Assembly (NCBI GenBank): GCA_000403415.2
Contig: KE159682.1
Span: forward strand, 1-47,618
Reading direction: 5' to 3'
Source: Firmicutes bacterium M10-2
Lineage (GTDB): Bacteria > Bacillota_I > Bacilli_A > Erysipelotrichales > Erysipelotrichaceae
Length of the DNA: 47,618 nucleotides
Shown here: positions 1-47,618 of the stretch, piece after piece
How the letters are laid out: the number at the start of each line of letters is the position of its first letter
Numbering within the stretch: the first letter of the stretch is position 1
The notes under the pieces: model-generated
Databases searched by the model: none
What the model was told of the DNA's origin: nothing
The model's input: only the letters and a program-made list of their open reading frames with translations
Program-made: the position numbers and the translations under genes

Positions 1-15
1 GCAAGTCGCGGGCTC

Positions 16-2935
<2,920 letters not shown>

Positions 2936-3185
2936 GTTGGTTCTCTTGTTTCTTGTGCTTTCTTCAAGATCTTTCTAAACTGTTCACTGTTTTTCTCTTT
3001 TTCTCAGTTTATCTTTTTTTCTCCACAACTTGCTTTCAAGACCTTTTCTCTTTATCTATTGTGTCTCTTCTTCAATTTGTGTCTGTCGGTTTTCAAAGAT
3101 CGAGCTCCAGGGACCATCCCTGAAAACTTGATAGAAATTCTCTCACGTCTCTTTACACCTTTTCTCGTTTCTTCGCTTTCTCCTT
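2936..3185 (-). other. 16S-23S internal transcribed spacer, no tRNA
   Basis: This spacer of about 250 bases has no cloverleaf or CCA-bounded tRNA that I can find. It is rich in T on the plus strand. A 13-base sequence (GATCTTTGAAAAC on the transcript, 3089-3101) is repeated in the leader ahead of 16S (4833-4845), like the conserved boxA-type sequences of Bacillota rRNA operons. Bases 3110-3138 are complementary to the 16S leader and form one arm of the 16S processing stem. Confidence 0.8.
3110..3138 (-). other. 16S pre-rRNA processing stem, 3' arm
   Basis: The transcript of this stretch can pair with the leader stretch at 4822-4850 over about 29 positions with few mismatches, bringing the two ends of 16S together. 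This matches the long-range stem that RNase III cleaves in bacterial rRNA precursors. The pairing is seen in the sequence; the processing role is inferred from known rRNA operons. Confidence 0.75.
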
Positions 3186-4718
<1,533 letters not shown>

Positions 4719-4875
4719 TTTGACTCTTTTTTCTTTTTCTTTTCTGTTTCTTCTTTTCAGGTGTCTCTCAAGAAATCGACGTGATTCTTTTTCTCTCGTT
4801 CTTGTACGATTCTTTTTTCTTATTTCTATCAAGTTTTCAAAGATCATCCCTTGGCTGTTTTTCAACAGCTTTTGA

Positions 4876-4904
4876 ATAATACCTCTTTGCCTTCTATTCG
4901 TCAA
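4876..4904 (-). promoter_or_regulatory. rrn promoter P2
   Basis: On the minus strand a TTGACG -35 (4899-4904) is followed after 17 bases by a TATTAT -10 (4876-4881). It lies about 160 bases ahead of 16S and reads into the rRNA operon. Together with P1 it gives the tandem arrangement usual for rRNA operons. Confidence 0.75.
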
Positions 4905-5013
4905 GCAGAATTCTCTTTTTTTCTGCTTTTTTTTCGGCTTCGCTTCTTATTCGTTCTGTCTTTTCTTTTTTAAAGACAGGCATTGAGGAACTGCTCTCCC
5001 TCAGTGCTCGTTT

Positions 5014-5042
5014 ATATTACCTCTTTCTTCTTTATCTGTCAA
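5014..5042 (-). promoter_or_regulatory. rrn promoter P1
   Basis: On the minus strand a perfect TTGACA -35 (5037-5042) is followed after 17 bases by TAATAT (5014-5019). It lies between the rpiB stop and P2. A TATAAA with a 20-base spacer at 5011-5016 is a weaker alternative -10. Confidence 0.7.
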
Positions 5043-5070
5043 CTGTTTTATGCGATATTTTTTAATTTTT

Positions 5071-5529
5071 TTAGAGGACAGATTCTTCTTCCGTTTCAAT
5101 CTCAGTGATTTTTTCGATTCTTTTAACATGACGCTCTTCTTCTGAAAAAGGAGTATTTAAAAATGTATTCACAATGTCTTTTACAACTTCGATTCCTGTT
5201 GTACGTTGACCAACTGCTAACATATTCGCATCATTATGTTCTCTTGTTAACCGCGCCATTGTGGTATTAAAGCACAATCCGCATCGTATTCCTTTTACTT
5301 TATTGGCTGAAATGGAGATTCCGATTCCTGTTCCGCACATTACGATTCCTTTGTCGACTTCTCCTTGTTGAACTAATTTTGCGCAACGATATCCATAGTC
5401 CGGATAATCTACGCTTTTCGTGCCGTCACATCCGCAATCAATGACTTCATATCCTTCATTCACCAACATAGCGATTACCTCTTGTTTATATTCAACCGCA
5501 CCATGGTCACATGCAATTCCAATTTTCAT
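5071..5529 (-). CDS. rpiB: Ribose-5-phosphate isomerase B
   Basis: This protein of 152 residues interconverts ribose 5-phosphate and ribulose 5-phosphate in the pentose phosphate pathway, in the cytosol. It has the RpiB/LacAB fold signature: the N-terminal ACDHG with D8 and H9, the GTGIG loop after Cys65 (the catalytic Cys in the family), and H98 in the REHNDAN segment that opens the substrate ring in this family. The length is standard. A GGAGG site sits 6-10 bases before the ATG. It is divergent from gdhA and its end abuts the rRNA promoter region. LacA/LacB-type isomerases are close relatives, but the lack of lac genes nearby favours RpiB. Confidence 0.9.
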   Translation of the reverse strand: MKIGIACDHGAVEYKQEVIAMLVNEGYEVIDCGCDGTKSVDYPDYGYRCAKLVQQGEVDKGIVMCGTGIGISISANKVKGIRCGLCFNTTMARLTREHNDANMLAVGQRTTGIEVVKDIVNTFLNTPFSEEERHVKRIEKITEIETEEESVL

Positions 5530-5562
5530 ATCTTAACCTCCAGCTCTTTTATTATCGTTTTA

Positions 5563-5591
5563 ATCATATCAAATCTGTTTTATCATTTCAC
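5563..5591 (-). promoter_or_regulatory. Candidate rpiB promoter
   Basis: On the minus strand TATGAT (5563-5568) lies 17 bases after GTGAAA (5586-5591). The -10 is good and the -35 is weak. It is placed correctly in the divergent rpiB-gdhA gap. Confidence 0.4.
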
Positions 5592-5640
5592 TTTTGTTTT
5601 TTGAAAATTTTTTCTTTTTTTATGTAAATTTTTTCTTTTG

Positions 5641-5649
5641 TGCTATACT
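5641..5649 (+). promoter_or_regulatory. gdhA promoter, extended -10
   Basis: TGCTATACT is an extended -10 element (TG, one base, TATACT at 5644-5649). There is no good -35 at the usual distance; the upstream stretch is T-rich. Transcription would start about 20 bases before the gdhA ATG, leaving a very short leader with the AGGAGGAG ribosome binding site. Confidence 0.55.
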
Positions 5650-5654
5650 AATGA

Positions 5655-7007
<1,353 letters not shown>

Positions 7008-7013
7008 AAACTT

Positions 7014-7038
7014 AAAGACGCCGATCGGCGTCTTTTTT
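7014..7038. terminator. gdhA terminator, works both ways
   Basis: A perfect 22-base palindrome with an AAAGACGCCGA arm is followed by T residues on the plus strand and preceded by A residues on it. It can end gdhA and also the convergent HAD gene whose stop is at 7037. Confidence 0.9.
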
Positions 7039-7687
7039 ATTTCTTGTTCTCGTTTTCAACTTTTTTCAATAAAATTTCTGTCAATTCTTCTACATCATCC
7101 GCAAGATATTTTACATCATCAAGCTCTCCTTTTTGGGCATAGCCATATTTTACTCCTATAAAGGAAACCTTTGCTTTCCGAGCTCCATCACGGTCAAAGA
7201 TGCGATCTCCGATCATAATAGTATTCTTGTCTTTTCCCAGTCTTTTCCATACTTCCTGAATAATCTCGTATTTATCAACCCGGCTTCCATCTAAACAACT
7301 GCCGACGATCACATCGAAGTATTTTTCAAGATCAAAATATCGTAAAATTTGCTTCACATAAATTTCCGGTTTAGAACTTCCTACCGCCAATCGCAAGCCT
7401 TTTTCTTTTAATATTTTCAACATTTCAAAAATTTTCGGGTATACTTTATTTTCATACATTCCGATCTTAGAAAAACGTTCCCGGTATTTGTTCACTGCTT
7501 GACGTGCTTTTTCCTCGTCAAAGCCATAAAAATTCCTAAACGAATCGATCAAAGGCGGTCCGATAAACGGAGTTAATTGATCAAGCTCTTCATCAATCCC
7601 AAAGCTTCGTAATGCATATTGAACAGATCCGGTAATTCCTTCTTTCGGGTCTGTCAATGTACCATCTAAATCAAAAATAAGCAGCAT
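7037..7687 (-). CDS. HAD hydrolase, phosphoglycolate phosphatase-like (PpaX/Gph type)
   Basis: This protein of 216 residues belongs to HAD subfamily IA. Motif I is FDLDGT with nucleophile Asp6 and acid/base Asp8. An alpha-helical cap follows, with GPPLIDSF near residue 45. Motif II is the Ser of GSSKPE, then a conserved Lys, and motif IV is GDRIFDRDGARKA. These features match phosphoglycolate phosphatase or the pyrophosphatase PpaX; the substrate cannot be told from sequence. I start at the ATG at 7687 because a GAGGAG site lies just upstream; a reading frame 14 codons longer lacks such a site. It follows another HAD gene by 22 bases, so the two are probably co-transcribed. Confidence 0.85.
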   Translation of the reverse strand: MLLIFDLDGTLTDPKEGITGSVQYALRSFGIDEELDQLTPFIGPPLIDSFRNFYGFDEEKARQAVNKYRERFSKIGMYENKVYPKIFEMLKILKEKGLRLAVGSSKPEIYVKQILRYFDLEKYFDVIVGSCLDGSRVDKYEIIQEVWKRLGKDKNTIMIGDRIFDRDGARKAKVSFIGVKYGYAQKGELDDVKYLADDVEELTEILLKKVENENKK

Positions 7688-7709
7688 AATTTTTCTCCTC
7701 TTTAAGAGA

Positions 7710-8519
7710 TCATAGCACAAATCGTTCAATGAATTCCGCTATCGCATCTTCATCATTGGTCTGTTCGAGGATGATATCACATTCATCTTTCATTTCTTCA
7801 ACTGTATTATGTACACCTACACCAAGCCCGGCCGCCTTTATCATAGATAGATCATTTAAATTATCTCCAATCGCTGCAATTTCACTTGCATCGATTCCGA
7901 GCATTTCCCCTAATCGGAGAGCCGCATTCCCTTTGTTCACTCCTTTTTTATTGAATTCCAGATAACGATTAGATGAGAAAGAAACGTCAAGATCTTTTGT
8001 GATTGATTCCAGATCTTTTGCGATTTCATTTAAATGATTTCTATTTGTATCAACATAAAGAACTTTTACAATTTCTTCTCCTTCCAAGAATGAAAGATCT
8101 TGCGCATCAAATAAAGTAAATTCCATTCGTCCTTTTAAGTACTCTCTTTCACCATCAAAAATCCGATAGATCCATACTGTATCAAGGGTATATACATGAA
8201 TACAAACATCGTAAGAAAGCCCTTTTTGGAATAATTGATTTGCGATATTGAAATCCAAACCTTCAAAATGAATCAGCCGATTTTCTTTGTTTTCAGTAAT
8301 CGCTCCTCCATTGTAAGAAATCGTATATTCCCCGCTTTTATTTTTTAATCCGATTTCTTCTAATGTACCTTGAATGCTTGAGTATCCTCGTCCCGTTGCA
8401 CAAACAAACTTTATACCTTTTTGTTTGGCTTTCTGAATCCATTCTCGATTTTTTACACTCACACTCCGATCAGTACTTAACAAAGTTTCATCAAGATCGC
8501 TTACAATCAATTTAATCAT
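7710..8519 (-). CDS. Cof-type HAD-IIB sugar-phosphate phosphatase
   Basis: This protein of 269 residues has the Cof/YidA-type layout. Motif I is SDLDETL with Asp8 and Asp10, motif II falls in ATGRGY, a C2B cap spans roughly residues 80-190, and motif IV is GDNLNDLSMI. Family members dephosphorylate sugar phosphates, FMN or cofactor intermediates; the substrate here is unknown. A strong AGGAGG site lies directly before the ATG. The notable part is upstream: a dedicated promoter, a leader of about 160 bases with a repeated motif, and an intrinsic terminator just before the ribosome binding site. Its expression is therefore likely controlled by attenuation. Confidence 0.88.
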   Translation of the reverse strand: MIKLIVSDLDETLLSTDRSVSVKNREWIQKAKQKGIKFVCATGRGYSSIQGTLEEIGLKNKSGEYTISYNGGAITENKENRLIHFEGLDFNIANQLFQKGLSYDVCIHVYTLDTVWIYRIFDGEREYLKGRMEFTLFDAQDLSFLEGEEIVKVLYVDTNRNHLNEIAKDLESITKDLDVSFSSNRYLEFNKKGVNKGNAALRLGEMLGIDASEIAAIGDNLNDLSMIKAAGLGVGVHNTVEEMKDECDIILEQTNDEDAIAEFIERFVL

Positions 8520-8533
8520 ACATTTCCTCCTAT

Positions 8534-8569
8534 AAAAAAAAGGGAGAACGGTATTCCCGGACCGTCCTC
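8534..8569 (-). terminator. Intrinsic terminator in the leader of the HAD gene
   Basis: On the minus strand the arm GAGGACGGT (8561-8569) pairs with ACCGTTCTC (8544-8552; one G-U pair), followed by CC and eight T residues. It ends only a few bases before the AGGAGG of the HAD gene, so it would stop transcription between the leader and the coding region. Confidence 0.8.
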
Positions 8570-8677
8570 TATACTGCCTTTCAAAACTTTCTAATTATTG
8601 AGTCACTTAACTCTGAAATAATTAATCCCCAAGAAACAGTCACTTAACTCTCCCTAAAAGTTATGTTCCCTATTTCC
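8570..8677 (-). promoter_or_regulatory. Putative cis-regulatory RNA leader with duplicated motif
   Basis: The motif AGAGTTAAGTGACT occurs twice on the minus strand (8601-8614 and 8638-8651). The downstream copy sits in a good stem (TAATTATT with AATAATTA, then GAGT/ACTC, loop TAAGTG). A seven-pair stem (8656-8662 with 8585-8591) could enclose both copies and form a junction. I do not recognise the structure as a known riboswitch class. It lies between a strong promoter and the terminator, which is the position of an attenuator. Confidence 0.5.
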
Positions 8678-8683
8678 ATTTTC

Positions 8684-8712
8684 AATATACCAAGGTAAAG
8701 TTTTGATGTCAA
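8684..8712 (-). promoter_or_regulatory. Promoter of the HAD gene pair
   Basis: On the minus strand a TTGACA -35 (8707-8712) and a TATATT -10 (8684-8689) are separated by 17 bases. The start of transcription would fall near 8677, giving a leader of about 160 bases before the ATG at 8519. Confidence 0.8.
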
Positions 8713-8796
8713 CGATTGGAAAAGCAAAAAAACACATTTTTTAAACATATTTTCCCTCGGTAAATTATTGGTTGGACCAAATTTTACCTGAGTTAT

Positions 8797-9612
8797 TTAT
8801 TGATTATCCATAATCAACAATGCCTGATCCGGACAATCAGTAATTACTCCATCTACTCCGATATCTTTACAGTGTTGGATATCTTGCGGCTGATTAATTG
8901 TCCACCCCCAAAATTGTTTTCCATGAGAATGCGCAAGATCGACATCTTGCTGATTTATTTTCGAATAGTCAACCGCAAAAGAATCAATCCAGCTGCACTT
9001 TACATAACTTGCGATATCTTGATTGGATGACAACAGCAATTGTTTAAACATTTCAGGATATCGAGAATCCAAAGCAATCAAGCTTTGAGTATCCCAAGTC
9101 TGAACCATGATATTCTTTTTCAATTTCGGATTCTTTTCAATTAACTGCTGTAAGTTATCTAAAGCAGGAGTTCCTTCTTTCAATTCGATCAAATATAACA
9201 CTTTATTCCCAAAATGATTGAAAAATTCCTGAACCGTATGTAATCTTTCGCCATTTGCGACAGTTAACGCTGAAAGGGCTTCATCATTTGTATCATTAAT
9301 GATATAATCTTTTCCGGTCAACCTTAAAGTCGTGGGATCATGAGATACATAAAGAGTTCCGTCTTTTGAGCGATACACATCCAATTCAATTTGCCGGCAC
9401 CCTTGCTTGATCGCTTGCTCATAGGATTGAAATGTATGCTCAATTAAATTTGCCGAGGCACCTCTGTGTGCAATGACACGTAAAGTAGGATCCTCGAAAT
9501 TTGTATCTTTTAGATCTTTTGCTTGTTCTACGGAGATCACTTTTGTACCGAAAATAAACGCTGCGCTCAGGATGGATACAAAAAGGATCAATATATTTTT
9601 AAGTTTCACCAT
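8797..9612 (-). CDS. Glycerophosphodiester phosphodiesterase, membrane-anchored or exported
   Basis: This protein of 271 residues has the GDPD (GlpQ/UgpQ) barrel signature: AHRGAS, then E-LDVYRSKDG and VSHD, which carry the family's metal and catalytic residues. It hydrolyses glycerophosphodiesters to sn-glycerol 3-phosphate and an alcohol. The first 25 residues (VKLKNILILFVSILSAAFIF) form a signal peptide or anchor. The usual ENT triplet after the HRG motif reads EHT here. I start at the ATG at 9612, though it lacks a clear ribosome binding site and a TATAAT lies only about ten bases upstream. A TTG start 30 codons earlier is the alternative. It is divergent from the SDR gene. Confidence 0.82.
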   Translation of the reverse strand: MVKLKNILILFVSILSAAFIFGTKVISVEQAKDLKDTNFEDPTLRVIAHRGASANLIEHTFQSYEQAIKQGCRQIELDVYRSKDGTLYVSHDPTTLRLTGKDYIINDTNDEALSALTVANGERLHTVQEFFNHFGNKVLYLIELKEGTPALDNLQQLIEKNPKLKKNIMVQTWDTQSLIALDSRYPEMFKQLLLSSNQDIASYVKCSWIDSFAVDYSKINQQDVDLAHSHGKQFWGWTINQPQDIQHCKDIGVDGVITDCPDQALLIMDNQ

Positions 9613-9736
9613 GATTTTATTATAAACATTTTCTCTGAATTTTAAACTCTTGGGCGATATCCAAAACAAATATAAGAAATAAGCATATAATAAAATTATC
9701 AATCAAAACGGTTACCAATATAGAAAGGCGTATTAT

Positions 9737-10528
9737 ATGAAAACAATATTAATTACAGGTGCGCAGTCTGGTATAGGAAAAGAAAGCGCAAAACTTTTTG
9801 CATCGAAAGGATGGAATGTTATCGCGGGGATGAGAAACCCTCAATTAGATAAAACATTTATAGAAATGGAAAATGTCAAGGTCGTAAAGCTTGATGTATT
9901 GAATGCAGAAGAGATTCAGGCAGTCGCAAAAGAAATACTTGATAACGGCGGATTAGATGTTTTGTTCAATAACGCCGGTATCGGTGTAAAAGGATGCCTA
10001 GATGCAACTCCGATCGATTCCATCCAGGAAGTATTAAGAACAGATCTTATGGGACCGATTCAATTAATGAAAGCATTCATCCCTTATTTCAAAAGCAAAA
10101 GAAGCGGTATGCTCTTAACGACCACTTCTTTGTCAGGTGTAGTGTCTTTCCCGTATGATTCGGTTTATGCAGCAGCTAAACATGCTCTGACTGGACTTTG
10201 CGAATCTCTTTACTTTGAATTGAAACCATATGATATCAAAGTAAAGGTTATTGTTCCCGGCCCGGTGAATACGAACTTCAAGATGAAAACCTACAATTCA
10301 AATCAAAATTTAAAACCGGCAAAAAATTTATCAAAAATCCTCATCCCGGATTTTAATCAATTAACCGAAGCGAAAGAGGTAGCAAAAGCAGCTTATGAAG
10401 CAGCAACTTCCGATAACGATCAATTCGAATATATTGTAGGAGATGTAGCCAAAGACTTGATTTCTCAATACCGTTCTCAAGGAATCGAAGAATTCAAAGA
10501 CACTCTTTCAAAAAAAATCTTTAAATAA
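9737..10528 (+). CDS. Short-chain dehydrogenase/reductase
   Basis: This protein of 263 residues is a classical SDR with a Rossmann fold. TGAQSGIG (residues 7-14) is the glycine-rich cofactor loop, NNAG is at 78-81, and the catalytic set is Ser131 or Ser133, Tyr144 and Lys148 in the YxxxK motif. PGPVNT follows in the usual place. The substrate is unknown; NADP use is possible because a basic Arg33 follows the second strand. An AAAGG site precedes the ATG. It stands alone on the plus strand and ends at a terminator shared with the convergent HAD gene. Confidence 0.88.
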   Translation: MKTILITGAQSGIGKESAKLFASKGWNVIAGMRNPQLDKTFIEMENVKVVKLDVLNAEEIQAVAKEILDNGGLDVLFNNAGIGVKGCLDATPIDSIQEVLRTDLMGPIQLMKAFIPYFKSKRSGMLLTTTSLSGVVSFPYDSVYAAAKHALTGLCESLYFELKPYDIKVKVIVPGPVNTNFKMKTYNSNQNLKPAKNLSKILIPDFNQLTEAKEVAKAAYEAATSDNDQFEYIVGDVAKDLISQYRSQGIEEFKDTLSKKIFK

Positions 10529-10534
10529 AAAATC

Positions 10535-10561
10535 GGAGCACTGTTCATGTGCTCCTTTTTA
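10535..10561. terminator. Shared terminator of the SDR and HAD genes
   Basis: GGAGCAC (10535-10541) pairs with GTGCTCC (10549-10555) around a seven-base loop, with A residues before and T residues after. It serves the plus-strand SDR gene and overlaps the stop of the convergent HAD gene. Confidence 0.85.
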
Positions 10562-11398
10562 TTTTTGATTAAAAATATGATCCTCTAAATATCGTCCTAA
10601 ACCATCTTCAGCCACAGTGTAATCTGTAACCGCATCAGCAACCTTCTTGGTTTCATCGGATCCGTTTGCCAAACAAACACCCCAACCGGATTTTTCTAAT
10701 AATGGAATGTCGTTTTCCATATCGCCGAACCCGATCACTTGGTCCAATGAAAAATTATTTTCTTTAAGATATTTTTCCAGGCCTAACCCTTTATTGATTC
10801 TAGGATCTAAAAACTCAATTGTAAATACATCGTTAATCGCAAAAGTTTGAATAACTGTCCATGCATCACTTTTATTTTTTTCGATTTTTTTCAAAATACG
10901 CTCTTTTTCTTTTCCTAAGCAATGTACTTCGATCTTCCCGGTATCAAATCGCGCTAACCGTTCATTATCCCCCACTTCTACAATCGACTGATTACGCTTC
11001 ATGGAGTCCTGAATAAATTCATCTAACCGTAAACAAGCAACTCGATCATATCCTTTTTCATATACAATCGCATTAATGTCAAATTCCGAAAGCATATCTA
11101 AAATTTCTCGAACGACTTTTTTATCTAATAAATAAAAATGCTGAATACTTTCATTTCCTTGTTGCCAAAGATCTCCTCCATTCATTCCGATCGCAAAATC
11201 AAAATCAAATGGGAGCCCCCATTGTTTGGGTTTACTCAATACTCTCGAATCAATGGGCCGTCCGGTCGCAACGCCGATTTTAATCCCGTCATTGTGCATT
11301 TTTTCCAAAGCTGCCTTAGTTTTTGGCATGAGCATTTCACCTTTTCCGGCTAAAGTTCCATCAATATCCGCTACAAATACCTTAATATCTTTTATCAT
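10559..11398 (-). CDS. Cof-type HAD-IIB phosphatase
   Basis: This protein of 279 residues is a second Cof-like HAD enzyme, only distantly similar to the one ending at 7710. Motif I is VADIDGT with Asp11 and Asp13, motif II is in ATGRP, a C2B cap lies in the middle, and motif IV is GFGDMENDIPLL. Substrate is not predictable; sugar phosphates or cofactor phosphates are typical. An AAAGGG site precedes the ATG. It has its own promoter at 11434-11462 and shares a terminator with the convergent SDR gene. Confidence 0.87.
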   Translation of the reverse strand: MIKDIKVFVADIDGTLAGKGEMLMPKTKAALEKMHNDGIKIGVATGRPIDSRVLSKPKQWGLPFDFDFAIGMNGGDLWQQGNESIQHFYLLDKKVVREILDMLSEFDINAIVYEKGYDRVACLRLDEFIQDSMKRNQSIVEVGDNERLARFDTGKIEVHCLGKEKERILKKIEKNKSDAWTVIQTFAINDVFTIEFLDPRINKGLGLEKYLKENNFSLDQVIGFGDMENDIPLLEKSGWGVCLANGSDETKKVADAVTDYTVAEDGLGRYLEDHIFNQK

Positions 11399-11433
11399 CT
11401 TTTTCCCTTTCTTTTTTTTATTTCGATATGCTT

Positions 11434-11462
11434 ATCATAAAAATTTTCTCTTTGGAAATCAA
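11434..11462 (-). promoter_or_regulatory. Promoter of the HAD gene
   Basis: On the minus strand TTGATT (11457-11462) and TATGAT (11434-11439) are 17 bases apart, about 35 bases ahead of the HAD start codon. Confidence 0.6.
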
Positions 11463-11525
11463 CGCTCTTTAATCGAAAGAAACATTTTTTCAAAACTCGT
11501 TAATTTTATCGGAAAAACACTTAAC

Positions 11526-11553
11526 AAAAAAAGACCACTTAAAGTGATCTTTT
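11526..11553 (-). terminator. Terminator of rplM-rpsI
   Basis: On the minus strand AAAGATCACTT pairs with AAGTGGTCTTT (one G-U pair) and runs into T residues, 20-45 bases after the rpsI stop. Confidence 0.85.
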
Positions 11554-11570
11554 TTATCGAATCGTAAAAA

Positions 11571-11978
11571 TTAACGTTTTGAGTATTGAGGTCTGCGACG
11601 AGCGGCTTTAAGACCGTATTTTTTACGTTCTTTCGCACGTGGGTCACGTGTTACATATCCTGCAGCCTTCAATACTGGACGATAGTCTTCGCTTGCTTCC
11701 ATCAGAGCGCGCGTGATACCATGACGCATTGCTCCGGCTTGACCTGTGAATCCACCACCTTGCACGTTGATCAATACATCAAATTGATCCAACGTATTTG
11801 TAAGTTCTAATGGTGATTTTACAACTTGTTGAAGAATGCTCGATGGAACATATTGTTCCAACGTTTTACCGTTTACTTCGATTTTTCCCGTTCCCGGACG
11901 TAAAAAGACACGAGCAACAGATTTTTTACGACGTCCAACACCATGGTATTGAACGATATTTGACTTTTTCACTGCCAT
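11571..11978 (-). CDS. rpsI: Ribosomal protein S9
   Basis: This protein of 135 residues is a small-subunit protein whose C-terminal tail reaches the P-site tRNA. The [10 protein letters not shown] segment near residues 15-24, the [15 protein letters not shown] stretch and the basic tail ending in YSKR are characteristic. The terminal Arg is the one that contacts the tRNA anticodon in the family. It is 12 bases downstream of rplM with a good ribosome binding site, so the two form the usual rplM-rpsI pair. Confidence 0.97.
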
Positions 11979-11990
11979 GTTCTATTCCTC

Positions 11991-12428
11991 CTATCCTTTC
12001 ACCTTTAACTCAACTGGTTGTTGAGCTGCATGTGGATGTTCGCTACCTGCATATACGAACAAGTGTCCACGCATTTGATTACCGAGCTTTGTGTGTGGTA
12101 ACATACCTTGGATTGCATGTTCTACCCATTCAACCGGATATTTGGATTTCATTTCTTTTGCAGTACGAGTACGCAATCCTCCAAAGTATCCTGAATGATT
12201 GTAGTATTTTTCTGTTTCCAATTTGTTTCCGGTCATTACAACCTTATCCGCATTGATTACGATTACGCAATCTCCACAATCAACATTTGGTGTATATGTT
12301 GGTTTGTGTTTACCTCTTAATACATGTGCACATGTTGTTGCCAGACGACCCAAAGTTTGCCCTTCTCCATCAACAACATACCATGTACGTTTCACTTCAG
12401 CTGGCTTTGCCATTGTTGTTTGACGCAT
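11991..12428 (-). CDS. rplM: Ribosomal protein L13
   Basis: This protein of 145 residues is an early-assembling large-subunit protein. The N terminus MRQTTMAKPAEVKRTWYVVD and the GMLPHTKLG segment are typical of Bacillota L13, which supports the first ATG as start. The gene has its own promoter and a short structured leader, so it is probably autoregulated. It heads the rplM-rpsI pair, although transcription from the truA/PHP genes upstream may also run through because I see no terminator in between. Confidence 0.97.
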   Translation of the reverse strand: MRQTTMAKPAEVKRTWYVVDGEGQTLGRLATTCAHVLRGKHKPTYTPNVDCGDCVIVINADKVVMTGNKLETEKYYNHSGYFGGLRTRTAKEMKSKYPVEWVEHAIQGMLPHTKLGNQMRGHLFVYAGSEHPHAAQQPVELKVKG

Positions 12429-12445
12429 AGTTTTTCCTCCTGTGA

Positions 12446-12473
12446 TTTGAGCGTTTGCCGGGGCTCAAACGGC
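12446..12473 (-). promoter_or_regulatory. Structured leader of rplM (L13 leader candidate)
   Basis: The RNA can form GCCG/CGGC (12470-12473 with 12457-12460), while the loop sequence TTTGAGC (12463-12469) matches GCTCAAA (12446-12452). It can therefore fold as a compact pseudoknot or as alternative hairpins, directly ahead of the ribosome binding site. L13 leader RNAs are known in Bacillota; assignment to that class needs a covariance-model search. Confidence 0.55.
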
Positions 12474-12492
12474 CAGAGTTTAGCCAAGTTAA

Positions 12493-12520
12493 ATAATACC
12501 AAAAACCCCCTATTTGTCAA
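12493..12520 (-). promoter_or_regulatory. rplM promoter
   Basis: On the minus strand a TTGACA -35 (12515-12520) and a TATTAT -10 (12493-12498) are separated by 16 bases. Transcription would begin about 60 bases before the rplM ATG. Confidence 0.8.
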
Positions 12521-12537
12521 CGCTAAATCTTTTTCTT

Positions 12538-13371
12538 TTATTCTTCGATCCATTCTCTTTCCTGCAAATACTCATAATTAATCGGATTGATTGTTTCTAC
12601 AATATCGATTCCAATCGAACTTAAGTATTGAACAGCTTCATCATAAAGATTTTTATCGAGATCTTTCGGGTTATGCGCATCCATTCCGATAATAGCTTGG
12701 CATCCGCAATCTGCAGCCAGTTCCCAGAACTTATGATGTGGATATTGCTCGATTCCGTACTTTTTATTTGCTTGCAATCCTAATACATTATATTCCAAAG
12801 GAATACGTAACTTCGCACATTCAATGCATACTCCTTTAAATCCTTCTTTGATTGCATCACACCATTCAATATATTCATTTCTCATGATGAGTTCGGGATG
12901 TGCCAAATATGCATACATTCCCGTTTGCAGGCCTGCTATACATGTTGCAAAATAGTTTTCGATATATCGAGGAGGCATATGTCCGAAATAAATTCCATAT
13001 TCATCGCTTAAATAAAAATGATTTCCTAAAATCAAATAATCGATTTGCTGTTCTACACAAAAATCAAGAAGCCAATCTTGATACATAGGATAATACTCCG
13101 CTTCCAGTCCCAGCAAAATCGTAATTTTATCTTTGTATTTTTCCTTTAAATAGAGAACGCTGCGCTTATATTCTTCAAATTCTTCAATATTCATGCGAAT
13201 TTTCGAAACATATCGAGAATTATATTCCCAACATGCATGATCGGAAAATCCTAATACTTTATATCCGTTTTCGATCGCTTCCAATACGTATTCTTCATCC
13301 GACCCGACCGCATGATGACAACGAAAAGTGTGAGTATGATAATTTGTTCTAAAAAAAGAGTTGTTCTCCAT
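12538..13371 (-). CDS. PHP-domain phosphoesterase, histidinol-phosphatase-like
   Basis: This protein of 277 residues belongs to the PHP superfamily of metal-dependent phosphoesterases. The metal-binding pattern is visible: NYHTHTFRCHH near residues 10-20, FSDHA, the GLEAEYY glutamate, LGNHFY, AHPEL and GMDAHNP near the end. The closest described group is histidinol phosphatase of the HisK type, but no his genes are nearby, so a different phosphate ester is possible. Its start overlaps the end of truA by 23 bases, which indicates co-transcription with the ECF-truA genes. The gene ends the run before the rplM promoter. Confidence 0.82.
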   Translation of the reverse strand: MENNSFFRTNYHTHTFRCHHAVGSDEEYVLEAIENGYKVLGFSDHACWEYNSRYVSKIRMNIEEFEEYKRSVLYLKEKYKDKITILLGLEAEYYPMYQDWLLDFCVEQQIDYLILGNHFYLSDEYGIYFGHMPPRYIENYFATCIAGLQTGMYAYLAHPELIMRNEYIEWCDAIKEGFKGVCIECAKLRIPLEYNVLGLQANKKYGIEQYPHHKFWELAADCGCQAIIGMDAHNPKDLDKNLYDEAVQYLSSIGIDIVETINPINYEYLQEREWIEE

Positions 13372-14101
13372 AGTAGACCTCCATTAAATATAAGCCTTGA
13401 GGGGGCGCGTTGTATGGACATGCATGCTTATCTTTTGCTTCCAGCATATTCTTGATCGCTGCCGGTTCGATCTTATGCCGACCAACCGCAAGCAGCGCTC
13501 CAACCATCATCCGAATTTGATATCTTAAAAAGCCGGTTCCGATAAAGTCAAAATAAAGATCTTGTCCGTCTTCGAAAAAATCAATTTGATAGATTGTTTT
13601 TTCTCTAGGCTTTCGCGGATCGATCTTATTCGATGAAAAACTCGTAAAATCGTGTTTCCCGATAAAATAAGGAACTGCTTCTTTAATCTTTTCAGTATCT
13701 AATCTACCTTGTAGGATATTTTTGTATTTGAATTGAAAAGGGTCAAGCAAATTATAGGAACAAACATAACGATATCTTTTTCCGGTCGCGCTAAATCGCG
13801 CATGGAAATTTTCGTCAGCATTTTCGCATTCTATAACTCGAATATCCAAAGGCAAGATCCCGTTTAAGGCTTTTTGATATTGTAAAGGAGAAATTCCTTC
13901 TCGTCCTTTAAAATGAACAACTTGTCCTTTCGCATGAACTTTTGCATCCGTTCGACCGCTTGCAGTCACTTCGCAAGGCTCATGATTAATCTTTTTCAAT
14001 GCCGATTCGAAGATTTCCTGAATCCCTAACGCATTAATTTGTTTTTGCCAGCCTGCATAATTCGATCCGTCGTAAGCGATAATCGCTTTTATTTTCGGCA
14101 T
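13349..14101 (-). CDS. truA: tRNA pseudouridine(38-40) synthase
   Basis: This protein of 250 residues converts uridines 38-40 of the anticodon stem-loop of many tRNAs to pseudouridine. The catalytic motif SGRTDAKVHA holds Asp52, matching the essential Asp of TruA. GTGFLRYQIRMMVGALLAVG near the C terminus is the second family signature. I start at the ATG at 14101; a TTG four codons earlier is only one base from its AGGA and seems less likely. The stop of ecfT lies four bases ahead, and the PHP gene overlaps its end, so all are in one operon. Confidence 0.94.
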   Translation of the reverse strand: MPKIKAIIAYDGSNYAGWQKQINALGIQEIFESALKKINHEPCEVTASGRTDAKVHAKGQVVHFKGREGISPLQYQKALNGILPLDIRVIECENADENFHARFSATGKRYRYVCSYNLLDPFQFKYKNILQGRLDTEKIKEAVPYFIGKHDFTSFSSNKIDPRKPREKTIYQIDFFEDGQDLYFDFIGTGFLRYQIRMMVGALLAVGRHKIEPAAIKNMLEAKDKHACPYNAPPQGLYLMEVYYGEQLFF

Positions 14102-14105
14102 AACT

Positions 14106-14912
14106 TTATGCAAGTCCTAATACTTGAATCGAGATGCAGCATACGAGGATCAAAACAGAAAGGATCAGTCCAATATAATCGATAGAATGCATGCTTAGCA
14201 CTTTATATCGTGTTCTTGGTTTCTGTGGATCATACCCTCTTGCTTCCATAGCATTAGCAAGCTGATCAGCACGATCAAAAGCCGATACAAATAAAGGAAC
14301 GATTAAGGAAAGTACTGCCATCACCTTTTCTTTTAAGCTTCCGTTTTCAAGATCGACTCCTCGAGAAGCCTGGGCATTCATGATCCTTTGAGTTTCTTCG
14401 ATCAAAGTTGGAATAAAACGCAATGCGATACTGATCATCATTGCAATGATATGGGCCGGCAATCCAACTTTTTCAAAGGGATGAAGAAGTTTTTCAATTC
14501 CTAAAGTAAGATCCAATGGCTTTGTGGTCGCTGTAAGGATCGTTGTGATAATAATCATCAGCATTAAACGCACTACAATATAAAGAGTTTGATATACCGC
14601 ATCGGAATAAACAGAAAACCATCCAATCTGCAGCCAAGGAACTCCGGTTTTTATAACAAGTATATTGATCACCAGCAATATAACCATCATGAATATCATA
14701 GGCTTCACAGATCGCAGGGCAAATCCCAGACTAAGCTTTGACAACTTTAATGCCAGAATAATAAAAGCGGCAATCAAAATATAACCCCATATGCCGGCAG
14801 GAACAAAAATCGCAATCATCAAGAACAACATAATCATGATCTTGGCTCTGGGATCCATACGATTGACAACAGAATCGAATGGAATATAACGTCCTAATGC
14901 GATATTATTCAT
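14106..14912 (-). CDS. ecfT: Energy-coupling factor transporter transmembrane protein EcfT
   Basis: This protein of 268 residues is the membrane scaffold of the ECF vitamin/metal transporters. It couples the two ATPases to exchangeable substrate-binding S proteins. Several hydrophobic segments lie at about 25-58, 68-90, 108-128 and 155-172, with a last one near 245-265. The two coupling-helix motifs with SRG (183-185) and ARG (224-226) bind the ATPases. It overlaps ecfA2 by 8 bases. The RibU gene at 31958 is a likely client. Confidence 0.95.
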   Translation of the reverse strand: MNNIALGRYIPFDSVVNRMDPRAKIMIMLFLMIAIFVPAGIWGYILIAAFIILALKLSKLSLGFALRSVKPMIFMMVILLVINILVIKTGVPWLQIGWFSVYSDAVYQTLYIVVRLMLMIIITTILTATTKPLDLTLGIEKLLHPFEKVGLPAHIIAMMISIALRFIPTLIEETQRIMNAQASRGVDLENGSLKEKVMAVLSLIVPLFVSAFDRADQLANAMEARGYDPQKPRTRYKVLSMHSIDYIGLILSVLILVCCISIQVLGLA

Positions 14913-15765
14913 AAGTCTTTACCTGCTCTTTCACAATTTTTACGAGAGTATCCATTTCCAAGACATCATCTGGGATACAAAATCCTTTTTCGTTCAACAT
15001 TTTTTTTAATCGAATGATCGCAGGCGGATTGATTCCGATATTTTCCATCCATTCCGGATGTTGAAAAAATTCTTTGACAGAACTTTCTATTTTAACTTTT
15101 CCTTGATCAAAAACGATAACGTGATCGCAATAATCTTTTACATGTTCCATATCATGGGAAACCAGCAAAACAGTTTTTCCTTGCTTTTTATTCAAATCCA
15201 TGAAAAGTGTCATCATTTCTTGAGCACCTTGAGGATCCAATCCTGCAGTCGGTTCATCAAGTACAAGAATATTTGGCTCTAAAACCAAGATTCCGGCAAT
15301 TGCTACACGACGCTTTTGTCCTCCTGAAAGATCAAAAGGCGATCGTTGAAGATAGCGATCATCAAGGCCTACAATAGGAAGCACTTTTTTGGCCAAGGCA
15401 ACAGCTTCCTCCTCGCTTGTCCCAAAATTTTTCGGTCCAAACGCAATATCTTTCTCTATGGTTTCTTCAAAAAGCTGATATTCAGGAAATTGAAAAACAA
15501 GTCCGACTTTCTTTCTCAGTTCTTTGATATCTTTGATTTTTGTTCCTGGCTGAATATGATAATTCTCGATATCTACACTACCGCTTGTCGGAACTAACAA
15601 CGCATTGAGATGTTGTACAAATGTACTTTTTCCCGATCCTGTCTGCCCTATGATCGCTGTGACTTTTCCTTTTGGAATATTTAAGGTAATTCCATTTAAT
15701 GCGAGCTTTTCAAATGGAGTTCCCGGATTGTAAATATGGGTTAATTCATTTGTTTTAATTGACAT
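14905..15765 (-). CDS. ecfA2: Energy-coupling factor ATPase EcfA2
   Basis: This protein of 286 residues is one of the two ABC ATPases of the ECF module. It has Walker A GQTGSGKST (40-48), Q-loop Gln92, signature LSGGQ (146-150), Walker B ILVLDE (166-171) with DEPTAGLDP, and a switch His in VSHD. The N-terminal YNPGTPFEK segment is typical of the EcfA2 (EcfA') half. Its ATG overlaps the end of ecfA1 by 25 bases, suggesting coupled translation and equal amounts of the two ATPases. Confidence 0.95.
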   Translation of the reverse strand: MSIKTNELTHIYNPGTPFEKLALNGITLNIPKGKVTAIIGQTGSGKSTFVQHLNALLVPTSGSVDIENYHIQPGTKIKDIKELRKKVGLVFQFPEYQLFEETIEKDIAFGPKNFGTSEEEAVALAKKVLPIVGLDDRYLQRSPFDLSGGQKRRVAIAGILVLEPNILVLDEPTAGLDPQGAQEMMTLFMDLNKKQGKTVLLVSHDMEHVKDYCDHVIVFDQGKVKIESSVKEFFQHPEWMENIGINPPAIIRLKKMLNEKGFCIPDDVLEMDTLVKIVKEQVKTYE

Positions 15766-16568
15766 AAAGCTTCAACAACCCCTTCCAACGTGCATTCATT
15801 TTTATCGAATATTCCTTCTTTTTTTAGTTCCTTTGAAAATTTTAAAGCAAATGGAATATCCAATTTCATTTCATGAAGCGCTTCTTCTTTATCAAAAATT
15901 TCCATTGGTTTTCCGCTCATAGCGACTTTTCCGTCTTTTAAAACGATTACATGCTCGCTTTGAGCCACTTCTTCCATATCATGAGTTATGGAAATAATTG
16001 TAACATTTTTCTTTTCGTGCAATTTTTTGATTTGCTCATTAATGCTTTTCTTTCCTTGAGGATCAAGCATACTTGTCGATTCATCAAAAATAATGATTTC
16101 CGGCTCGATTGCCAATATTCCGGCAATCGCAACTCGTTGTTTTTGACCTCCGGAGAGCTTTGTTGGTTCGGAATCCAAATAATTGATCATATTTACTTTT
16201 GCGGCTGACTCTTCAATAATTGCCTGCATTTTTTCTTGAGGAACGCAATGATTTTCAAGCCCAAACGCAATGTCGTCTGCCACAGTCGATCCTATGAACT
16301 GATTATCAGGATTTTGAAATACGATTCCTACATGGTCTCTTATTGAATAAACCGTGGATTCATCTAATTTTTGACCGAGTATTTCGATTGTTCCGGATTT
16401 TGCTTCCAAGAGCCCGATCATTAACTTTGCGATCGTGCTTTTTCCTGATCCGTTGTGACCAATAATCGTGGTATAACTTCCTTTCGGAATCACAAATGAA
16501 ATACCTTTGATCGTATCGTGTTGTTCGTCATAAGAAAACACAAGATCTTTTATATTTACAGCATCCAT
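15741..16568 (-). CDS. ecfA1: Energy-coupling factor ATPase EcfA1
   Basis: This protein of 275 residues is the partner ATPase. Walker A is GHNGSGKST (37-45), the signature is LSGGQ (138-142), and Walker B is IIIFDE (158-163) followed by STSMLDP. DES/DEA in place of DEP is common in EcfA1 and helps to tell it from EcfA2. It is the first gene of the ecf-truA-PHP operon, with a GGAGG site. A long hairpin lies directly upstream of that site, so the operon may be controlled in its leader. Confidence 0.95.
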   Translation of the reverse strand: MDAVNIKDLVFSYDEQHDTIKGISFVIPKGSYTTIIGHNGSGKSTIAKLMIGLLEAKSGTIEILGQKLDESTVYSIRDHVGIVFQNPDNQFIGSTVADDIAFGLENHCVPQEKMQAIIEESAAKVNMINYLDSEPTKLSGGQKQRVAIAGILAIEPEIIIFDESTSMLDPQGKKSINEQIKKLHEKKNVTIISITHDMEEVAQSEHVIVLKDGKVAMSGKPMEIFDKEEALHEMKLDIPFALKFSKELKKEGIFDKNECTLEGVVEALCQLKQMN

Positions 16569-16582
16569 GAGTACCTCCTAAC

Positions 16583-16637
16583 AAAGGATAGATCTTCATA
16601 GCAAAGGTAAAATCGTTCTTTGCTAGATTTGTCCTTT
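16583..16637 (-). promoter_or_regulatory. Long hairpin before the ecfA1 ribosome binding site
   Basis: Two stacked stems form here: 13 pairs (16583-16595 with 16625-16637, two G-U pairs) and 7 pairs (16600-16606 with 16618-16624), with a four-base bulge. On the ecf transcript it ends only a few bases ahead of the TTAGGAGG site. On the plus strand it is followed by T residues, but no plus-strand gene ends here. Confidence 0.5.
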
Positions 16638-16835
16638 TTTTCTACAATATGGATTGATGTTTCCAATAAATATCCGACAAATCTATCTCCTGCCAATGAT
16701 ATAAAAATTCTATGAGGGAATTCATTTGTTGATATTTTACCAAACCCATTATAAAGAATAATTGACGAGAATCAATATTTCGAGAATTTTTATCGATAAT
16801 ACGCCCCATATCCACGTAATCAGCAAAAAAAAGTA

Positions 16836-16872
16836 TAAAAAAATACAGACTAGCAATCTAATCTGTATTTTA
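16836..16872 (-). terminator. Terminator after the small unknown gene
   Basis: On the minus strand AAAATACAGA pairs with TCTGTATTTT around a 12-base loop and runs into T residues. It lies just after the stop of the gene ending at 16882. Confidence 0.8.
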
Positions 16873-16881
16873 ATAATAAAT

Positions 16882-17307
16882 TTACTTAGCGAAATTAAAT
16901 CCTTGATATTGAACATCTGCAATTTTCATAGCATTGATGATTGCTGATGCTAAGAATGTTAAAGATTCAATGGTCGATTCTCCGTTATAAATCACATCCA
17001 CTACATTTGTATGAGCATCAAAAGAGGACGATAAGCCATCTTTTGCCAGTTCTTCTTGAAAACGATCCGCTGTTTTTGAATCGGCAACACCGAAAGTCAA
17101 AGTAACCGGAAAGCTTTTTGGAGATTGTCCGACCCAAGATAAAATATCTGCTTTCAATGCCGGAATATCGCCATTTTCATCTTCAGTTGGTGCTGGCAGC
17201 AAGTAATTATCCAACGATTTATTTTTCTTGTCATTTACAACTTTGATAACTCCGGCGGTTCCTGCGGCAATACCTGCAATTGCAGCAATCCATTTTAACC
17301 ATTTCAT
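16882..17307 (-). CDS. Small membrane-anchored protein of unknown function
   Basis: I do not recognise this protein of 141 residues. Residues 4-22 (LKWIAAIAGIAAGTAGVIK) form one hydrophobic helix, likely a membrane anchor. A charged linker follows, then a compact domain of about 85 residues that looks alpha/beta. Its ATG overlaps the end of the TrmR-like methyltransferase by 4 bases, so the two are translated from one message. A terminator follows directly, which closes the unit. Confidence 0.75.
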   Translation of the reverse strand: MKWLKWIAAIAGIAAGTAGVIKVVNDKKNKSLDNYLLPAPTEDENGDIPALKADILSWVGQSPKSFPVTLTFGVADSKTADRFQEELAKDGLSSSFDAHTNVVDVIYNGESTIESLTFLASAIINAMKIADVQYQGFNFAK

Positions 17308-17897
17308 GATTTTTTCCTCCTTGTCACGGCTACCCCGTCACCGACATCATAAAATTCGGTTTCAAATTCATTGAGGTTTTTCAGAAATTCTCGGTATGCG
17401 CGAATTTTACGAACCAAATGTTTTGTATTTCGATTATGAGTCAATTCGGGGTTTTCTACCATTCCGTGAAAATTCATATTATCTGAAATGATTATACCAT
17501 CTTGGCTCAAAAGGGGGGAATACTTTGCAAAGAAACGTTGATATTGTGCTTTCGCTGCATCAATAAAGATACAATCAAATTCTTGTAAAGGACACTCCAC
17601 TTCATTGGCATCTCCTTCAATTAGTTGAATCTGCTCACTAACATTACTGTTCGCGATATTGATTTTTGCCTCTTTAATCATTTCCGGATCCCGCTCGATC
17701 GTAACCACTTCTATATTTTTTCCTAAAGAAGCGACTGTAATTGCTGTTTTTGCGATTGCAGTTCCGATTTCCAAAAAAGATTTTATTTCATTTTCTTTTA
17801 CTAACTGGATCAAAAAAGCCAATCCATCTTCGAACATCACTGGAACATGATGCTCTTTTGCATAAATTCTTAATTGCTCTTCTTGTTTTTTGTCCAT
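17304..17897 (-). CDS. trmR: O-methyltransferase, TrmR-like
   Basis: This protein of 197 residues is an S-adenosylmethionine-dependent O-methyltransferase of the YrrM/TrmR group, which methylates 5-hydroxyuridine at tRNA position 34 in B. subtilis. SAM motif I is FLEIGTAIAKTAI near residue 41, motif II is TIERDPE, and the metal-binding motif is FIDAAKAQYQRFF. DNMNFHG in the next segment is also typical. The length fits the family (about 210). The symbol is based on similarity; catechol-type methyltransferases are the alternative. It follows rplQ but is separated from it by a terminator. Confidence 0.8.
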   Translation of the reverse strand: MDKKQEEQLRIYAKEHHVPVMFEDGLAFLIQLVKENEIKSFLEIGTAIAKTAITVASLGKNIEVVTIERDPEMIKEAKINIANSNVSEQIQLIEGDANEVECPLQEFDCIFIDAAKAQYQRFFAKYSPLLSQDGIIISDNMNFHGMVENPELTHNRNTKHLVRKIRAYREFLKNLNEFETEFYDVGDGVAVTRRKKS

Positions 17898-17910
17898 AAC
17901 TTCCTCTAAT

Positions 17911-17938
17911 AAAAAAGTGAAGTAGCTCCCTACTTCAC
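17911..17938 (-). terminator. Terminator of the S10-spc-alpha supercluster
   Basis: On the minus strand GTGAAGTAG pairs with CTACTTCAC around GGAG and is followed by six T residues. The first arm includes the last codons and the stop codon of rplQ, so coding and termination signals overlap. Confidence 0.9.
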
Positions 17939-18292
17939 AAATTCAACAATTGCCATTGGTGCAGCATCGCCACGACGAATACGCGTTTTTACAACACGAG
18001 TATATCCACCGTTTCGATCAGCATATTGCGGTCCCAGTTCATTGAATAATTTCTGCAATGCTGTTGTTCCGTTTTCATCAACTTCAATATTACGAACGTA
18101 AGCAGCTGCTTGACGACGTGCATGAAGATCTCCTCTTTTCGCAAGAGTGATCAAGCTGTCCACTACTGCGCTTACTTCTTTGGCTTTCATTTCTGTGGTT
18201 TCGATTTGACCATATTGGATCAGGGAAGTAGCCATGTTGCGAAGCAACGCTTTTCGATGATCTGCTTTACGGCCTAATTTACGATTACGCAT
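17930..18292 (-). CDS. rplQ: Ribosomal protein L17
   Basis: This protein of 120 residues sits near the polypeptide exit tunnel. [24 protein letters not shown] is the family N terminus (first 20 shown by position: residues 1-20), and the end [19 protein letters not shown] is also typical. It is the last gene of the supercluster, 18 bases after rpoA, and its stop codon lies inside the terminator stem. Confidence 0.96.
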
Positions 18293-18310
18293 GGTCGTTC
18301 CTCCTCTTAT

Positions 18311-19264
18311 TTATTCATTACTTGATTTAAAGGACAATCCTAATGAATAAATCTTGTCCTTTACTTCTTTTAACGATTTTTTACCAAGATTACGCACATG
18401 CATCATTTCATCTTCCGTTTTTTGAATCAATTCTTCCACCGTTGTAATTCCTGCACGTTTTAAGCAGTTATACGAACGAACAGAAAGCTCTAAATCTTCG
18501 ATCATCTTTGATTGAATACCAGTTGGAGCAATATCTTTTTCTTGTTCTTGCGCATCCACTTCCTCAATTGTGCCTTCTTCCAGATTTTTTAAGATTGCCA
18601 AATGATCTCTTAAGATTTTTGACGAAATCGAAAGAACTTCGGAAGGTTTTACGGTTCCGTCTGTTTCTATTTCCATAGTCAAACGATCATATTCTTTCCC
18701 TTCATCATTCACCTTTGGTTCACTAACATAAGCAACTCGTTTCACCGGCGAATACAAGGCGTCCGTGTAAATCGTTCCTAACGGCTGATTATCGTTTTGA
18801 TACATGTGTTTGTTGGTTTCGGCACCAACATATCCTCTGCCTAAACGTGCGGAAAGTTCCATATTCAAAGAACCTCCTTGCGACAAAGTGCAGATTTCCA
18901 AATCCGGATTTAATACTTCTACGCCTTCCGGACAAATAATATCCCCTGCGTAAACGACACATGGTCCTTCTTTTTCGATCCTTAAGGTATGGATGTCATT
19001 GTCATGAATATCAATCTTTAAGATTAATTGTTTTATCTTCAAGATGAGCGATGCGACATCTTCGCTTACTCCCTTGATCCCCGTAAACTCATGATAAACT
19101 CCGTCAATTCTGATCGCAAATACAGCTCCGCCCGGAACAGCCGAGAGCATTACACGGCGCAGTCCATTTCCTAGCGTGATTCCGAATTGATTTTCCAGAG
19201 GAGTAAAAATAAATTTTCCATATGTTTGATTATCTTCTATCGTTTGGATTTCATACTTTGTCAT
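18311..19264 (-). CDS. rpoA: RNA polymerase alpha subunit
   Basis: This protein of 317 residues dimerises to start polymerase assembly and contacts upstream promoter DNA. The N-terminal domain covers about residues 1-230, with the TLGNGLRRVMLSAVPG segment. A linker rich in Glu and Gln follows. The C-terminal DNA-binding domain lies at about 250-317, with LELSVRSYNCLKRAGI and VRNLGKKSLKEVKDK helix-hairpin-helix elements. Length and layout are normal. It lies between rpsK and rplQ as in other Bacillota. Confidence 0.97.
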   Translation of the reverse strand: MTKYEIQTIEDNQTYGKFIFTPLENQFGITLGNGLRRVMLSAVPGGAVFAIRIDGVYHEFTGIKGVSEDVASLILKIKQLILKIDIHDNDIHTLRIEKEGPCVVYAGDIICPEGVEVLNPDLEICTLSQGGSLNMELSARLGRGYVGAETNKHMYQNDNQPLGTIYTDALYSPVKRVAYVSEPKVNDEGKEYDRLTMEIETDGTVKPSEVLSISSKILRDHLAILKNLEEGTIEEVDAQEQEKDIAPTGIQSKMIEDLELSVRSYNCLKRAGITTVEELIQKTEDEMMHVRNLGKKSLKEVKDKIYSLGLSFKSSNE

Positions 19265-19289
19265 TTAGGCACCTCCTTATAGTGTCCTA

Positions 19290-19679
19290 TTATCCACGAG
19301 GTCTTTTTGGCGGACGGCATCCATTGTGAGGGATCGGCGTCACATCATTGATCATTGTGATTTCAAGTCCTGCTACCTGCAGTGCTCGAACAGCAGCTTC
19401 CCGTCCAGGTCCAGGTCCTTTTACTTCTACGCTTACGCTCTTCATTCCATGATCCATTGCCGCTTTTCCTGCCGCTTCTGCTGCCATTTGCGCCGCATAT
19501 GGTGTGCTCTTTCGACTTCCTTTGAATCCTAAAGCACCTGCCGAGCTCCATGAGATCGCATTTCCTGCTTCATCCGTGATCGTTACAATCGTATTGTTGA
19601 AAGTCGAGTGAACGTGTGCACATCCTCTGGCCACATTCTTTTTGACACGACGTTTTCTTGTATTTTGTGTTTTTGCCAT
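19290..19679 (-). CDS. rpsK: Ribosomal protein S11
   Basis: This protein of 129 residues lies in the platform of the small subunit, close to the mRNA exit and the E site. [16 protein letters not shown] and the C-terminal [18 protein letters not shown] are strong S11 signatures. It is 16 bases downstream of rpsM with a GGAGAG site and 25 bases ahead of rpoA. Confidence 0.97.
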
Positions 19680-19695
19680 GTTCTACTCTCCTCTC

Positions 19696-20061
19696 CTACT
19701 TCTTCTTGTTGGCAACTGTTTTTGCCTTCCCTTTTCTTGTCCGCGCATTCGTTTTCGTTCTCTGTCCTCTTACCGGCAGTCCTTTACGGTGGCGGATTCC
19801 TCTATAGCATCCGATTTCCATCAATCGTTTGATGTTCAGCTGCACTTCTCTGCGCAGATCTCCTTCGACTTTGATCTTGTCTACTTCTTTTCGGATCGCA
19901 TTCAATTCTTGTTCGCTTAAATCTTTGATCCTTTTGTCTTCGCTGATATTCACTGCTGCTAATACTTTGCTTGCCGTCGTACGGCCGATTCCGTAAATAT
20001 ACGTCAGCGAGATCACTGCTCGTTTATCGTTTGGAATGTCTACTCCTGCTATACGTGCCAT
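19696..20061 (-). CDS. rpsM: Ribosomal protein S13
   Basis: This protein of 121 residues is in the head of the small subunit and contacts P-site tRNA and L5. [20 protein letters not shown] at the N terminus, YGIGRTTA, and the [14 protein letters not shown] basic tail are all typical. It follows rpmJ by 12 bases, the standard order in the alpha part of the cluster. Confidence 0.97.
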
Positions 20062-20073
20062 TCGTTCCTCCTA

Positions 20074-20190
20074 TTAGTTTCCTTGTCTCTGCTTGTGCTT
20101 TGGATTTTCGCAAATTACCATAACCCGTCCTTTGCGTCGGATTACCCTGCACTTGTCACAGATTGGTTTTACAGATGGTCTTACTTTCAT
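20074..20190 (-). CDS. rpmJ: Ribosomal protein L36
   Basis: This short gene encodes 38 residues, starting [15 protein letters not shown] and ending with GN. The zinc-binding set is C-x2-C near residues 11-14, then a Cys and a His further on (VICENPKH), the form that keeps zinc. A GGAGG site lies before the ATG. infA, which usually precedes rpmJ in Bacillota, is not present in the gap up to adk. Confidence 0.95.
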
Positions 20191-20281
20191 CTTTTTTCCT
20201 CCTGTATTGCCACGTATTGCCTGCTAAAATGCGTATGTATGCATGCGGATTTTAACAGAAACGTGGGCTTCTGTTATACGC

Positions 20282-20319
20282 AAATAAATGCGCTTATACA
20301 TTATAAGCGCAATTTATTT
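20282..20319 (-). promoter_or_regulatory. Hairpin between adk and rpmJ
   Basis: AAATAAATGCGCTTATA (20282-20298) and TATAAGCGC plus AATTTATTT (20302-20319) pair almost perfectly with one bulged base, overlapping the adk stop. The T-run after it on the transcript is weak, so this may be a partial terminator, an RNA-processing site or an mRNA stabiliser, not a full stop. Confidence 0.5.
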
Positions 20320-20964
20320 GTTTTTCAAGGCTTCCTCGATGGAAGGCCAAATTTCATCCATGCTGCGATCAGCATCAATGTGTTTTACAATTCCTTTTTC
20401 CTCATAATATGCAATAACTGGCTCGGTATTTTTTGCATATTCGTCAAGACGTACTTTTAGACTCGCTTCATTATCGTCTTTACGTTGTGACAATGCTTCT
20501 CCGCATACATCACAAATTCCGTCCACTTTTGGTGGAGTGGTATATATATTATATATTGCCCCACATTTTTTGCACGTACGGCGCCCGGTAATACGCTTCG
20601 TCAATACGTCAAACGGAACATCCATTGCGACAACTACATCAACAGCAAGATCTGTTCCTTTTGTCATTTCTTCAAAAGCCAAGGCTTGATCAAGTGTCCG
20701 TGGATATCCATCCAATAAATATCCGTTCTTTTTGTCGCTTAGATTTGCCAAATAATCGGCAACCATTTTGTTTGTGATTTCATCAGGAACTAAAAGTCCT
20801 TTTTCTGTATACGCTTTCGCTTGTTGTCCCAGAGGAGTGTCGTTTGCGATGTTCGCACGGAAGATATCTCCAGTCGAGATGTGGTTTAAGTTAAACTCAT
20901 CTTTAATTCGGCTTGAGAACGTACCTTTGCCAGAACCAGGTGCACCCATAATAAAGATGTTCAT
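20314..20964 (-). CDS. adk: Adenylate kinase, zinc form
   Basis: This protein of 216 residues catalyses ATP + AMP = 2 ADP and keeps adenylates balanced in the cytosol. The P-loop is GAPGSGKGT (7-15), the AMP site includes DGYPRT (85-90), and the long LID carries four cysteines (131, 134, 151, 154) that bind zinc, the usual Gram-positive form. It lies 13 bases after secY, as in most Bacillota. Downstream, map and infA are missing and rpmJ follows. Confidence 0.97.
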   Translation of the reverse strand: MNIFIMGAPGSGKGTFSSRIKDEFNLNHISTGDIFRANIANDTPLGQQAKAYTEKGLLVPDEITNKMVADYLANLSDKKNGYLLDGYPRTLDQALAFEEMTKGTDLAVDVVVAMDVPFDVLTKRITGRRTCKKCGAIYNIYTTPPKVDGICDVCGEALSQRKDDNEASLKVRLDEYAKNTEPVIAYYEEKGIVKHIDADRSMDEIWPSIEEALKNK

Positions 20965-20977
20965 GTGAATCTCCCTT

Positions 20978-22267
20978 TTAATCTTCGAAATACTTTTTAT
21001 ACGATTTTTGTGTAATTAATCCTTGAACTTGTCGTACCGTTTCGATTGCGACACCTACAACGATGATCATTCCCGTTCCACCTAATGCCATAGAACTTGG
21101 CAATTCAGGCCAAATCAAAGGCATGATATGAGGCATAACAGCAATCAACGCTAACGCGATAGCCCCAAGAACCGTGATACGGGATAATACTCGATTAATA
21201 TAATCTTCAGTTTCCGTTCCGGGACGTACACTTGGAATATATGCCCCTGATTTACCTAAATTTTCAGCAATCTTTTCGGGATTGATCTGCATTTTCGTGT
21301 AAAAGAACGTAAACAATAAGATCAACACTACATAGACAGCAAGGGAATACCAAGTCTGAAGGCCCAGCCAATCTTGCATTGGACGGATCCATTCATTTTC
21401 TGGAAAAAAACTTGCAATTTGCAGTGGTGCCATCATCAATGATGACGCAAAAATTACCGGAATTACACTTGCCGAGTTGACTTTTAAAGGCAGGTAATTC
21501 ATTTTGCTGTTTTGAGTCATTGTGACAGAACTCGATGTATACTGGATCGGTATTTTTCTTTCGGCGGTATTGATCAGTGTTACAAAAACGATAATTAACA
21601 AATAAATGAGAATATATGCCGCAAACAGCAATGCGCCATTCGCTATTTTTCCATCAATCAACGACGACCATGCGGAAGAGAATTGTTGAGGCATACGCCC
21701 AACGATCCCTGCCATGATGACCATCGAAATTCCGTTTCCTATCCCTTTTAATGAGATCTGATCCCCGATCCAGACTAAGAACATCGTTCCAGCCGTAAAG
21801 ATCGTTGCGATAAATAGCAATTTAGCTACGGTCACTCCACCTACGATCAAACCGGTATATGTTTGAGAAAAACCATAAACCAGCGAGAACGATTGGATAA
21901 ACGCAAAGACAACCGCAAGATAACGTGTATATTTATCGAGTTTCTTACGACCATTTGCTCCTGATTTTGATAGCTCTGTCAAGCTCGGAATAACATCCAT
22001 ACTCAACAATTGGATAATAATCGATGCTGTAATGTACGGGGTGACACCTAAAGCAAAAACTGAAAACTGCTCTAATCCGCCCCCACCCAATAAGTTCAAC
22101 ATCGCAAAGAGAGAATTCTCTCCCAATCCTGCGACCAAATCAGAGGTGTTTACGTCCGGAATTGTAATTGCACAACCAAGACGATAAACAAGAAAGGCAA
22201 AGAGAGTAAAGAATATCCGATTACGAATATCTTTATTCGTCCACATTGCCTTTAATTTAGAACCCAT
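20978..22267 (-). CDS. secY: Protein translocase channel subunit SecY
   Basis: This protein of 429 residues is the ten-helix channel through which SecA and ribosomes export or insert proteins. Typical segments are RIFFTLFAFLVYRLG near residue 18, a plug region with LGGGGLEQFSVFALGVTPYI near 60-80, and the long cytosolic loop with INTAERKIPIQY near 215. It starts three bases after the rplO stop, suggesting coupled translation. Confidence 0.97.
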   Translation of the reverse strand: MGSKLKAMWTNKDIRNRIFFTLFAFLVYRLGCAITIPDVNTSDLVAGLGENSLFAMLNLLGGGGLEQFSVFALGVTPYITASIIIQLLSMDVIPSLTELSKSGANGRKKLDKYTRYLAVVFAFIQSFSLVYGFSQTYTGLIVGGVTVAKLLFIATIFTAGTMFLVWIGDQISLKGIGNGISMVIMAGIVGRMPQQFSSAWSSLIDGKIANGALLFAAYILIYLLIIVFVTLINTAERKIPIQYTSSSVTMTQNSKMNYLPLKVNSASVIPVIFASSLMMAPLQIASFFPENEWIRPMQDWLGLQTWYSLAVYVVLILLFTFFYTKMQINPEKIAENLGKSGAYIPSVRPGTETEDYINRVLSRITVLGAIALALIAVMPHIMPLIWPELPSSMALGGTGMIIVVGVAIETVRQVQGLITQKSYKKYFED

Positions 22268-22270
22268 TAA

Positions 22271-22708
22271 TTAGCAGACCTCTACTTTTCCGCCTGCATT
22301 TTCAATAGCTTCTTGAGCTGATTTCGAGAATTTTGCTGCTTTTACAGTTAATTTCTTTGTCAACTCACCATTTCCAAGAATCTTTACACCATTTAATTCT
22401 TTTTTAACAAGTCCGCTTTCAATCAACAATGCTGGTGTAACTTCTGTTCCATCTTCAAAACGGTTCAGATCTTTTACATTGACGATTGCGTACTCTTTAC
22501 GATTGAAATTCGTAAATCCGCGTTTAGGAAGACGACGAGCAATCGGAGTTTGACCACCTTCGAATCCTAAACGAACGCCTCCACCGCTACGAGCATTTTG
22601 TCCTTTTTGCCCGCGAGTGGAAGTTTTACCCATTCCACTTCCCGGACCACGACCAACACGCTTTTTAGCAGTGCGTGGAGCCATTGATTTCATTTCATGT
22701 AATTTCAT
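22271..22708 (-). CDS. rplO: Ribosomal protein L15
   Basis: This protein of 145 residues is a large-subunit assembly protein. The basic glycine-rich N-terminal tail ([20 protein letters not shown] near 18-37) and [18 protein letters not shown] are diagnostic. It starts only 15 bases after the rpsE stop, which leaves no room for rpmD (L30), commonly found here. Confidence 0.97.
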
Positions 22709-22723
22709 TTTCTTTACCTCCGA

Positions 22724-23236
22724 TTAGTAACCACGGATTTCTTCCGGAGTTTTACCGCGAAGTTCAGCTACCTGTTCTACTGTTTTCAAGCTTTTAAGAC
22801 CTTCAACAGTAGCGCGAACAACATTGATCTTAGTACGTGATCCGAGGCATTTTGTCAAGATATCGCTAATTCCCGCCAGCTCAAGAACTGCACGAGCAGC
22901 ACCACCAGCGATAACACCGGTACCTTCACTTGCCGGACGCATGAAGACAGATCCTGCCCCATACGTACCCGTCACTTCGTGAGGAATCGTTGTTCCGATT
23001 ACAGGAACGGTAAATACGTTTTTCTTAGCGTTGTCGACTGCTTTACGAATTGCATCAGGTACTTCTTTTGCTTTTCCTGTACCAATTCCTACACGGCCTT
23101 TACGGTCACCAACAACAACCAATGCCGCAAAGCGGAAGTTACGACCACCTTTAACAACTTTCGTAACACGATTAATTGCTACGACTTGTTCTTCAAATTC
23201 TTTTTGGTCTCTTCTAGGTTTTCTTTCATTTGCCAT
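22724..23236 (-). CDS. rpsE: Ribosomal protein S5
   Basis: This protein of 170 residues is a small-subunit protein that shapes the mRNA entry channel and decoding accuracy. The double-stranded-RNA-binding segment ([20 protein letters not shown] near 20-38) and [19 protein letters not shown] are typical. The N terminus is short and basic. It lies 11 bases after rplR. Confidence 0.97.
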
Positions 23237-23247
23237 TGTGCGACCTC

Positions 23248-23604
23248 CTAAAATTCTAAGCCGGCATCACGAGCGGCTTGGGCAAGCGCTGCAACACGAC
23301 CAGTGTAAATATATCCACCACGATCGAATACAACATGTTTAATTCCTTTGTCTAGAGCGCGTTTAGCGATTTCTTCTCCGACCTTTTTAGCAGCTTCGAT
23401 ATTTCCACCGTTTTCAAGTTTCATATCTACGCTTGATGCTGCTACCAGCGTATTTCCATTCACGTCATCAATGATTTGTACATGAATGTGAGCATTACTT
23501 CTGAATACATTTAAACGTGGGCATTCAGGAGTCCCGCTTACATTTTTTCTTACACGTACATGACGACGAAGTCTTTTTGAATTACGTGATTCTTTATTTA
23601 CCAT
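23248..23604 (-). CDS. rplR: Ribosomal protein L18
   Basis: This protein of 118 residues binds 5S rRNA in the central protuberance. The Arg-rich N terminus ([12 protein letters not shown]) and the [20 protein letters not shown] type segment near residue 90 are family signatures. It follows rplF by 21 bases in the spc block. Confidence 0.97.
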
Positions 23605-23625
23605 CTTAGATCTCCTCTCCCACTA

Positions 23626-24171
23626 TTATTTCTTACCGGCTGTCTTACCTTCCTTACGACGGATAACTTCACCTTTATAGCGAATTCCTTTTCCTTTGTA
23701 AGGTTCAGGTTTACGTACGGCACGGATATTGGCAGAATATTCACCAACCAGTTGTTTATCAATACCAGCGACCTTAATTGATGTTGTACTTGGGCAAGTT
23801 ACTTCCAACCCTTCTACAATATCCATTTCCACTGGATGAGAGTATCCAACATTCATAGTCAGTTTGTTTCCTTTAACCGAAGTACGGAACCCGATTCCGA
23901 CTAACTCCAATTCTTTTGTGAATCCTTCAGAAACTCCCACTACCATGTTATTGAGCAGCGCACGAGTTGTTCCGTGAAGCTGCTTCGTATGTTTTTCGTT
24001 GTTTGGACGTTTAACAGTGACTTCGTTGTTTTCAACATTGATGATCATCAATGGAGAGAACTTACGAGTTAAAGTTCCTTTAGGACCTTTAACAGTCACC
24101 TCATTCTCTGCATTTACATCAACTGTAACATTTGCAGGAATGGTAATCAGTTTATTCCCGATACGTGACAT
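23626..24171 (-). CDS. rplF: Ribosomal protein L6
   Basis: This protein of 181 residues is near the sarcin-ricin loop and the factor-binding site. [15 protein letters not shown] at the start, the duplicated fold and the C-terminal [21 protein letters not shown] motif are diagnostic. It follows rpsH by 17 bases. Confidence 0.97.
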
Positions 24172-24188
24172 TTAATATTTCCTCCTAA

Positions 24189-24584
24189 TTACCAGATATA
24201 AGCGATCACTTCACCACCAACGTGGTTTTTCTTCGCTTCTTTATCTGTCAACATTCCACGTGAAGTAGAAATGATTGCTGTTCCAAGACCGTTCAATACA
24301 CGTGGCAAATTATCTACTTGCGCGTATACACGAAGTCCTGGTTTTGAAATACGACGAAGTCCGCTGATTACGCGTTCACCGTTTTTTCCGTATTTTAAGT
24401 CGATTGTTAAAGTTTTCTTAACATCGCCTTCAATTTTGTAATCGTTAATATATCCTTCATTTTTTAAGATTTCAGCAATTGCTTTTTTCTCTTTGCTAGA
24501 AGGCATACTTACTGTTTCGTGCTTTTGTTGCAAAGCATTGCGAATGCGAGTAAGCATATCTGCGATTGGATCTGTCATATTCAT
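24189..24584 (-). CDS. rpsH: Ribosomal protein S8
   Basis: This protein of 131 residues binds the central domain of 16S rRNA early in assembly and represses the spc operon in E. coli. [23 protein letters not shown] and the end [20 protein letters not shown] are characteristic. I keep the first ATG, ten bases after AAGGAGG; an ATG two codons later is possible. Start context is otherwise clean. Confidence 0.97.
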
Positions 24585-24602
24585 GAGATGTATGCCTCCT
24601 TA

Positions 24603-24788
24603 TTACCAGCTTGCCTTTTTTACACCCGGAATTTGGCCTTTGTAAGCCAATTCACGGAAGCAAATACGGCAAAGTTTATATTTTCTTAAAACAGAATGTG
24701 GACGTCCGCAACGTTCACAACGTGTATATTCACGAACTTTAAATTTTTGAGGGCGTTGTTGTTTGTTGATCATTGCTTTTTTAGCCAT
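24603..24788 (-). CDS. rpsN: Ribosomal protein S14, zinc (short) type
   Basis: This protein of 61 residues is the short S14 with a zinc ribbon: Cys24, Cys27, Cys40 and Cys43. It belongs to the head of the small subunit. The start at 24788 (MAKKAMINK) matches the family and has a GAGG site just upstream. An in-frame ATG 22 codons earlier would run through the end of rplE and is rejected. Zinc-free paralogues, often made under zinc starvation, are not seen in this window. Confidence 0.96.
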
Positions 24789-24801
24789 AATTTGCCTCCT
24801 C

Positions 24802-25341
24802 TTATTTCTTGAAAGGCATTCCCATTGCAGTAAGCAATGCTTTCGCCTCATCATTTGTCTTCGCAGTTGTTACGATAACTACATCCATACCACGAGTACG
24901 GTTTACTTTATCGAAATCAATTTCCGGGAAGATAATTTGTTCTTTTACACCAAGTGTATAGTTTCCTCGACCATCAAAGCTTGTATCGCTTACACCGTGG
25001 AAATCACGTACACGAGGAAGTGAAATATTGAACAACTTATCAAGGAAGTCGTACATTTTATCGGAACGAAGAGTTACTTTGCATCCGATTGGCATTCCTT
25101 CACGAAGTTTAAAGTTTGCGATTGATTTTTTTGCTTTTGTGATCACCGGAGCTTGTCCTGTAATTGCAGCAAGTTCTGCAACAGCTTCATCCAAAAGTTT
25201 AGAATTTTGGATCGCGTCACCAACACCAATATTAACAACAACTTTGTCAATCTTTGGCACTTCCATGATAGAAGAATAATTAAAATCCTTCATCAATTGA
25301 GGGACAACATCACTTTTGTATTTTTCTAATAAACGGTTCAT
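24802..25341 (-). CDS. rplE: Ribosomal protein L5
   Basis: This protein of 179 residues helps to build the 5S particle and contacts P-site tRNA. The [19 protein letters not shown] start, [20 protein letters not shown] and the LPRVRDFHG segment are strong signatures. It follows rplX by 10 bases. Confidence 0.97.
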
Positions 25342-25351
25342 GACTACCCTC

Positions 25352-25675
25352 CTACTTTACTTCAGTGCCCGATTTAACGAACACACGAACTTTTTCTTTT
25401 TTTCCGTCCTTATTTGTCCGGAATTCATAGCGAACACGGCTCGGTGCTTTCGCCTTTTCATCATATAACATTACATTCGATACATGAATCTTAGCTTCTT
25501 TTTCAATGATTCCGCCATCTGGATTTTGTTGAGTCGGTTTCTGGTGCTTTTTTACGATGTTCACACCTTCGACGATTACTTTATCTTCACGCGGAAACGC
25601 TTGTTTTACTTCACCGATCGTGCCTTTGTAAGCACCTGTAATAACTTGTACTTTATCACCTTTTTTAATTCTCAC
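25352..25675 (-). CDS. rplX: Ribosomal protein L24
   Basis: This protein of 107 residues starts large-subunit assembly. The KOW motif lies at the N terminus ([20 protein letters not shown], residues 3-22), followed by [22 protein letters not shown]. It sits between rplN and rplE in the usual order. Confidence 0.97.
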
Positions 25676-25687
25676 AAGACACTCCTC

Positions 25688-26056
25688 CTACAATACTTCC
25701 GGCGCAAGAGAAACGATTTTCATGAAATCATTATCACGCAATTCACGCGCAACAGGCCCGAAAATACGAGTTCCTCTTGGTGTTTTATCATCTTTGATCA
25801 ATACAACTGCATTGTCATCGAATTTAATATATGTTCCGTTATTGCGGCGTACACCACGTCTAGTACGAACAATAACCCCTTTTACTACGTCACCTTTTTT
25901 TACAGTTCCACCAGGAGCAGCCTGTTTTACAGTACATACAACGATGTCACCGATATTAGCGAATTTTCTTACAGAGCCACCAAGACAACGGATAACCAAA
26001 ACTTCTTTAGCTCCAGTGTTGTCGGCAACACGTAAACGACTTTCGTTTTGAATCAT
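25688..26056 (-). CDS. rplN: Ribosomal protein L14
   Basis: This protein of 122 residues lies at the subunit interface. [18 protein letters not shown] and the end [19 protein letters not shown] are nearly invariant in the family. It starts 17 bases after rpsQ. Confidence 0.98.
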
Positions 26057-26073
26057 TGTGTTTACCTCCTAGT

Positions 26074-26331
26074 TTATCTTTCAGCTTTTTCTACAACTTC
26101 AAGCAAACGGAAACGTTTTGTCGCAGAAAGAGGACGAGTTTCCATAATTGTTACTACATCTCCTTCACGTGCAACGTTGTTTTCATCGTGTGCTTTGTAT
26201 TTTTTTGTATATTTAACACGTTTTCCATAAATAGGATGTGTTTTTTTCGTTTCTACTGCTACAGTAATCGTCTTATCCATTTTATCGGATACAACTTTTC
26301 CTCTGTAAACTTTACGAGCATTTCTTTCCAT
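26074..26331 (-). CDS. rpsQ: Ribosomal protein S17
   Basis: This protein of 85 residues binds the 5' domain of 16S r[23 protein letters not shown] near the start and [19 protein letters not shown] in the middle show the OB-fold family. It follows rpmC by 12 bases. Confidence 0.97.
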
Positions 26332-26343
26332 TGATTAGCCCTC

Positions 26344-26544
26344 CTACTTCGCTGCAGCGTTTTCACGCTCAGTCATAATTGTTTTGATACGAGCAATCGT
26401 TTTCTTTACAGTTTTTAAACGTGCTGTATTTTCCAACTGTCCGGTCGCTTGCTGAAAACGGAGGTTAAATAATTCGTCTTTCAATGCATCGATTTCCTTT
26501 AAAAGTTCTTCGTTGGTTTTTTCACGGATTTCTTTTGCGTTCAT
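26344..26544 (-). CDS. rpmC: Ribosomal protein L29
   Basis: This protein of 66 residues is a two-helix protein at the tunnel exit. The signature [20 protein letters not shown] is present. Its ATG overlaps the rplP stop codon by one base (TAATG), so its translation is probably coupled to rplP. Confidence 0.96.
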
Positions 26545-26960
26545 TATTCAACTTCTCCTTTTCTAACAAAACGGGTCCTTACAGGAAGCTTATGAGAAGC
26601 TAAACGCAAAGCTTCACGAGCGACTTCCTCGCTGACTCCGCCTACTTCAAACATTACACGTCCCGGCTTTACAACTGCGACCCAACCTTCAGGTGCACCT
26701 TTACCAGAACCCATACGAACCTCAAGAGGTTTTTTCGTTCTTGCCATATGAGGGAAGATACGGATCCATACTTTACCACCACGTTTCATATAACGTGTCA
26801 TGGCGATACGGGCTGCTTCAATCTGACGGTTGCTTACATAATTTCCAGATTCTGCAACCAATCCGAATTCACCAAAGTCTACCGAACGTCCAGCTTTGCT
26901 ACGACCTTCATAGCTCAAACGATGAGGACGACGATACTTTGTACGTTTAGGCATTAACAT
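26544..26960 (-). CDS. rplP: Ribosomal protein L16
   Basis: This protein of 138 residues is near the A site and the peptidyl-transferase centre. [20 protein letters not shown] and [19 protein letters not shown] are typical. The start used here is the ATG eight bases after GGAGG, giving MLMPKRT; the family usually begins at the second Met, two codons later. It overlaps the end of rpsC by 14 bases. Confidence 0.96.
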
Positions 26961-27807
26961 CTTCGTTACCTCCTTTATTTACAGGAGCTGCTGCTTTGTT
27001 GTCAGCATTGTTGCCACGAGCATTTGCTCCTCTAGGAGCGCGGTTGTTATTACGTCCATCTCCACGGCGATTGTTGTTATTGCGGCGGCGATTGCGCATA
27101 GGACGTTGTTTTGGAGCTTCAGGTTCTTTAACCATTTCGCCAGGAAGAACTTCACCACGGCAAATCCATACTTTTACTCCAAGACGACCGTATGTCGTAC
27201 TTGCTTCTTCCCAAGCGTAATCGATATCGCTACGCAAAGTGTGAAGAGGAACAACTCCTTCAGAGTAACCTTCAGTACGTGCCATATCTGCTCCACCAAG
27301 ACGACCAGATACAGAAGTTTTAATTCCTTTTGCTCCAGCGCGCATTGTATTTTGAATGGCTTTTTTCTGAGTAGCACGGAAAGATTTACGTCCTTCCAAT
27401 TCATTTGCAATCCAACGAGCTACCAAACGTGCATCTAAGTTCGGGTTTGCAATTTCCACTACATTGATCTGAACGTTCTTCACTTTTGTCATTTTGACGA
27501 TTTGTTTTTTCAATCCTTCGATTGATTTACCATCTTGACCAATCACAACACCAGGATGTGCGGTACGAATGATGATCGTTAAACGATTGTTTGTACGTTC
27601 GATTTCAATTCGAGAAATTTGAGGATCTGCTTTGCGTTTGTCAGTTGCTGCAGCTGATAATTTCGCATAGTATTCTTCGATAAATTCACGAATACGAACA
27701 TCTTCCATCAACAATGTTCCGAATTCTTTATCGTTCGAATACCATCTTGATTGCCAGTCGCGGATGATTCCGACACGCATTCCAATCGGACTTACTTTTT
27801 GACCCAT
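26947..27807 (-). CDS. rpsC: Ribosomal protein S3 with a long Arg/Asn-rich tail
   Basis: This protein of 286 residues lines the mRNA entry tunnel and acts as part of the ribosomal helicase. The N-terminal domain starts [14 protein letters not shown] type II KH domain carries VIGQDGK (88-94), and the C-terminal domain contains [16 protein letters not shown]. Usual bacterial S3 proteins have about 210-235 residues. Here residues 231-286 add a low-complexity tail rich in Arg, Asn and Gly, with runs like RRRNNNNRR. The start at 27807 matches the family and has a GGAGG site; an in-frame ATG 28 codons earlier lies inside rplV. The tail keeps the same reading frame up to a normal stop inside rplP. 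Confidence 0.96.
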
Positions 27808-27817
27808 ATCGATCCTC

Positions 27818-28156
27818 CTACTCTTTCTCCGCCACAACAACTGTGATGTGGCTTGTACGTTTATGAATTGGACTTGCACTTCCTTTTGCACGAGGCATGT
27901 AACGCTTCATAGTTACGCCTTCATTAGCATAGCAAGCTTTAACATAAAGTTTTGTTTCATCTAAATCATTGTTATGAACCGCATTGGCAACTGCAGACTT
28001 AAGAACTTTTCCAACAAGTTCCCCACCCTTGTTAGGGAGAAATTTGCAAATTGCAGCGGCTTCTTCTACGTCTTTCCCACGGATCAAGTCTAAAACAAGT
28101 CTAGCCTTACGAGGTTGAATGCGTAGAGTTTTTGCTGTTGCTTTTACTTCCATCAT
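27818..28156 (-). CDS. rplV: Ribosomal protein L22
   Basis: This protein of 112 residues reaches into the exit tunnel with a long hairpin. [20 protein letters not shown] near residue 11 and the basic loop [21 protein letters not shown] near 85-105 mark the family. It follows rpsS by 9 bases. Family mutations in that loop confer macrolide resistance; I see no obvious change, but have no reference to compare. Confidence 0.97.
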
Positions 28157-28165
28157 CTGTTCCTC

Positions 28166-28444
28166 CTATTTTCTGCCTTTCTTGTCATCTTTAGCATGAT
28201 CGGCATATTTACGAGTTGGAACAAACTCACCAAGTTTGTGTCCAACCATATCTTCTGTTACATATACAGGCAAATGTTCTTTTCCGTTGTATACCGCAAA
28301 TGTATGCTCAACAAATTGAGGGAAGATCGTTGAACGACGGCTCCACGTCTTGATTACTTCTTTTTTTCCGGCAGCATTCAATGCCTCGACCTTTTTCATC
28401 AAGTGTTCGTCACAGAAAGGACCTTTTTTCAAACTACGACTCAT
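28166..28444 (-). CDS. rpsS: Ribosomal protein S19
   Basis: This protein of 92 residues is in the head of the small subunit and contacts S13 and the A-site finger. [20 protein letters not shown] and [20 protein letters not shown] are near-invariant. It follows rplB by 14 bases. Confidence 0.97.
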
Positions 28445-28458
28445 GTCTTATCCTCCTT

Positions 28459-29292
28459 CTACTTACCGTTGCGGCGACGCACGATCAATTTCGTACTAGC
28501 TTTTTTCTTCTTACGTGTCTTAACACCAAGAGCTTTTTTACCCCAAGGTGTCATTGGCGATTTACGTCCGATCGGAGTACGACCTTCACCACCACCATGA
28601 GGGTGATCGTTAGGGTTCATTACCGAACCACGAACCGTAGGACGAACGCCTTTCCAACGATTACGTCCAGCTTTACCTAAATTGACCAAGTTATGATCTT
28701 CATTTCCTACTGTACCAACCGTTGCGCGGCAATTTCCAAGAACACGACGAACTTCTCCAGAAGTTAAACGCAATGTGACATATTTATCTTCAATACCGAG
28801 GATCTGAGCAGATGCACCAGCACTACGTGCCATTTGTCCGCCTTTACCAGGTTTTAATTCAATATTATGAACAACCGTACCTTCAGGCATGTTGCGCAAT
28901 TCCATCGCATTACCAACTTGGATATCCACTTCAGGTCCCGAAACAATTCTCGTTCCAACTTTCAATCCTTTCGGAGCAATGATATAGCGCTTTTCACCAT
29001 CTACATAGTGAAGAAGAGCAATGTTTGATGTACGGTTAGGATCGTACTCAATCGCAGCGACAGTAGCCGGAATTCCGTCTTTATTACGCTTGAAATCAAT
29101 AATACGGTATGCGCGCTTGTGTCCGCCACCTTGATGACGAGTTGTGATACGTCCTAAGTTATTACGGCCACCCTTGCTCTTCAACGGAGCAAGAAGACTT
29201 TTTTCAGGAGTTGATTTTGTGATCTCCTCATTTGTCAACGTGGACATTCCACGGCGGCCAGGTGTAGTAGGTTTATACTTTTTAATTGGCAT
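28459..29292 (-). CDS. rplB: Ribosomal protein L2
   Basis: This protein of 277 residues is one of the most conserved large-subunit proteins and is needed for subunit joining and peptidyl transfer. [37 protein letters not shown] and the [20 protein letters not shown] segment with its conserved His are all visible. The gap of 58 bases to rplW is the widest inside this part of the cluster. Confidence 0.98.
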
Positions 29293-29350
29293 AAACTAAA
29301 TTTTCCTCCTATTCGCAATATTTATTCAGGAAATAGCGACTTCTCCCTGA

Positions 29351-29641
29351 TTATTCTTCGCCAAACAAATCGATTGTTTGACCTTCTTTAATTTTCACGA
29401 TCGCTTTGCGTACGTGATTTGTTTTTCCAACATAACGTCCAACACGACGTTTTTTCGGTTTTACGTTGATCGTGTTTACAGATTCAACATCTACATGGAA
29501 CAATGCTTCAACAGCTTGTCGAATTTCAATTTTATTTACGCCCTTTGCAACTTCGAAAGTTACTTTGTTATCTTCAGCCATCAATTTCATTGATTTTTCG
29601 GTGATGATCGGGCGGATGATCACATCTCTGTAGTCAGTCAT
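29351..29641 (-). CDS. rplW: Ribosomal protein L23
   Basis: This protein of 96 residues is at the tunnel exit, the docking site for trigger factor and [23 protein letters not shown] and [19 protein letters not shown] are typical. Its ATG shares a base with the rplD stop, suggesting coupling. Confidence 0.96.
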
Positions 29642-30270
29642 TACGCCAAAGCCTCCTCAATTTCTTTTACGGCTGCGCTTGTCATGACAATTTTGTTTGC
29701 ATTTACAAGATCATACACGTTAATGCCTTTTGTTGACATCATGCTTACGCCCGGGATGTTTCTTGCTGACAAGTACGCATTTAAGTTGTCATCGTTTTCA
29801 GCAACGATGAACAATGTCTTGTATGGAGCTTGGATCGCATCGACGATCGCAACAAAATCTTTTGTTTTCGGAGCAGCCAATTCCAATTTATCCATTACGT
29901 TCATTGCTTGTTCGATTACTTTTTCGCTCAATGCAGATTTCAATGCAAGACGACGAACTTTTTTGTTGATCTTATATGCATAATTACGTGGAGTAGCACC
30001 GAATACAGTTCCACCACCTCTATATTGAGGAGCACGAATCGATCCTTGACGCGCACGCCCTGTTCCTTTTTGACGGTATGGTTTACGTCCACCACCGCGA
30101 ACTTCTGAGCGACCCTTAGTGCTTGCCGTTCCTTGACGACGGCTTGCTTGCTGCATAATGATCGCATCATAGAGTGCCTGTTGATTTGGTTCGATTCCGA
30201 ACACTTCATCTTTGAGTTCGATCGTTCCAACAACAGCGCCAGATTGATTAATTACGTCTAATGTTGCCAT
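29641..30270 (-). CDS. rplD: Ribosomal protein L4
   Basis: This protein of 209 residues binds 23S rRNA with a long loop that reaches the exit tunnel ([20 protein letters not shown] near 60-80). In E. coli L4 also represses its own operon. It overlaps the rplC stop by one base. The fold and length are normal. Confidence 0.97.
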
Positions 30271-30965
30271 TATTCACTGACCTCCTCATTTACAGTATAG
30301 TCGACCAAAGTGACAGGCGCTTTATTTCCTTTTGAAGTCTTCGCTGTACGAATCATTACCAATCCTTTTTTAGGACCAGGAACGCATCCTTTGATCAAGA
30401 TATAATTATTTTCTTTATCTACCTTAATTACAGTCAAGTTTGGATTTGTTGTGCGATATCCGCCTTCTTGACCGGCCATCATCGTACCTTTCATGATACG
30501 ACCTTGGCGGGAAGTAATACCGTTAGTAGCCAAAGAACCGATGTGGCGAATATTTTTCGAACCACCATGAGTCTTAGGACCTTGATGTGCATTATTACGC
30601 ACGATCGTACCTTGGTATCCTTTTCCTTTGCTTGTTCCGATTACGTCAACTTGTTCACCGGCTTCAAACATATCGACACCAACTGTATCTCCTACATTTA
30701 AATCCAATTCACAGTCACGTACTTCACGAACGAAACGTTTCGGACCGGTTTCCGCTTTTTTGCAGTGTCCGATGTTTGCTTTTGTAGCACGACGTTCCTT
30801 AATGTCTTCAAAACCAAGCTGTACAGCATCGTATCCGTCTGTTTCAACTGTTTTCTTTTGAAGGACAACATTTGGAGTCGCTTCAATCACTGTTACTGGA
30901 ATCAACTCACCGTCTACAGTAAAGACTTGAGTCATCCCTAATTTTCTTCCTAATAGTCCTTTCAT
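30270..30965 (-). CDS. rplC: Ribosomal protein L3
   Basis: This protein of 231 residues helps to shape the peptidyl-transferase centre. [15 protein letters not shown] at the start and [20 protein letters not shown] in the extended loop are diagnostic. The start at 30965 lies eight bases after GGAGG. An ATG five codons earlier overlaps that ribosome binding site and is rejected. Confidence 0.97.
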
Positions 30966-30979
30966 CTTTGACACCTCCA

Positions 30980-31291
30980 TTAAAGTTTAATCTCGATGTC
31001 AACACCACTAGGAAGTTCAAGTCTTTGTAAAGAGTCGATTGTTTCCTTGTTTGGTGCAACGATCTCAATCAAACGCTTATGCGTACGCATTTCGAACTGT
31101 TCACGGGAATCTTTGTACTTATGAACAGCACGAAGAATTGTTACTACTTGTTTTTCCGTAGGTAACGGTACTGGACCGATGACTTTTTTAGCCCCGTGTT
31201 TTGTCGCAGCATCGACGATTTTTTTCGCACTTTCATCCAGGATGCGGTGCTCATACGCTTTTAAGCGAATTCTCATTGTATTGTTTGCCAT
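30980..31291 (-). CDS. rpsJ: Ribosomal protein S10
   Basis: This protein of 103 residues is in the head of the small subunit and also acts as NusE in antitermination. [19 protein letters not shown] and the [10 protein letters not shown] loop mark it. It is the first gene of the 27-gene cluster and follows a strong promoter and a leader of about 110 bases. Confidence 0.97.
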
Positions 31292-31339
31292 GTTTACTCC
31301 TTTCGTTTATTCTAGATAAACATACTCCATGCGAATTAC

Positions 31340-31377
31340 CTGACCTCACCCATGACAACGCTTTTCAGTGGGTCAGC
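31340..31377 (-). promoter_or_regulatory. Hairpin in the rpsJ leader
   Basis: On the transcript CTGACCCAC pairs with GTGAGGTCAG (one bulged A) around a long loop. It lies midway between the promoter and the rpsJ start codon and could be a site for autoregulation, as known for S10 operons of other bacteria. The class is not identified. Confidence 0.45.
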
Positions 31378-31406
31378 AACCTCGCACTTCTTCGCAATGC
31401 TCAAAA

Positions 31407-31435
31407 ATAATAGCACATACGGCTTGTACATTCAA
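31407..31435 (-). promoter_or_regulatory. Promoter of the S10-spc-alpha supercluster
   Basis: On the minus strand TTGAAT (31430-31435) and TATTAT (31407-31412) are 17 bases apart. The -10 is preceded by TGTGC, close to an extended -10. Transcription would start about 110 bases before rpsJ. Confidence 0.8.
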
Positions 31436-31455
31436 TAGAAAACATCATAAAAATT

Positions 31456-31485
31456 AAAAGAAAACGACTTTTGCCGTTTCCTTTT
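31456..31485 (-). terminator. Terminator of the ribU unit
   Basis: On the minus strand AAAGGAAACG pairs with CGTTTTCTTT (one G-U pair) and runs into T residues. It overlaps the stop codon of the gene ending at 31484 and lies just upstream of the rpsJ promoter. Confidence 0.75.
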
Positions 31486-31942
31486 ATTCATCATATTGTT
31501 TGACTAAAACTTCCTGTGTGAGAAAATCAATGAAGATCTGAAAAGCTTTCCGGTTTTCATCCTCATCCCAAACCTCGACAAATTGAGGCGTGACCTCGAC
31601 TAGGATTTCCGCATCTTCATGTGAGTATGCATTGTAAGACTGCCATAAAAACTTTTTATACAATTTTTCGAATATACGACCTTCTTCTTCAACCACAAGA
31701 CCTTTAATGTCTGCAATTCCCTCGATCTGTACCCCATTCCAACACATTGCCACACGTGGATTCTGCATGAGTTGCTTTGTTTTTCGGAAATTTTTATCCG
31801 TCTTAAAATAAATCCGATCATTATAAATTAAACAGCTCACATTGCGGACCATAGGATAGTCTTCATGGCAGCTCGCAAGAGCCATGATTTTCCAATCTCC
31901 AAGTTTTTGGAACATAATTTCTTTTGCTTCGATAAAATTCAT
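31484..31942 (-). CDS. Pyridoxamine 5'-phosphate oxidase-fold protein, probably flavin-binding
   Basis: This protein of 152 residues has the split-barrel fold of the PNPOx-like family, many of which bind FMN or F420. The pattern ALASCHEDYPMVRNVSCLIY, then IYFKTDKNFRKTKQLMQNPR and VAMCWNG, is typical of this family. The exact reaction is unknown. It starts 15 bases after ribU and shares its FMN riboswitch, which supports a flavin-linked role. General-stress 26-like proteins and heme-degrading HugZ-like proteins are possible relatives. Confidence 0.78.
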   Translation of the reverse strand: MNFIEAKEIMFQKLGDWKIMALASCHEDYPMVRNVSCLIYNDRIYFKTDKNFRKTKQLMQNPRVAMCWNGVQIEGIADIKGLVVEEEGRIFEKLYKKFLWQSYNAYSHEDAEILVEVTPQFVEVWDEDENRKAFQIFIDFLTQEVLVKQYDE

Positions 31943-31957
31943 ATTTTCCCTTTCCTT

Positions 31958-32605
31958 TTAAAACAGCCCATTGATCGTACACACAATAAGCGCAATCGAC
32001 ACAAACATAAATCCGCCTACGACAGCCATCGAGCGGCCAGTTGATACCGAAGAACTCTCCTTGACGAGTCCTGAATGCCGCAAAGCCGTTACGATCGGCT
32101 TATAAACAAATAACGTAATCCCTGAATTGATTCCACATTTCAATATGTTGAACGGAATGATTCCCGGCAACAGCAATCCTACAACGGCTTCTCTAGGCAT
32201 ATTGAAGTAAATCGGAGTGATGATATAATTCCACAATGTCATTGACACTGTACTGAATAACGTTCCTGCCAACAGCCCTACCATCGCACCGTTTTTTGTA
32301 TGCATCTTTTTATAAATAAAAGCTGCAGTACACGCAAATGTGCACGATGCGATCACATTCATCAGTACATCAAGTATCGTGCCTCCTCTAAAAAAAATTT
32401 CCAGTACCGAAGTGATCACGCTAATCACAAAAGCACTCATCGGCCCGTAAATAAAGCCGCCAATCACAATGATGATATCTTTCGGATCAAACTTTAAGAA
32501 AGATACCGCCGGCACAAGCGGAAAGGAGATCAACAAGTTCAGCACCATCGCCATTGCGCACAACAATCCAATCGTCGTAATCTTCTTTGTTTTCGAATTT
32601 CCCAT
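31958..32605 (-). CDS. ribU: Riboflavin ECF substrate-binding protein RibU
   Basis: This protein of 215 residues is a membrane S component that takes up riboflavin with the shared EcfA1-EcfA2-EcfT module encoded at 14106-16568. Six hydrophobic stretches are visible, and LKFDPKDIIIVIGGFIYGP (near 37-55) is a RibU signature. The FMN riboswitch directly upstream supports the substrate. I start at the ATG at 32605, eight bases after GGAGG; a GTG three codons earlier overlaps the ribosome binding site. The flavin-type gene downstream is in the same message. Confidence 0.92.
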   Translation of the reverse strand: MGNSKTKKITTIGLLCAMAMVLNLLISFPLVPAVSFLKFDPKDIIIVIGGFIYGPMSAFVISVITSVLEIFFRGGTILDVLMNVIASCTFACTAAFIYKKMHTKNGAMVGLLAGTLFSTVSMTLWNYIITPIYFNMPREAVVGLLLPGIIPFNILKCGINSGITLFVYKPIVTALRHSGLVKESSSVSTGRSMAVVGGFMFVSIALIVCTINGLF

Positions 32606-32621
32606 AATCGACACCTCCTAA

Positions 32622-32663
32622 AATAAGAAAACGCGCCTAAAATAAACTTCTAGGTGCGTTTTT
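32622..32663 (-). terminator. Riboswitch-controlled terminator ahead of ribU
   Basis: On the minus strand AAAACGCACCTA pairs with TAGGCGCGTTTT (one mismatch) and is followed by a T-rich stretch, just before the AGGAGG of ribU. It is the expression platform of the FMN riboswitch. Confidence 0.85.
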
Positions 32664-32688
32664 CGAACATTAAAAAATGTCAATAAAC

Positions 32689-32796
32689 TCTTCTTTCATC
32701 CAGACTTTAACTGTTGCTACTGGAATTTCACCAGTTCGGCCCGAAGGTTCGCGGAGTGTACCGCCAGTAGGGAATTACGCCCTGCCCTGAAGATTT
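32689..32796 (-). promoter_or_regulatory. FMN riboswitch (RFN element)
   Basis: The conserved RFN pieces appear in order on the minus strand: TCTTCAGGGCAGGG, TAATTCCCTACTGGCGGTA, GTGAAATTCC, and CTGGATGAAAGAAGA closing the first stem. When FMN is plentiful, the class usually favours termination, lowering ribU and the gene after it. This is one of the most recognisable riboswitches, and the sequence fit is clear. Confidence 0.95.
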
Positions 32797-32811
32797 ATTT
32801 TATGCAACATT

Positions 32812-32840
32812 ATTATATAAAATACCTCTATATTTGTAAA
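32812..32840 (-). promoter_or_regulatory. Promoter of the ribU unit
   Basis: On the minus strand TTTACA (32835-32840) and a perfect TATAAT (32812-32817) are separated by 17 bases, about 10 bases ahead of the riboswitch. The -35 starts next to the stop of the upstream gene. Confidence 0.8.
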
Positions 32841-32842
32841 CC

Positions 32843-33487
32843 TTATCGAGTACACGTTCTTAAAAAGTCATCAAGAATTCCCTTAAATTTTCTCTTTTCT
32901 ACGAAATAAGAAACGATCAGCACCACCAAGGTAAAGTCGATATTCGGCGGAAGCATCATCTTTAATAAAAAACTAAGCATAAAAGATAAAATATCCATCC
33001 ACAAAAAATTTTGACTTGTTGTACAATTTCTCAACATACGGTACTTTACACGCAAATTTACAAACAAGATGACAGCCCCAATAACCCCTACGATCGCATC
33101 CACAGAAAAATTAATGAAATAAGTTCCTGCCATTACAGCTCTTAAGAAAAACAACACCATCGTTCCGGTCATGATGATCATCAATCCCGTCATTGTGAAC
33201 TTTTCTTCATACCCTTTTTCTACTTCATACACTGTTTTCTTGAACGCCGAGGATTTGCGCCATGTTTGAATATTGGCCGTTGTTAATTTCATTTCTTTTC
33301 CGCGTTCTTGGGCATGATCGAATTTTTTCAAATAAAATGTCGCATACACGTCTTTTTTCAATCCATTCCAATCTTTTTGATCCAATGCATTGACAATTCG
33401 GAATAAGTTTTCGCCTTCATCTTTTTTTAAAGCATCCTGCAGTTCAATACTCATCCACTGCATTGACGAAGATTGCTTTTTCTTCAT
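32843..33487 (-). CDS. Membrane protein of unknown function
   Basis: I do not recognise this protein of 214 residues. The first 90 are soluble and charged. Then hydrophobic stretches follow near 100-120, 124-145, 162-180 and 182-195, suggesting about four membrane passes and a basic C terminus. The start overlaps the stop of the M18 aminopeptidase gene by four bases (ATGA), so the two are translated from one message. No functional inference is made beyond that link. Confidence 0.75.
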   Translation of the reverse strand: MKKKQSSSMQWMSIELQDALKKDEGENLFRIVNALDQKDWNGLKKDVYATFYLKKFDHAQERGKEMKLTTANIQTWRKSSAFKKTVYEVEKGYEEKFTMTGLMIIMTGTMVLFFLRAVMAGTYFINFSVDAIVGVIGAVILFVNLRVKYRMLRNCTTSQNFLWMDILSFMLSFLLKMMLPPNIDFTLVVLIVSYFVEKRKFKGILDDFLRTCTR

Positions 33488-34803
33488 TCAAAGCTCACCT
33501 GTTCGGATTCGTCGATACAGATATTCGTATTAAAATATTTTTCCAAAGCAGAAATCGCAAACGCTGTATCTTTCGATCCTGCCGTTTCATAACTTGAATG
33601 CATAGCCAATTGAGGCAACCCGATATCCACTGCATTCACAGATACTTGCGTATTTGAAAGATTTCCTAAAGTCGAACCGCCAATCTTGTCCGAACGATTC
33701 GCAAACGTTTGTACCGGAACATTCGCCACATTGCAAAGATGAGTAAAGATCGATCGCGAAAAAGCATCCGTTGTATACTTTTGATTGGCCGCTTCTTTGA
33801 TAACCAGTCCTTGATTCATTCGTGCTCCATTGTTCACATCCGTTTCTTCCGGATGATTCGGATGGATCGCATGCGCATTGTCACAAGAAACCATGAACGA
33901 GCGTGCAATTGCCTGATAGTATTCATCTTCGCTTTTTCCTAAATTGATATTGATACGCGATAAAGTATCTTTTAAGAAAGTGGACATCGCTCCTTGCTTG
34001 GTATTCGAACCAACTTCTTCATTATCGAAGCAGCAGTACACATTGATCGCTTTATCGTTTTCCGCATTCAAGAAAGCTTTTAAAGAAACAAACGCACATT
34101 GAAGATCATCAAGTTTAGGAGATGAAACGAACTCGTTTTCATAACCCCAGACTACACCTTTTTGGCGATTGACCAAAAATAAATCTTTTCCTAAAATATT
34201 CGATACATCGGTTCCAATCTCTTTTGCGAGCATACGATCAAATTCATCTTTCTTTAATGCTCCTGCCGAAAAAAGAGGGCAAAGATCCACAGCACGATTA
34301 TATTTATATCCATCATTCACTGTTCTGTTAAAATGAATCGCAACGTTCGGAATTAACAAAATATCTTTATCAATATAGACTAATTTATTAACAAGGGATT
34401 CATTTTCTTTAACAAGAACACGCCCTGCAACCGATAGCGGACGATCGAACCATGTATTATCGATCATTCCCCCGTACGCTTCCACATTTAATTTAATATA
34501 CTCGCCTGCCGAAGTCAGTTCAGCCACTGATTTTATTTTATAAGTTGGAGAATCCGAATGAGCAGCAGTCATTTGAAAATGATAATCACTGAGGTCCCTA
34601 CCGACCTTAAACGCGATCACGCTTGTATTGTTACGCGTAGTATAATACTTTCCGCCCTTCACAAGATCCCATTTTTTTCCTTCAGGTAAATATTGAAAAT
34701 TATTTTTCTCTAAATACGTTTTAATTGTATGGATCGAATGAAACATGCTTGGGCTTGATTCGATAAACTCAATTAATTCATTGGAAATTTCTAAATAATT
34801 CAT
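33484..34803 (-). CDS. M18-family aminopeptidase
   Basis: This protein of 439 residues is a cytosolic zinc aminopeptidase that removes N-terminal residues, often acidic ones, from peptides. The metal ligands are in AAHSDSPTYK (His82, family first ligand), FDNEEVGSNT with its Asp and Glu pair, SCDNAHA, and LAMHSSYETAG near the end. An inserted TET-like domain is in the middle. The length fits DNPEP/ApeB-type enzymes. A good GGAGG site precedes the ATG, and the membrane protein gene follows with a four-base overlap. Confidence 0.92.
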   Translation of the reverse strand: MNYLEISNELIEFIESSPSMFHSIHTIKTYLEKNNFQYLPEGKKWDLVKGGKYYTTRNNTSVIAFKVGRDLSDYHFQMTAAHSDSPTYKIKSVAELTSAGEYIKLNVEAYGGMIDNTWFDRPLSVAGRVLVKENESLVNKLVYIDKDILLIPNVAIHFNRTVNDGYKYNRAVDLCPLFSAGALKKDEFDRMLAKEIGTDVSNILGKDLFLVNRQKGVVWGYENEFVSSPKLDDLQCAFVSLKAFLNAENDKAINVYCCFDNEEVGSNTKQGAMSTFLKDTLSRININLGKSEDEYYQAIARSFMVSCDNAHAIHPNHPEETDVNNGARMNQGLVIKEAANQKYTTDAFSRSIFTHLCNVANVPVQTFANRSDKIGGSTLGNLSNTQVSVNAVDIGLPQLAMHSSYETAGSKDTAFAISALEKYFNTNICIDESEQVSFE

Positions 34804-34819
34804 ATGTATTCCTCCTTGT

Positions 34820-34831
34820 TGTAGTGTACCA
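34820..34831 (-). promoter_or_regulatory. Candidate promoter of the M18 gene
   Basis: On the minus strand TGGTACACT is an extended -10 element, with the TACACT at 34823-34828 about 20 bases before the ATG. No clear -35 is seen. Confidence 0.35.
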
Positions 34832-34868
34832 TTTCTTCGCTGAAAATGATATTCACAACAACATGATA

Positions 34869-34900
34869 TAAAAAAGGAAACCGAAACTCGATTTCCTTTT
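34869..34900 (-). terminator. Terminator of the permease gene
   Basis: On the minus strand AAAGGAAA pairs with TTTCCTTT around an 11-base loop and runs into T residues, directly after the permease stop. Confidence 0.8.
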
Positions 34901-34910
34901 CCACTTTCTA

Positions 34911-36380
34911 TTATTGAACTTCTGTAGTTCCATCTCTTTCATCTTGGCGTTTTCTGATTTCAGGCATGATCAAGCCCAAGATCAAGAAAACGAAAGGTGA
35001 TAAAGCATTGAAGATCGTACGAACCGGATCCCCGGCAGCATACATTCCTAAAATACAGCAAATTGCTGTAACCGCAAAACACCAAACCCCGAAAAATATT
35101 GCCACTTTGTTGTTTTTAACAAACATATATTCTCGCGGAAATTTACCAGTAAGCTTGCGGAGCATGATGTACGCGAAGAATACCCATAAATAACGTAGTG
35201 GCATACAGACAGAATTCAAACGAGTCAACCATGCGATGATATCTGAAGCATCTTTTCCGAGTAGTTGAATCAAAATAATCGATCCGGATAATACGACAAT
35301 CAATTTGATTCCATTGACATAAGCACCTTTTGAATTTTGCTTGAGCAATTGTTTAGGAACAAACTGACGTGCATTGCCATCATCAAGAAGCATTCGCAAC
35401 GGAGCATCGATACTCAATACCAATGTAGAGAATTGTCCGATCGCATTGCATGCACCATAGAAAATCACGAACAAGTTGCCAACATGGTAATATTCGCCAA
35501 GTCGCTGGAACGCTTCATAAGCGCCGTTCGCAATAAACGAAGCTTGAGCTTCTCCACTGATTTCTGCGCCAGAGAACATCATACCCAACGCAACGGTTCC
35601 CAAGATTGCACAAATCATAACCATGATTGCCAATGCAATCATACCTTTCGGAAAGTTTTTAGCCGGTTTATCGACTTTGTTGACATATGGTGAAATTTTC
35701 TCACATCCTCCGACCGCAAAGATCAAAATCGATAAAGATGTAAAATATTCCACATTAAACTTAGGAATCAAAGCATCCCAGCTCCAATCGAGCGGAACAT
35801 AAGAAGCCTGCGGATTGATTACCGGTGCTGCGATCATCATCAAGATGAAAAGGATCGACATCACAAACATACTTGATCCGGCAGCTGTAGTGAGCGCTTT
35901 CAGCGGACTCAATCCTTTTGATGCAACCCAGCAGAAGATCAAGAATACCACTCCGGTAGCTAATTGAATTTGCCATGTCGGTAATGCATCATACCAATCA
36001 TTGCTCAGAGTCATCCATGCTAAAGCTTTTAGACCTCCTGAACCTTTTGATGCAATATACGGGATATGAACTACCCAATACGTGTAACCAGCATAATAAG
36101 CAAGCTTAGGATTCGTTGTTTCCAAAATCCATGATGTAACGCCTCCGCCCGCATTTTTAAATGCCGATCCAAGCTCACCAACCATCAATGCATAAGGGAC
36201 AAAATAAAGCACAAAGACCATGATCCATGAAAAGATAACTTGTGTGCCATGGAAGTAGCCAAATCCATTTGTGACATTTCCAAATCCCCAAACGGTTGAA
36301 AAAGCCATAAAGGCAAGCATATACCATTTGATTTTTGATGAATTGGATGTTGCTTGATTTGTTGAACTGTCTTTAGACAT
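34911..36380 (-). CDS. APC-family amino acid permease, YjeM/GadC-like
   Basis: This protein of 489 residues is a polytopic amino acid transporter with about 12 hydrophobic segments from residue 18 onward. The first helix has FSTVWGFGNVTNGFGYFHGT, with glycine-rich breaks typical of the APC fold. The permease resembles YjeM and the glutamate/GABA antiporter group, but the substrate is not known; no gad genes are nearby. I start at the ATG at 36380 with AAGGAG upstream; an ORF 48 codons longer reads into the tuf terminator and is rejected. It stands between tuf and the M18 gene as its own unit. Confidence 0.85.
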   Translation of the reverse strand: MSKDSSTNQATSNSSKIKWYMLAFMAFSTVWGFGNVTNGFGYFHGTQVIFSWIMVFVLYFVPYALMVGELGSAFKNAGGGVTSWILETTNPKLAYYAGYTYWVVHIPYIASKGSGGLKALAWMTLSNDWYDALPTWQIQLATGVVFLIFCWVASKGLSPLKALTTAAGSSMFVMSILFILMMIAAPVINPQASYVPLDWSWDALIPKFNVEYFTSLSILIFAVGGCEKISPYVNKVDKPAKNFPKGMIALAIMVMICAILGTVALGMMFSGAEISGEAQASFIANGAYEAFQRLGEYYHVGNLFVIFYGACNAIGQFSTLVLSIDAPLRMLLDDGNARQFVPKQLLKQNSKGAYVNGIKLIVVLSGSIILIQLLGKDASDIIAWLTRLNSVCMPLRYLWVFFAYIMLRKLTGKFPREYMFVKNNKVAIFFGVWCFAVTAICCILGMYAAGDPVRTIFNALSPFVFLILGLIMPEIRKRQDERDGTTEVQ

Positions 36381-36494
36381 TAAATAAAGCTCCTTTCTTA
36401 TAAGCCATAATAAAGCTAAACATAATTCTGAAAATGTGTCAAACTTTTGATGAAAAAACTTGTAAGTACCCTTGATCCGTTGGAAAAAGGAAGC

Positions 36495-36521
36495 AAAAAA
36501 AAGATAGCCGAAGCTATCTTT
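36495..36521 (-). terminator. Terminator of the str operon
   Basis: On the minus strand AAAGATAGC, a TTCG tetraloop and GCTATCTTT are followed by T residues. This is a textbook intrinsic terminator 20 bases after the tuf stop. Confidence 0.93.
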
Positions 36522-36542
36522 CATATCATATACGTTCTTTGA

Positions 36543-37727
36543 TTACCCAACGATTTCAGTAACGTTTCCGGCACCAACTGTATGGCCACCTTCACGAATA
36601 GAGAATTTCGTTCCGTTTTCAAGAGCGATTGGAGCGATCAATTCAACGTTCATTTCTACGTTATCGCCAGGCATTACCATGTCAGTTCCTTCTGGAAGAG
36701 TGATAACACCAGTAACGTCAGTTGTACGGAAGTAGAACTGAGGACGGTAGTTAGAAACGAATGGAGTATGACGTCCACCTTCTTCTTTGCTCAATACATA
36801 AACTTGAGCCTTGAAAGTTGTATGAGGGTTAACGCTTCCTGGCTTAGCAAGAACTTGTCCACGTTGGATTTCATCACGTGCAACACCACGAAGAAGTGCA
36901 CCGATGTTATCTCCGGCTTGAGCTTCATCCAATTGTTTGTGGAACATTTCAAGACCAGTCAATACAGATTTACGTGTAGGTTTGATACCAACGATTTCAA
37001 CTTCATCACCAAGGTGAGCTGTACCACGTTCAACACGTCCCGTAGCAACAGTACCACGACCAGAAATTGTCATAACGTCTTCAACTGCCATCAAGAATGG
37101 TTTATCAACATCACGTTCTGGATCTGGAATCCAAGAATCAACAGCATCCATCAATTCATCGATTGATGCTTCGTATTTTGCATCTCCTTCAAGAGCTTTC
37201 AAAGCAGAACCGCGGATGATTGGAGTTTCGTCTCCATCAAATCCGTATTCGTTAAGAAGTTCACGAACTTCCATTTCAACAAGGTCAACCAATTCTTCAT
37301 CGTCAACCATGTCGCATTTGTTCAAGTAAACAACGATATAAGGAACACCTACTTGGCGAGCAAGAAGGATATGTTCACGAGTCTGAGGCATAGGTCCATC
37401 AGAAGCCGCAACAACAAGGATCGCACCATCCATTTGTGCTGCACCAGTGATCATGTTCTTAACGTAGTCAGCATGTCCCGGGCAGTCAACGTGTGCATAG
37501 TGACGGTTTTCAGTTTGGTACTCAACGTGTGCAGTGTTGATCGTGATTCCACGTTCTTTTTCTTCTGGTGCACCGTCGATTTCATCATAAGCTTCCGCTT
37601 TAGCCATACCTTTTTTAGCCAAAACGCTAGTAATAGCTGCAGTTAATGTCGTTTTACCATGGTCAACGTGACCGATCGTACCGATATTAACATGAGTTTT
37701 ACTTCTGTCAAATTTTTCCTTAGCCAT
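36543..37727 (-). CDS. tuf: Translation elongation factor Tu
   Basis: This protein of 394 residues delivers aminoacyl-tRNA to the ribosome. P-loop GHVDHGKT (19-26), DCPGHADY (switch II) and NKCD (GTP specificity) are visible, followed by domains 2 and 3. It is the last gene of the rpsL-rpsG-fusA-tuf operon and is followed by a strong terminator. It also has a candidate promoter of its own in the 89-base gap after fusA, in line with its high demand. Confidence 0.98.
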
Positions 37728-37773
37728 TTAAATTTTCCTCCTAAATGCTAATTATTCATAATAATTCAGTTCA

Positions 37774-37802
37774 ATTTTAATGCAATAAGTCATTAAAATC
37801 AA
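37774..37802 (-). promoter_or_regulatory. Candidate internal promoter of tuf
   Basis: On the minus strand TTGATT (37797-37802) and TAAAAT (37774-37779) are 17 bases apart in the fusA-tuf gap. It would give extra tuf transcript independent of the rest of the operon. Confidence 0.55.
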
Positions 37803-37816
37803 CCTAATATTAGGAA

Positions 37817-39895
37817 TTAATCGTGCGCTGTAGCGCTTTCTTTAATGATCTTTTCTGAAATGCTCTTTGGTACTTCAGAGTAATGATCAAATTTCATCGA
37901 GTAGTTTCCACGACCTTGAGTGAAACCACGTAAATCCGTTACATATCCGAACATTTCCGAAAGCGGGATCATAGCACGAACAATGATCGCATTTCCACGT
38001 TCTTCTTGATCTGTAATTTGACCACGACGACTTGAAACGTCACCCATTACCGAACCTAAATATTCAGCTGGAGCTGTCACTTCAACAAACATAATCGGTT
38101 CCAACAATACTGGCTTACATTTCTTTCCGGCTTCACGCAATGCCATGCTGGCCGCAATCTTATATGCCATTTCCGAAGAATCGACATCATGATAAGATCC
38201 ATCAAACAATGTTGCTTTTACATCGATTACAGGATATCCTGCGATCATACCGTTTTCAAGAGCGGCTTCAAGACCTTCTTGAGTTGGCTTAATGTATTCA
38301 CGAGGAACGCTACCTCCGACGATCGCATCAACGAATTCAAATCCTTTTCCTTCATTTGGCTCGAATTTGATCCAAACATGACCGTACTGTCCACGACCAC
38401 CGGACTGACGAATATATTTTCCTTCGCATTCTGCCCCTTGGCGAATCGTTTCGCGATAAGCAACTTGTGGTTGACCAACAACTGCTTCGACTTTAAACTC
38501 ACGACGTAGACGATCTACAATAATGTCCAGGTGAAGTTCACCGACACCGGCAATAATTGTTTGACCAGTTTCTTCGTTCGTATAAGTTTTGAATGTAGGA
38601 TCTTCTTCAGCAAGTTTTGCAAGAGCAAGACCCATCTTATCTTGATCCGCTTTTGTTTTCGGTTCAAGCGACAATTCGATCACTGGTTCTGGGAATTCCA
38701 TAGATTCCAGGATGATCGGATTTTTTTCATCGCAAAGTGTATCCCCTGTTGTTGTATTTTTCAATCCAACAGCAGCCGCGATATCCCCTGCATATACTTC
38801 AGAGATTTCTTTACGAGCGTTTGCATGCATTTGCACAATACGTCCGAAACGTTCTCTTTTATCTTTATTCGAATTCAGCACATAGCTTCCTGAAGTGGCT
38901 GTTCCTGAATATACACGGAAGAAAGACAACTTTCCAACAAACGGGTCTGTTGCAATCTTAAATGCAAGAGCAGAGAAAGGTTCTTCATCGCTCGCATGGC
39001 GTTCATCAGGCTGACCGTCCAAAGTCGTTCCTTTGATTGCAGGAATATCTAATGGTGACGGTAAGTAATCAACAACCGCATCAAGTACCATTTGAACACC
39101 TTTGTTCTTGTAAGCAGAACCACACAATACAGGGAAGAAATCACCGCTGCATACCGCAATACGCAATACACGCTTAATTTCTTCAACACTTGGTTCTTCG
39201 CCTTCCAACACTTGCATCATAAGATCTTCATCATAATCTGCTAAGTATTCAAGAAGTTTCATACGGTATTCTTCTGTCAGATCAACAAGATCTTCAGGAA
39301 TTTCCGTTACTTCGATATCTGTACCTAAATCGTTTTTATAAATTTCCGCTTTTCTTTCAATAATATCTACGATACCAGTGAAATCAGATTCAGCTCCGAT
39401 TGGGAGTTGAATTGGACAAGACTTTGCCCCTAAACGATCAATGATCGTATTGCAAGACATAATAAAGTCAGCACCCGTTGCATCCATCTTATTGACAAAT
39501 ACAATACGAGGCACACCGTATTCTGTCGCTTGACGCCATACAGTTTCTGTTTGTGGTTCAACACCAGCTTTGGCATCCAATACTGTAACTGCACCATCCA
39601 ATACACGAAGGGAACGTTCAACTTCTACAGTGAAGTCAACGTGGCCCGGAGTATCGATGATGTTGATACGGCAACCTTTCCAATGGCAAGTTGTAGCAGC
39701 CGAAGTAATCGTGATACCACGTTCTTGTTCCTGCTCCATCCAGTCCATCGTACTCGCGCCATCATGTGTTTCACCAATTTTATGGTTTACACCAGTATAG
39801 TAAAGGATACGTTCTGTCGTTGTCGTTTTTCCGGCGTCAATATGCGCCATGATACCAATATTGCGAGTATCTTTTAATAAATATTCTCTTGGCAT
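37817..39895 (-). CDS. fusA: Translation elongation factor G
   Basis: This protein of 692 residues drives ribosomal translocation. P-loop AHIDAGKT (17-24), [12 protein letters not shown], and the domain [18 protein letters not shown] with the conserved His near [10 protein letters not shown] are all present. The length is normal. It follows rpsG by 20 bases and precedes tuf. I see no sign of a paralogue-type change such as in FusB partners or tetracycline-resistance proteins. Confidence 0.98.
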
Positions 39896-39915
39896 TTAAC
39901 CGACATCCTTTCTTT

Positions 39916-40386
39916 TTACCAGCGGTAATGTGCAAATGCTTTATTAGCTTCTGCCATTTTATGAACAGATTCACGTTTTTTAACACTTGCTCCAGTGTTA
40001 TTTGCTGCATCGATGATTTCCGCAGCAAGACGTTGCTCCATTGTTTTTTCATTGCGTAGACGCGCATAATTTACCAACCAGCGCAGTCCCAATGTCAAAC
40101 GACGTTCGTCACTGACTTCAACCGGAACTTGGTAGTTTGCACCTCCGACACGACGAGCTTTCAGCTCAAGTTGAGGCATTACATTTTCCAATGCTTCCTC
40201 GAAAACTTCCATAGGTTGTTTTCCTGTTTTCACTTCTACAATATCAAATGCATTGTACAAGATTTTTTGAGCAGTCCCTCTTTTACCATCGATCATGATC
40301 TTATTGATCAGACGAGTAACCAGCTTAGAGTTGTAAATAGGGTCTACTAGTACATCACGTTTAGCGATATGTCCTTTTCTAGGCAT
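39916..40386 (-). CDS. rpsG: Ribosomal protein S7
   Basis: This protein of 156 residues organises the head of the small subunit near the E site and is the usual repressor of the str operon in E. coli. [20 protein letters not shown] and the beta-hairpin [20 protein letters not shown] are typical. The end [13 protein letters not shown] is common to the family. It lies 26 bases after rpsL. Confidence 0.97.
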
Positions 40387-40412
40387 AGTTTATTTCTCCT
40401 TTCACGATCGAT

Positions 40413-40826
40413 TTATTTCTTAGGTTTTTTCGTTCCGTATAATGAACGAGATTGTTTACGGTCATTTACTCCCGCGCAGTCAAGAGTACCGCGAATAATG
40501 TGGTAACGCACACCTGGCAAGTCCTTAACACGACCTCCACGGATTAACACGACACTGTGTTCTTGAAGATTGTGTCCAATTCCAGGAATATAAGCAGTAA
40601 CTTCCATTCCGTTTGACAAACGAACACGGGCATATTTACGAAGCGCTGAGTTTGGTTTCTTTGGTGTCATCGTACCAACACGAGTACATACTCCGCGTTT
40701 TTGAGGAGATGAAAGATTTGTCGGTTTAGATTTCAAAGAGTTATAACCACGATTCAATGCCGGTGATTTTGATACATTTTGACTAGCCTTGCGACCTCTT
40801 CTGATCAACTGATTGATTGTAGGCAT
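40413..40826 (-). CDS. rpsL: Ribosomal protein S12
   Basis: This protein of 137 residues is at the decoding centre. [12 protein letters not shown] at the start and the two loops [17 protein letters not shown] and [11 protein letters not shown], where streptomycin-resistance changes occur in other species, look wild type (the KPNS lysine is present). It is the first gene of the str operon, with a promoter and leader hairpin upstream. Confidence 0.98.
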
Positions 40827-40899
40827 AAGATCCTCCTTCCAAATTTACTGTTTAATTTAAGTACACGAATCCGGGCGGTTCATCTTATGCCCAATTTTT

Positions 40900-40919
40900 A
40901 AGGTCCACAATTGGACCTT
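40900..40919 (-). promoter_or_regulatory. Hairpin in the str operon leader
   Basis: AAGGTCCA pairs with TGGACCTT around a four-base loop, about 75 bases before rpsL and 15 bases after the promoter. No T-run follows on the transcript, so it does not look like a terminator; a regulatory or stabilising role is possible. Confidence 0.5.
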
Positions 40920-40934
40920 GCGCGTACGTTTAAT

Positions 40935-40963
40935 AGGATATTCCTTTATTTAATAAATGTCAA
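40935..40963 (-). promoter_or_regulatory. Promoter of the str operon
   Basis: On the minus strand TTGACA (40958-40963) and TATCCT (40935-40940) are separated by 17 bases, giving a leader of about 100 bases before rpsL. Confidence 0.75.
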
Positions 40964-41019
40964 CTGTTTTTTTCGAATTTTGTTCAATCAAATTACTTCT
41001 TAGAAAGCGTGCCTCGGAT

Positions 41020-41025
41020 TATAAT
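41020..41025 (+). promoter_or_regulatory. Candidate -10 of the plus-strand HAD gene
   Basis: A perfect TATAAT lies about 25 bases before the ATG at 41051. The hexamer 17 bases upstream is TTCTTA, a poor -35. Confidence 0.45.
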
Positions 41026-41050
41026 AAACATTAAGAAAAGAGGAATACAC

Positions 41051-41863
41051 ATGAAACATAAAATTGTATTTATCGACATGGACGGAACACTCTATCAAAC
41101 TGAAAACGATGTGATCCAAGATTCGAGCATTGCCGCCATACAATCTTTAAAAAATGCCGGATACATTGTTGCTGCTGCCACCGGCCGTCCTCTCAACCAA
41201 ATGAAACTCATCCTTGATCGAGTAAAATTCGATTATTATGTATTGATCAACGGAAGTTATGTCCTTGATTCTCAGTTCAACGAGATTGGAGCGACTCCAA
41301 TCGAAAAAGAAACAGTTGAAGATCTCGTCAAGCTGGCTCAAGACAATCATTACGGTCTCATGTTCCATTTCGGGGACGCAACGTACATATATAACGATTT
41401 TTATCCAATGTACTACTTCTGCAAATATTGCAATGTTCTCGATTCCTTGTTTTACGATCCGAATCAGGCATATCATAAGCGTCATCGCGCTTTCAATGCC
41501 GTCGTGCTTACGAAAGATTCATCAAAATTGCAAGAATTCATGGACGAACATCCAAATTTAAGATCCGATCTGATCAACGTTAAGACCGAAGGTTTCTGCT
41601 ACGACATCTTTAATGCCGAAAACGATAAAGCACACGGAATTCAGCAAATTCTCGATCTCGAAGGTATGACATGGGATGATGTGATCGCCTTTGGCGACAG
41701 CACGAACGATACGAAAATGCTTGAACAAGCCGGAATCGGAGTCGCAATGGGCAGTGCCAATGACTATGTAAAAAGTTTTGCCGATTTTTCGACAACCGAT
41801 GTTTTCCACCACGGAATCTTCAACGGTCTGAAAAAGATCATGACTGAAGAAACAGATGAATAA
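41051..41863 (+). CDS. Cof-type HAD-IIB phosphatase
   Basis: This protein of 270 residues is the fourth HAD phosphatase in the window. Motif I is FIDMDGTL with Asp9 and Asp11, motif II is in ATGRPL, and motif IV is FGDSTNDTKMLEQAG. The middle is a C2B cap. Substrate is unknown. I start at the ATG at 41051, which has AGAGGA upstream; the longer reading frame with 14 more codons lacks one. It is a single-gene unit between the str promoter and a terminator shared with the ABC gene. Confidence 0.87.
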   Translation: MKHKIVFIDMDGTLYQTENDVIQDSSIAAIQSLKNAGYIVAAATGRPLNQMKLILDRVKFDYYVLINGSYVLDSQFNEIGATPIEKETVEDLVKLAQDNHYGLMFHFGDATYIYNDFYPMYYFCKYCNVLDSLFYDPNQAYHKRHRAFNAVVLTKDSSKLQEFMDEHPNLRSDLINVKTEGFCYDIFNAENDKAHGIQQILDLEGMTWDDVIAFGDSTNDTKMLEQAGIGVAMGSANDYVKSFADFSTTDVFHHGIFNGLKKIMTEETDE

Positions 41864-41869
41864 AGTCAG

Positions 41870-41906
41870 AAAAGTCCACTAGTATACTACTAATGGACTT
41901 TTTTTA
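41870..41906. terminator. Shared terminator of the HAD and ABC genes
   Basis: AAAGTCCA pairs with TGGACTTT, with an inner TAGTA/TACTA stem and one mismatch. T residues follow on the plus strand and A residues precede, so it can serve both convergent genes. Confidence 0.85.
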
Positions 41907-42797
41907 TAAATTGATATAAATCGGACAGTTTTCCTTACAAGGACGATCCGAAAGAACACAAAAAATTTTTTCCTCCAGCCGTCCAACATGAAGATAGCGA
42001 TCTTTATATTCAATCACCTCTTCATCGATCCACCCTGACACTTCGATCCATCCTTTTTTCTTTTCGAACGAGCACTCATCGATCGCAATAATATGACCTT
42101 TCCACTCGTTCATTCCAAGCAAGGACAAAGAAGAAGCAATATCAATAGTCGCCGGATGTTTTTCAATTGATTCCGGACTTCCGATTTGTGCGATCTTGCT
42201 ATGTTCGAGGACGATCATTCGATTGGCCAACAAAAGAGATTCCTGAAAGTCATGGGAAACAAAAACCAAAGTGACCTCCAGATCCTTAAGCCATTGGATC
42301 AAATCGAAAATCAAGTTTTTCTTTAATTCCGGATCAAGATGATTAAATGCTTCATCCATCAACAAAAGTTTTGGATGGGAAACCAAAGCTCTAGCAATCG
42401 CCACACGCTGTCTTTGTCCTCCGGATAAAGAACTTGTTCTCTGCCCTAAATATGTATCTGTTCTTGTTAAATCGGCAATTTCTCTTACTAGGCTTTCGAT
42501 TTCTGTTTCATTAAACTTTGACCGATCCAAGCCAAACGCAATATTTTCATAAACACTCAAATGATCGAAAAGACGATCTTCCTGAAAAACAAGACGGACC
42601 GTCTGTCCTTGTTCTTTATGAATCTCTCCTTTTGTCGGCTTGATCAAACCTGCCAAAAGCGATAAAATGGTGGTTTTTCCCGATCCAGAAGGACCATAAA
42701 GAACAATACGCTCTTTATTATGAATCTGAAAACTAATATCTTTTAAAGCCTCGATCCCGGAAGGATAGATCAGACTTACGTGATCAAATACAATCAT
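41904..42797 (-). CDS. Orphan ABC transporter ATP-binding protein
   Basis: This protein of 297 residues is an importer-type ABC ATPase. It has Walker A GPSGSGKTT (35-43), Q-loop VFQEDRLF, signature LSGGQRQRVAIARAL, Walker B LLLMDE and switch SHD. The extra C-terminal region of about 90 residues ends with a cysteine pair (RPCKENCPIY). It resembles ATPases of the nitrate/taurine or thiamine uptake families, but no permease or binding protein is next to it, so the substrate is unknown. The start at 42797 has GGGAG upstream; a longer frame would begin inside the duplicated terminator next to the mobile element. Confidence 0.85.
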   Translation of the reverse strand: MIVFDHVSLIYPSGIEALKDISFQIHNKERIVLYGPSGSGKTTILSLLAGLIKPTKGEIHKEQGQTVRLVFQEDRLFDHLSVYENIAFGLDRSKFNETEIESLVREIADLTRTDTYLGQRTSSLSGGQRQRVAIARALVSHPKLLLMDEAFNHLDPELKKNLIFDLIQWLKDLEVTLVFVSHDFQESLLLANRMIVLEHSKIAQIGSPESIEKHPATIDIASSLSLLGMNEWKGHIIAIDECSFEKKKGWIEVSGWIDEEVIEYKDRYLHVGRLEEKIFCVLSDRPCKENCPIYINL

Positions 42798-42826
42798 TCG
42801 CGCAACTCCCTTTTTAGACAAATCGA

Positions 42827-42852
42827 AAAAAAGCCCTAAAAAGGGCTTTTTC
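42827..42852. repeat. Target duplication, left copy (terminator hairpin)
   Basis: This 26-base sequence is the same as 43044-43069. It is a terminator: AAAAAGCCC and GGGCTTTTT pair around TAAAAA-type loop bases. It borders the left end of the 191-base element. The matching copy on the other side indicates that the whole hairpin was duplicated on insertion. Confidence 0.85.
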
Positions 42853-43043
42853 CAGGCTGTTGACAAAGTCGATTTTTCAAATCGGCTTTGTCACAGCTTT
42901 TTATTTTTCTCCCACAAATGAATAAAAAAAGAGCAATTTGAGGTATTTAAGTACCTAATATTACTCTTTTTTTAGACCTTTTTACCCACTTTTATTTTAT
43001 TGAAATTTAATTTTTTCAAAATAGGTAGTTTGTCAACACTCTG
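42853..43043. mobile_element. MITE-like element, copy 1 (191 bases)
   Basis: The element starts CAGGCTGTTGACAAA and ends with the imperfect inverted copy (reverse complement CAGAGTGTTGACAAA, 13 of 15 matching). It codes for no protein. It contains three hairpins: 42862-42892 (14 pairs, next to the left end), 42924-42973 (A/T-rich terminator-like stem around AGGTA/TACCT), and a weaker one near 43000-43020. It reads as identical to 46395-46585. The position is between the rplL terminator and the ABC gene. The small size, inverted ends and flanking repeats fit a non-autonomous transposable element; the mobilising transposase is not in the window. Confidence 0.85.
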
Positions 43044-43069
43044 AAAAAAGCCCTAAAAAGGGCTTTTTC
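43044..43069 (-). terminator. rplJ-rplL terminator, target duplication right copy
   Basis: This 26-base intrinsic terminator (GCCC/GGGC stem with A and T runs) lies 19 bases after the rplL stop. The same sequence stands at 42827-42852, on the other side of the mobile element. Confidence 0.9.
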
Positions 43070-43087
43070 TTTCAACACTTAATTGAA

Positions 43088-43456
43088 TTACTTCACTTCA
43101 ACAGTTGCACCGGCAGCCATCAATTTTTCTTTAATTTGGTCTGCTTCTTCTGGAGCAATGTTTTCTTTAATTGTTGCAGGTGCAGAGTCTACTAATTTCT
43201 TAGCATCTACAAGACCAAGACCGGTAATTTCACGAACAGCCTTGATAACAGCAACTTTTGTTCCACCAACAGAAGTCAATGTAACAGTTACTTCAGTAGG
43301 TCCTGCAGCAGCTTCTTCTGCAGCAGCTGGAGCAGCTACAGCGGCAGCAGCCACAACACCGAATTTATCTTCGATTGCTTTTACTAGATCATTAAGTTCT
43401 AAAATTGTTGCTTCTTCTAAGTAAGAAAGGATTTCTTCTTGAGTTAATTTAGCCAT
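43088..43456 (-). CDS. rplL: Ribosomal protein L7/L12
   Basis: This protein of 122 residues forms the stalk that recruits translation factors. It has an N-terminal dimerisation helix, an alanine-rich hinge ([17 protein letters not shown] near 33-50), and a C-terminal domain with [20 protein letters not shown]. It follows rplJ by 24 bases and ends at the duplicated terminator. Confidence 0.97.
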
Positions 43457-43480
43457 TTTCTTTTCCTCCTAATATTGTGT

Positions 43481-44002
43481 TTACGCAGCAGCTTCTTCTG
43501 CTGGAGCGCTTCCGTTTTCTTTTGCTTCTGCCAACGCTTTAACTGTCATAGCAAATTTAATAACAGGTGCATTCAATACAGACGCAAATTTAGCGAGCAT
43601 TCCCTCTTTGTTAGGCAATGCAGACAATGTTTTGATTACTTCTTCATCAACAACATCACCATCAACGATACCAGTTTTTAAAATCAGTTTGTCGTGACCT
43701 TTTGCGAATTTCGCAAGTACACGAGCTGGAGCAACTGGATCATTACCAAATGCCAAGGCGTTTGGTCCTTTTAAAGTTTCTGCGAACTTGCCATATCCAA
43801 GATTTTCTGCCGCACGACGAGCTGTCGTATTTTTGTAAACTTTGAAATCAACGTCTTCAGCACGAAGAGCACGACGAAGTTCTGTAAGTTCTTTTACCGT
43901 TAAACCACGATATTCGACCATAACGATTGAACTTGCATTTTCCATCTTCTCTGTAAGAGCTTTGACATCGGCTTCCTTTTGAGCAAGGATATCTTTGTTC
44001 AT
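43481..44002 (-). CDS. rplJ: Ribosomal protein L10
   Basis: This protein of 173 residues anchors L7/L12 dimers to the stalk base. VMVEYRGLTVKELTELRRAL and the YKNTTARRAAE segment are typical; the Ala-rich C terminus binds L12. The start at 44002 has GAGG eight bases upstream; a GTG three codons earlier overlaps that site and is rejected. L10 with L12 is known to regulate its own leader, which is visible upstream. Confidence 0.96.
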   Translation of the reverse strand: MNKDILAQKEADVKALTEKMENASSIVMVEYRGLTVKELTELRRALRAEDVDFKVYKNTTARRAAENLGYGKFAETLKGPNALAFGNDPVAPARVLAKFAKGHDKLILKTGIVDGDVVDEEVIKTLSALPNKEGMLAKFASVLNAPVIKFAMTVKALAEAKENGSAPAEEAAA

Positions 44003-44041
44003 CCGATCCACCTCTTCTTTCTGTATATCGTTACAATATTC

Positions 44042-44069
44042 AAAAGAAAAGCCTGCAACGAGGCAGGCT
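44042..44069 (-). terminator. L10 leader attenuator terminator
   Basis: On the minus strand AGCCTGC pairs with GCAGGCT around a six-base loop, followed by TTTTCTTTT. It lies between the L10 leader and rplJ and is the likely control point of the rplJL unit. Confidence 0.85.
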
Positions 44070-44145
44070 GATACATCATTTTTATGTATGACCCCTCGGT
44101 AACATGATTAAGCGATTGCCGTTACTGTCTTTGGAATATTGATAA
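44070..44145 (-). promoter_or_regulatory. L10 leader RNA
   Basis: The transcript carries the CCAAAGACAGTAACGGC ... GTTACCGAGGGG arrangement typical of the L10 leader of Bacillota, to which the L10-L12 complex binds. Binding is known to favour termination at the hairpin just downstream. Confidence 0.8.
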
Positions 44146-44152
44146 CAATCTT

Positions 44153-44180
44153 ATATTACTTTTATTTCAGGATTTGTCAA
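44153..44180 (-). promoter_or_regulatory. Promoter of rplJ-rplL
   Basis: On the minus strand TTGACA (44175-44180) and TAATAT (44153-44158) are 16 bases apart. The -35 lies next to the rplA stop. Confidence 0.7.
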
Positions 44181-44182
44181 AT

Positions 44183-44869
44183 TTATTTTTGACCTTCTAC
44201 ATGGATACCAGGACCCATTGTTGTAGAAATAACCAGGTTCTTAATGTAAGTACCTTTTACTTTTGTAGGGCGAGCCTTCAAGATCACATTGTAGAGTGCC
44301 CGGAAATTTTCAACCAGTTTATCATCATCGAAACTAACTTTTCCGATCAGTACATTGATATTTCCTTCTTTATCTACACGATAAGTGATCTTTCCTTTTT
44401 TGACTTCATTCACTGCATTGGCAACATCCATTGTTACAGTTCCCGTTTTAGGGTTAGGCATCAAACCTTTAGGTCCTAACACACGACCAAGACGTCCCAA
44501 TTTTCCCATCATATTTGGCGTGGCAATCAACACATCGAAATCGAACCATCCACCTTGGATTTTTTGGATCAATTCATCGGCACCGACAAAATCCGCACCA
44601 GCAGCTTCTGCTTCTTTTGCTTTATCGCCTTCGGCAACAACCGCAACCTTTTGTGTTTTTCCGGTACCATTTGGCAATACCATCGCACCACGAATTTGCT
44701 GATCCGCATGACGAGGATCAACATTCAAGTTGAAGCTTACTTCAACTGTTTCATCAAATTTTGCCGTTGCCGCTTGTTTTGCCAATGCAACAGCTTCTTC
44801 TACTGAATAAAGGCGATCACGATCGACTAATTTTTCAGCATTTGCAAATCTTTTACTTACTTTTGCCAT
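44183..44869 (-). CDS. rplA: Ribosomal protein L1
   Basis: This protein of 228 residues is in the mobile stalk that helps tRNA leave the E site. [40 protein letters not shown] and the two-domain layout are diagnostic. It follows rplK by 13 bases. L1 usually represses the rplK-rplA message; a matching site was not searched for in detail. Confidence 0.97.
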
Positions 44870-44882
44870 GAATCGTTCCTCC

Positions 44883-45302
44883 TTATTCCATTCCTTCTAC
44901 TTTGATTCCCATGTTACGTGCAGTACCGGCCACAATTTTCATTGCAGCTTCTACATCGTTAGCATTGAGATCCGGCATTTTATATTCGGCGATCTCTCTT
45001 AATTGATCGACCGTAATCGTACCTGCTGTTTGTTTTTGATCACCACTTGCTTTTGAAATTCCAGCCGCTTTCTTCAACATATTCGCAGCCGGTGTAGTTT
45101 TCAATTCAAAATCAAATGATTTGTCTTCGTAAGCTGTAATGATGACAGGAACTACATCCCCTTTGCGATCTTTTGTCGCATCGTTGAATGCATTACAGAA
45201 TTGAGGCATATTGATTCCGGCACTTGCCAATGCTGGTCCCGGTTTTGCTCCACCTGCCATGAATTGCAACTTACAAACTTTTGTTACTTTTTTCTTGCTC
45301 AT
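44883..45302 (-). CDS. rplK: Ribosomal protein L11
   Basis: This protein of 139 residues binds the GTPase-centre rRNA and is needed for RelA-type signalling and thiostrepton action. The [20 protein letters not shown] segment with its prolines and the C-terminal rRNA-binding domain are clear. It is the first gene of rplK-rplA with its own promoter. secE and nusG, often just upstream, are not in the window. Confidence 0.97.
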
Positions 45303-45375
45303 AAGACGCTCCTCCTATATTTGGCCTTATGCAGTGGTTTATGAACTCAAAATGTTCTCCCACGCATGCTTATCT

Positions 45376-45404
45376 ACTATACGCAAAAAAGAGATAAAAC
45401 GCAA
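45376..45404 (-). promoter_or_regulatory. Promoter of rplK-rplA
   Basis: On the minus strand TTGCGT (45399-45404) and TATAGT (45376-45381) are 17 bases apart. The -35 and spacer lie inside the hairpin terminator of the gene upstream. Confidence 0.7.
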
Positions 45405-45416
45405 GTCTTATCTCTT
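45385..45416 (-). terminator. Terminator of the Sel1-like gene
   Basis: On the minus strand AAGAGATAA pairs with TTATCTCTT around a ten-base loop and is followed by T residues, just after the stop at 45424. It overlaps the rplK promoter. Confidence 0.8.
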
Positions 45417-45423
45417 AAAAAAT

Positions 45424-45927
45424 TCATTTTTTTGCTTTTTCTAAAGCCATTTCGATCATTCTTTTATGTTTTTCGATCGTCGGCGTTTTCCCAAGTTGTT
45501 CCAGAGCTTTCAAATTCCAGTATTGTGCCTGTTCGAGATTCTTTTCTGTTCCTTTTCCCGAAAAGAGCATCATCTCCAATTCATCATAAGCGAAAGCATA
45601 CTCACAAAGCGAGGCCTTTTTCATAAAATAAAAAGCTTGCTCTTCGTTTTTCGTACATCCCAAGCCATCTCGATTCAGCTTAGCCAGTTCATACATCCCT
45701 TCAGGATCTTCGTTCATCGCACACAGTCTGGCATAAGCATACCCCAACTTCGGATCATAAACATATCCATACTTTTCATGTAAATAAATGTCCATTAATT
45801 GCCGCTGACTTTCAAGATCGCCCCAATTGGCTGCTTGTTTCATCATCGGTACCGCATCATCAATCCGATTTTTCGAAAGCAAATCGTCAATTGCCTTTTT
45901 CAGTTCCGACATCACCTTTCGGTCCAT
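45424..45927 (-). CDS. Sel1-like repeat protein
   Basis: This protein of 167 residues is made of helical repeats similar to Sel1 (TPR-related): segments such as YAYARLCAMNEDPEGMYELA and YDELEMMLFSGKGTEKNLEQAQYW fit the pattern with conserved Ala and Gly. Such proteins serve as interaction scaffolds; no partner is known. The start at 45927 lies six bases after AGGTGA; a TTG two codons earlier is less likely. It follows the unknown membrane protein by 10 bases, with its ribosome binding site overlapping that stop. Confidence 0.75.
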   Translation of the reverse strand: MDRKVMSELKKAIDDLLSKNRIDDAVPMMKQAANWGDLESQRQLMDIYLHEKYGYVYDPKLGYAYARLCAMNEDPEGMYELAKLNRDGLGCTKNEEQAFYFMKKASLCEYAFAYDELEMMLFSGKGTEKNLEQAQYWNLKALEQLGKTPTIEKHKRMIEMALEKAKK

Positions 45928-45937
45928 AAACAATCAC

Positions 45938-46354
45938 CTAATCCCAATAATCGTTGAATTCATCCGTTTTGAAAAAATCATCATAATCATGATCATAGTA
46001 TGGCTCGTATGAATTTCCAAACGAATACGCCGAATATCTCAACATTTGCACTGTCGAATATACGCCCGATCCAAAAGTATAAAACCCTAAAACAACAGCG
46101 CAAACGCTGAGCACCAAAATCGAAATCATCTTTTTTGTCAATTCAAATTCTTTCCAAATCAAGACTAGAGCAATCACAGCGCACACTAAAGCAATAAACC
46201 CTAAAATAAACCCATGCCATGTTCCGATCACAGCAAATACGATCGACACGATCGATAAGATCAAAGAGATCAGCCACAATTTTCCTTTTTTCTCATTTAA
46301 AGGGCGATCTTCAACATTTTGCGATGGAATTTTCGGAATATCTGGTTGTTTCAT
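45938..46354 (-). CDS. Small membrane protein of unknown function
   Basis: I do not recognise this protein of 138 residues. After a polar N terminus of about 25 residues, hydrophobic segments lie near 27-45, 48-66 and 76-98. The C terminus is strongly acidic and aromatic (YYDHDYDDFFKTDEF). It is the first gene of a pair with the Sel1-like protein, read away from the kinase gene. The mobile-element copy 2 sits about 40 bases upstream, so its promoter may have been changed by the insertion. Confidence 0.75.
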   Translation of the reverse strand: MKQPDIPKIPSQNVEDRPLNEKKGKLWLISLILSIVSIVFAVIGTWHGFILGFIALVCAVIALVLIWKEFELTKKMISILVLSVCAVVLGFYTFGSGVYSTVQMLRYSAYSFGNSYEPYYDHDYDDFFKTDEFNDYWD

Positions 46355-46372
46355 AATGTCACCTCGTTTTAT

Positions 46373-46394
46373 AAATGAATTATACCATTCATTT
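46373..46394. repeat. Target duplication, left copy (22-base hairpin)
   Basis: This 22-base palindrome (AAATGAA and TTCATTT arms) is identical to 46586-46607 and borders the left end of the second 191-base element. Confidence 0.88.
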
Positions 46395-46585
46395 CAGGCT
46401 GTTGACAAAGTCGATTTTTCAAATCGGCTTTGTCACAGCTTTTTATTTTTCTCCCACAAATGAATAAAAAAAGAGCAATTTGAGGTATTTAAGTACCTAA
46501 TATTACTCTTTTTTTAGACCTTTTTACCCACTTTTATTTTATTGAAATTTAATTTTTTCAAAATAGGTAGTTTGTCAACACTCTG
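46395..46585. mobile_element. MITE-like element, copy 2 (191 bases)
   Basis: This copy reads base for base the same as 42853-43043, in the same orientation. It has the same inverted ends and the same hairpins (46404-46434 and 46466-46515). It sits in the divergent gap between the small membrane protein gene and the kinase gene and is flanked by an exact 22-base duplication. Complete identity suggests both insertions are recent, or that they are kept the same by gene conversion. Confidence 0.87.
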
Positions 46586-46607
46586 AAATGAATTATACCA
46601 TTCATTT
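46586..46607. repeat. Target duplication, right copy (22-base hairpin)
   Basis: The exact copy of 46373-46394, directly after the right inverted end of the element. Confidence 0.88.
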
Positions 46608-46645
46608 TTGCTTTTCTACAATTTATTGCATGATACAATAGTCCC

Positions 46646-47482
46646 ATGAAACAAGAACAACTTCAAAAATGGCTTTCTCAAAAAACTAAGCAATCTTTCT
46701 CTTTGGAAAAAAACCATCTTGGATTAAGCAATGACACCTATATCTGCCGCACAGAACACGAAACCTATTTTATTCGCACCCCACGATTCAATCATGAATT
46801 ATTAGATGTCCGCTTTCAAGACGAAAAACAAATTCTAGATCTCGTAAAAGAACTTGACGTTCCTCTCGTGTATTTCGATATCCATCTGGGCATCAAGATT
46901 ACTCGGCAAATCCCCGATGCCATGACCTATCAAATGTGCAAATTACCGGAAAAAGCCCAAAAAGTCGGATCGATACTAAAAAAGCTTCATCAAACCAAGT
47001 CGGTGGATTTTTATTTCGATCCATTCAAAAAACTTTCTTCTTACCGCATGAAAGTCACTTCTTTTTTTATCCAATTTCCAAAAGAAGAAAAAATTGTGGA
47101 GGCGGTCAAAAAACTGTACACGCCGAACACTTTATGCCACAACGATGTGGTTGACGGAAATCTATTGTTTACGAACAATCATTTATACTTAATTGATTAT
47201 GAATACGCCAGTATGAATGATTTTCGGTTTGACCTCGCTAGTTTCTTAAGCGAAAACAATATTAAAGACAAAAAAGAACGAGATTCGTTTTTCGAAGGAT
47301 ACGGAATATCCGATCCGCAATTAAAACAGGAAGTTCTCTTGTTCGAATGTTTTGAGGATATCTTATGGGGCTATTGGGCCATGATGCTTTATGAATCAAG
47401 CAAACAGGAAATCTACAAGACAATCGCAAAAGAAAAAGAAGCGCATTATCAAAAAATTTTAAGTCAAGCGATACCGGATTAA
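46646..47482 (+). CDS. Choline/aminoglycoside kinase-like phosphotransferase
   Basis: This protein of 278 residues has the protein-kinase-like fold of choline kinases (LicA type). The catalytic loop is CHNDVVDGNLL with His165, Asn166 and Asp167, and the metal motif is LIDYEYA (Asp184, Glu186), followed by MNDFRFDLA. The N-terminal nucleotide-binding lobe is less well conserved. LicA-type enzymes phosphorylate choline for surface decoration, but ethanolamine, other amino alcohols or sugars are possible. The gene stands alone on the plus strand, with an insertion in its upstream region and a terminator after its stop. Confidence 0.83.
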   Translation: MKQEQLQKWLSQKTKQSFSLEKNHLGLSNDTYICRTEHETYFIRTPRFNHELLDVRFQDEKQILDLVKELDVPLVYFDIHLGIKITRQIPDAMTYQMCKLPEKAQKVGSILKKLHQTKSVDFYFDPFKKLSSYRMKVTSFFIQFPKEEKIVEAVKKLYTPNTLCHNDVVDGNLLFTNNHLYLIDYEYASMNDFRFDLASFLSENNIKDKKERDSFFEGYGISDPQLKQEVLLFECFEDILWGYWAMMLYESSKQEIYKTIAKEKEAHYQKILSQAIPD

Positions 47483-47505
47483 GTATCGCTTTGTATAAAA
47501 TAAAA

Positions 47506-47526
47506 AAACCTTCATAATGAAGGTTT
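47506..47526 (+). terminator. Terminator of the kinase gene
   Basis: A perfect 21-base palindrome (AAACCTTCAT, A, ATGAAGGTTT) with A residues before it lies about 25 bases after the kinase stop. Its T-run is cut short because a mobile-element end starts directly after it. Confidence 0.8.
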
Positions 47527-47618
47527 CAGACTGTTGACAAACGGGCGGTATTCTTGAAGTAAGAATGCTGCCCGTTTTTATTTTTCTATTTTCACGACTC
47601 CAATTCATACTTTTTCTT
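47527..47618. mobile_element. Partial third element with the same end sequence
   Basis: The first 15 bases, CAGACTGTTGACAAA, match the element end of the two complete copies except for one base. A hairpin follows at the same offset (arms AAACGGGCGGTATTCTT and AAGAATGCTGCCCGTTT, two G-U pairs) and then the shared TTTTTATTTTTCT. The rest differs from copies 1 and 2 and runs off the window. It could be a divergent small element or the end of a full insertion sequence carrying the transposase. Confidence 0.65.

What the first reader, a model, noticed from the sequence alone, without database searches (positions are those of the whole stretch)
42827..43069. Small mobile element that duplicated a whole terminator hairpin
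The 191-base element has 15-base inverted ends and is bordered by an exact 26-base direct repeat. That repeat is the complete rplL intrinsic terminator, so after insertion both neighbours still have an intact terminator. Seen directly: the ends, the repeat and the hairpin. Known: some insertion sequence groups, for example within IS1182, prefer palindromes and give long or variable duplications. Inference: the family recognises stem-loops in DNA or in the transcript and duplicates the full stem, which would make insertion nearly harmless.
Basis: partly seen in the sequence, partly recalled or inferred. Interest (0 to 1): 0.85.

Follow-up and report, generated by a model that had tools for sequence, protein, structure and literature searches.

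The report
Jumping gene that copies terminator hairpins
A tiny mobile DNA element, present in 59 nearly identical copies in this bacterium, mostly lands on the hairpins that end genes and duplicates the whole hairpin on both sides of itself, so the gene ending is kept; related jumping genes in other bacteria do the same.

Summary
The 191-bp element (42853-43043) is a MITE with 59 copies in its genome, 56 full-length and identical. In 53 of 59 it is flanked by an exact 18-32 bp direct repeat that is a complete stem-loop centred on the repeat; 48 of those 53 have a T-tract on at least one strand, as terminators do. The likely driver is a 1646-bp IS1182-family insertion sequence with near-identical ends; the six copies of it with a readable repeat also duplicated hairpins. 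Of 32 relatives with both ends readable, 25 have an exact 19-32 bp hairpin duplication, down to 35% transposase identity. Closely related empty plasmids (92-100% identical flanks) carry one hairpin where occupied ones carry two (5 of 5 fetched). Hairpin targeting in this family is known, but the described member, IS1272, deletes the hairpin; whole-hairpin duplication was drawn only as a hypothetical pathway in the section I read (PMC5678879). This is a new variant: duplication length depends on a DNA structure. Recognition of an extruded cruciform is inferred, not shown.

The parts
42853..43043 (+). 191-bp MITE, no gene; 59 copies in the genome
42827..42852 (.). distal copy of the duplicated rplL terminator hairpin (26-base target duplication)
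43044..43069 (.). rplL-proximal copy of the duplicated terminator hairpin; the A6 inside the repeat (T6 on the minus strand) keeps its T-tract
42853..42867 (+). left terminal inverted repeat CAGGCTGTTGACAAA
43029..43043 (-). right terminal inverted repeat CAGAGTGTTGACAAA (13 of 15 match the left)
42923..42973 (.). internal near-palindrome of the MITE with 7-base A and T tracts, terminator-like on both strands (prediction)
46395..46585 (+). second identical copy of the MITE in the window
   Evidence: L024
46373..46394 (.). 22-base hairpin duplication of the second MITE, left copy
46586..46607 (.). 22-base hairpin duplication of the second MITE, right copy
47527..47618 (+). start of an element with the IS ends CAGACTGTTGACAAA that runs to C2:49760; its inner part reads N, so that it is a copy of the IS is inferred from both ends
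47506..47526 (.). 21-base hairpin duplication bordering that element, left copy
   Evidence: L077
43088..43456 (-). rplL (ribosomal protein L7/L12), whose terminator is the target
41904..42799 (-). ABC transporter ATPase gene on the same strand, on the far side of the element (start at 42799 inferred from the ATG)

Best explanation
The element is a MITE mobilised by an IS1182-family DDE transposase (475 aa) encoded by a 1646-bp IS with near-identical ends in the same genome. The transposase, with the element's ends bound, selects inverted repeats able to form a stem-loop, mostly intrinsic terminators, and joins the element's 3' ends to the target at the 5' foot of the hairpin on each strand. 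The two joins are therefore staggered by the whole stem-loop, and gap repair makes two complete hairpins, one on each side. Duplication length thus depends on hairpin length (18-32 bp) instead of being fixed. The two-foot symmetry suggests that both strands are folded (an extruded cruciform) at capture. Shown: the duplications, their centring, the correlation with hairpin length, the empty sites, the spread among relatives and the DDE-type fold of the model. Inferred: trans-mobilisation of the MITE, the points of strand transfer, the cruciform, low cost to the host. The confidence given is for structure-directed joining at the hairpin feet; for the cruciform itself it is about 0.5.
For: 53 of 59 copies have exact 18-32 bp hairpin duplications. 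Of 57 copies with a repeat of at least 9 bp, the best hairpin found without using the repeat is centred within 0.5 base of it in 47, against 0.54 expected; 46 of 57 repeats have at least 70% symmetric Watson-Crick pairs, against 1.6% of windows slid along the same sites. Repeat length correlates with hairpin span under six definitions that use the repeat's midpoint but not its edges: Spearman 0.37 to 0.70, P 0.007 to 4e-9, n = 53 (52 for DNA folding). Six copies with the IS ends and a readable repeat also duplicate hairpins. 25 of 32 relatives with both ends readable have exact hairpin duplications; 68 of 75 ends in 40 loci abut a hairpin scoring at least 15, against 3.0% of 2387 random points. 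Five of five fetched empty records have a single hairpin and the junctions gain or lose no base. Transposase: NF033551 400 bits, cut-off 270; AlphaFold2 model mean pLDDT 82, closest solved chains Tn5 transposase by VIA-align 2 (Z 14.2, rmsd 5.0, 275 residues) and piggyBac by Foldseek (E 5e-4, TM-score 0.30).
Against: The slope of repeat length on hairpin span is well under 1 (0.09 to 0.49), and many sites could pair A with T further outside the cut, so a preferred length near 24 bp plays a part or the foot is ill-defined in A/T tracts; one flawed measure showed no correlation. Three copies (L018, L019, L042) duplicate only part of a hairpin (10, 15, 9 bp), one (L045, 9 bp) has no clear hairpin, and two (L048, L074) have no repeat, with a hairpin on one side and the end of another IS on the other. 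Seven of 32 relatives lack an exact repeat: L086, L087, L138 have a different hairpin at each end, L108, L160, L161 a hairpin at one end only, L104 an imperfect repeat. Another IS1182-family element, ISPse1, is tabled with a 4-bp repeat (PMC3281130, passage). Short terminator stems do not readily extrude in plain B-DNA (general knowledge). No biochemistry was done.
Confidence: 0.8

Rival explanations
1. The transposase dimer recognises the inverted repeat as ordinary double helix and cuts at a roughly fixed spacing of about 24 bp around the dyad; the hairpin fits because terminators happen to be that long.
For: Repeats cluster at 22-26 bp (33 of 57); the slope on hairpin span is only 0.09-0.49.
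Against: Length ranges 18-32 bp within one genome and 19-32 in relatives and correlates with hairpin span under all six definitions; pairing stops flush with or one base inside the cut at 34 of 53 sites, though that count used the repeat's edge to tolerate mismatches.
Confidence: 0.2
2. The element is captured by single-stranded or transcription-linked hairpins (lagging strand, non-template strand or nascent RNA at a paused polymerase), not by a cruciform.
For: 48 of 53 sites look like terminators and 50 of 59 lie outside ORFs of at least 100 aa, against 26% of random points.
Against: Orientation relative to the T-tract is not clearly biased (15 against 9; 7 both, 22 neither at that threshold); 5 of 53 sites have no T-tract by the looser count; the two cuts are symmetric on the two strands.
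Confidence: 0.25
3. The paired hairpins pre-existed, for example as tandem terminators, and the element later fell between them.
For: Tandem terminators exist in bacteria (general knowledge).
Against: The two hairpins are identical at each site yet differ between sites; empty records have one hairpin (5 of 5; 3 of 4 places in the same-genus genome, the fourth not interpretable).
Confidence: 0.01
4. The pattern reflects purifying selection only: insertions occur anywhere and only those in terminators survive.
For: Most insertions are intergenic.
Against: Selection cannot make the repeat's edges coincide with both hairpin feet; repeats of ordinary sequence are almost absent (1 of 57, L045).
Confidence: 0.04

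Closest known systems
IS1182 family of insertion sequences (NCBIfam NF033551)
   Same: Transposase scores 400 bits against a 270 cut-off; DDE_Tnp_1_6 and DUF772 domains. Some members are said to target palindromes (Siguier 2015, as cited in PMC4923244 and PMC5678879).
   Different: Exact duplication of a whole terminator hairpin, as the rule for a clade, is not described in the passages I read; ISPse1 of the family is tabled with a 4-bp repeat (PMC3281130, passage).
IS1272 / TnSha1 of staphylococci (Furi 2016 PMC4923244, passages; Wan 2017 PMC5678879, passages and Discussion part 1)
   Same: Same family; targets hairpins, terminators among them, without sequence consensus.
   Different: IS1272 deletes or replaces the stem-loop and makes no target duplication; its transposase is about 24% identical to ours. 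Here the hairpin is kept and doubled.
Pathways b and c in Fig. 13 of PMC5678879 (Discussion part 1)
   Different: There it is a drawn alternative without an example in the section read; here many insertions and empty sites show the product.
IS1182-like element of TnCO-1 in Thermoanaerobacter kivui (PMC12056078, passages)
   Same: The published P1/P2 junction reads as a perfect hairpin directly followed by CAGACTGTTGACAAA; by its end it looks like a member of this group.
   Different: The paper's main text holds neither 'hairpin' nor 'stem-loop'; its transposase was not compared here.
Tn5 transposase (IS4 family)
   Same: Closest solved chain of the model by VIA-align 2, Z 14.2, rmsd 5.0, 275 residues: DDE / RNase H chemistry.
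   Different: Tn5 makes a fixed 9-bp duplication (recalled).

Membership tests
IS1182 family | Transposase over the curated cut-off of NF033551 | tested here: met
   400.1 bits against 270
IS1182 family | DDE_Tnp_1_6 and DUF772 domains | tested here: met
   102.9 and 59.1 bits, both over cut-off
IS1182 family | Terminal inverted repeats around one transposase gene | tested here: met
   1646 bp, identical 15-base ends CAGACTGTTGACAAA
IS1272-like subgroup (GGGGCTGT-type ends) | Target hairpin removed, no target duplication | tested here: not met
   Hairpin duplicated in 53 of 59 copies; the 12 labelled elements with GGGGCTGT-type ends lie in a separate clade and showed no repeat longer than 2 bp
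MITE | Short, gene-free, ends shared with an autonomous element, target duplications | tested here: met
   191 bp; each 15-base end differs by one base from the IS end; 57 of 59 copies with a repeat of at least 9 bp
MITE | Mobilised in trans by the IS transposase | not testable with these tools
   Needs a transposition assay
Intrinsic terminators as targets | Hairpin followed by a T-tract | tested here: met
   T-tract on both strands in 23, on one in 25, on none in 5 of 53 sites; termination itself not tested
Hairpin-duplicating clade of IS1182 | One clade in the transposase tree | tested here: inconclusive
   All 20 rows labelled duplicators (L138 by its sister copies L152 and L158) lie under one fork (96/95) holding no row labelled replacer, loop or ISCfr1-type, but it also holds 12 rows not so labelled; the tool's strict count is 9 changes and some long branches are flagged

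The most novel reading that the evidence does not exclude
A clade of DDE transposases reads DNA shape, not sequence or distance: it captures extruded cruciforms and joins at the feet of the four-way junction, so the length of the target duplication is set by the hairpin. By doubling each terminator it uses, it preserves the host's gene endings and leaves two landing pads instead of one, while sister branches of the same family delete the hairpin or appear to duplicate part of it.
Probability: 0.5. Interest if true: 0.86.

Novelty: new variant of a known kind. Interest (0 to 1): 0.74.

Why it matters
DDE transposons are commonly described as duplicating a fixed number of bases. Here the length depends on a secondary structure, so cut sites can be predicted from hairpins. 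It offers a natural system for asking whether terminator cruciforms exist in living cells, suggests how an element could reach 59 copies in 2.4 Mb with little damage, and places hairpin-duplicating and hairpin-replacing elements as branches of one transposase family. It may also point to tools that insert DNA after genes without losing their terminators.

Tried and rejected
Pre-existing double terminators: rejected by empty sites. A same-genus comparison at C12:401852 could not be read because the gene content differs. G002, also of the genus, gave no candidate in the searches that included it and no match, so it was of no use as an empty site.

A first permutation test of repeat length against stem span showed no correlation (r -0.03), because its stem-extension rule ran on through random pairs; it was replaced by six definitions, all positive but of uneven strength (Spearman 0.37-0.70). 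The tighter figure (r 0.93 for 38 sites) used the repeat's edge to tolerate mismatches and selected sites, so I do not rest on it.

The second IS1182-type IS of the genome (527 aa, 1867 bp, GGGGCTGT ends) was considered as the driver and rejected: other ends, no repeat. Further places with CAGACTGTTGACAAA-like ends in the genome (for example C1:286016, C1:356089-358300, C17:61321, C17:84019, C17:102919-105564, C16:231788, whose listing was cut) were not examined. Empty phage sites for the two S. suis copies were looked for and none was found (one partial hit, H92, was not followed). A sequence search of solved structures gave only two chance-level hits to ribosomal proteins. Papers: nine searches listed no paper that I recognised as describing whole-hairpin duplication by an IS; I read passages or sections of nine papers, not every listed one, and ISfinder and subscription reviews are not held. 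From memory, the ISfinder family table gives long, variable duplications and palindromes for IS1182, so single examples may be on file there.

Full report
THE THING ITSELF. Window 42853-43043 is a 191-base element without a gene, ending in CAGGCTGTTGACAAA and CAGAGTGTTGACAAA (13 of 15 bases match), between two exact copies of AAAAAAGCCCTAAAAAGGGCTTTTTC at 42827-42852 and 43044-43069. The repeat is the rplL terminator: rplL lies at 43088-43456 on the minus strand, and beyond the element follows an ABC ATPase on the same strand. Six A (T on the minus strand) are inside the repeat, so both copies keep their T-tract.

COPIES. A search of the genome (2.4 Mb, 22 contigs) with an inner pattern found 59 places with at most 3 mismatches and none for the reversed control. 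All 59 were taken with flanks (the first window copy from the window). 56 are full-length and identical to the reference, one (L021) is interrupted by a run of N, and two (L073, L074) are 189 bases at 98.4%. Such identity suggests a very recent burst. Of 195 genomes of the family searched with the left-end pattern, only this one and G392 (another genus, three left ends) match. In the two G392 copies read, the first 41 bases are identical before the sequences part, and a hairpin abuts the end.

DUPLICATIONS. 57 of 59 copies have a flanking direct repeat of at least 9 bases; 53 of them are 18-32 bases and are stem-loops symmetric about the repeat's midpoint within one base. Searching each empty site plus 60 bases on each side for its best hairpin without using the repeat, 47 of 57 are centred within half a base of the repeat's midpoint, against 0.54 expected. 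46 of 57 repeats have at least 70% symmetric Watson-Crick pairs, against 1.6% of slid windows. The other six copies: L018, L019 and L042 duplicate part of a hairpin (10, 15, 9 bases), as if one cut fell at a foot and the other at the loop; L045 (9 bases) shows no clear hairpin; L048 and L074 have no repeat, with a hairpin on one side and the end of a different IS on the other.

LENGTH DEPENDS ON STRUCTURE. Under six definitions of hairpin span that use the repeat's midpoint but not its edges, repeat length correlates with span: Spearman 0.39, 0.65, 0.70, 0.60, 0.37 and, with DNA folding energies, 0.40 (n = 53, 52 for the last; P from 0.007 to 4e-9). Slopes are 0.09 to 0.49, so a preferred size near 24 bases also matters, or A/T tracts blur the foot. 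An earlier, faulty measure gave no correlation.

WHERE. 48 of 53 hairpins have a T-tract on at least one strand, 23 on both. 50 of 59 insertions lie outside ORFs of at least 100 aa, against 26% of random points in the same stretches. By a stricter tract threshold 15 sites have the tract only on the right and 9 only on the left of the element, 7 on both sides and 22 on neither: no clear orientation bias.

THE DRIVER. The genome holds an IS of 1646 bases with CAGACTGTTGACAAA at both ends and a 475-aa transposase. Six places with these ends have repeats of 21-26 bases, all hairpins: three full-length or nearly so (1645-1646 bases), two internally deleted (557 and 822), and one whose inside reads N and which starts in the window at 47527. 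Two further full-length copies show no readable repeat, one beside a run of N, the other with a different hairpin at each end. Other ends of this kind in the genome were not examined. The transposase is IS1182 family (NF033551, 400 bits, cut-off 270) with DDE_Tnp_1_6 and DUF772 domains. An AlphaFold2 model (18 sequences, mean pLDDT 82) is closest to Tn5 transposase by VIA-align 2 (Z 14.2, rmsd 5.0, 275 residues) and to piggyBac by Foldseek (E 5e-4, TM-score 0.30). D146, D295 and E422 are invariant among 21 relatives and fit a DDE triad (inference). That this enzyme moves the MITE is inferred from the shared ends.

RELATIVES. A scan of species genomes gave 32 loci; whole-genome searches and plasmids gave more. 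Dropping duplicate records and loci in which one end was cut off or not found, another 32 is the number of elements with both CAG-type ends read: 18, 5 plasmid-borne. 25 of these have an exact repeat of 19-32 bases and all 25 fold as hairpins, the weakest (L099) at -2.5 kcal/mol; three pairs or trios are copies of one IS in one genome. They come from Erysipelotrichaceae, Merdibacter, a Clostridiales bacterium, Enterococcus raffinosus, an E. faecium linear plasmid, a Providencia IncC plasmid (38% transposase identity) and an uncultured bacterium (35%). L104 has an imperfect 30-base hairpin repeat. Six have none: L086, L087 and L138 have a different hairpin at each end, as recombination between copies would give; L108, L160 and L161 have one at one end only. 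By ends, in 40 loci (six of this genome), 68 of 75 abut a hairpin scoring at least 15, against 3.0% of 2387 random points; the two ends of one insertion are not independent. Outside this count, two Streptococcus suis phage copies have hairpin repeats of 24 and 18 bases and a third has one diverged copy; in two other phage records one end was not found. A 190-base MITE at 71% identity in G016 has a 20-base hairpin repeat.

EMPTY SITES. At the E. faecium site three related plasmids without the IS (98.5-100% identical in 200-base flanks) have one AATAGAGCTTTTCAGCTCTATT; the occupied one has two around the IS. At the Providencia site two records without the IS (92-96.5% identical) have one AAGCCCCTAAATCAGGGGCTT against two. 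The aligned flanks overlap by exactly the repeat, so no base is gained or lost. These are five of many such records listed. In the same-genus genome G001, three orthologous places have one hairpin, of diverged sequence, and no element: rplL and C12:501409 with both flanks aligned, C12:483645 with one; a fourth could not be judged.

TREE. In a tree of 56 transposases all 20 rows labelled duplicators lie under one fork (96/95) that contains no row labelled replacer, loop-type or ISCfr1-type; 12 rows in it were not so labelled, mostly because an end was missing. The 12 GGGGCTGT-type rows, including the 527-aa one of this genome, lie in another clade with four unlabelled rows. Long branches are flagged and the strict label count is 9 changes. 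GGGGCTGT-type elements show no repeat longer than 2 bases and often A/T feet on both sides, as expected if the hairpin was replaced.

WHAT IS KNOWN. IS1272, of the same family, targets hairpins including terminators but removes them and makes no duplication (PMC4923244, passages; PMC5678879, passages and Discussion part 1). [quoted passage not shown] no example is given in the section read. ISPse1 of the family is tabled with a 4-base repeat (PMC3281130, passage), so the behaviour is not family-wide. The T. kivui TnCO-1 junction in PMC12056078 reads hairpin then CAGACTGTTGACAAA, and that paper's main text has no 'hairpin' or 'stem-loop'. Nine library searches listed no report that I recognised as this behaviour; ISfinder was not available.

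MECHANISM AND LIMITS. The product is what pathway b predicts: joins at the 5' foot on each strand, then gap repair. A cruciform explains two symmetric feet; single-stranded or transcript-linked hairpins remain possible. Harmlessness is an inference from the retained terminators and the 59 copies.

Noticed in passing
L074 1236-3104, L075 1490-3358, L076 (own genome): A second IS1182-type IS (1867 bp, 527 aa, GGGGCTGTAACG ends) without target duplication; at L048 (a short remnant) and L074 its end sits where one hairpin copy beside the MITE should be, as if it had replaced that copy.
   Followed up: partly
L223 and L226: IS1182-family elements with GAAGTCACTG- or GAGGTCACTG-type ends have 8-9 base repeats inside a hairpin (loop region, or loop plus part of an arm), possibly a third mode of the family (read by eye).
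   Followed up: partly
PMC12056078 Methods, P1/P2 junction: The published T. kivui TnCO-1 junction is a perfect hairpin directly followed by CAGACTGTTGACAAA, so an element found rearranged in a laboratory strain also sits at a hairpin foot.
   Followed up: partly
L091 and L092: Two rabbit-gut MAGs carry the IS at the same hairpin sequence in opposite orientation, suggesting that one target was used twice or the element inverted.
   Followed up: no
window 42923-42973: The MITE carries its own near-palindrome with 7-base A and T tracts, terminator-like on both strands, which might insulate both sides or serve as a landing site.
   Followed up: partly
L251, L253 (G392): Left ends of a related MITE, 41 bases identical, in another genus; hairpins abut both.
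   Followed up: partly
L018, L019, L042: Three copies duplicate only part of a hairpin, as if one join was at a foot and the other at the loop.
   Followed up: partly

What the first reader, a model, noticed from the sequence alone, without database searches (positions are those of the whole stretch)
46373..46607. Second identical copy, inserted in a divergent promoter region with a 22-base hairpin duplication
The copy reads as identical to the first over 191 bases yet has a different target of different length (22 instead of 26). The target is again a palindrome. A length that follows the hairpin instead of a fixed stagger suggests that cleavage is set by hairpin structure. The insertion sits about 40 bases from both divergent genes and brings a terminator-like stem with it, so it may insulate or change their expression.
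Basis: partly seen in the sequence, partly recalled or inferred. Interest (0 to 1): 0.75.

Follow-up and report, generated by a model that had tools for sequence, protein, structure and literature searches.

The report
Mobile element that duplicates DNA hairpins
A 191-base non-coding mobile element, present 59 times in this bacterium's genome, jumps almost only into hairpin-forming DNA and duplicates the hairpin, so the length of its duplication follows the hairpin rather than a fixed enzyme stagger.

Summary
Window 46395-46585 is a 191-bp element, identical to 42853-43043, flanked by an exact 22-bp palindromic duplication; copy 1 has 26 bp. It is a MITE with 59 copies in this genome (56 identical). 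A 1646-bp IS with matching ends (CAGACTGTTGACAAA) and a 476-aa IS1182-family DDE transposase is the likely engine; one copy starts in the window at 47527. Across 62 insertions the duplication is 18-32 bp, centred exactly on a hairpin dyad in 54, and ends within 1 nt of the hairpin foot in 42 (20 expected by permutation). Relatives in other genera, including an ISEfa7-like element, do the same (19-35 bp). The best mechanism is strand transfer to the two opposite 5' feet of an extruded cruciform; that step is inferred. IS1182-family targeting of palindromes is published, but the studied case, IS1272, deletes the hairpin; duplication was only a hypothetical pathway in the papers I could read. At this site the hairpin is the -10 region of the leftward gene, and the element's end supplies a new -35 (TTGTCA-18-TATAAT). 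Effects on expression are untested.

The parts
46373..46394 (.). left copy of the 22-bp target hairpin AAATGAAT-TATACC-ATTCATTT (target-site duplication)
46395..46585 (+). 191-bp MITE, copy 2, ends CAGGCTGTTGACAAA / TTTGTCAACACTCTG
   Evidence: 59 copies in the genome, 56 identical
46395..46409 (+). left terminal inverted repeat CAGGCTGTTGACAAA
46571..46585 (-). right terminal inverted repeat CAGAGTGTTGACAAA (on minus strand)
46396..46441 (+). left-end hairpin followed by a T run, terminator-like, inward-facing
   Evidence: same shape in homologues from other genera
46465..46515 (.). internal A-tract/T-tract hairpin, bidirectional terminator-like
   Evidence: element fold z -7.9; self-complementary match
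46586..46607 (.). right copy of the 22-bp target hairpin
46379..46408 (-). predicted hybrid promoter for the leftward gene: TTGTCA (from the element's end) - 18 - TATAAT with extended TG (from the target hairpin)
   Evidence: -10 region conserved in sister species
42827..42852 (.). left 26-bp duplication of copy 1 (hairpin downstream of rplL)
42853..43043 (+). 191-bp MITE, copy 1
43044..43069 (.). right 26-bp duplication of copy 1
47506..47526 (.). 21-bp target hairpin AAACCTTCATAATGAAGGTTT of an autonomous IS copy
47527..47618 (-). transposase-distal end of an IS1182-family IS (CAGACTGTTGACAAACGGG...), running past the window end into a scaffold gap

Best explanation
The feature is a MITE of the IS1182 family, moved in trans by the IS1182-family DDE transposase that the same genome encodes (shown: shared ends, shared target habit, open transposase frames; inferred: that this transposase moves it). 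The machinery chooses targets by hairpin-forming symmetry, mostly intrinsic terminators, not by sequence (shown statistically). [quoted passage not shown] There they lie side by side at the four-way junction whatever the arm length. Gap repair then leaves one whole hairpin on each side, so duplication length equals hairpin length (pattern shown; cruciform intermediate inferred). The host keeps an intact terminator or hairpin on both sides, which should make insertions mild (inference). At this site the hairpin is the -10 region of the leftward gene, which after insertion gets a -35 from the element's end (predicted).
For: 59 copies, 56 identical. Partner IS of 1645-1646 bp with CAGACTGTTGACAAA at both ends and an NCBIfam NF033551 IS1182 transposase, 399 bits against a cut-off of 270. 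Its own copies carry 20-26 bp hairpin duplications. Duplications are centred exactly on the dyad in 54/62; score and centring meet the criterion in 90% against 0.6% at random places. Ends follow the foot better than permuted lengths do; where cuts lie inside the stem, the outer pairs are A-T in 55/58. Relatives: 16 loci with 19-31 bp and six copies in one genome (G010) with 19, 19, 20, 21, 25 and 35 bp, all hairpins. Partial duplications at L015 and L033 (3' arm only) and L035 (about 5' arm plus loop) end at or within 2 nt of the foot or the loop junction. The transposase model has the RNase H-like DDE fold nearest Tn5, Z 14.9. Joined flanks with a single hairpin align to the unoccupied site in a sister species.
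Against: No experiment. MITE and IS share only about 13-14 of 15 terminal bases and no internal sequence, and a second IS1182-family transposase (542 aa) exists in the genome. Sixteen sites are cut 2-7 bp inside the maximal stem. Six MITE copies lack whole-hairpin duplications; two of these sit in rearrangements with another IS, and at one (L012) the hairpin itself is not better than shuffles (p 0.25). Partial duplications could be later deletions. Cruciform extrusion of short AT-rich arms in vivo is not shown.
Confidence: 0.8

Rival explanations
1. The transposase dimer reads a two-fold symmetric B-form target with a flexible spacer and cuts at its ends; no cruciform is extruded.
For: Symmetric targets are common for dimeric enzymes; targets are centred on the dyad.
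Against: No shared target sequence beyond A at the first and T at the last base (49/62 and 48/62); lengths from 18 to 35 bp in steps of one would put the two cuts at every helical phase.
Confidence: 0.15
2. The target is a hairpin on single-stranded DNA, for example at the lagging strand or in transcription-exposed DNA of terminators, not a double cruciform.
For: Most targets lie next to gene ends as terminators do; single-strand hairpins are used by IS200/IS605 elements (general knowledge).
Against: A duplication of the whole hairpin needs attack on both strands; the transposase is an RNase H-like DDE enzyme, not HUH.
Confidence: 0.2
3. Insertion is random with an ordinary duplication; only terminator insertions survive selection.
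For: Insertions are mostly in gaps downstream of genes.
Against: Survival cannot make the duplication coincide with the dyad or its length follow the hairpin; this site lies in a promoter region between divergent genes.
Confidence: 0.03
4. The flanking palindromes are part of the element or were acquired after insertion.
For: Palindromes abut nearly every copy.
Against: They differ between copies yet are identical on the two sides of each copy; at site 2 one copy aligns to the unoccupied region of a sister species.
Confidence: 0.02

Closest known systems
IS1272 / TnSha1 (IS1182 family; PMC5678879, PMC4923244)
   Same: IS1182-family transposase; targets are stem-loops of no fixed sequence, often terminators, 21-85 bp in size.
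   Different: IS1272 and TnSha1 delete or replace the stem-loop and make no target duplication. Here the stem-loop is duplicated, which PMC5678879 Fig. 13 drew only as hypothetical pathway b.
ISEfa7-like elements (IS1182 family, Enterococcus)
   Same: Ends CAGACTGTAGACAAA, transposase 44-45% identical; a copy in E. raffinosus has a 22-bp hairpin duplication.
   Different: Autonomous IS on plasmids; the E. faecium copies examined lack a matching duplication.
ISCfr1-related IS1182 elements (Proteobacteria; copy examined in P. putida)
   Same: IS1182 family, flanked by palindrome halves (TGGCCGAT / ATCGGCCA).
   Different: About 26-27% identity, different ends, no duplication at the copy examined.
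MITEs of ISMac2 (IS1182 family, Methanosarcina acetivorans; PMC3852290)
   Same: 160-169 bp non-autonomous derivatives of an IS1182-family element.
   Different: Tabulated there with short (4 bp) or no direct repeats, as I read the table.

Membership tests
IS1182 family (partner IS) | IS1182-family transposase model above curated cut-off | tested here: met
   NF033551 399 bits, cut-off 270; PF05598 and PF13751
IS1182 family (partner IS) | single transposase ORF in an element of about 1.3-1.9 kb with terminal inverted repeats | tested here: met
   1645-1646 bp, one 476-aa frame, CAGACTGTTGACAAA at both ends
IS1182 family (partner IS) | some members target palindromes | tested here: met
   literature statement via PMC5678879 and PMC4923244
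MITE of this IS | short, non-coding, multicopy, ends like those of an autonomous partner, same target duplication type | tested here: met
   191 bp, 59 copies, 13-14 of 15 terminal bases shared with the IS, same hairpin duplications
MITE of this IS | mobilised in trans by the partner transposase | not testable with these tools
   needs a transposition assay
IS1272-type stem-loop replacement | target stem-loop lost, no duplication | tested here: not met
   hairpin duplicated at 53 of 59 MITE copies and 8 IS copies
IS200/IS605-type single-strand hairpin transposition | HUH transposase, no target duplication | tested here: not met
   DDE transposase and duplications

The most novel reading that the evidence does not exclude
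The transposase is a structure-specific strand transferase for four-way (cruciform) junctions: both attacks fall on the opposite 5' feet of the target's hairpins, so target-duplication length is set by the target's secondary structure and not by the synapse. Rare attacks at the loop junction give arm-only or loop-only duplications.
Probability: 0.55. Interest if true: 0.72.

Novelty: new variant of a known kind. Interest (0 to 1): 0.58.

Why it matters
Most DDE transposases give a near-constant duplication length because the two attack points are a fixed distance apart in the transpososome (general knowledge). Here the length varies from 18 to 35 bp with the target's secondary structure, at more than 80 sites in several genera. 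That makes the published but hypothetical stem-loop duplication pathway directly testable, and offers an in vivo probe for which palindromes extrude. It also suggests how such elements can fill terminators without breaking them.

Tried and rejected
Rfam search of the window: no RNA family at the element. PDB sequence search with the transposase: nothing. Genus search for the MITE: not found in the two sister species held; G001 also gave no rplL or kinase, so it is uninformative. The Siguier 2014 review is not held, so the ISfinder view of IS1182 direct repeats could not be checked; I recall a wide listed range there, which is memory only. Covariation counting on the MITE alignment was not pursued because the homologues are few and misaligned at the left hairpin. 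Copy L012 as a loop-only duplication: hairpin not better than shuffles, left as tentative. Same-species empty alleles could not be obtained; the sister species' unoccupied sites were used instead.

Full report
OBSERVATION. The stretch 46373-46607 reads 22 + 191 + 22 bp, exactly as described. The 191 bp are identical to 42853-43043. The two duplications differ in sequence and length (22 and 26 bp) and both are hairpins.

COPY NUMBER. The same genome (G000, 2.41 Mb, 22 contigs) holds 59 copies: 56 are identical over 191 bp, two are 189 bp and identical to each other, and one is interrupted by a gap of Ns. The identity points to a recent burst (inference). The element has ends CAGGCTGTTGACAAA and CAGAGTGTTGACAAA and folds strongly (z -7.9). 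Its left end is a hairpin with a T run and its middle an A-tract/T-tract hairpin. Homologues with about 70-80% identity and similar ends occur in other genera of the family; two of these genomes give complete copies with hairpin duplications.

PARTNER. A scan for the end motif finds elements with CAGACTGTTGACAAA at both ends. Intact ones are 1645-1646 bp with one 476-aa frame. That protein is an IS1182-family transposase by curated model (399 bits, cut-off 270), with PF05598, PF01609 and PF13751. Its predicted structure (pLDDT 79.8) is nearest Tn5 transposase (Z 14.9) and other RNase H-like DDE enzymes. One copy begins inside the window at 47527 after the hairpin AAACCTTCATAATGAAGGTTT; its interior is a scaffold gap. 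A second IS1182-family transposase of 542 aa is also present, so the assignment of the MITE to the first rests on its ends and its target habit.

TARGET RULE. Of 70 elements located, 62 have an exact duplication of 18-32 bp (53 MITE, 8 IS, one gap-containing composite). Its centre falls exactly on the hairpin dyad in 54 and within 0.5 bp in 59. Requiring a hairpin score of 16 and centring within 0.5 bp, 90% of sites pass, against 0.06% of shuffled sequences and 0.6% of random places in the same loci. The duplication ends within 1 nt of the hairpin foot in 42/62; permuting lengths among sites gives 19.8 +/- 3.3, never 42 in 20,000. In the 16 sites cut two or more pairs inside the maximal stem, 55 of 58 outer pairs are A-T, as in the A- and T-tracts that flank terminators. 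There is no shared target sequence beyond a common first A and last T.

EXCEPTIONS. Six MITE copies have no whole-hairpin duplication. L009 and L081 sit where another IS and a MITE-bounded composite have rearranged the flanks. L015 and L033 duplicate only the 3' arm, and L035 roughly the 5' arm plus loop, so their ends lie at or within 2 nt of the foot or the loop junction. L012 would be a loop duplication, but its AT-rich hairpin is no better than shuffles. Later deletion of part of one copy explains L015 and L033 as well.

RELATIVES. Sixteen elements with roughly 35-59% identical transposases (Erysipelotrichaceae and other Bacillota, an uncultured bacterium, an ISEfa7-like element of E. raffinosus and one in S. 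simulans) carry 19-31 bp duplications; 15 are centred within 0.5 bp of the dyad. Six copies in one genome (G010) carry 19, 19, 20, 21, 25 and 35 bp, all hairpins. The habit is therefore a property of this branch, not of one genome.

THIS SITE. Of the insertions whose two neighbours could be called, 17 lie in convergent and 28 in same-direction gaps, four in divergent ones (ORF calls are mechanical). This copy is one of the four. The target hairpin contains the leftward gene's extended -10 (TGGTATAAT on the minus strand). Joining the flanks with one hairpin aligns well with the unoccupied region of a sister species, where the -10 is conserved (TGATATAAT). After insertion the element's end places TTGTCA 18 bp upstream of that -10, 11 of 12 consensus matches; the unoccupied arrangement has no such -35 by inspection. 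The predicted effect is a new hybrid promoter for the small protein at 45938-46354, with a terminator-like stem upstream. The rightward gene, an APH/choline-kinase-like protein, keeps its own -10-like TGATACAAT just before its ATG and outside the duplication. The expression effects are predictions only; in the shuffle control, 1.5 promoter-like sites are expected in this region.

MECHANISM. A DDE enzyme joins each 3' end of the element to one target strand; the bases between the two joints become the duplication (general knowledge). Here the joints are the 5' foot of the hairpin on each strand. In linear DNA these are 18-35 bp apart at varying helical phase; in an extruded cruciform they are adjacent at the four-way junction whatever the arm length. 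This is the simplest account of a variable, exactly centred duplication. It is pathway b of the model in PMC5678879, proposed there as an alternative to the IS1272 case in which the stem-loop is replaced. Shown: the sequence pattern. Inferred: the cruciform, and the enzyme responsible.

KNOWN OR NEW. IS1182-family targeting of palindromes is published (PMC4923244, PMC5678879), and a copy related to ISCfr1 sits between palindrome halves without duplication. In nine literature searches of the open library I found no data set showing whole-hairpin duplication; subscription reviews and ISfinder could not be read. I therefore rate it a new variant of a known kind, with a real chance that ISfinder curators have noted long palindromic repeats for some members.

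Noticed in passing
window 47506-47618 (and contig to 49760): Start of an autonomous IS1182-family IS copy flanked by a 21-bp hairpin duplication; the interior is a 2050-N scaffold gap.
   Followed up: yes
L080 189-2317 (C16:231788-233916): A 2129-bp unit bounded by MITE ends and flanked by a perfect 32-bp hairpin duplication looks like a MITE-bounded composite that moved as one piece; a 10-N gap lies in its left MITE.
   Followed up: partly
L067, L068, L069, L070: A second IS1182-family transposase (542 aa where intact; 533 and 436 aa in broken or gapped copies) in the same genome; near it the motif GGGGCTGTAACGAATAGGTGATTT recurs and abuts MITE ends in C16. Its own ends and target habit were not worked out.
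   Followed up: partly
window 46631-46648: The kinase-like gene has an extended -10-like TGATACAAT ending about 6 nt before its ATG and no visible ribosome site, so its mRNA may be leaderless; a similar layout is seen in the sister species (L156).
   Followed up: no
L072 190-2401 (C1:356089-358300): An element with MITE right ends at both sides in inverted orientation, a 2030-N gap inside and a 23-bp hairpin duplication; its content is unknown.
   Followed up: no
L084 215-1859 (IS ends): Both ends of the IS carry terminator-like hairpins at or just inside the terminal repeat, possibly shielding the transposase gene from outside transcription.
   Followed up: no
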